The position numbers and the translations under genes were made by a program. The notes beneath the pieces are model-generated. The model was given only the letters and a program-made list of their open reading frames with translations. It was not told the origin of the DNA and did not search any database. From the IMG/VR virus record IMGVR_UViG_3300034117_000826, positions 1 to 26,035 of that record: 26,035 bases of DNA; one strand, 5' to 3'. Positions 1 to 26,035 of the stretch are shown here, piece by piece (the first letter of the stretch is position 1; each line of letters starts with the position of its first letter). Origin of the DNA: a virus.

Positions 1-736
1 GTATGGGTGGCAGAGGAACCGTTGATGGTGGCTCTGGCATTGTTGGCTCTGGTTGGGGTATATAAATTATTTGAGGTGTCAAAGTAGTCGATACGTTTAC
101 CACAGGCACAGTCGTAGAGGGTGCAATAGTAGAAGTGCTCGTCGTTGTAGTCGTGGATGTTGTTGTGGTGTCCCATGTTGTTGTTGTCTCCTGAATAGTT
201 GTTGTTGTTGGAACACCGTTAGTTGTAAACGCTTCGTCAGGCACAATTGTCCAACCTTGGTTGTCAATGTTCCAAGCAAGCATTGCACAGGTTCCCCCGC
301 CATTTTCGTAATAGAAAAAAGATAAAGGATGAGTGTCTGCACTAATGTCTATCTGTCCAGACTCGTAGGCAGAACAGCCTTGGTCGCCCCAGTAGCCCAA
401 CTCGTTGCCACCAATATCAATAATGCCACCGTCATCTGAAGCCAACCAAAACTCAATGGTGTTATGTTCAGGTATCTCAATAAAGCCTGTCATGTGAACC
501 ATGAACAAGTCGTTTGTGCAATCTAGGTATGGTTCACCGTCGTAGGAACGGTTGATGTTGTTTTCCACTTCACTACCGCAAACGGTATAGATGTCATCTG
601 ACCGTGTGGGAGGTACGGTATCTATTGCGTAATAAGTAGCCTGTAATCCTGCTACGGGTTCAGCGTTGGCTTGCGGCGCAAACAACGCCAAGATTGCCAC
701 TGGCACAAATATCAGCCAACGAGAATAACGCTTCAT
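1..736 (-). CDS. Secreted PA14-like protein with Thr/Pro-rich tail (partial, C-terminus off window)
   Basis: The reading frame stays open to the left edge, so the C-terminus is missing (245 codons visible). The start overlaps the stop of the oxygenase gene as ATGA. Residues 1-25 form a clear Sec signal peptide: Lys/Arg N-terminus, hydrophobic core (WLIFVPVAILALFA) and an ANA signal-peptidase site before EP. Residues about 29-155 read like a PA14 domain: GLQATYY near the start, FMVHMTGFIEIPE, then WLASDDGG with GYWGDQG, and a final FFYYENGGG...LAW strand. PA14 domains are beta-barrels that usually bind carbohydrate. From about residue 170 there is a Thr-rich linker, then a Pro/Glu stretch, as in actinobacterial wall or secreted proteins. 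Inference: an exported or surface-exposed glycan-binding protein. A cleavable signal peptide is unusual for a virion protein. The PA14 call rests on motif pattern only. Confidence 0.72.
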   Translation of the reverse strand, partial: MKRYSRWLIFVPVAILALFAPQANAEPVAGLQATYYAIDTVPPTRSDDIYTVCGSEVENNINRSYDGEPYLDCTNDLFMVHMTGFIEIPEHNTIEFWLASDDGGIIDIGGNELGYWGDQGCSAYESGQIDISADTHPLSFFYYENGGGTCAMLAWNIDNQGWTIVPDEAFTTNGVPTTTTIQETTTTWDTTTTSTTTTTSTSTIAPSTTVPVVNVSTTLTPQIIYIPQPEPTMPEPPSTVPLPPI

Positions 737-1302
737 TCGTCAAGTAAAAAATTGTAATTTATTACCAATCTTCTAGGAAAAATGTTTGGTAATTGTGGTG
801 CATGATAAGTATTTCCATCAAAAACAACTAATGTATTTGCTTTCGGTGTTTGCGAATGGATGACAGTATTGGTTTCATCAAAAAACAATGTGTCTCCATC
901 GCAATCATTTATGTAAAAAATTGCTGTTTTCCATTTTTTTCCATAGTCAACAAAATTAGGTTCATCAATATGGTCGTTTATGGCAACTTGTTTTCCAACA
1001 TTTAATGTCATGTTGATTTTCATTCTTGTAAAAAGAATTGGTTCTTCAAACAATTTTTGAATAGCAAAACAAATGGGCAAAAAATCGTTGTAATAATTTG
1101 AATGTATTTGATTTTCACCATAAAGAATGTGAGTGAATCCATGCGTGGATATATCGTTAATATCCGGAATGTCTGTTTGATTATGGTAGTTTGCGTGAAA
1201 ATACCAAGGAAAATTATCGGAACTAATTAAATCAACAATTTTTGTAAAGTCGGGTTGTTCTAAACAATCTAACTTTTGTGTTAATAATCTATTCTTATCC
1301 AT
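733..1302 (-). CDS. 2-oxoglutarate/Fe(II)-dependent oxygenase (prolyl-4-hydroxylase-like)
   Basis: A 189-aa protein with the iron-binding triad of the 2OG-Fe(II) oxygenase superfamily: HID at 111-113, distal His at 167 (TYHAP), and Arg177/Arg178 (RRLVINYNF) placed to hold 2-oxoglutarate. Family members hydroxylate or demethylate amino acids, nucleic acids or small molecules. The ATG start is preferred to a TTG 21 nt upstream because GAAGG sits 9 nt before the ATG; the start lies inside the end of the preceding gene. It is flanked by adhesin-type and PA14-like genes, so a role in modifying a virion fibre or host surface component is plausible but inferred. Such oxygenases are common in aquatic phages, often near tail fibre genes. 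Substrate unknown. Confidence 0.85.
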   Translation of the reverse strand: MDKNRLLTQKLDCLEQPDFTKIVDLISSDNFPWYFHANYHNQTDIPDINDISTHGFTHILYGENQIHSNYYNDFLPICFAIQKLFEEPILFTRMKINMTLNVGKQVAINDHIDEPNFVDYGKKWKTAIFYINDCDGDTLFFDETNTVIHSQTPKANTLVVFDGNTYHAPQLPNIFPRRLVINYNFLLDE

Positions 1303-1634
1303 GACAACAGGCCTTCGTCCCAACGGGAAAAATAATCTGTTGGTCGAGGAGTTGGCGGTTGCCAGTCAAAATTAGAATCCAAAGTCCAAGAAGGAAATGG
1401 TTGAGCCAATATAAAAATATCGTTTTCCTCATTGTATGTAGAACCAACCAAGCCATATTGTTTTCTAAAATTATTGTTAAAAGATGTTTGTACCCAGACA
1501 CCATCATAACCATGACTAGTCAAAAACTGTTGTCCAATTGGTTCCGAAGCAGGAAACTCTGTGCCCACAACATCGTTATTAATAACGGTTATTGCCGTAA
1601 CAACATTGTTTTCTATTTTTGCAAAATGTGCCAT
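1281..1634 (-). CDS. Conserved aquatic-phage protein of unknown function (MAHFAKIENNVV type)
   Basis: A 117-aa protein beginning MAHFAKIENNVVTAI, with a central NNNFRKQYGLVGSTY segment and a Trp/Pro-rich end (PSWTLDSNFDWQPP). This layout matches from memory a small protein widespread in marine and freshwater phages, usually next to tail fibre or structural genes; its function is unknown. The start overlaps the Gly-rich gene's stop as TAATG and its own end overlaps the oxygenase start, so it is translated as part of the late operon. A tail accessory or fibre-associated role is suggested by position only. Confidence 0.8.
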   Translation of the reverse strand: MAHFAKIENNVVTAITVINNDVVGTEFPASEPIGQQFLTSHGYDGVWVQTSFNNNFRKQYGLVGSTYNEENDIFILAQPFPSWTLDSNFDWQPPTPRPTDYFSRWDEGLLSWIRIDY

Positions 1635-2461
1635 TAGAAAGTGATGCTTCCTGTGCCAGTGAATTTATAAACATGAAAACCACCAGCATTTGTGTATGTT
1701 GGCGAACCTGTTGTTGCAGCAGCAACTCCAAAACTATCTACATATCTAATGATTACTATACCGCTTCCACCAGCATTATTGTGCGCACCACCACCGCCAC
1801 CTGTATTTGCGGACCCAGCACTTCCCGATGAGCAGTCTCCGTTACCACCCGAACCGCCACCACCTGCGCCACCGCCACCTGCGTTTACACCAATGTTGCC
1901 CCAACAGCCACCGCCACCGCCACCGCCGTAGTAAGTTGAAGTACCGCTAATTGAACTAGCCACACCAGTTCCGCCGCCGCCAGAATAATAGTTTGAAGCA
2001 CCGCCACCGTTTCCGCCTGCACCTCCACCGCCGCCCGCACCATAACCTGCTCCACCTCCACCAGAATAACCGTTGCCGCTAGAACCACCAGCATTTCCGT
2101 GTGGGTTGAAATAGTTTCCGTTTTGACCGTTAGAACCAGTTCCAGCACTAATTCCGCTAAATACAGAAGTGCTATTTGCTCCTCCAACGGTAACGGTGAG
2201 AGGTGTTCCAGCCGCAACGGTATAACCAGATGCGGTAGTAACCGCACCAGCACCAGCACCAGAACCTACACCTAAGTTGGTGTTAGAACCACTTGCACCA
2301 CCGCCAACAACAAGATACTCTACGGTTGGAGGCGGAGTAGCACCACCACCACCACGCCAATAAGCATCAGCCTGAGCAGTGTTGCCACGCCGACTGCGTG
2401 GTGCCAACGCACCACCGCCAATCGCTTTTCCACCTGCAGTGTTAGTTAAAAAACTAGGCAT
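1634..2461 (-). CDS. Glycine-rich adhesin/tail-fibre-like protein
   Basis: A 275-aa protein dominated by glycine. The N-terminus (MPSFLTNTAGGKAIGG) leads to EYLVVGGG near residue 48, a motif that opens many phage Gly-rich domains, followed by TPLTVTVGGA and long GGGGAG/GGGGG runs from about 100 to 230. It ends with GGSGIVIIRY and a C-terminal strand cap (TGSPTYTNAGGFHVYKFTG, SITF). Some phage adhesins of this composition pack as polyglycine-II helices whose loops contact the receptor; that structure is inferred here, not shown. The high-GC, repetitive codons contrast with the neighbours but match the composition. It lies between small virion-type genes and an oxygenase, which supports a host-recognition role. 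Confidence 0.78.
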   Translation of the reverse strand: MPSFLTNTAGGKAIGGGALAPRSRRGNTAQADAYWRGGGGATPPPTVEYLVVGGGASGSNTNLGVGSGAGAGAVTTASGYTVAAGTPLTVTVGGANSTSVFSGISAGTGSNGQNGNYFNPHGNAGGSSGNGYSGGGGAGYGAGGGGGAGGNGGGASNYYSGGGGTGVASSISGTSTYYGGGGGGGCWGNIGVNAGGGGAGGGGSGGNGDCSSGSAGSANTGGGGGAHNNAGGSGIVIIRYVDSFGVAAATTGSPTYTNAGGFHVYKFTGTGSITF

Positions 2462-2472
2462 CTAAGATGACC

Positions 2473-2844
2473 TTACGCTGTGATGCGGTTAACGTATCCG
2501 TGAATCACAATTTCGTTTGCTGTTGCAGCAAACGCACGAACAACCTTAGCGGTTGCATTGCCCTGCAACAAAAGACCCGGAACAATTAGGTAAAGACCAT
2601 TCTCAGCCTTAACCGTATATTCAATGTTTCCGTTTGGTTCAGTTGCTTCGCCCCACTCAATCGTCAACTTAATGTCTGATGTATGGGTGTTAACTGCATA
2701 CAACCAGATTTCATCAATGGTTGTTGCTGTTGCTGACGCTGTGTGAATTGCTGTGCCAGCAGTTGAGGTGGCAGCAACAAGGATACCAAGACCTGTGCCT
2801 GTGGTGCCTGCTGGTTGTAATGCTAGTTTGCTAAATGTTGCCAT
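2473..2844 (-). CDS. Small virion-type beta protein, function unknown
   Basis: A 123-aa protein beginning MATFSKLALQPAG, with alternating hydrophobic residues typical of a beta-sandwich (DEIWLYAVNTHTSDIKLTIEWG) and ending EIVIHGYVNRITA. The pattern is familiar from aquatic-phage structural clusters, where members lie close to tail fibre genes and have no assigned function. A GAAAGG Shine-Dalgarno-like stretch lies about 10 nt before the ATG. It sits 11 bp upstream of the Gly-rich gene in the same operon. A minor virion, head-tail or fibre-base protein would fit, but no diagnostic residues are present. Confidence 0.75.
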   Translation of the reverse strand: MATFSKLALQPAGTTGTGLGILVAATSTAGTAIHTASATATTIDEIWLYAVNTHTSDIKLTIEWGEATEPNGNIEYTVKAENGLYLIVPGLLLQGNATAKVVRAFAATANEIVIHGYVNRITA

Positions 2845-2875
2845 ATCTATATAACCTTTCGTTCCCTAGATGGGA

Positions 2876-3181
2876 TTAACTATTAAAAACTGCTGCCGCC
2901 AGCATGAACTGGTCATCGTGCGAGGGTACGTTCACCCAAGCAGAACCACTGTACTGCAATACATTGCCAGTAGATGGCGATGGTGCGGTCACATCACCAA
3001 GGTCATCCAAGTCCTCAACCCCTGTTGGAAAAACAATGTTGTCAATAACAAACTCGGAAATTGCGGCAGCAGCCACCTTCTTCGAAGTTGGCGTACCAGA
3101 TGGGTCATCCACAACCAAGAATAGGTCAACGCTGTTTACTTCTGCAAGAGCATCTAGTTGTGTAATCTTCTTATCAGCCAT
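2876..3181 (-). CDS. Tail-fibre-like N-terminal domain protein
   Basis: A protein of about 101 aa. The opening ADKKITQLDALAEV followed by DLFLVVDDPSGTPTSKKV is the usual N-terminus of phage tail fibre or structural proteins that anchor to the virion, and the end NVLQYSGSAWVNVP is a common fibre module. The ATG is chosen over a TTG two codons upstream because GGAG lies 7 nt before it. The start overlaps the preceding stop by 8 nt. Length suggests one subunit of a multi-chain fibre or a short adaptor; no receptor-binding tip is present in this chain. Confidence 0.72.
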   Translation of the reverse strand: MADKKITQLDALAEVNSVDLFLVVDDPSGTPTSKKVAAAAISEFVIDNIVFPTGVEDLDDLGDVTAPSPSTGNVLQYSGSAWVNVPSHDDQFMLAAAVFNS

Positions 3182-3473
3182 TACCAATCTCCATTAACGC
3201 AAACGAGGTCCCATCTTCTAAGAGCAAATCGTTACCATCCTCTAACTCCAAGTTGGATACAGCGAAGTCTGGGTCAGACCAAAAGTTGTTTGCTAAGTCA
3301 CCAAGGGTAAACCCTGGTGCACCAGAAGCAATGTAGTAATCACGTTCTAGTGTTCCACGGTATCCAAGACCCTCAACAGACCAATGGGTATACAGCAAGT
3401 CGCCAAGCGTCTTGCCGGCATCAGGATAAAGAACAACCAATGCTTCGTACATTGCATCGTTAGTCGTTGCCAT
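3174..3473 (-). CDS. Small structural-type protein with LEDG repeats
   Basis: A 99-aa acidic protein. The N-terminal half (MATTNDAMYEALVVLYPDAG, GDLLYTHWSVEGLGYRG) has aromatic and Leu residues typical of a small alpha/beta virion protein. The C-terminus carries a duplicated motif, LELEDGNDLLLEDGTSF, seen in several phage tail-region proteins. Its first codons overlap the end of the zinc-ribbon gene and its last codons overlap the fibre-like gene. No function can be assigned. Confidence 0.7.
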   Translation of the reverse strand: MATTNDAMYEALVVLYPDAGKTLGDLLYTHWSVEGLGYRGTLERDYYIASGAPGFTLGDLANNFWSDPDFAVSNLELEDGNDLLLEDGTSFALMEIGNG

Positions 3474-3594
3474 AATCCCTCAATTCAAACGTCACCATTT
3501 GCTTCTTATCATCTACACCACAAATCGGACAAAGCCAGTCAGTTACCTGAGGAGGATACTCCTCACCACAATCAGGGCAGGTCAACAAAATCAA
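3460..3594 (-). CDS. 44-aa zinc-ribbon protein, TTG start
   Basis: A short gene filling the apparent gap between the terminase-like gene and the LEDG protein. Translation from TTG gives MILLTCPDCGEEYPP, then WLCPICGVDDKK and an end at RDYGND. Two CxxC knuckles (C6/C9 and C22/C25) with 12 residues between them make a classic zinc ribbon. The TTG overlaps the upstream stop as TTGA, mirroring the ATGA overlaps elsewhere in this genome, and GAGGG lies about 4 nt before it. Downstream TTGs (third and fourth codons) are alternatives. Small zinc ribbons are common in phages; the role is unknown, possibly nucleic-acid or protein contact. Confidence 0.7.
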   Translation of the reverse strand: MILLTCPDCGEEYPPQVTDWLCPICGVDDKKQMVTFELRDYGND

Positions 3595-4028
3595 ACAGCC
3601 CTCAACTTAACCCGACCAGCCTTCTCACGTTCTGCGATAGTGGCAATCAACGAATCCAATTCGGCATCCGTCAAATCCACTGTCTTCTTATTAGAGCTAA
3701 TCGTTACTGATGGCGGAGCCATCCGATTAGTCGCTTTCAAATACAGTTCAGCGGATTTGGTATCACCTTCCAGGGCCTTGTTGTACAAGTTGTCTAAAAG
3801 CTTCTGGGTTCGCTCTGGCGAACCCTGAATGTCATCCACCTGTGTCTTCCACCGGCTACGAAAGATGTCTTTCTTTTCCCATCTGCGCATCGTTGATATA
3901 TCAACTGCGTTCTCCATCGAGTACTTGTTCTTAGATGCTGGCACACGCTCCGACGGAGCGGTGCACAGCCAATCCAAATACTTCTCCTGCGGTGCAGTGA
4001 GGGTCATCTCTTCGTTTTGTTTCATCAT
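3591..4028 (-). CDS. Terminase small-subunit-like DNA-binding protein
   Basis: A 145-aa protein and first gene of the minus-strand late operon. The N-terminal part (LTAPQEKYLDWL, then MENAVDISTMRRWEKKDIFRSR) has the helix-turn-helix layout of phage terminase small subunits: a short 'LTPQQEKFL'-like helix, then a recognition helix with a Trp, then a dipeptide run before a helical oligomerisation region (QKLLDNLYNKALEGDTKSAELYLKATNRMAPP). TerS recognises the packaging site and hands DNA to the large subunit. The C-terminus is charged (EREKAGRVKLRAV). No large terminase follows in this window, so a regulatory DNA-binding role remains possible. An AAGAAG stretch is the only RBS candidate. Confidence 0.65.
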   Translation of the reverse strand: MMKQNEEMTLTAPQEKYLDWLCTAPSERVPASKNKYSMENAVDISTMRRWEKKDIFRSRWKTQVDDIQGSPERTQKLLDNLYNKALEGDTKSAELYLKATNRMAPPSVTISSNKKTVDLTDAELDSLIATIAEREKAGRVKLRAV

Positions 4029-4057
4029 CTAAAGACTTCTTTGTTACACCACTGTGC

Positions 4058-4073
4058 GTGGTTGCGCAACCAC
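4058..4073. repeat. Perfect 16-bp palindrome
   Basis: GTGGTTGCGCAACCAC is self-complementary across all 16 bases. It lies about 30 bp upstream of the terminase-like start. The symmetry suits a dimeric repressor site; as RNA it would make a 6-bp stem with a GCGC loop. Confidence 0.6.
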
Positions 4074-4113
4074 TCTCTGCTAGGTAACGAACCAATGTAA
4101 CAGTACCAGGGGG

Positions 4114-4150
4114 GAGCGGAACACCGTGAGCGACCCAAGAGCGGAACACC
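4114..4150. repeat. 12-bp direct repeat (two copies, 25-bp period)
   Basis: GAGCGGAACACC occurs at 4114-4125 and again at 4139-4150. The 25-bp period is close to two and a half helical turns. Placement in the middle of the divergent gap suggests tandem regulator binding sites. Confidence 0.55.
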
Positions 4151-4172
4151 CAAAGCTACTAGTAAAAGATAC

Positions 4173-4191
4173 GCAATCGCCATGCGATTGC
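4173..4191 (+). repeat. Hairpin with CAT loop upstream of the first early gene
   Basis: GCAATCGC, loop CAT, GCGATTGC: an 8-bp perfect stem 25 nt before the first plus-strand gene. The core TCGCCATGCGA recurs in the hairpin at 5095-5124, so the three lysine-rich genes are bracketed by related stem-loops. Confidence 0.55.
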
Positions 4192-4216
4192 TGTAGCACA
4201 AGAATAGGATAAGCAA

Positions 4217-4534
4217 ATGGCAACAAGCAAAAAAGACCCTCGATTGACCAGAGCTGGCGTAGCCGGCTTCAACAAACCTAAAGCCACTCCAGGACACCCA
4301 ACCAAATCTCACATCGTTGTAGCCAAAAGCGGTGGACAAATCAAAACTCTACGTTTCGGTCAACAAAATGTAAAAACCAATCAGACTGCTGGTCAACGTG
4401 AAGCCTTCAAGTCTCGTCACGGCAAAAACATTGCCAAAGGACCCATGTCTCCAGCGTATTGGGCAGACAAAGTAAAATGGTCTCCGTCAAAAACAGCCCA
4501 ACCAAACAACAAGAAATGGGTTAAAGGTTCGTAA
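4217..4534 (+). CDS. Lysine-rich small protein 1 of 3, function unknown
   Basis: A 105-aa, strongly basic protein (about 22 Lys/Arg against 3 Asp/Glu) and the first gene of the early operon. The middle has QIKTLRFGQQNVKTNQ, followed by REAFKSRHGKNIAKGPMSP and AYWADKVKW. This last motif is familiar from small conserved proteins of aquatic phages whose function has not been assigned. The stop overlaps the next start as TAATG. High charge and lack of a hydrophobic core suggest binding to nucleic acid or assembly on DNA; that is inference. Confidence 0.78.
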   Translation: MATSKKDPRLTRAGVAGFNKPKATPGHPTKSHIVVAKSGGQIKTLRFGQQNVKTNQTAGQREAFKSRHGKNIAKGPMSPAYWADKVKWSPSKTAQPNNKKWVKGS

Positions 4535-4719
4535 TGGCAAACAAAAAAACCAAGTCCAAAGTAAACGCTGCAGGCAACTACACCAAGCCAGGAATGCGAG
4601 CAGGACTGTTCAAGAAAATTAAAGCAGGAACCAAAGGTGGAGACCCGGGCGAATGGTCAGCCCGTAAAGCTCAATTGCTTGCTAGCGAATACAAGAAGAA
4701 GGGCGGAGGCTACAAGTAA
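4534..4719 (+). CDS. Lysine-rich small protein 2 of 3, function unknown
   Basis: A 61-aa basic protein: a Lys-rich head (MANKKTKSKV), then NAAGNYTKPGMRAGLFKKIK, KGGDPGEWSARKAQLLASEY and a KKKGGGYK tail. The WSARKAQLLA...YKKxGGGY block recurs in phages and large DNA viruses as a short uncharacterised domain, recalled from memory. It is joined by 1-nt stop/start overlaps to both neighbours, so the three proteins are probably made in similar amounts. Possible DNA-binding or packaging protein. Confidence 0.75.
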   Translation: MANKKTKSKVNAAGNYTKPGMRAGLFKKIKAGTKGGDPGEWSARKAQLLASEYKKKGGGYK

Positions 4720-4955
4720 TGGCACTTGCTAAGTCTCAACAGTCCCTCAAAAACTGGACAGACCAAAAATGGCGTACCTCAGACGGTAAACCATCAAAAG
4801 GTAAGAAACGTTATCTCTCAGATGCAGCATGGAATGCACTCAGCCCTGCAGAAAAAGCTGCCACAAACAAAGCCAAAGCCAAAGGCAATAAAGCAGGCAA
4901 ACAGTTTGTCAAACAACCAACAAAGATTGCACAGAAGACCAAAAACTACAGATAG
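4719..4955 (+). CDS. Lysine-rich small protein 3 of 3, function unknown
   Basis: A 78-aa basic protein. The N-terminus SQQSLKNWTDQKWRTSDGKPS, interrupted only by its charged residues, and the end KQFVKQPTKIAQKTKNYR define a conserved uncharacterised family seen in aquatic phages and large eukaryotic viruses; it resembles what Pfam groups as a DUF5872-type domain, but I cannot confirm the accession. The central part (LSDAAWNALSPAEKAATNKAKAKG) is helical. It closes a cluster of three basic proteins, after which about 400 bp carry no gene. Confidence 0.75.
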   Translation: MALAKSQQSLKNWTDQKWRTSDGKPSKGKKRYLSDAAWNALSPAEKAATNKAKAKGNKAGKQFVKQPTKIAQKTKNYR

Positions 4956-4978
4956 TTCTCATATTATTTTTCATTAAG

Positions 4979-5064
4979 GTACCCTATTCTTTAAGTACCC
5001 CCCTATGTTTTTAGGATAGTGCTCTCGCCCTGAGCAGATACCATCCTTTTACTTGAGTACCCCC
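4979..5064 (+). repeat. Three GTACCC boxes
   Basis: TTAAGGTACCCTA, TTTAAGTACCCCCC and CTTGAGTACCCCC share a T-rich lead into GTACCC. The first two are 16 bp apart and the third is 62 bp further on. Spaced copies suggest binding sites for one protein. Confidence 0.4.
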
Positions 5065-5084
5065 ACCCCCCCCTACTCCCCCCC
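5060..5084. repeat. Triple C-tract (G-quadruplex-capable on the minus strand)
   Basis: C5, A, C8, TACT, C7 in 25 bases. The opposite strand has three G-tracts long enough to supply four G-triplets, so a G-quadruplex is possible. Homopolymer lengths may be affected by sequencing error. Confidence 0.5.
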
Positions 5085-5094
5085 TCGTGTGCTA

Positions 5095-5124
5095 ACACCA
5101 GCATCGCCATGCGACGCTTGGTGT
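5095..5124 (+). repeat. 30-nt imperfect hairpin with CAT loop
   Basis: ACACCAGCATCGC, loop CAT, GCGACGCTTGGTGT pair over 12 base pairs with one A-C mismatch and one bulged T. The apex TCGCCATGCGA is identical to that of the hairpin at 4173-4191. Confidence 0.55.
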
Positions 5125-5201
5125 CAGAGCCATGCGCCCCCACTGCGACTGAACGAGCGTAGTCTCGTGTGGAGTGCTCGGGTAAACCGCTCTAAGTGGT
5201 C

Positions 5202-5225
5202 GCCCCTATGCTCTAGGGCTTTGTT
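5202..5225 (+). terminator. Candidate intrinsic terminator
   Basis: GCCCCTA and TAGGGC form a stem with one bulged C around a short loop, followed directly by TTTGTT. It would end transcription coming from the three lysine-rich genes. The T-tract is short, so termination may be partial. Confidence 0.4.
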
Positions 5226-5231
5226 AACCCC

Positions 5232-5260
5232 TTAACACCATGTCAAAACCTACTGATAAA
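5232..5260 (+). promoter_or_regulatory. Candidate promoter for the 76-aa acidic protein gene
   Basis: TTAACA (one mismatch to TTGACA), 17-bp spacer, GATAAA (four of six to TATAAT). Position just after the candidate terminator and before the next gene is sensible, but the -10 box is weak. Confidence 0.3.
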
Positions 5261-5262
5261 AC

Positions 5263-5297
5263 ATAATTTCTCTCAAACGCTTCGCGAGAGAAATTAT
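5263..5297. repeat. 12-bp inverted repeat, 11-nt loop
   Basis: ATAATTTCTCTC and GAGAGAAATTAT are exact complements around AAACGCTTCGC. It lies about 55 nt before the next ATG and overlaps where its 5' leader would begin. No T-tract follows, so it looks more like an operator or leader structure than a terminator. Confidence 0.55.
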
Positions 5298-5352
5298 TTC
5301 GTGATTAGAACCCAAAACAAACAGTGGCACAAGCCACAGAAAGGGGTCTGTC

Positions 5353-5583
5353 ATGAGTGCTTTGAATAGCCACGATGATGACTTCGGTGATGAAGAGATA
5401 AGCGAGTTAGATGAAATGGACGAACAACGTAGACGAGAAGTTAATGACTTCTTGGTAGCAAAATACGGTGAGTCCGACACAGCAATAATCATGGACTACT
5501 ACACAGACTTCTACAAGATGTCGGTCGTAGCAGTTGCGTACACCTTGGGTCATGTTCTTGACCCAACGAACTACGAGTACTAA
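5353..5583 (+). CDS. Small acidic protein, function unknown
   Basis: A 76-aa protein with a very acidic first third (DDDFGDEEISELDEMDEQ) followed by a helical stretch (RRREVNDFLVAKYGES) and a more hydrophobic end (MSVVAVAYTLGHVLDP). AAAGGGG lies about 6 nt before the ATG. Charge pattern and small size fit an early phage protein that binds a basic or nucleic-acid-binding host target, but there is no recognisable family. Confidence 0.65.
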   Translation: MSALNSHDDDFGDEEISELDEMDEQRRREVNDFLVAKYGESDTAIIMDYYTDFYKMSVVAVAYTLGHVLDPTNYEY

Positions 5584-5594
5584 CACACGGTTAG

Positions 5595-5634
5595 TTGAGA
5601 GCGCACAGGTTAGCCCCCTGACTTGTGCGTTCAA
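5595..5634 (+). repeat. Strong RNA-type hairpin with G-U pairs
   Basis: GCGCACAGGTTAG, loop CCCC, CTGACTTGTGCGT pair throughout if G-U wobbles are allowed, with an outer TTGA/TCAA pair after a two-base bulge. Wobble pairs keep the fold as RNA but not as a DNA palindrome. A second small palindrome, CCCAC-C-GTGGG, follows at 5638-5648. No U-tract follows. Confidence 0.55.
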
Positions 5635-5675
5635 TTGCCCACCGTGGGTAGATATGAATAACAAAGGAGAGTTCA

Positions 5676-5894
5676 ATGCGTGGATTACCAACATATTGTG
5701 AACAGCGTGGGTTGCTAGTTGAGTTATGGTTCTCGTCACCAAACGGTGACAGTTCCGACAGTCACATCCTACAAATGTGCTGTGAGACAAATCAACAGGC
5801 TTCCGACTTGTGCGCAACTTGGAATATCATCATCAAGAATGTCAACGAAGTTGTTGTTGCGGGAGTAATTCGTCCCCTCATCAGGCTTTCATAA
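5676..5894 (+). CDS. Small cysteine-containing protein, function unknown
   Basis: A 72-aa protein with an excellent Shine-Dalgarno sequence (AAAGGAG, 7 nt before ATG). Sequence landmarks are MRGLPTYCEQRGLL, a Cys pair at MCCETNQQ, another Cys at DLCATW, and a hydrophobic end (NEVVVAGVIRPLIRLS). Four scattered Cys residues do not make a clear zinc site. The stop overlaps the next start as TAATG, coupling it to the small membrane protein. No family recognised. Confidence 0.65.
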   Translation: MRGLPTYCEQRGLLVELWFSSPNGDSSDSHILQMCCETNQQASDLCATWNIIIKNVNEVVVAGVIRPLIRLS

Positions 5895-6046
5895 TGATTG
5901 TCACCAACTTCTGGGGCGTCTTTACTGTGCTACTCGTCTCTCATCTAGTCGCTGTACTCTTCGCCTGCGTGGCAGGCTACGAGTACGCACTAGACCAACA
6001 GATAGACCATGATGTCCCGTGGAAATTTGTTGACGGGATTAAGTAA
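5894..6046 (+). CDS. 50-aa single-span membrane protein
   Basis: Translation from the ATG that overlaps the upstream stop gives MIVTNFWGVFTVLLVSH and continues LVAVLFACVAGY, a single hydrophobic span at about residues 7-28, then a hydrophilic, mildly acidic tail ending WKFVDGIK. A longer in-frame start 84 nt upstream would run over most of the preceding gene's end and adds a Cys-rich, non-hydrophobic stretch, so it is rejected. Candidate roles are membrane anchoring, superinfection exclusion or a holin-like function; none is shown by sequence, and it lies far from both lysin genes. Confidence 0.6.
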   Translation: MIVTNFWGVFTVLLVSHLVAVLFACVAGYEYALDQQIDHDVPWKFVDGIK

Positions 6047-6055
6047 CAAACATGT

Positions 6056-6095
6056 GTTTCACTTGCTCGCCCGATTCCGTGCGAGCAAGTGAAAC
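6056..6095 (+). repeat. Perfect 15-bp inverted repeat, 10-nt loop
   Basis: GTTTCACTTGCTCGC and GCGAGCAAGTGAAAC are exact complements around CCGATTCCGT. It occupies most of the gap between two genes and ends 19 nt before the next ATG. CCTTTAACG follows, not a T-run, so a simple intrinsic terminator is doubtful; an RNA-processing or translation-control stem is possible. Confidence 0.65.
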
Positions 6096-6114
6096 CCTTT
6101 AACGAAAGGTAATT

Positions 6115-6384
6115 ATGAGTGAATTTGAGCCAAGTCATACACCGAAGCATCCTGCTGGACGCTTCTATGGTGGAGTGTCCAGACAACTTCAAAATGAACT
6201 TGATGGGTTTGATGACACAGACCCAGAGCAAGTGCTAAATCGTCAGGACGATGAGCGTGATAATCGCTTCTTCATCAGAAACATTGATGATGATGTAGCC
6301 ACGCCTTGCTACGAGCAAGACGATGACTACACAGAAGACAGGTTCCCAGCAATCAATGAGAATCAGCGTAGACGAGCAACATGA
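6115..6384 (+). CDS. Acidic, disordered small protein, function unknown
   Basis: An 89-aa protein, rich in Asp/Glu and Arg and without a hydrophobic core: GRFYGGVSRQLQNELDGF, then DERDNRFFIRNIDDDVATP, ending RRRAT. GAAAGG sits about 8 nt before the ATG. It stands alone between two long hairpins, as if it were an independently processed message. No family recognised. Confidence 0.65.
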   Translation: MSEFEPSHTPKHPAGRFYGGVSRQLQNELDGFDDTDPEQVLNRQDDERDNRFFIRNIDDDVATPCYEQDDDYTEDRFPAINENQRRRAT

Positions 6385-6387
6385 TTT

Positions 6388-6436
6388 CTCGTTGGTCTTG
6401 CGCCCCCGCGTTCGCGTGGGTCGCAAGCCCACCGAG
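6388..6436 (+). repeat. Conserved 31-bp hairpin element, copy 1, with outer stem
   Basis: Core at 6397-6427: CTTGCGCCCCCGC, six variable bases GTTCGC, GTGGGTCGCAAG. The core folds into a long stem; the flanks CTCGTTGG and CCACCGAG extend it with one mismatch. The left 13 and right 12 core bases are identical in copy 2 at 7309-7339. It begins 4 nt after a stop codon and is followed by A-rich sequence, not a T-tract. Confidence 0.7.
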
Positions 6437-6499
6437 TGAAAATAAAAAATAAATAAACAAAAAACAAACAACAAAGTCCAACAGGACAGAAAGGTCATC

Positions 6500-6970
6500 A
6501 TGACCACATCAACAAAGACCAAGTCGGCGAAGGCAGTAGCCACGACCGACACCACAGACGAAGCAACATACACAGTTGCCAAAGTCAGCGACGGACCAAA
6601 GATGGGCAAGTTCGTGCAATTCGTTGCCATGGGCGGAGCAGACAAGCCAAAAGTTCAGTGGCAAGTCTACATGACTGACGAAAAGGTCATGGCACACAAA
6701 ATCAACGAAGGTTCCAGACTGACAATCAAAAAGTCATCATGGAAACTTGCTGACGCTTGGGACTCAGAGAAAAACTGTAAAGTCCTTGATGAGAACGGCA
6801 TGACCGTACCATCCAAGGTTGTACACAGTTGGGTCAACTCAGAAGGCAAAGAGATTGTCTACGAGTACGGCAAAGGCACACTTGACATCGGTCTCAAGAT
6901 TGTCAAGAACGAGACGAACCCGAACATCGGCGAAAAGCAGGCACGACCTGCGTTTGACCCAATGGCATAG
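6500..6970 (+). CDS. 156-aa protein of unknown function, possible nucleic-acid-binding role
   Basis: The N-terminus is a Thr/Lys/Ala-rich, probably disordered arm (MTTSTKTKSAKAVATT). Residues 25-130 alternate hydrophobic and polar residues as in a beta-rich domain (KFVQFVAMGG, KVQWQVYMTDEKVMAHKINE, GSRLTIKKSSWKLAD). The tail is basic and ends in FDPMA. GAAAGG lies about 5 nt before the ATG, after a very A-rich leader. It is set apart by hairpins on both sides, which suggests separate control and perhaps high expression. I do not recognise a family; an OB-like DNA-binding protein is one possibility. Confidence 0.65.
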   Translation: MTTSTKTKSAKAVATTDTTDEATYTVAKVSDGPKMGKFVQFVAMGGADKPKVQWQVYMTDEKVMAHKINEGSRLTIKKSSWKLADAWDSEKNCKVLDENGMTVPSKVVHSWVNSEGKEIVYEYGKGTLDIGLKIVKNETNPNIGEKQARPAFDPMA

Positions 6971-6983
6971 TCCATGTCAACCC

Positions 6984-7019
6984 GAACCCACTTGTCCCCT
7001 GCCGGGGCCAAGTGGGTTC
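6984..7019 (+). repeat. Stem-loop 1 of the 6984-7175 cluster
   Basis: GAACCCACTTG and CAAGTGGGTTC pair exactly; inside, CCCC and GGGG pair around TGCC after a T-C mismatch. Total 15 pairs. It begins 14 nt after the stop of the 156-aa gene and could act as its terminator, but no T-tract follows. Confidence 0.65.
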
Positions 7020-7052
7020 ACTACAAGGCTAGGAGCACCGTGCTACCGCACT

Positions 7053-7068
7053 ATTTCGCAAGCGAAAT
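7053..7068 (+). repeat. Stem-loop 2 of the cluster
   Basis: ATTTCGC, AA, GCGAAAT: 7 exact pairs around a two-base centre, more likely a protein-binding palindrome or part of a larger fold than a free hairpin. A mini-palindrome AGCAC-C-GTGCT lies at 7034-7044. Confidence 0.5.
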
Positions 7069-7084
7069 TGCCCTGAGCCAAACT

Positions 7085-7103
7085 ATTTCAGCAGAGCTGA
7101 AAT
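7085..7103 (+). repeat. Stem-loop 3 of the cluster
   Basis: ATTTCAGC, AGA, GCTGAAAT: 8 exact pairs with a 3-nt loop. Its outer ATTTC/GAAAT is shared with stem-loop 2, 17 bp away, so the two could also pair with one another. Confidence 0.55.
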
Positions 7104-7132
7104 CGTCAGGTCAAAACATAACCATGAACCAC

Positions 7133-7178
7133 AACGACTTACTCTCGACCCGTACCGGGCCAAGAGTAAGTCGTTTTA
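7133..7178 (+). terminator. Stem-loop 4 of the cluster, terminator-like
   Basis: AACGACTTACTCT and AGAGTAAGTCGTT pair over 13 bases; CCCG and CGGG pair inside around TAC. The stem is followed by TTTT, so this is the best intrinsic terminator candidate in the cluster and would end the early small-gene transcript. Confidence 0.6.
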
Positions 7179-7210
7179 CTGCCACCCAACTAAAAAGCAA
7201 TCGGATGGGG

Positions 7211-7266
7211 CAAAAAATATGAAAATACAAATAATGCAATTCAAAAAATATGAGTTCAAAAAATAT
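7211..7266 (+). repeat. Three CAAAAAATAT repeats in an A-rich stretch
   Basis: Identical 10-mers start at 7211, 7242 and 7257. The segment is far more A-rich than its neighbours. It may be protein-coding (see the 48-aa frame here) or an A-rich upstream element. Confidence 0.45.
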
Positions 7267-7365
7267 TTCAATGGAAACAAATGGGTAAACAAAACGTCAG
7301 GTGCGTTTCTTGCGCCCCCGCTGCGCTGTGGGTCGCAAGAAACACCCCCCAACAAGGAGAAATAA
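7219..7365 (+). CDS. Possible 48-aa basic protein (doubtful)
   Basis: An open frame beginning MKIQIMQFKKYEFKKYF and continuing NGNKWVNKTSGAF. Its stop overlaps the next gene's start as TAATG, the same coupling used by clear genes here, and GGGG lies about 7 nt before the ATG. Against it: the second half is simply the translation of hairpin copy 2, and the N-terminal half is the A-rich repeat. Either a genuine leader peptide or a chance frame. Confidence 0.3.
   Translation: MKIQIMQFKKYEFKKYFNGNKWVNKTSGAFLAPPLRCGSQETPPNKEK
7305..7343 (+). repeat. Conserved 31-bp hairpin element, copy 2, with outer stem
   Basis: Core at 7309-7339: CTTGCGCCCCCGC, six variable bases TGCGCT, GTGGGTCGCAAG. The outer arms GTTT and AAAC differ from copy 1 but still pair, so the helix is kept while its sequence changes. 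It ends 22 nt before the ATG of the next gene, just upstream of its AAGGAG. Confidence 0.7.
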
Positions 7366-7595
7366 TGAGTAAAGATGTTGAGTATTACAAAAAAGAAAAA
7401 AAAGAATGGTTGAGTTTTTTGGAAATTTTTACTGATGAACTCACCTTGCAGGATTTGCGTTGGGTCTGGCTGTATGTAGATAGATTTGACAACATCATCA
7501 GCAGATTGCAAAATCCATATCCAATGCACAAACAACAAGTGCAACAAAAATTAAACAGAGCACTTGCTAGGCAAGTTCTTATTTACGGAAGATAG
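7365..7595 (+). CDS. 76-aa helical protein, function unknown
   Basis: Start chosen at the ATG preceded by AAGGAGA; a longer in-frame start 84 nt upstream would translate the hairpin. The protein opens MSKDVEYYKKEKKEWL, is helical and charged, with a Trp-rich centre (LRWVWLYVDRF) and a basic end (QQKLNRALARQVLIYGR). It leads the operon that carries the amidoligase and amidotransferase. No family recognised. Confidence 0.7.
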   Translation: MSKDVEYYKKEKKEWLSFLEIFTDELTLQDLRWVWLYVDRFDNIISRLQNPYPMHKQQVQQKLNRALARQVLIYGR

Positions 7596-7604
7596 GAGAA
7601 TCAA

Positions 7605-7853
7605 ATGAAAGGTGAAGTAGTGATGATGACAAACAACGGTTCTGTCACATCAATTCGTATTGCAACGTCATGGACTGATGACCATGACCCTGTTGTAATT
7701 GATATTCCATTCAAAACACATGACGAAGCATTTTTTTACTTCAATGCTTTGTCAAACTTATTCGAGTTACCAAACACAATTGTTTGGTCAGACGGAATCG
7801 CAATGAGAGAAACCAACAAACGACACACAAGGAGCAGTGATGCCAACATCTAG
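7605..7853 (+). CDS. 82-aa protein, function unknown
   Basis: AGGAG lies 6 nt before the ATG and the gene starts 9 nt after the preceding stop. The protein reads as a compact alpha/beta fold: MKGEVVMMTNNGSVTSIRIA, DPVVIDIPFKTHDEAFFYFN, then LFELPNTIVWSDGI and a basic tail. Its end overlaps the amidoligase start by 14 nt, so translation of the two is coupled. No family recognised. Confidence 0.7.
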   Translation: MKGEVVMMTNNGSVTSIRIATSWTDDHDPVVIDIPFKTHDEAFFYFNALSNLFELPNTIVWSDGIAMRETNKRHTRSSDANI

Positions 7854-8928
7854 TGAAGCTGAAAGATTCAGAGAAGAAGAAAGAGTAGTATGCGCATCAG
7901 ATGATTGTGATGCAACAGGTGAATACAGAAACGACTATTTGCGTGGTCTGTATTGCTTGAATTGCCATGAAGGAATCATGGACAATTACTACTCTTCAGA
8001 TGATGAAGATAATGACAATGATGATGAAGATAGTAGCAATCGTTATATCCATAACTACGGCTACAAACCAAGAGCATCGTTTATGCGTTCGGATGGAACG
8101 CATTCATTGTATGTCTCTAAAATCAAAGCAGGTGAAAGCAGAACAACGCTAACAATGGGCTTTGAGTTAGAAACCGAAAACGCATCAGGCGACCAATCCA
8201 ATTACAACATGGCAAGCCAACTACTCAATCAAGTAAACAGCAGTAAAGAATCAGACATCTACATCAAAGAAGATGGCTCACTATATAACGGATTCGAAAT
8301 CGTATCACATCCAGGCGAGTTGCAATACTTCATGAATCATTTCAAATGGGATGGCATTGAGCAACTTGCACGTGATGGATTCCGAGCATGGACTAAACCT
8401 TCATGTGGGTTGCACATTCACCTTGCTAAGTCTGCATTTGCTGACACTAGCCACAAGTTCAAGTTCATGACCTTTGTGTACAAAAATCGTTTTGAGATGG
8501 TCCAGTTTGCTGGTCGTGAGAGCGACCAATACGCAAGCTACGACATCAAGCGTTTCCTTAACAGTCATCGTGACTGGATAGCGGACAATGGGACATTGGT
8601 TCGTGGTGCAAACATGATGAAGTTTGCCAAGGGCGAAGATGTCAACAATTCACGCAGCATGGCTGTCAATCTTCAACCAGATAAAACTATCGAATTACGA
8701 TTGTTTCGTCCTTCGTTAAAGTCCTCAACAGTCAAAGCATGTCTGCAGTTCTGTGATGCGTTATTCCATTACACAGAAAACATTACTACTCGTGAGATTC
8801 TTCAAGAGAATGCACTCAGATTCAAAGGCTTCCAGTCTTGGGTAGCAAAACAGGGTGATGTGTACAGCCTGCTAAATACACGCATCACAGAAAGAGTCAA
8901 GTTTCAATCAACAGGGGGTTCATACTAA
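7840..8928 (+). CDS. Amidoligase-like enzyme (COOH-NH2 ligase) with N-terminal zinc motif
   Basis: A 362-aa protein with the landmark motifs of the glutamine-synthetase-like amidoligase family (Amidoligase_2): GFELETE at about 107-113, EDGSL near 144, EIVSHP near 153, CGLHIHL at 189-195 and TIELRLFRPSL near 283. The paired acidic residues, the His-x-His and the C-terminal Glu/Arg strand are those expected to bind ATP, metal and the carboxylate. Known relatives are thought to join a carboxyl to an amine to form isopeptide-type bonds. The N-terminus adds C18/C23 and C39/C42, a likely zinc knuckle, then an Asp-rich linker (about 50-67). ATG is preferred to the adjacent upstream GTG because AAGGAG lies 5 nt away. 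Its stop overlaps the amidotransferase start as TAATG. Substrate unknown. Confidence 0.82.
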   Translation: MPTSSEAERFREEERVVCASDDCDATGEYRNDYLRGLYCLNCHEGIMDNYYSSDDEDNDNDDEDSSNRYIHNYGYKPRASFMRSDGTHSLYVSKIKAGESRTTLTMGFELETENASGDQSNYNMASQLLNQVNSSKESDIYIKEDGSLYNGFEIVSHPGELQYFMNHFKWDGIEQLARDGFRAWTKPSCGLHIHLAKSAFADTSHKFKFMTFVYKNRFEMVQFAGRESDQYASYDIKRFLNSHRDWIADNGTLVRGANMMKFAKGEDVNNSRSMAVNLQPDKTIELRLFRPSLKSSTVKACLQFCDALFHYTENITTREILQENALRFKGFQSWVAKQGDVYSLLNTRITERVKFQSTGGSY

Positions 8929-9980
8929 TGTGTCTTTTAACATTCATGCCAGAAGATGTCGTGCCAGACATGGCTCGGTTCAAAGAAGCTGCAATACAAA
9001 ACGGTGACGGTTTCGGATTTGCAATCTTAGAATCTAAAGGCTTTGTCAAAGCTCACTCAATGAACTTCAATGAAATAGCAAACAAGTTCGTTGATGCACG
9101 TGACAAACACAAGGGCCCTGCTATCTTCCACTTCAGGTGGGCTACGCATGGTTCAGAAACTGTTGACAACTGTCATCCGTTCCTGCTTGGTGATGACCCA
9201 ACATCTGTTATGGGTCACAATGGTATTCTCGATGTGCAAATACCCAAAGGTGACAAACGCAGTGACACAAAAGTGTTTGCCGAAGACATCATGCCTGCTA
9301 TCGGTGGCATCACATCACTTGATGACACTGAATATTTCGACAAAATGGAAAAATGGGCTGGTGGCAACAAGTTAGTATTCCTCACCCACCACGATGACGC
9401 AAAATACAATTGGTACATTCTAAATTCACATCTTGGTCACTGGGACCAAGGCATGTGGTGGTCTAATTCTTCATACAAAAAGTATGAAGGTATTACATAC
9501 ACGACAAAAGCAGCAAAAATGTACGACTACAACAACATTGGTGTATGGGAAGAAGATGACTATGGCTACGAGTACAACGGCTACTATGACCGTAGTTTGT
9601 ATCGTTGGGACTACGAACAACGTCGATATGTATCTAATGCCACGGGCAAAGACATGGAAATGTTGTCTGATGCTTACGACGATGAAGCAGACTTACTCAT
9701 AGATGAAGATGAAAACATGCTTGCATCAATCAATAAAAAACTCCTGGTCTTCACTCAAAAAATAGATAACAAAACAAATCTCATTGAATGCTACGCATGT
9801 GGCAACGAAGAGTACAGACCATCAGATGAAATCACAATTGAATGCGCATTCTGCACTGCGTGTCTACATTGTGCTCATTATGGTGGCTGCCAATGTTGGA
9901 CAGACCTAGAAAAGTTCTATACAAATGAAATACACAATGAAACAACATACACAACAAACATAAAGGAGCTGTCAAAATGA
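8928..9980 (+). CDS. YafJ-type class II glutamine amidotransferase with Cys-rich C-terminus
   Basis: A 350-aa Ntn-hydrolase-fold protein. The mature N-terminus would be Cys2, the catalytic nucleophile, exposed by removal of Met1. NGDGFGFA (25-32), FRWATHG (69-75), NCHPF (81-85), GHNGIL (96-101) and SDT (112-114) match the glutamine-binding and oxyanion residues of class II amidotransferases of the YafJ type. Unlike typical YafJ proteins, residues about 200-275 are rich in Asp, Glu, Tyr and Trp. The C-terminus (about 286-326) carries CYACG and a cluster CAFCTACLHC...CQCW, which should bind zinc. Known members hydrolyse glutamine to give ammonia or act on related amides. One-nt coupling to the amidoligase suggests the pair make and break, or feed ammonia into, the same amide bond. 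This role is inferred. Confidence 0.85.
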   Translation: MCLLTFMPEDVVPDMARFKEAAIQNGDGFGFAILESKGFVKAHSMNFNEIANKFVDARDKHKGPAIFHFRWATHGSETVDNCHPFLLGDDPTSVMGHNGILDVQIPKGDKRSDTKVFAEDIMPAIGGITSLDDTEYFDKMEKWAGGNKLVFLTHHDDAKYNWYILNSHLGHWDQGMWWSNSSYKKYEGITYTTKAAKMYDYNNIGVWEEDDYGYEYNGYYDRSLYRWDYEQRRYVSNATGKDMEMLSDAYDDEADLLIDEDENMLASINKKLLVFTQKIDNKTNLIECYACGNEEYRPSDEITIECAFCTACLHCAHYGGCQCWTDLEKFYTNEIHNETTYTTNIKELSK

Positions 9981-10510
9981 CAACTATCAAATTAATCCCA
10001 GGTGAAATTGAGTTCAATGTCAGCATTGACAGTGCGTCAATGCCTTCGTTGTTCAATCAATCGTTAGAGACAACAATCCATGACGAAGTAGAACGTCAAG
10101 TGACCGGACGTATCCCATCAAACACCGAGTTGGTTGGTCAAATTGCAGAATACATGCAAGATGATGCATCGTTCGCTCGTAAAATCAGCAGTTGGGTGTA
10201 CGACACAATCGACACCCGTGATATTGCTCGGATAATGTCAGAAGATTTTGACTTCAGTCAAATCACAGACTACCTTAATATCGACAGTGACACATTCTTT
10301 ACTGATGAACGATTCCTACGAGCAATCACAAACTACCCACGCTTCCGAAGCGTCATAACAAATGCTGTTGGCGAGTTGTATGAATCAAACAGTGTAGAAG
10401 ATTTCATCCAAAGCAAAATTGACAGCATGTCGACAAACATCGCAAACGAAGTTGCCGAGAAAGTCATGGTAATAATTTCAAACAGACTGAACCACAACGC
10501 AGATGTCTAA
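9977..10510 (+). CDS. 177-aa helical companion of the amidoligase/amidotransferase pair, function unknown
   Basis: ATGA overlap joins it to the amidotransferase. It opens with beta-like MTTIKLIPGEIEFNVSID and continues as acidic amphipathic helices (FNQSLETTIHDEVERQV, then DTIDTRDIARIMSEDFDF) up to NEVAEKVMVIISNRLNHNADV. No Cys-rich site, membrane span or catalytic motif stands out. Heptad-like spacing and length suggest an oligomeric scaffold or the protein substrate of the modification system; both are inference. Its end overlaps the WhiB start by 8 nt. Confidence 0.68.
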   Translation: MTTIKLIPGEIEFNVSIDSASMPSLFNQSLETTIHDEVERQVTGRIPSNTELVGQIAEYMQDDASFARKISSWVYDTIDTRDIARIMSEDFDFSQITDYLNIDSDTFFTDERFLRAITNYPRFRSVITNAVGELYESNSVEDFIQSKIDSMSTNIANEVAEKVMVIISNRLNHNADV

Positions 10511-10763
10511 TACAAACTGGATGATTGGTGCAATGTGCTACGGCAAACCAACTGCATGGTGGTTCCCCAAAAAAGGAGACAAAGCAGAGCAAGTCTTCAA
10601 TTTTCGTGTAGCAAAGAAAATCTGTAGCACATGCTCATGCAAGAAAAAGTGCTTAGAATATGGCAAAAACACCAGTTCTTACGGGATGTGGGGCGGTGTC
10701 GTCCTGCAAGGAAGGAATAGAAATGGTACAAAAAATACAACATTGGATATGTCAAGTGTGTAA
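10503..10763 (+). CDS. WhiB-family iron-sulfur transcription factor
   Basis: An 86-aa protein with the WhiB signature: C12, then C41-x2-C44-x5-C50, which bind a [4Fe-4S] cluster, followed by G-M-W-G-G at 61-65 and a basic tail starting QGRNRNG. An FP pair follows the first Cys as in the family, and CLEYG matches the usual CLEYA. Known WhiB proteins bind region 4 of the primary sigma factor and, through the basic tail, DNA. C46 is an extra Cys. Actinophage WhiB proteins are known to act on host gene expression. It lies downstream of the amidoligase operon and upstream of the replication promoter. The start is supported by the ATG overlapping the preceding gene. Confidence 0.9.
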   Translation: MSNTNWMIGAMCYGKPTAWWFPKKGDKAEQVFNFRVAKKICSTCSCKKKCLEYGKNTSSYGMWGGVVLQGRNRNGTKNTTLDMSSV

Positions 10764-10851
10764 AAAAGTTTTGACTACATACTTGCCATTATCAAATAAT
10801 CCAACATGTTCAAATAAACACAACACAATAGAAATGGATAAACACAAATGA
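10723..10851 (+). CDS. 42-aa zinc-finger-like protein
   Basis: Short gene beginning MVQKIQHWICQVCKKVL and running to LSNNPTCSNKHNTIEMDKHK. CxxC (C10/C13) pairs with C29 and H33 to make a plausible zinc site. AAGGAA lies about 6 nt before the ATG and the stop overlaps the next start as ATGA. It overlaps the end of the WhiB gene by 41 nt in another frame, which is long for this genome, but the coding signals agree. Role unknown; possible WhiB partner by position only. Confidence 0.6.
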   Translation: MVQKIQHWICQVCKKVLTTYLPLSNNPTCSNKHNTIEMDKHK

Positions 10852-11342
10852 CGCAATTCAAAGTAATTGACGAAGAAGTATTAAAACTCATACCCAAAGG
10901 TGATGCTGCTTTTGAAATGGAGAAAGCAGAACTATACGGTGTGCATGAGTTTGCAGATGGTGGCGCAATCGCAATCAAAGAATCAGATGATGGCGATGTG
11001 TATCAACTACTCTCCAACTGGGAGTCAGCAGTGAAACTCATTACGTATGACGGCTTCGGAGTTGTCACTACGGGTTGGGCAGCACCAATTGACAAAGGTC
11101 TAACAGGTGATGAAGATAACGCAGTAGCACCAAGCAAGCATCCAGAGCGCACAAGAGTGCGTCTGTTTGTGTATTGCGACAGCAAAGGTATTGTATCTTC
11201 TTCTGTGCGATTCAAAGATGAACGTGAGTTGCAATATGACGAGAACCAGGCAAGAGGTAGTCTCAAAGACGCAATGTCACGTTTGTTTCAAGACAAGAAA
11301 GATGCAGCAAATGCTTTCAAAACTTTCTCAAAACCAATCTAA
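10848..11342 (+). CDS. 164-aa protein, function unknown
   Basis: ATGA coupling to the zinc-finger gene. The protein has an acidic helical start (FKVIDEEVLKLIPKGDAAFE), a beta-rich middle (GGAIAIKESDDGDVYQLLS, ITYDGFGVVTTGWAAP), an RTRVRLFVYCDSKG strand and a helical end with Asp/Lys repeats (DKKDAANAFKTFSKPI). The pattern resembles conserved actinophage early proteins of unknown role. No catalytic motif seen. Confidence 0.68.
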   Translation: MTQFKVIDEEVLKLIPKGDAAFEMEKAELYGVHEFADGGAIAIKESDDGDVYQLLSNWESAVKLITYDGFGVVTTGWAAPIDKGLTGDEDNAVAPSKHPERTRVRLFVYCDSKGIVSSSVRFKDERELQYDENQARGSLKDAMSRLFQDKKDAANAFKTFSKPI

Positions 11343-11517
11343 TCAACCTGCATCAGCAGATGACCTCAGAGCTTTCCTTAATTGGTTAGCCGGCAATGAA
11401 ATGCCATCCGTAGACACCTACGGATGGCTGTTGCGTTGTGAACAATGGGTCAAATCCCAACTATCGGAAGAAGGTATTCTTAATGCAAGTGAAAGAAGCA
11501 ATAAAGGAAATATCTAA
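11311..11517 (+). CDS. 68-aa protein, function unknown
   Basis: The frame is coding from MLSKLSQNQSNQ through DDLRAFLNWLAGNEMPSVDTY and CEQWVKSQLSEEGIL. The start is uncertain: ATG at this position overlaps the preceding gene by 32 nt and has only a weak GAAAG about 9 nt upstream. Helical, Trp-rich and without a recognised family. It probably belongs to the run of small overlapping genes between WhiB and the transglycosylase. Confidence 0.55.
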   Translation: MLSKLSQNQSNQPASADDLRAFLNWLAGNEMPSVDTYGWLLRCEQWVKSQLSEEGILNASERSNKGNI

Positions 11518-11731
11518 GTTTGACATGGACTCAGATGTGTGTATATTCTGGCAAACAAAACCAGATGACATCGACATATACACATGGTCTTGGATTTGTG
11601 ACAACTTCAACTTAGAAATGTTACGAGAATTCAATAACATTTTCACTCAAGCAATCGAAGCGTTAAAAGAAATGTGTCCATATGTAACGAAAGTTGCGTC
11701 AGGAGATGTAGTTTTTGTCCCGAAAAAATGA
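11483..11731 (+). CDS. 82-aa protein, function unknown
   Basis: Start placed at the ATG after GGAAGAAGG (about 8 nt); it overlaps the previous gene by 35 nt. The protein (MQVKEAIKEISKFDMDSD, then IYTWSWICDNFNLEMLREF and VASGDVVFVPKK) is acidic, helical and ends in a short beta hairpin. A start 45 nt further upstream exists but lacks an RBS. No family recognised. Confidence 0.62.
   Translation: MQVKEAIKEISKFDMDSDVCIFWQTKPDDIDIYTWSWICDNFNLEMLREFNNIFTQAIEALKEMCPYVTKVASGDVVFVPKK
11701..11705 (+). promoter_or_regulatory. Ribosome-binding site deciding a TTG start
   Basis: AGGAG, 9 nt before the TTG at 11715. No in-frame ATG occurs until about residue 56 of the following gene. Confidence 0.55.
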
Positions 11732-11936
11732 ACCAACCCTTGATGTAACGATTACACTTAGTGAGTTAAGAGCAGTCGTAAAATCCCTGTCTATTGGGGT
11801 GGACCAGTTGGCTAAAAAAATCAACCGTCTTGGTGATGGACCAAGAGCAGACGATGTTTACAATGAATACCTATGGCTTATGGAAGCTAAAAAGGAGTTT
11901 GAATCCGTACTGATTGAAGCACTCAAAGGAGAATAA
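11715..11936 (+). CDS. 73-aa coiled-coil-like protein, TTG start
   Basis: Begins at TTG (read as MSRKNEPTLDVTITLSE) and overlaps the preceding gene by 17 nt. The body is helical with a heptad feel (LRAVVKSLSIGVDQLAKKI, then YNEYLWLMEAKKEFESVLIEA). It ends KGE* inside the Shine-Dalgarno of the transglycosylase gene, so the two are coupled. No family recognised. Confidence 0.62.
   Translation: MSRKNEPTLDVTITLSELRAVVKSLSIGVDQLAKKINRLGDGPRADDVYNEYLWLMEAKKEFESVLIEALKGE
11925..11932 (+). promoter_or_regulatory. Ribosome-binding site deciding the transglycosylase TTG start
   Basis: AAAGGAGA lies 5-6 nt before TTG at 11938. The upstream in-frame ATG at 11914 has no such site and would put the RBS inside the coding sequence. 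Confidence 0.65.
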
Positions 11937-11937
11937 T

Positions 11938-12357
11938 TTGATAAGCAAAGCAATTATGGCAATCGCCATACTCTTGGGTGGCACAACCCCCCAAGAACCA
12001 AGACCAATAAGCAATCACCCTAAAGCACCAAAAACAGCCAAATGCCCACAGTTTTGGGAAACAGCGTTAAACGTCGGGTGGAAACAAAAAGACCTAAAAA
12101 CCCTTGACATGATTATGTTCAGGGAGTCCAGGTGCATGCCTTCGGCATTTAACAGCAAAGACCCTTCTGGGGGCTCTAGAGGGCTAGTTCAGATAAATGG
12201 CTTCTGGACACCATGGTTACACCAACAAGGCGTCCTAAAGCATCCTGAGACGTCTCAAGCGCTGTTTAATCCAGCAATCAACCTGCTGTCTGCGTTGCAC
12301 ATCTACAACTATGGAATTGACAGATATAACAACGGATGGGGTCCTTGGGGTACTTGA
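11938..12357 (+). CDS. Lytic transglycosylase (SLT-like), exported, TTG start
   Basis: A 139-aa protein. From TTG it opens with ISKAIMAIAILLGG, an N-terminal hydrophobic signal or anchor. Catalytic Glu is in FRESRCMP; downstream come DPSGGSRGLVQIN and the end NNGWGPWGT, the usual pattern of small actinobacterial and actinophage SLT-type muramidases that cut glycan between MurNAc and GlcNAc with anhydro-product formation. Length fits a stand-alone catalytic domain. It lies at the end of the early accessory operon, not with the late lysin, so it may act on the wall during entry or synthesis, or assist lysis. Its stop codon overlaps the -35 box of the replication promoter. Confidence 0.82.
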   Translation: MISKAIMAIAILLGGTTPQEPRPISNHPKAPKTAKCPQFWETALNVGWKQKDLKTLDMIMFRESRCMPSAFNSKDPSGGSRGLVQINGFWTPWLHQQGVLKHPETSQALFNPAINLLSALHIYNYGIDRYNNGWGPWGT

Positions 12358-12383
12358 CAACATTCTAAAAACGTATGTATAAT
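12354..12383 (+). promoter_or_regulatory. Consensus sigma-70/SigA-type promoter for the replication operon
   Basis: TTGACA (12354-12359), 18-bp spacer, TATAAT (12378-12383): both boxes match the consensus. Transcription would begin near 12390 and give a leader of about 55 nt. It is the only textbook promoter seen in the window. Confidence 0.75.
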
Positions 12384-12407
12384 GTCTTTACAGGTATAAG
12401 CCACTGA

Positions 12408-12428
12408 GCACCACCCCCAAGGTGGTGC
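12408..12428 (+). repeat. Leader hairpin of the replication operon
   Basis: GCACCACC, loop CCCAA, GGTGGTGC: 8 exact pairs within the predicted leader, ending 6 nt before AAGGAGA. Too close to the start to be a terminator of the previous gene alone; it may stabilise the message or control translation. Confidence 0.6.
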
Positions 12429-12444
12429 GCAACAAGGAGAACCA

Positions 12445-13278
12445 ATGAGAATCGAAAATAACAAAATCTTCATCCGCCAATCTTGGCTGGGTGATGCGCT
12501 GATGTGCCCTGAACGTGCAAGGCTTTCCGCCTTGCACCCCGAGTCTCGCAAAGAAAACGACTCAGCCATGATGGGTACTGCCTGTCACACTGGCATTGAA
12601 GCTGTGCTAAACGAAGAAGTAGAACCTCAACACATGGGAGACCATGCTGTTGAATCTTTCCGTTGGAAAGAAAAAGAACTTGTTGAAGCTGGTAAAGCAA
12701 TCAACATTACCAACACCAATCCATCTCACTGGAACACACACATTCGTTCAATGTGCGATGCATGGTTGCGAGACATCTACCCAAATGTGCCACTGGGTGG
12801 CACATCAGAGTTCAAGTTCTCTACTCAAGTAGGAATGCTTGATGACTACGAACTTCACTTTGAAGGAACCATGGATTACTTTCATCAAGAAAGTATTTGG
12901 GATTGGAAAACTGCTGCACGTAAATATTACCAAGCAGAAAAACAAACACAAAATATCCAATCATCGATTTACACCAAAGCAGCATATGAAATGGGCATGA
13001 TTGATTATCCTGCCACTTTCAAATTTGGTGTCATGATTCGCAATGCGTCCAGTACCGGACAAATTGTGAGTGTCAGCAGAACAGAAGCCCATGGCAACTG
13101 GATTGTTGAACAAGCAACAGCATTAGCACGAACAGTGTTGATGTATAACAACAACACATCGGGTGGTCGATGGCTTGCCAATGACCAACACTTTCTCTGT
13201 TCACAGAGATGGTGCCCAGTGTGGGACAAATGCAAGGGGAGTTATTTAGGCTCCGATAACGCCGAGGAGGCAGAGTAA
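12445..13278 (+). CDS. Cas4/RecB-like PD-(D/E)XK nuclease with iron-sulfur cysteines
   Basis: A 277-aa protein. C21 in MCPERAR and C252, C257, C263 near the end form the four-Cys set that holds [4Fe-4S] in Cas4/AddB-type nucleases. Active-site motifs are GTACHTGIE (H48), FEGTMD (D144), WDWK (D153, K155) and the QxxxY motif (Q172-Y176). Such enzymes are 5'-3' single-strand exonucleases; in phages they take part in recombination and DNA processing. AAGGAGA is 4-5 nt before the ATG. It is the first gene of the replication operon and its stop overlaps the next start by 1 nt. Confidence 0.88.
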   Translation: MRIENNKIFIRQSWLGDALMCPERARLSALHPESRKENDSAMMGTACHTGIEAVLNEEVEPQHMGDHAVESFRWKEKELVEAGKAINITNTNPSHWNTHIRSMCDAWLRDIYPNVPLGGTSEFKFSTQVGMLDDYELHFEGTMDYFHQESIWDWKTAARKYYQAEKQTQNIQSSIYTKAAYEMGMIDYPATFKFGVMIRNASSTGQIVSVSRTEAHGNWIVEQATALARTVLMYNNNTSGGRWLANDQHFLCSQRWCPVWDKCKGSYLGSDNAEEAE

Positions 13279-13700
13279 TGGATAAAGATAAAGCCATAAT
13301 CACGCAAGTCTGTGCAAAAATTGCAGCAGACTTGACAGACAAAACCAAAGAGATGGATGCTCGCCTTAGCGAGTATGCAGTACTCTTCTCAACCATCAAA
13401 GACATTGTGTTTGACGAAATTTTCGGTGACACATCAGCAGCACAAGAAACAACAACGAACAACGTTGTCCAGATGGTTCAGTCCTCATTCGCAGGAAGCG
13501 AAGCAGTTTCCTCGGGTGGGTCAGTAAGTATCAAAGGCACAACACACGGTCCAATCCCTGAATGGCTTATCAAAGCCTGCAAGCGTGATGGCGTGACAGA
13601 AGTATGGGACAACCGTGACGGTTTGGCAGAAAATCCAAAGCGTCCTTCGTTCCGTGCTACAACTGGAGAAAAGTCCTACTGGCCACCACGAGGTAAGTAA
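13278..13700 (+). CDS. 140-aa protein of the replication module, function unknown
   Basis: N-terminal helices (DKDKAIITQVCAKIAADL) and a Gly/Ser-rich linker (VSSGGSVSIKG) lead to a compact C-terminal part, IPEWLIKACKRDGVTEVWDNR, then KRPSFRATTGEKSYWPPRGK. The basic, Trp-rich tail could contact single-stranded DNA, and its position between nuclease and helicase fits a recombination mediator or single-strand-binding helper. No clear family. Coupled by 1-nt overlaps on both sides. Confidence 0.65.
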   Translation: MDKDKAIITQVCAKIAADLTDKTKEMDARLSEYAVLFSTIKDIVFDEIFGDTSAAQETTTNNVVQMVQSSFAGSEAVSSGGSVSIKGTTHGPIPEWLIKACKRDGVTEVWDNRDGLAENPKRPSFRATTGEKSYWPPRGK

Positions 13701-14734
13701 TGAAAATGTCCGCAGAAGAAATTGCTGCGGGCTGGGAAATGGTGGGGAAGCACAATGCTTCCCCACTTCCCGAAAACCGAATGTATACACCATTAGGTGA
13801 ATCAGTTGACTCGTTCGTCAGATGGGCTCAGTCCCCTCAAGAACGCATCAACCTCGGTATAGCTCGCATAGACGCAGAGATGCGTGGAATTGCACCAGGC
13901 GAAGTCGCCATGGTGCTGGGGTTCGCACACGGTGGCAAAACATTATTACTACTTCACATGCTGCGCAATAACCGCGACAAGCATGTCGCGCTCTTTATCC
14001 CTGACGAACCAAGAGAACTTGTTCTCATCAAACTTACTTGCATCACTCATAACATCGACGCCAGAGTTCTTGAGCAACGAGTCGCACAACACGACCAAGA
14101 AGCAATAGACCTACTAAGACAAACAGCAAACGAAGACTACCCCAACCTCGCAGTCTTTGACCAATCTCTCACCATCTCAGACATGGAACGTGGCTACAAC
14201 GAACTGTGCGATGTATGGAATCAATCACCAGAACTTGTTGTCGTGGACTTCCTAGACCTCATCCAAGCAGGTGAAACTGTACCCGACAAAGCCAACTTCC
14301 TCAAAGGCTTTGGTCGCAAACATGATGTTCCACTTCTTGTGCTACACCAAACTTCAAGACACGCAGGTGCTGATGGTAGAAAACCTACTATGAGTTCAGG
14401 TGCCTTCGGTGGCGAGCAACAAGCAACAGCAATCCTTGGTGTTCGCAGACGCAAGTATGAAATTCAAACAGAAATCAATGAACTCATCGAAAAACTTAAT
14501 CGCAGTAGTTCCGAACGCTTACAAGAGCGTTTGGAGTATCTGCGTTATGAAGCAAAAATTCACGAACATACCGTGACAATCAACTTGCTCAAGAACAAAC
14601 GTCCTGCTGGGCAACTTGTTGATGATGTTGACTTTGAACTCAACGCCATGACAGGTCGCCTACGAGAACTCAACGGTGAACTACCACGACAATACAAGCA
14701 GATGGGACTTGAATATGAGCAACCATATGAATGA
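13700..14734 (+). CDS. DnaB-type replicative helicase (RecA-fold domain)
   Basis: A 344-aa protein. GEVAMVLGFAHGGKT holds the Walker A (74-81), LVVVDFLDLI the Walker B (about 179-188), and LLVLHQTSRHAG gives the sensor strand with Gln/His typical of the DnaB/RecA-like superfamily 4 helicases. The DnaB N-terminal primase-binding domain is missing, as in several phage helicases. The C-terminus is helical and basic (about 245-320). The primase gene begins inside its last codons, so helicase and primase are made together. It should unwind DNA at the fork. Confidence 0.85.
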   Translation: MKMSAEEIAAGWEMVGKHNASPLPENRMYTPLGESVDSFVRWAQSPQERINLGIARIDAEMRGIAPGEVAMVLGFAHGGKTLLLLHMLRNNRDKHVALFIPDEPRELVLIKLTCITHNIDARVLEQRVAQHDQEAIDLLRQTANEDYPNLAVFDQSLTISDMERGYNELCDVWNQSPELVVVDFLDLIQAGETVPDKANFLKGFGRKHDVPLLVLHQTSRHAGADGRKPTMSSGAFGGEQQATAILGVRRRKYEIQTEINELIEKLNRSSSERLQERLEYLRYEAKIHEHTVTINLLKNKRPAGQLVDDVDFELNAMTGRLRELNGELPRQYKQMGLEYEQPYE

Positions 14735-15623
14735 TGCAATAGAAGAGTTCATGGAACTCTTCCAAGGTCGCACAGATGCGTATGGTACTTGGGAAGGTGG
14801 TTCCGTCAAGGAACCAACCAACTACAAATCATTTGCACGTCATCTGTATGATGAAGAACTCATTGGCATCTACCCACTCAAAGATGACAGCACAGTCAGA
14901 TGGGGTTGTTCAGACATCGATGTAGACGAGATTGACTTAGCCAGAAACCTCCAGTTAGCATTACAGTCACAAGGCATACCAGCCTTCATAGAAAAAACAG
15001 TTCGTGGATACCACATCTGGGTGTTCGCTTCAGAGTGGGTTCCTGCACCAATAATGCGTAGAGCCTTTTTGGCTGCGCACGAAGCAATCAATCTAGTTGC
15101 TAAGGAAGTAAACCCAAAACAAGAACAAGCAAAAGATGTAGGTAATTATGTCAGGCTACCGTATCCCGGAGCAATGGCAACACCACCAGCCAATCGCTAC
15201 ATGATTGACGATGCAGACATGCCAATAGAACTCGGCACATTCCTTGCAGAAGCTCTAGACAACAGGGTCACAGCAAACATGCTGCGACCTCTAGCAGAAA
15301 AACACAGACCAAGAGCCAAGGCAACTATGGAGAATCTAGATGTATCAGCATCAGTAGAAGAAGCCTTGCGTCACTGCTCACGGCACATCAAAGCAATCTG
15401 GTACGGTGGACCTCTACCCAACCAAGACAGGTCTAACACGCTTTGCATGCTTGCACATCGAATGTGTGACTATAATGTTCCTATGAATCTTGCCTACATC
15501 GTTCTTGTTGATGCCGACAAACGGTGGGGTAAATTTCATCTGCGTGAAGATTGCGTAGAACAACTCGTCAAAATCATTGAAGACACCTACGGTGAATTCA
15601 CGACAGGAGCATTCAGAGCATGA
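14715..15623 (+). CDS. Archaeo-eukaryotic-type primase (AEP)
   Basis: A 302-aa protein. WGCSDIDVD (63-71) carries the catalytic acidic pair, EKTVRGYHIWVF (93-104) the conserved His-containing strand, and GNYVRLPYPG (near 150) the third motif of the AEP superfamily, as in TOTE-type and phage primases. It would make primers, and some members also polymerise DNA. The C-terminal region (about 200-302, with HRMCDYNVPMN) looks like a PriCT-style helical domain. The start has GGGA 7 nt upstream; ATG at 14727 is an alternative. No separate DNA polymerase lies in this window. Its end couples to RusA as ATGA. Confidence 0.8.
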   Translation: MSNHMNDAIEEFMELFQGRTDAYGTWEGGSVKEPTNYKSFARHLYDEELIGIYPLKDDSTVRWGCSDIDVDEIDLARNLQLALQSQGIPAFIEKTVRGYHIWVFASEWVPAPIMRRAFLAAHEAINLVAKEVNPKQEQAKDVGNYVRLPYPGAMATPPANRYMIDDADMPIELGTFLAEALDNRVTANMLRPLAEKHRPRAKATMENLDVSASVEEALRHCSRHIKAIWYGGPLPNQDRSNTLCMLAHRMCDYNVPMNLAYIVLVDADKRWGKFHLREDCVEQLVKIIEDTYGEFTTGAFRA

Positions 15624-15982
15624 AAGAATATATATTCAATCAAGTGTTCGCACTTCGTCCAAAAGCAAAAGCAAGACCAAGAGTCACAAAAACTGGTCAT
15701 GCATACACACACCCTGCTACACGTGAATACGAAAAAACAATCAAAGGAATGTACACAGGGCCGCTCTTTGAAAAAGGTCTACTGTCAGTAAAGCTTCGCT
15801 TTACAGTTGAAGGTACAGAAATACAAATAGAACCAGTCATGCACAATCCACTTGTTGAAGGTCCACTCAGCAAACTCACAGGTGACTTAGACAACTACGC
15901 CAAAGCTGTACTTGATGCGCTCAACGGCACCGCATACACCGATGACAAACAAATTGTCTGTCTGTATGTGGAAAAAGCATGA
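15620..15982 (+). CDS. rusA: RusA-type Holliday junction resolvase
   Basis: A 120-aa protein of the usual RusA length. KAKARPRVT, an AYTHPATREYE segment and GDLDNYAKAVLDALNG (around 89-104) with TDDKQI are the family motifs; the Asp residues coordinate metal for cutting four-way junctions. It ends abruptly at YVEKA, which is slightly short, but the catalytic part is complete. Coupled by ATGA overlaps to the primase and to the next gene. It would resolve replication or recombination branches before packaging. Confidence 0.88.
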   Translation: MKEYIFNQVFALRPKAKARPRVTKTGHAYTHPATREYEKTIKGMYTGPLFEKGLLSVKLRFTVEGTEIQIEPVMHNPLVEGPLSKLTGDLDNYAKAVLDALNGTAYTDDKQIVCLYVEKA

Positions 15983-16422
15983 AAGACAATCGTTGGGACA
16001 TTCCAGCAACGCAACAATACAACTTCAAAAATGATTTGCAATTCGGTAAAAAGGGTGAGCAGATAACCAAAGACTTCCTCACCGCAATATCCACAGGTTC
16101 CTTTGAAGTAAAAACTGACCGTTATCGTAATGGTCGGATGGTTGTGGAAACACAACAGAACCCACGAAACACCGGATGGAAACCATCGGGTGTAGAAGTA
16201 ACCCTCGCAGACTGGTGGGTTTACGTATATGCCCTAGACGGAAGCCTTGTAGTTATTAAGGTGGAACGATTAAAGAGGTATATACAGACATTATCAGACA
16301 AACGTCTAAAAAACTTTGCCCCAATGTCAAACAATCCAACTAAAGGGTTTCTACTACTACCAGAAGAAGTGATGGACATGATAACAAATCCTCTATACGA
16401 TACTCCAGGTGCCGAGCAATAA
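15979..16422 (+). CDS. PD-(D/E)XK-like endonuclease
   Basis: A 147-aa protein. FGKKGEQITKDFL gives the N-terminal helix with Glu, SFEVKTDRYRNGRMVVETQ supplies an ExK strand and a second Glu-Thr-Gln strand, followed by WWVYVYALDG and LKRYIQ. This order fits a small PD-(D/E)XK nuclease of the kind often next to RusA in phage genomes. Whether it nicks branched DNA or protects or degrades host DNA cannot be told. Metal-binding residues seem intact, but the assignment is from pattern only. Confidence 0.68.
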   Translation: MKDNRWDIPATQQYNFKNDLQFGKKGEQITKDFLTAISTGSFEVKTDRYRNGRMVVETQQNPRNTGWKPSGVEVTLADWWVYVYALDGSLVVIKVERLKRYIQTLSDKRLKNFAPMSNNPTKGFLLLPEEVMDMITNPLYDTPGAEQ

Positions 16423-16798
16423 GGAAGTTCCCCTTACTCCATTTCACGAAGTAACTATCCGTGGACCTAGGAGGCCCGAAACGCCGATGGAGGCGTTGAT
16501 GCAGGCTGCCCCAGGTGAAGACGTCAGAGAGTCTGTAGTAGAGTTGCAACCCTTCAGAGAAGCGGTTGCTAGTTGTATTGAAAAGCTCAATGAACAAGAA
16601 CGCTTTATTATTGATGCAGTCAATACAGAAATGATTTCGTTAGAAGAACTAGGTGAAAGATTGGGGGTAACTAAAACTCATGCTTGGAGATTAAGGAACT
16701 CCGCAATGGATAGCCTCAGAAAAATTATGTTACAGGACCCCACGGTACTAGAAAGATTGAGAAGCAATGATGAGACGACAGATTACGGTGGGATTTGA
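16409..16798 (+). CDS. Stand-alone sigma-70 region 4-like protein
   Basis: A 129-aa protein. Residues about 49-107 (FREAVASCIEKLNEQERFII, then LEELGERLGVTKTHAWRLRN) match the region 4 helix-turn-helix of sigma-70, which reads the -35 box and contacts RNA polymerase beta-flap and activators. Region 2 is absent. The frame opens at GTG, overlapping the previous stop by 14 nt; an AGGAGG at about 16468 is 12 nt before an in-frame ATG at residue 27, so a shorter form is possible. The N-terminal 45 residues are Pro/Glu-rich and disordered. It may redirect RNA polymerase or dock with the phage WhiB. Confidence 0.75.
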   Translation: MPSNKEVPLTPFHEVTIRGPRRPETPMEALMQAAPGEDVRESVVELQPFREAVASCIEKLNEQERFIIDAVNTEMISLEELGERLGVTKTHAWRLRNSAMDSLRKIMLQDPTVLERLRSNDETTDYGGI

Positions 16799-16964
16799 CA
16801 ATGAAGTCAATATATATGAAGTTGCTGAGGTACTTAAAAAATACTTCGGAGAGACGCTCATTGGACACGGTGTACTTGAGAACGGATTACCGCAAGGATG
16901 TTTATACATCACTAACCCAAAAAGAAAGAAACGATATGTCGAACGACCACAACTGGATTCATGA
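16767..16964 (+). CDS. 65-aa protein, function unknown
   Basis: Starts at ATGATG with TTGAGAAG upstream and overlaps the end of the sigma-like gene by 32 nt. It reads as a small alpha/beta protein: MMRRQITVGFDNEVN, YEVAEVLKKYFGETLIGHG, then a basic end (NPKRKKRYVERPQLDS). The overlap and lack of a family make this moderate. Confidence 0.55.
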   Translation: MMRRQITVGFDNEVNIYEVAEVLKKYFGETLIGHGVLENGLPQGCLYITNPKRKKRYVERPQLDS

Positions 16965-17229
16965 TATTATCCCTCGCGCACAGGTAGATGCCATGAATAA
17001 AAATGGCGATGCAATGGTTGACAACATGAAGAATGGTGTCAATCTCATGATTAGCGCATCTAATCAGTCAGCCATTGAATTGTGCAAAGCTTGGGAACTA
17101 ACCAAAAACGGATACGAAGATGGCTTTGAATCAATTGCATACTTTATCAACGGTCTAATATCTGCCCTAGAACTATACTTGTCAGAAGAAAACATTGACC
17201 CATACGAGGAGCATGATGAAACCAATTAA
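16936..17229 (+). CDS. 97-aa helical protein, function unknown
   Basis: Start chosen at MSNDHNWIHDIIPRAQVD, preceded by an AG-rich stretch; a start 141 nt further upstream would run through the previous gene. The protein is helical: MNKNGDAMVDNMKNGVNLM, ISASNQSAIELCKAWELT, and an acidic end (SEENIDPYEEHDETN). Helix density suggests a small oligomer. No family recognised. Confidence 0.6.
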   Translation: MSNDHNWIHDIIPRAQVDAMNKNGDAMVDNMKNGVNLMISASNQSAIELCKAWELTKNGYEDGFESIAYFINGLISALELYLSEENIDPYEEHDETN

Positions 17230-17605
17230 ATGTAAATGGGATTTAGTATCAGTCCATTGGACAGATGCTTTTGATGGTGAAAACGGTTGGACGGACATCA
17301 AGGAATACAAACCATATCCACGCACAGTTGTAACTGTAGGGTGGCTATGGCCCGACTGTCTAGAAGGACATGTCACGCTAGTGACATCGTACTTCCCTGA
17401 TGAGATAGAAAATATAAAAACAGTTGGTATGCCAACACACATCCCTAACGGGATGGTGATTTCACAAACAGTTCTTAAACAGGCTTCGGTTTTTCTTCCT
17501 GAAGCACAGGTGCGGGAATTACAAGTTGAGCAAATGCTTTCCGCATTTTCTCGGCGGAGTCAGCCATCTCTGGAGAAACTTCCGCATGAAGCCAATCACC
17601 CTTAG
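17216..17605 (+). CDS. Conserved phage protein of unknown function with an antisense tail
   Basis: Start at MKPIKCKWDLVSVHW, just after GAGGAG; the adjacent upstream ATG is an alternative. The first 85 residues (PYPRTVVTVGWLW, GHVTLVTSYFPDE, HIPNGMVISQTV) match a small conserved phage protein that normally ends near MVIS. Here the frame runs on for about 45 residues (QASVFLPEAQVRELQVEQML) that lie opposite the C-terminus of the endolysin gene. The tail may be non-functional read-through after loss of a stop codon. It is the last early gene. Confidence 0.65.
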   Translation: MKPIKCKWDLVSVHWTDAFDGENGWTDIKEYKPYPRTVVTVGWLWPDCLEGHVTLVTSYFPDEIENIKTVGMPTHIPNGMVISQTVLKQASVFLPEAQVRELQVEQMLSAFSRRSQPSLEKLPHEANHP

Positions 17606-17996
17606 GGGCTCCGTGAATTGTTTCCTTCTTGTAGTTTGACCAAGCGTCTCTATCGCACATCCATGCACGACCGTGTGGTGCTGGGAAATAATCAAACAAT
17701 GCTTCTAGTCCAAGCAGGTCTGCATTGTCAACAAGTAACTTACACATGCGTACAGCCTCGCGGCGTCCATTGGGGACGCCCTTACCTTTGCCCATGTTGC
17801 GGTAAGAAAAATCTACAGCCCTGCCTGTTGCATGAACACTCAGGGATTCTTTTCCACGCATAGTGCGAACACCAAAATCGCCGTTGTTCCAGAAAGCACC
17901 GTTACCAAGTTTAATTACTTCTTCAATAAACACTTTCATTCCTGGGCGCAAGCCTTTGGCTGCGCCATCTTTGTTGCCTGTGTATTGCCGTTTCAT
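17475..17996 (-). CDS. Endolysin, peptidase M15-like (D,D-carboxypeptidase fold)
   Basis: A 173-aa protein. SLSVHATGRAVDFSY holds H55 and D62, and DWLHAEV holds H137: the three zinc ligands of the M15/VanY-type peptidases that cut peptide cross-links. A central block (MCKLLVDNADLLGLEALFDY) matches the phage branch of the family. The C-terminus is Pro/Lys/Glu-rich. The start overlaps the giant gene's stop as TAATG, so it is last in the late operon and suited to lysis timing. A cell-wall-binding domain is not obvious. Confidence 0.82.
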   Translation of the reverse strand: MKRQYTGNKDGAAKGLRPGMKVFIEEVIKLGNGAFWNNGDFGVRTMRGKESLSVHATGRAVDFSYRNMGKGKGVPNGRREAVRMCKLLVDNADLLGLEALFDYFPAPHGRAWMCDRDAWSNYKKETIHGAPKGDWLHAEVSPEMADSAEKMRKAFAQLVIPAPVLQEEKPKPV

Positions 17997-20900
17997 TATT
18001 TCTCCTTAGTTTGATATGTACGAACTGGTGAACCAACAAAAGACAACCAAGCATTCTTAGCAGCATCTCCCTCGCTACCAATCAACCTGTCGCCCATCTG
18101 TACGGGTGGGACAAATCCCTTCAATATATGAATAAGTCGTTCCTGTGGGTTATCCAAAGGATTACCAGTAAACACTGACCTACCCAAGAACTCCTCCAAA
18201 GGAATCTTCAACAAGGGATTCAGGTTGTTGGTATAACGGATGGGGTCAAAAAGTTCGCCCAACTGTTGTGGCGTCCTGGTAAAACCTAAGTCTGGAGCAA
18301 GATAAAGATTGTCACCAAATGGCAATTTGATACCACCAATCTCTCGGACAAATGGGGATGGGTACTCAGATGTCTCGTAATCAGGGTCACGCATGTTTCT
18401 CATAATCGAGCGATAAATCTGATATGGCTTAGGATTCAACCATTGGTTCTGCAATTCAAATATCAAGTTGCGTGACGTCCAAAGCCAAAACGGAACAATC
18501 TGTCGCATGACCGCATCTACTTCACTGAGGTCTTCATAATCATAAAACGCACGTTTCGTTCTGGCTTGTGCCATACCAACATCCATTCCGCTTTTAGCAG
18601 AATCAAATCCCAAAACAAATCGGCTATAGTTGTCAGACTCTTGACCCCACTTGGCATTGAATCGCACAAGCTTGTTGTCCCACAAACGTGAACCACCAAC
18701 AGCATCCTTAAAGTCTTCAGTAAAGATTCCACCACCTGAACCAAACATAGACTTTCGTGCAATGCGTAGCACTTCACGAAGTTCAGCTGGCTTACTCAAA
18801 ACCCAATCCTCATACTGCATTCCAGCCCTGGAAGCCTTCATCCAATCGATGTACAAGGGGGTGGCTTCCATCATGTTGCCAAACTCAGCACCCATGAACG
18901 CAAGTTTCACAGCGTTAGCCAATCCGTTACGCACATGAAAACCAGGAGTCATGGTTGCATAAGCCTTAAAGAACTTCGTGTAACTACCTACGTACTTCTG
19001 CATCTCACGAAGATAGGCAGGGTCATCAAAACGCTTTGCTTGATTCCATAATTCAACAAACTCTGGTGAGCCGGCAAGACCAGGATAAATACCATAATCA
19101 CCTTTGACACCCTCGGCGCCGTAAATGCCCCTACTCAAATACTGCCAACCTTCTTCAAGGTCAGGAAAAAACTTACGAACATTACTGGTTGGAAACTGCC
19201 CAACTTGTTGCCCAGCAGCATTAGCAACACGACCGGACTTCTCAATAGTCAAAATAGAATTCTGCAATCCCGCAATCAAACGTTGTTCAATTTCGGTAGA
19301 TTCAAGAACAGCAGCAGCAGCTTTAAACTCCACTTCCAATTGCACTTGACGCACCGCAATGGCTTCCAAATCCTTAAACCCTTTACCACGAGTACCTATA
19401 GTACGAAGCATTTCAAGACCTTCTTCAAGGGTATTAAAACCTTCACTGTAAGAACGAGCAGAAGCAGAAGTGCCTTTGGCACGAGTACGAACTTCAGTGC
19501 GACCTGCAACATCCGGCCTAGATTCATTGTAATACTTACCGTCAATCTTGCTTCTAACACGAGAAGTCTTATTAACACGAACTCCAGGTTTAAAAGCAAC
19601 ACCAACCTCAGTACGAGCAATCATATCCTGTACTTCACGAACACGGTCTTCAAGTCTCTTAATGGTAACAGGGTCGTAAGGTTGCACCAAACCTTTAACA
19701 GAATCAAATTGTGTTTGCAAATCAACAACAAGTTTCTGAGCCTCGATATTCGCAGAACGTGCAGCAGTACGAGCCTTCTTGGTTGACGCATTCGATGCGT
19801 CAACAGTAGTAGATATAGATTCCAAATCAGATTGCAAACGAGCAATCGCCTCTTCGCTAGCAGTCATGGGTCTTGGGGGTGCGTCAACAGTTAAAGATTC
19901 AGGAAGCCGTGGAGCAAGACCAAGTAAGTCAGGAGAATCCACAGTCTCAATAACACCACCAAAAGTATTAGCTTGCTCACTAGTAAAACCATACTCAGAT
20001 GTAGAACGGGCCCACTGTTCGTCACCGTACTCAACAGTTTTCAACCATCGAACAGCAGAAGTTTCATCACCAGGCCTCTGATATATAGCAAAGTAACCAA
20101 GTGCTTTTCTATTATCCTTCGTAGCCTTTTCGTCACCCTGAACAAATGTTGCCTTCATATCATCAGAAGTAATAGGACGCCAACGAACCTCAACCCATTT
20201 GTCAGTAGGACTTAACTGTTGTGCACGAGCATTTCTCGCCGGCAATTTCATGAGACTCATGTCCTCTTTACGAAGATACAAACGACCAGAGGCAGTACCA
20301 TCGTCATATCGACGATAAGTACCAACATTGGAAGGTCGCACATCAGCTTCCATAACAACCTGGTTGGTTTTAGAATCAATAACATTCTTACCAAGAGAAT
20401 CCTTCTTGGGCTTCATCCTAAGTTCGATAGACACAGGCAAACCATTAGAAGAAGCAGCCTTGCGCTGAATACCAAGAGCATCTTCACGAACCTTAATCAT
20501 CTGTCTAATACCATCAGACTTAATCTCAATAGTCTCGACGTCCATACTGCGCATCTGCTTGAGAGTCTCAATCTCATGCAACAACTGTTCGCGCGACTTT
20601 TGCTCAAAAGGAGTGTGAACAATTACATTGTCCACGTCATCTGCAAAACGCTTAGAGTTAGCCAAATCCACTTGAAACTTGTAACTAACGGCATCATCGG
20701 GATTAGTACCAGTAAACTCATATCCAAGCCTGGCCCTGAGTTTATCTAAACTCCTAAAATCAGCAGGACCTTCAGGACCCACACTAACAACATCATTAAT
20801 GGCAGCATCGACCTCAGAACCAAAACTTCTACGTTCAGTATCAATCGAAGCAAGCAGTTCCTTTGAACTATCCTTCTTTAATTCCAAACGAGCAATAGAC

Positions 20901-23900
20901 AAATTAGACAATGCGTCATCAAGAACAGTAGGTGTGTAAACAGCATCAGCAACACCTTGTGCAACCTCGGTAGTCAAGTTGGCTTGCTCTGCTTTCAAGG
21001 CGTCAATATTGCCAGCAATAACTTTCTGTGCATCAACAATCTGAACTGGTGTTGCATCTTTTACAGCATTACCAAGAACGATTGCACTCAATCGTTCTTG
21101 ACTCTTAAGAACGGCATTGTCATCAGAACTCTTCCAAAACTTTTCTATAATACTGCGACGAGCTTTTGCAACATCCAAGTTGGCAATCAAAACACCGGCA
21201 GAACCATCCTGTTGCCTAATGTAATCAACAAAATATTGCAAAGAACGTTCATGAGATATACTATCCGCACCTTCCGCAAGGACAGCAGCAGGATTAGTAA
21301 TACGCAAAACTGCTTCGGTGTTTGCCCAATCGGTGATAGAAGTCGCATACTTGCCTGTAGTCTCGTGTTGCACAAAAAGCTTTGACCAAAACTTTGCAGT
21401 AGGGATAGGAAGTGGAATATCACCACCCATAGCCTGAGCAGCCTCCAACATAGGAGGAGCAACACGACCATCAAGAGTCCAGTCAACCGCATGACCATTG
21501 ATTTCAGAAAGTGTCATAAAAGAATTACTACGATTGTAAACAGACTTAGCCAAAATGTATTTTTCAGACTTAACAAGAGCATCAAGTGCAACCTGAGCAT
21601 CAGCAACAGAGTTAGCAACCCTCACACCAGCGGACTTAGTAACCGGACGGACACGAAGAGTCTCATCCAAACGAGCCGCAAGGTCATCAGAAATCTTCTG
21701 CAAGTCAGCAATCTCCATTTGAACACGAACAGAATCATCGACGTACTTACCAAAATCACGACCACGAGAAATAAGAGCAGTGTTCTTCTTAAAAATATCC
21801 TGAGTAATAGAATCACCCAAGTCAACACCATAGTAGGCAAACACTTCCCTCAAGTGAGCAATCTCAATTGATGTCCTCTGTTGTGCAACCAAAACACGAA
21901 CCTTCAAAAGTGACTCTGTGTAATCAGAAGAACCAGTGATACTATTCTTAACCAAATCAAGAGCAATCTGGTAGTCGTCAGAAAGCTTGGCAGCGCGAGC
22001 AGCCAAGCGAGGGGAAACAGAAGCGCGAGATGCAGCAGCCTTAGAAGCCTTCTCTAAAGCTGCAACCTCTGCTGGAGTAGGAACACGCCGTGGAGAACGC
22101 TTAGCAACAGCAATTGCATCATTAAGTATAGCGTCAATCTTGTTAGCCATACCAGGAAATCGTTCCTTCAAATGCACACGAAGAGACTCAACAACAGGAG
22201 AAAGAGCAGCAATGTCACGAGAACCAGTCTCACTCAAACGAGCTACAACACTGTCAATTTGTTCCAAACTATGCACAGCCTTAGTTGGAACAACAGGTTG
22301 CCCAACACCAAGCTTCCTAACAACATTAACTACTTCTCCATAAAGGCTGTCTTTAGACAAAGCAGAATAATTAGCGAGCGGAGAAAGATATGCAGAAACA
22401 TCCATAAGTTCTTTCTGCGAACGTGCATGAAAAGCAGCATCTTCCGTATACTTCTCAAAGTCAGACAAGAACTCAGTAACAGCGTAATTGCGAGCAGATG
22501 ATGGTTCGGCGTTACGAAGAGCAAGACCTTTTTCAGAAAGGTTTTCAAAACGCTTCTGCAACTTAGCGGACTCAACAGCATGTCTGGCGTAAACACCAAA
22601 ACCATCAGTGTTAGGCAACATACTAGCAACAACACCATCAGCACGAACCATGTCAGCATGCTTAACAGCAGCATCGGAAATAGCAGTGTTCAAATAACCC
22701 AACAACTCAGCAACGTCTGCTTCGTTAACAGCAGGATTCTTCAATGCCATCAAGGCAGCATCCATGCTGCCATACTTTATTTCAAGTTGTGCTTTCAACA
22801 CATCAAGACTATCTCGCAGACCAGAATGCAAATTCTGCACAGCCTTCAAAACACCATCAAATGCGTAAGCTGAATTCTTATGCATTTGCGCTAAATACTC
22901 GGGAGCAATACCAAAATAACCATCAACAAGTTTCACAAACTCAGGGGTCTTCTTAAACTCGTTCATCATCGCTACGTTTGACATCATGTTCGCATGACCC
23001 CGAATGTAAGCAGGAACAATATTTTTCATATCAGTATCAAAAGCATCAAAAGGCTTACGACCATTAGCAACAAGCCAGTCATTGACAATCTTATTAAGAT
23101 TGTCAATAGTCAAATCTTCCTGTGTAAGTTTTTTACCAAAAAATGGAGAATCAACTCTCAAACCCCGTTGCCGAAAGTTGCCAACAATATGCATTGCACT
23201 ACCATCATCAGGAAGTAAACCAGCCATAGCGGGAGTAGAACGAACCTCATCCATCAACTCAACAAACTGCTCGGTAGAGTTATGGGGAAGATAACCCTTC
23301 TGGTATCCAATAACATGTTCAGGGACAACACTCTGCCAGCCTTCATCAGTGACACGGTGAAGGTCTTCCATAACAACACGAAAACGCTGAGCCAAGTCAA
23401 GATGCTCGGCAGAAATACCAAGCTTCGCAGCCTGGTCAATCATGGGCTGACCACTTTCAACATTATCAAGCAGTTGTCGCACAGGATTATTCTCTGGCTT
23501 CATAACCTCTTCGCGCAAAGAACCAAAACGCTGAACGGCATTAAAGTCTGCTTCTGAATAACCAATACGACGAATATCATCTGCATTTAAAATCACACGA
23601 CCAAGCTGTGCTTCACTATCAGTCAAAGAACCGTTAGCCAAAGCAACACGATACTTCTTGATTGTGCCTTCACCAAAATATTCGATAGCTCCAACACCAC
23701 GAGGTGTTATCGCCTGATGCAATGGTTTAATACCACTAGTGTTAACCAAACCAAGACGAGTCTTAGTGATACCACGCTCAAGGAACTTACCAACCACATC
23801 AGTACCAGGAACCTTGACACGACTGCCAAAATAGTAAACACCAGGACCCCTAATACCAAATTCTCTTGCCATGACATCCGGAAGAGCCTGTTTGCCTTGC

Positions 23901-24565
23901 GCAGCAATGTTCTTATAAGCAGATGCTATTTCTTCTTTAGAAAAATTAGCAAGACCACTCTTGGTCATCCACTCCATACGTTGTTGGGTAAAAGAAGCGA
24001 GCTTCTCTCTACCCTCACGACCAATCACACTTTTGCCAATAAGGCTTCGAGTCTTGACAAGCTCACCTGCGTTATTCAACATAGTCGCCTTGGCTGCAAC
24101 TGTGCCACCCAACGTAGCCCACGTCAAAGGGTCTAATGCCACATCACCAACCAGACCAACAATGCGTCCAGCCCAACCCTTCATCGGGAATGCTTTGCCA
24201 AAACCATAACTAAAGTCTTTTGTCTGGTCTGCAAAATCCCCAAACGAACCCTTCGTGTTGGGGTCAGTATCCAAAACATCAACAATCTCACGGATACCAG
24301 AAATAACAGCACGACGTGGTGTGTCGAGAATTTGCAAAGGCATCAAAAGATTCTTCAAAGCAGTTGCACCAACACCAGGCTCTGGGGGTGTGTACAAATC
24401 GTCAGGGTTGTACGGAGTAGAATCAAGAGCATTAAGTATGTACTTGGTTCTTGATGTTGGAGTCATAACTGACTCCAACGGAGGCAAAGGTGTTCGGTTA
24501 CGAACAACCGGAACTGCCCCCAACTTCTCAGTTAAACTAAACGGGGGTTTTGGGTTACTTGCCAT
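17996..24565 (-). CDS. 2189-aa giant virion-associated protein
   Basis: By far the largest gene here. The N-terminal 160 residues include GRIVGLVGDVALDPLTWATL, resembling the 'GDxxxDPxTY' segment of large ejected phage proteins. Residues about 850-1650 are mostly long helices with coiled-coil character (AIARLQSDLESISTTVDAS near 1565). The C-terminus (about 1871 onward) has TPGFHVRNGLANAVKLAF, RAFYDYEDLSEVDAV and PFWLWTSRNLIFELQ (near 2022), a motif set seen in large phage and prophage proteins that travel with the particle. No protease, transglycosylase or NTPase site is clear. Position after internal-type proteins and before the lysin suggests an internal or ejected virion protein. Alternatives: polyvalent-like protein or very large minor structural protein. 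Confidence 0.72.
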   Translation of the reverse strand: MASNPKPPFSLTEKLGAVPVVRNRTPLPPLESVMTPTSRTKYILNALDSTPYNPDDLYTPPEPGVGATALKNLLMPLQILDTPRRAVISGIREIVDVLDTDPNTKGSFGDFADQTKDFSYGFGKAFPMKGWAGRIVGLVGDVALDPLTWATLGGTVAAKATMLNNAGELVKTRSLIGKSVIGREGREKLASFTQQRMEWMTKSGLANFSKEEIASAYKNIAAQGKQALPDVMAREFGIRGPGVYYFGSRVKVPGTDVVGKFLERGITKTRLGLVNTSGIKPLHQAITPRGVGAIEYFGEGTIKKYRVALANGSLTDSEAQLGRVILNADDIRRIGYSEADFNAVQRFGSLREEVMKPENNPVRQLLDNVESGQPMIDQAAKLGISAEHLDLAQRFRVVMEDLHRVTDEGWQSVVPEHVIGYQKGYLPHNSTEQFVELMDEVRSTPAMAGLLPDDGSAMHIVGNFRQRGLRVDSPFFGKKLTQEDLTIDNLNKIVNDWLVANGRKPFDAFDTDMKNIVPAYIRGHANMMSNVAMMNEFKKTPEFVKLVDGYFGIAPEYLAQMHKNSAYAFDGVLKAVQNLHSGLRDSLDVLKAQLEIKYGSMDAALMALKNPAVNEADVAELLGYLNTAISDAAVKHADMVRADGVVASMLPNTDGFGVYARHAVESAKLQKRFENLSEKGLALRNAEPSSARNYAVTEFLSDFEKYTEDAAFHARSQKELMDVSAYLSPLANYSALSKDSLYGEVVNVVRKLGVGQPVVPTKAVHSLEQIDSVVARLSETGSRDIAALSPVVESLRVHLKERFPGMANKIDAILNDAIAVAKRSPRRVPTPAEVAALEKASKAAASRASVSPRLAARAAKLSDDYQIALDLVKNSITGSSDYTESLLKVRVLVAQQRTSIEIAHLREVFAYYGVDLGDSITQDIFKKNTALISRGRDFGKYVDDSVRVQMEIADLQKISDDLAARLDETLRVRPVTKSAGVRVANSVADAQVALDALVKSEKYILAKSVYNRSNSFMTLSEINGHAVDWTLDGRVAPPMLEAAQAMGGDIPLPIPTAKFWSKLFVQHETTGKYATSITDWANTEAVLRITNPAAVLAEGADSISHERSLQYFVDYIRQQDGSAGVLIANLDVAKARRSIIEKFWKSSDDNAVLKSQERLSAIVLGNAVKDATPVQIVDAQKVIAGNIDALKAEQANLTTEVAQGVADAVYTPTVLDDALSNLSIARLELKKDSSKELLASIDTERRSFGSEVDAAINDVVSVGPEGPADFRSLDKLRARLGYEFTGTNPDDAVSYKFQVDLANSKRFADDVDNVIVHTPFEQKSREQLLHEIETLKQMRSMDVETIEIKSDGIRQMIKVREDALGIQRKAASSNGLPVSIELRMKPKKDSLGKNVIDSKTNQVVMEADVRPSNVGTYRRYDDGTASGRLYLRKEDMSLMKLPARNARAQQLSPTDKWVEVRWRPITSDDMKATFVQGDEKATKDNRKALGYFAIYQRPGDETSAVRWLKTVEYGDEQWARSTSEYGFTSEQANTFGGVIETVDSPDLLGLAPRLPESLTVDAPPRPMTASEEAIARLQSDLESISTTVDASNASTKKARTAARSANIEAQKLVVDLQTQFDSVKGLVQPYDPVTIKRLEDRVREVQDMIARTEVGVAFKPGVRVNKTSRVRSKIDGKYYNESRPDVAGRTEVRTRAKGTSASARSYSEGFNTLEEGLEMLRTIGTRGKGFKDLEAIAVRQVQLEVEFKAAAAVLESTEIEQRLIAGLQNSILTIEKSGRVANAAGQQVGQFPTSNVRKFFPDLEEGWQYLSRGIYGAEGVKGDYGIYPGLAGSPEFVELWNQAKRFDDPAYLREMQKYVGSYTKFFKAYATMTPGFHVRNGLANAVKLAFMGAEFGNMMEATPLYIDWMKASRAGMQYEDWVLSKPAELREVLRIARKSMFGSGGGIFTEDFKDAVGGSRLWDNKLVRFNAKWGQESDNYSRFVLGFDSAKSGMDVGMAQARTKRAFYDYEDLSEVDAVMRQIVPFWLWTSRNLIFELQNQWLNPKPYQIYRSIMRNMRDPDYETSEYPSPFVREIGGIKLPFGDNLYLAPDLGFTRTPQQLGELFDPIRYTNNLNPLLKIPLEEFLGRSVFTGNPLDNPQERLIHILKGFVPPVQMGDRLIGSEGDAAKNAWLSFVGSPVRTYQTKEK

Positions 24566-25556
24566 TCTTGGTTGACTTCTTCAAGATGGCTGAATTCAAC
24601 AACGCATCCTTAAGTGGTGTCTGACCTCGGGCAATCATCTGTGCAACAATCTGTTGACTCGCATCATTCGCACGACGAACCGTATCGCTTGCTGTACCAG
24701 CACTCATTCCAATAGCATCCTTCAAAGCCTGCGCATAAGAATTACGGTCAGCAGTTGCACGTTTGTCAACAACCTGATTCGTGCCAGCCCGCTCTAAAGC
24801 AGCCCTAGCCGAATCACGTCGCATTCTTTTTATCATGTCAACCTGAACCTCTGGTTGCAACCTAAATGCATCCAACTGTTGTTGCTGAATTACCTTCAAA
24901 GGCTCCTCACCAGCATCAGCAATTAAAGCTGCAAGTCTTTCCTTGTCGCCAGTGGCATAAACATTACCACCATACTTGGCATCAATTTTAGCATTACTTG
25001 CGTTCTCGGCAGAACGCTGCTGTGGAAGTTTAGAAAACAACTCAGAAAAATACTCTGGAGAAGCAGAATATATAGCCTGCTCATTCTTAAATCCACCAAG
25101 GTCATTCATATCCGCATAAGACTCTTTGGCACCAGGCATACCAGCTTTCTGGAAAACGTCCTGTTGCATGCTTTGGTCAAGCATCGCTGTCTTAACACTC
25201 TGATTCTCCTTCATCAAAGTATCAACAAAAGATGACCACTCATCAGGACTAATACCAGAAGCTGCGCGCATCTTCTGGTCACGCTTAATATTGAAAGGAT
25301 TAACACCCTGACGAATGGCTTTTGCCGCTTGAAACCAAGAAGAATCCCGGGGTTCTGCACCAGCCCACTGAAAAGTGGGAGCAGTACGATTGTATAAATC
25401 GTCCTCGGAAAACTGCGGAGCAGACTGATAGTTGCCCATAAGGTACTGCATAACAGGGTCCATCAAAGAAGATGAGAAATCAAAACCACCCTTGGAACCC
25501 AAGATATTCGCAATCATTTGCGAATAATCTTGATACGGAATATCCTGCTCGGCCAT
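24555..25556 (-). CDS. Internal-virion-type protein, 333 aa
   Basis: Begins MAEQDIPYQDYSQMIANIL, with AAAGGA about 10 nt before the ATG. The protein is mainly amphipathic helix with many Gln/Met/Ala (QDVFQKAGMPGAKESYAD, LQPEVQVDMIKRMRRDSA, ASQQIVAQMIARGQTP) and ends in a basic tail (LKKSTKNGK). It overlaps the giant protein's start by 11 nt. Its position between a Gln-rich helical protein and the giant protein resembles the internal or ejection-protein cluster of podovirus-like particles. No diagnostic motif. Confidence 0.68.
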   Translation of the reverse strand: MAEQDIPYQDYSQMIANILGSKGGFDFSSSLMDPVMQYLMGNYQSAPQFSEDDLYNRTAPTFQWAGAEPRDSSWFQAAKAIRQGVNPFNIKRDQKMRAASGISPDEWSSFVDTLMKENQSVKTAMLDQSMQQDVFQKAGMPGAKESYADMNDLGGFKNEQAIYSASPEYFSELFSKLPQQRSAENASNAKIDAKYGGNVYATGDKERLAALIADAGEEPLKVIQQQQLDAFRLQPEVQVDMIKRMRRDSARAALERAGTNQVVDKRATADRNSYAQALKDAIGMSAGTASDTVRRANDASQQIVAQMIARGQTPLKDALLNSAILKKSTKNGK

Positions 25557-25577
25557 ACTAATTAGTCCTTTTGTTCC

Positions 25578-26035
25578 CTAAAACTCTTTAGCCAAAGCAG
25601 GGAATTTCTTCTTAGCTGCAGCCAAAGTTGTAAACTTGTAATTAGGATTCAAGTCTGCCAAAGCAGCCTTGAAGTTGGGGTAGTTATCTGGTGCTGCAGC
25701 AACCTGCTGCGCACGTGATGTAGCACTACCAGCAGCAACTGGTTGAGCATTCACACCAGGACCAGCAATAGTGCCATCAACAGCACCACCAGCCCCGATA
25801 ATAGCTTCTTCAAGTGCATTCTTTCGAGTACCAGCATCCTGCTCAACAGCAAAACGAGACTGATTGATTTGGTCCATCAACTGATTCATGGCACTAGCGC
25901 GAGCTGTATCGGCATTCGCCTGATACGCAGCACGTTGAGAACCCAAACCAGTAGTCGCATAATTCTGAGCCATCTGTGAAAGACCAAGATTAGATTGATT
26001 GTTAGCTAACTGATTAGCTGACATCAATTGCTGCA
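25578..26035 (-). CDS. Gln/Ala-rich internal-virion-type protein (partial, 5' end off window)
   Basis: The frame continues through Gln codons to the window edge, so the N-terminus is missing. Visible parts are LANNQSNLGLSQMAQNYA, DTARASAMNQLMDQINQSRF and a Gly/Ala-rich linker (IIGAGGAVDGTIAGPGVNAQ), ending KFTTLAAAKKKFPALAKEF. The low-complexity, helical composition is that of internal virion or adaptor proteins. First visible gene of the right-hand late block, transcribed leftward. Confidence 0.65.
   Translation of the reverse strand, partial: QQLMSANQLANNQSNLGLSQMAQNYATTGLGSQRAAYQANADTARASAMNQLMDQINQSRFAVEQDAGTRKNALEEAIIGAGGAVDGTIAGPGVNAQPVAAGSATSRAQQVAAAPDNYPNFKAALADLNPNYKFTTLAAAKKKFPALAKEF

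Follow-up and report, generated by a model that had tools for sequence, protein, structure and literature searches.

A conserved amidoligase-amidotransferase gene pair of actinophages and mobile elements that probably acts as one amide-forming machine

Gene layout of the locus

The window, which is the whole stretch of 26,035 nucleotides analysed here, carries three translationally coupled genes on its + strand between positions 7840 and 10510. The first (7840..8928, + strand) encodes a 362-residue amidoligase of the Amidoligase_2 type, here called AL, which was identified by Pfam family PF12224, by an AF2 model searched with Foldseek and by its invariant residues. The second (8928..9980, + strand) encodes a 350-residue class II glutamine amidotransferase, GAT, recognised by GATase_4, phrog_25883 and its similarity to GlmS. 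The third (9977..10510, + strand) encodes P3, an all-helical accessory protein of 177 residues, described from its homologues and an AF2 model. The start of AL was placed at ATG 7840 rather than at the listed GTG 7837, because its homologues begin with MP. The AL/GAT junction is TAATG and the GAT/P3 junction is ATGA.

The ORF coordinates confirm the three-gene coupled operon described in an earlier note on this DNA, which, however, overlooked a fourth gene. This gene (10503..10763, + strand) overlaps P3 by 8 bases and encodes a WhiB-like transcription factor (PF02467, E=9.9e-10; phrog_472, E=1e-14). WhiB lies 3' of AL-GAT in most viral loci with contigs extending that far. It marks the virus as an actinophage, the hosts being actinobacteria, probably of fresh water. 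A replication module (exonuclease, DnaB, primase) adjoins the AL-GAT-P3 genes. A function in anti-phage defence was rejected, with no match in PADLOC.

Sequence and fold of the three proteins

AL matches PF12224 with 29.3 bits against a curated cut-off of 22 (E=9.8e-7) and phrog_2443, "amidoligase enzyme", with E=5.5e-7. The family assignment made earlier from amidoligase landmarks is thus borne out by the profile, and the fold agrees. The AF2 model of AL has a pLDDT of 81.6 and a pTM of 0.76; three rows from annotated records were left out of the structure alignment. Foldseek matched the model to YbdK and GCL at E 3e-6, followed by Dop, GMAS, PafA and glutamine synthetase (GS), and every match down to E ~1e-2 is a GS-superfamily ligase or Dop, with TM-scores of only ~0.3-0.4. 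As modelled, AL has a fold of the glutamine-synthetase/YbdK/GCL/PafA-Dop type. Comparison of solved structures with the AL profile gave no sequence match.

In an alignment of 24 relatives, including those from Marvin, MEP401 and a C. difficile phage, the residues E109/E111, D145/S147, E153, H192/H194 and E285/R287 are invariant. The conserved acidic and histidine residues presumably correspond to the metal- and ATP-binding residues of GS. Invariant residues were taken from alignments instead of a strict regular-expression motif count, which runs low. A cluster of cysteines occupies approximately residues 18-43 at the N-terminus, of which C18, C23 and C39 are nearly invariant; it appears zinc-ribbon-like and may bind zinc.

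GAT scores 21.9 bits against GATase_4, just below the cut-off of 23 (E=9.5e-5), and matches phrog_25883 with E=2.7e-36 as well as glmS models. Its nearest solved relative is the GAT domain of GlmS, with which the RWATHG and HNG motifs align. M1-C2 is invariant in 21 aligned sequences, and the alignment also shows R70, T73, H74, G75, H97-N98-G99, D113 and C309 to be invariant. These residues cover the glutamine-binding set, namely the substrate Arg/Thr-His-Gly, the oxyanion Asn-Gly and the amino-group Asp, in agreement with the class II motif set reported earlier. W71 matches Trp74 of GlmS, which gates the ammonia channel of that enzyme; several relatives from Nocardia and OM43 have a different residue at this position. 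The C-terminal cysteine cluster of GAT (residues 288-323) contains, in addition to C309, the nearly invariant C288, C291, C306, C312, C315, C321 and C323, and it too may bind zinc. The extra cysteine clusters of both enzymes are real, as the earlier note had claimed, but they are not non-standard, since further members from phages and plasmids have them as well.

P3 was described as helical and unrecognised, and it remains so. Its AF2 model is all helical and weak (pTM 0.45), and no sequence match was found in Pfam, PHROGs, NCBIfam, PADLOC, a PDB profile search or a phage tblastn search. No fold match was found either, which says little given so weak a model. The gene is not absent from related genomes, having homologues in 43 loci; P3 is conserved in one actinophage lineage only and is therefore considered accessory. 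None of its residues is invariant, and Met1, R122 and D176 alone are nearly so. In most loci the codon of the conserved C-terminal Asp falls where P3 and the start codon of the following gene overlap, and for this reason a C-terminal "DV" was rejected as a tagging motif.

Pairing in phages, plasmids and actinomycetes

In 74 of 75 viral AL loci GAT lies next to AL and has the same orientation; the remaining locus is cut by the end of its contig. Both genes occur together in 41 of 43 actinomycete GAT loci, and these include 25 tandem AL-GAT-AL-GAT arrays. The class of AL and the class of GAT co-segregate in all of the tandem loci (25/25), showing that each AL retains its own GAT and that the pair was duplicated as a unit. 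The co-segregation was computed on tandem loci only; dividing the full set of genome pairs into two clusters was uninformative. The distance correlation is 0.87 for AL-GAT, compared with 0.77 for both AL-WhiB and GAT-WhiB. The pair is also found on mycobacterial plasmids and on integrated elements. The sensitivity of PF12224 in actinomycete genomes is too low for the AL subfamily to be counted with it. A related Clostridioides phage possesses AL but no GAT, and pairing is therefore no rule for all Amidoligase_2 proteins. Among related phages the conservation of gene order may in part reflect synteny inertia. The functional linkage of the two enzymes proposed earlier is supported by their near-universal adjacency in unrelated elements, their duplication as a unit, the profiles and the fold.

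The pairing has already been published for phiEco32, LUZ24-like phages, Marvin and the OM43 phages (as cited in PMC10580990 and PMC11318856). The phiEco32/LUZ24-like cassette consists of a COOH-NH2 ligase, an amidoligase, a GAT-II, a RimK-type ATP-grasp protein and a gamma-glutamyl cyclotransferase. As in the window, its amidoligase is followed by a class II GAT near replication genes, this GAT carries C-terminal CxxC clusters, and both enzymes are weakly but significantly homologous to those of the window (hhalign E 3e-5 and 5e-5). However, AL of LUZ24 and phiEco32 lacks the N-terminal zinc ribbon of the window protein. The cyclotransferase (PF06094) and the RimK-type ATP-grasp (PF08443) were matched in none of 18 window-lineage records of at most 51 kb, possibly fragments, with the controls working, suggesting that two genes are sufficient. 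The COOH-NH2 ligase (PF14395) was likewise matched in 0/18 records, but its control was also silent everywhere.

In the cluster S mycobacteriophage Marvin, gp105 and gp106 are an adjacent AL and GAT that share 29% and 41% identity with their counterparts in the window and have both cysteine clusters. Neither P3 nor WhiB was recognised beside them, and gp105 has an additional C-terminal region. The adjacent amidoligase and GATase of the OM43 phages MEP401 and MEP402 are described as auxiliary genes (PMC10580990); their AL has a long N-terminal extension, and their GAT has no C-terminal cysteine cluster. The pairing is thus known from other phages, and the zinc-ribbon-like ends together with the extra helical protein make the window locus a distinct variant.

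Possible function of the pair

AL and GAT probably act together as a single amide-forming machine. Our preferred reading, to which we assign a probability of about 0.42, is that AL and GAT form a two-subunit, ATP- and glutamine-dependent, zinc-ribbon-bearing amide synthetase, in which GAT passes ammonia to AL. Both would be produced early in infection as subunits of one enzyme. The start Met of GAT would be removed, after which Cys2 would split the gamma-amide of glutamine by hydrolysis. AL would receive the ammonia and, like glutamine synthetase, would activate the target carboxylate with ATP as an acyl phosphate and then amidate it. The zinc ribbons at the N-terminus of AL and the C-terminus of GAT might join the subunits, recognise a macromolecular target, or both. 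P3 would be a lineage-specific helical adaptor or regulator outside the core enzyme, and WhiB would only be co-transcribed with the pair.

The complete motif sets of both enzymes across divergent relatives, the limitation of the AL fold matches to GS-superfamily ligases or Dop, and the closeness of GAT to the ammonia-transferring GlmS all argue for such a synthetase. The strict adjacency, the plasmid pairs, the co-segregation, the correlation of 0.87 and the location beside the replication module count in the same direction. GAT shares with synthetases of the GlmS/AsnB type a class II domain having RWATHG, HNG and the substrate-binding Asp, but it stands alone as a polypeptide and is partnered by a GS-superfamily ligase instead of an isomerase or ATP-pyrophosphatase. 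We know of no GS-superfamily enzyme that works with a separate class II GAT, which counts against the synthetase; if true, a GAT feeding ammonia to a GS-type ligase would be a combination new to us. The low TM-scores and the possible synteny inertia also count against it, as does the use by the best AL fold matches (YbdK, GCL, GMAS, Dop/PafA) of amines other than ammonia, or their reversal of such bonds. Replacement of the Trp74 equivalent in some relatives argues against ammonia transfer.

The main rival, possible though doubtful, is that AL couples the gamma-carboxylate of glutamate to an amine of a metabolite, peptide or protein and that GAT hydrolyses the resulting gamma-glutamyl amide, giving a protected intermediate or a reversible tag. 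In ergothioneine biosynthesis, EgtA is a GS-superfamily gamma-glutamyl ligase and EgtC a free hydrolase with the class II GAT fold. The likeness is a functional analogy only, AL being of the Amidoligase_2 and not the GCS2 type, and no further Egt genes were recognised among the window proteins searched. Among small class II GATs that stand alone, EgtC and DUG3 act as hydrolases of gamma-glutamyl compounds; those of the YafJ type are hydrolases too, and GATase_4, the Pfam family matched by GAT, contains YafJ. This favours the rival and counts against the synthetase. The top fold matches of AL include the gamma-glutamyl ligases YbdK and plant GCL, in addition to GMAS and Dop/PafA. Annotations place a cyclotransferase that cleaves gamma-glutamyl bonds close to the amidoligase in phiEco32 and LUZ24 and also in clostridial prophages (for the latter, PMC11318856), so that gamma-glutamyl-cutting partners recur beside amidoligases. 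However, among solved structures GlmS, rather than EgtC or DUG3, is nearest to GAT, and a hydrolase that undoes its partner's product would need neither strict 1:1 pairing nor co-duplication. Everything observed fits both branches of the earlier suggestion, in which the pair makes or removes an amide by using either ammonia drawn from glutamine or a reversible tag.

As to the substrate of the proposed amide synthetase, a modification of the host envelope, such as amidation of the carboxylates of peptidoglycan stem peptides, which would block superinfection or tune lysis, is rather unlikely. Actinobacterial stem peptides are amidated by AsnB/LtsA and MurT-GatD, and occurrence on plasmids and integrated elements would suit a host-protective trait. 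Such a role was proposed for phage amidoligases, including that of phiEco32 (cited in PMC10580990 and PMC11318856). But no cell-wall enzyme was recognised next to the pair, the hosts include both Gram-negative bacteria (OM43, Pseudomonas) and mycobacteria, and the zinc ribbons point rather to a protein or a nucleic acid as the target.

It is unlikely, too, that the pair is a mobile-element-borne, zinc-ribbon-guided system for amidation or isopeptide tagging of a host protein or nucleic acid. In this phage analogue of pupylation, AL and GAT would add and remove a mark, glutamyl or amide, and lineage-specific adaptors such as P3 would select the target. PafA and Dop are among the GS enzymes that the fold of AL resembles; the only conserved candidate for an acceptor motif in P3 is its C-terminal Asp. 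Modification of nucleic acids or nucleotides (hypermodified phage DNA bases or tRNA) is improbable. The zinc ribbons would then bind nucleic acid, which would suit the arrays of 8-11 CxxC found N-terminal to the ligase core in many Nocardia copies, the replication genes adjoining the pair in phages and the prim-pol neighbouring it in Nocardia elements. However, the window proteins searched included no recognisable base-modification partner, whether a thymidylate or hmU kinase or the product of a deazaguanine gene, and a GS-superfamily ligase acting on DNA is without precedent known to us. Least probable is a role for P3 as the dedicated substrate or Pup-like carrier of the ligase: this small, all-helical protein keeps its place beside GAT where WhiB has moved (L103, L104, L107, L109, L115), but AL-GAT occurs without it in Marvin, OM43 phages, plasmids, Nocardia and many viral loci, and the absence of any conserved acceptor residue and of a fold match leaves the substrate or scaffold role proposed earlier without particular support.

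Amidoligase genes are present in many phages and mobile elements, and no substrate for them was identified in the literature searched. Knowing the target would tell if walls, proteins or nucleic acids are what these phages modify. As a strict two-gene unit that was co-duplicated in actinomycetes and bears zinc-ribbon-like ends, the pair offers a small, testable minimal system of two proteins. A cultured relative exists in Marvin, whose host is genetically tractable. The Marvin records label both gp105 and gp106 "glutamine amidotransferase domain".

Linkage of the amidoligase and amidotransferase genes

The amidoligase gene (AL, positions 7840-8928, + strand) and the class II glutamine amidotransferase gene (GAT, 8928-9980, +) keep the same order in other phages, as the earlier note had proposed to check. 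In a search from AL, GAT lies directly downstream on the same strand in 74 of 75 viral loci, and the one locus lacking it stops at a contig edge. A search from GAT gave 43 loci in bacterial genomes, mostly of Nocardia but also of Amycolatopsis, Saccharopolyspora, Kutzneria and others, and AL is present at 41 of them. Clear members were found in only 3 of 299 genomes sampled from the order of one such host genome, and several bacterial AL-GAT loci are near prim-pol, DUF4192 and partition-like genes. The bacterial loci are thus accessory and probably mobile. Large mycobacterial plasmids also carry the pair (L210:7084-8756; L212:5094-6792), annotated as "amidoligase enzyme" and "glucosamine 6-phosphate synthetase"; the latter name looks like a misannotation. 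In the linear plasmid pGD21-2 the pair is situated near the record end.

Tandem AL-GAT-AL-GAT arrays occur mostly in Nocardia genomes (L129-L139, L142-L152, L158, L161, L162, L165). In the Nocardia set the AL class and GAT class co-segregate perfectly in 25/25 two-pair arrays, although some of these loci are closely related, so that there were fewer than 25 independent events and one ancestral duplication suffices. The two genes were thus duplicated as a unit, every AL keeping its own GAT. One locus (L147) has three pairs, and a conserved, Cys-rich protein lacking a Pfam match often comes after the arrays. Over 50 viral loci, the mirror-tree correlation of AL with GAT (0.87) modestly exceeds that of WhiB with AL or with GAT (0.77 each). 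The two enzymes are more strongly linked than could have been foreseen from the sequence alone.

The enzymes and their proposed reaction

Both family assignments of the earlier note were right. AL scores above the Pfam cut-off for Amidoligase_2; a profile search against solved structures found no match by sequence. AlphaFold2, given 21 relatives, produced a confident model (pLDDT 81.6, pTM 0.76). For this model Foldseek ranks YbdK, plant glutamate-cysteine ligase, Dop, gamma-glutamylmethylamide synthetase, PafA and glutamine synthetases highest. The TM-scores are modest (0.3-0.4); these matches of a predicted structure support placing AL among the carboxylate-amine ligases of the glutamine-synthetase superfamily. 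In AL, 20 columns are invariant in 24 aligned sequences, among them those of mycobacteriophage Marvin, one OM43 phage and one Clostridioides phage; these columns include the acidic, His and Arg residues that such a ligase would be expected to use for metal and ATP. GAT is identified as a class II glutamine amidotransferase by its motifs and by a match to GATase_4 below threshold. It retains Met1-Cys2, Arg70, Thr73-His74-Gly75, Asn98-Gly99 and Asp113, the counterparts of the glutamine-binding set of GlmS, which is its nearest solved relative. With these motifs conserved, both enzymes look catalytically active.

Most weight is given to an amide synthetase with two subunits, where GAT would supply ammonia and AL would amidate a carboxylate, because GAT is GlmS-like, the pairing is strict and two genes are apparently sufficient. 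The chief competing reading is gamma-glutamyl chemistry like that of EgtA/EgtC: AL is closest in fold to gamma-glutamyl ligases, and partners that cleave gamma-glutamyl bonds accompany other phage amidoligases. Both reactions need the same gamma-glutamyl pocket, so the sequence does not separate them. The pair is of value as a clean minimal system, not as a new kind.

In seven viral loci (L011:3062-3937, L012:3118-3954, L101:3651-4364; also L013, L015, L019, L031) another amidoligase paralogue, shorter and without the putative zinc ribbon, precedes the pair by about 0.3-0.6 kb; the majority of its ligase motifs are apparently intact. A Clostridioides phage amidoligase (L003:3677-4789) has neither zinc ribbon nor GAT neighbour and adjoins an RlaP-type nucleotidyltransferase and a DUF1653 protein.

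Known phage cassettes and the cysteine clusters

That an amidoligase gene adjoins a GAT-II gene has been documented in phiEco32 and LUZ24-like phages (PMC3890496), as the phiEco32 and LUZ24 records confirm, and in OM43 phages (PMC10580990). The latter paper also gives the adjacency in Marvin, and relays two proposals, cell-wall modification against superinfection and secondary-metabolite synthesis. Systems of this kind have been described before, though, as far as we found, none with a demonstrated function. In phiEco32 and LUZ24 the pair is accompanied by a COOH-NH2 ligase, an ATP-grasp enzyme and a gamma-glutamyl cyclotransferase. In 18 records of 26-51 kb, from the window lineage or near it, cyclotransferase and RimK gave no match while the controls worked; the COOH-NH2 ligase search gave 0 matches, its control being likewise silent. 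Since cyclotransferase and RimK were not found, the window appears to hold a reduced version of the known cassette, with putative zinc ribbons.

The extra Cys clusters noticed earlier are real and conserved among relatives, as CxxC pairs ahead of the ligase core in AL and as a C-terminal block CxxC...CxxCxxCxxC...CxC in GAT, but they also occur beyond this phage. In Marvin both proteins have them, C-terminal clusters are present in the GATs of LUZ24 and phiEco32, and ahead of the core many Nocardia ALs carry 8-11 overlapping CxxC motifs. The putative zinc ribbons are therefore apparently a trait of the mobile-element branch of the pair.

The third gene and its surroundings

In the window, an IMG/VR virus record of 26,035 bases, AL, GAT and the third gene (P3, 9977-10510, +) lie upstream of replication genes. 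Inspection of the junctions showed the reported TAATG and ATGA overlaps to be exact. A fourth gene, WhiB (10503-10763, +), overlaps P3 by 8 bases, and its presence points to an actinobacterial host.

P3 has no match in Pfam, PHROGs, NCBIfam or PADLOC. It is not confined to this genome, an iterated profile finding homologues in 43 loci, and it keeps its place next to GAT even in loci where WhiB lies elsewhere. P3 was not seen in the AL-GAT contexts of Marvin, the OM43 phages, plasmids and Nocardia, nor in viral loci such as L110-L114, L117, L120-L122, L124 and L126-L127. The GAT-P3 junction is often uncoupled, with gaps up to about 500 bases. No residue is invariant; only Met1, R122 and D176 are nearly so, and D176 mostly falls where P3 overlaps the start codon of the gene that follows. 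P3, once suggested as substrate or scaffold, is best regarded as an accessory specific to one lineage.

The downstream genes encode, by Pfam and PHROGs, a PD-(D/E)XK exonuclease, a DnaB-like helicase, an AEP-type primase, RusA and a sigma-70 region 4 protein (16409-16798). The primase (14676-15623, +), which RusA adjoins, has the AEP domain of TOTE conflict systems (PF22548, E=4e-18). On the opposite strand, the gene at 733-1323 (-) matches DNA endonuclease V in PHROGs (E=5e-37), a name that may be wrong, and 2OG-Fe(II) oxygenase in Pfam below threshold (E=1.5e-4). Also on that strand, 17996-24565 (-) encodes a protein of 2189 residues that Pfam does not match significantly and that may be a tail or tape-measure protein.
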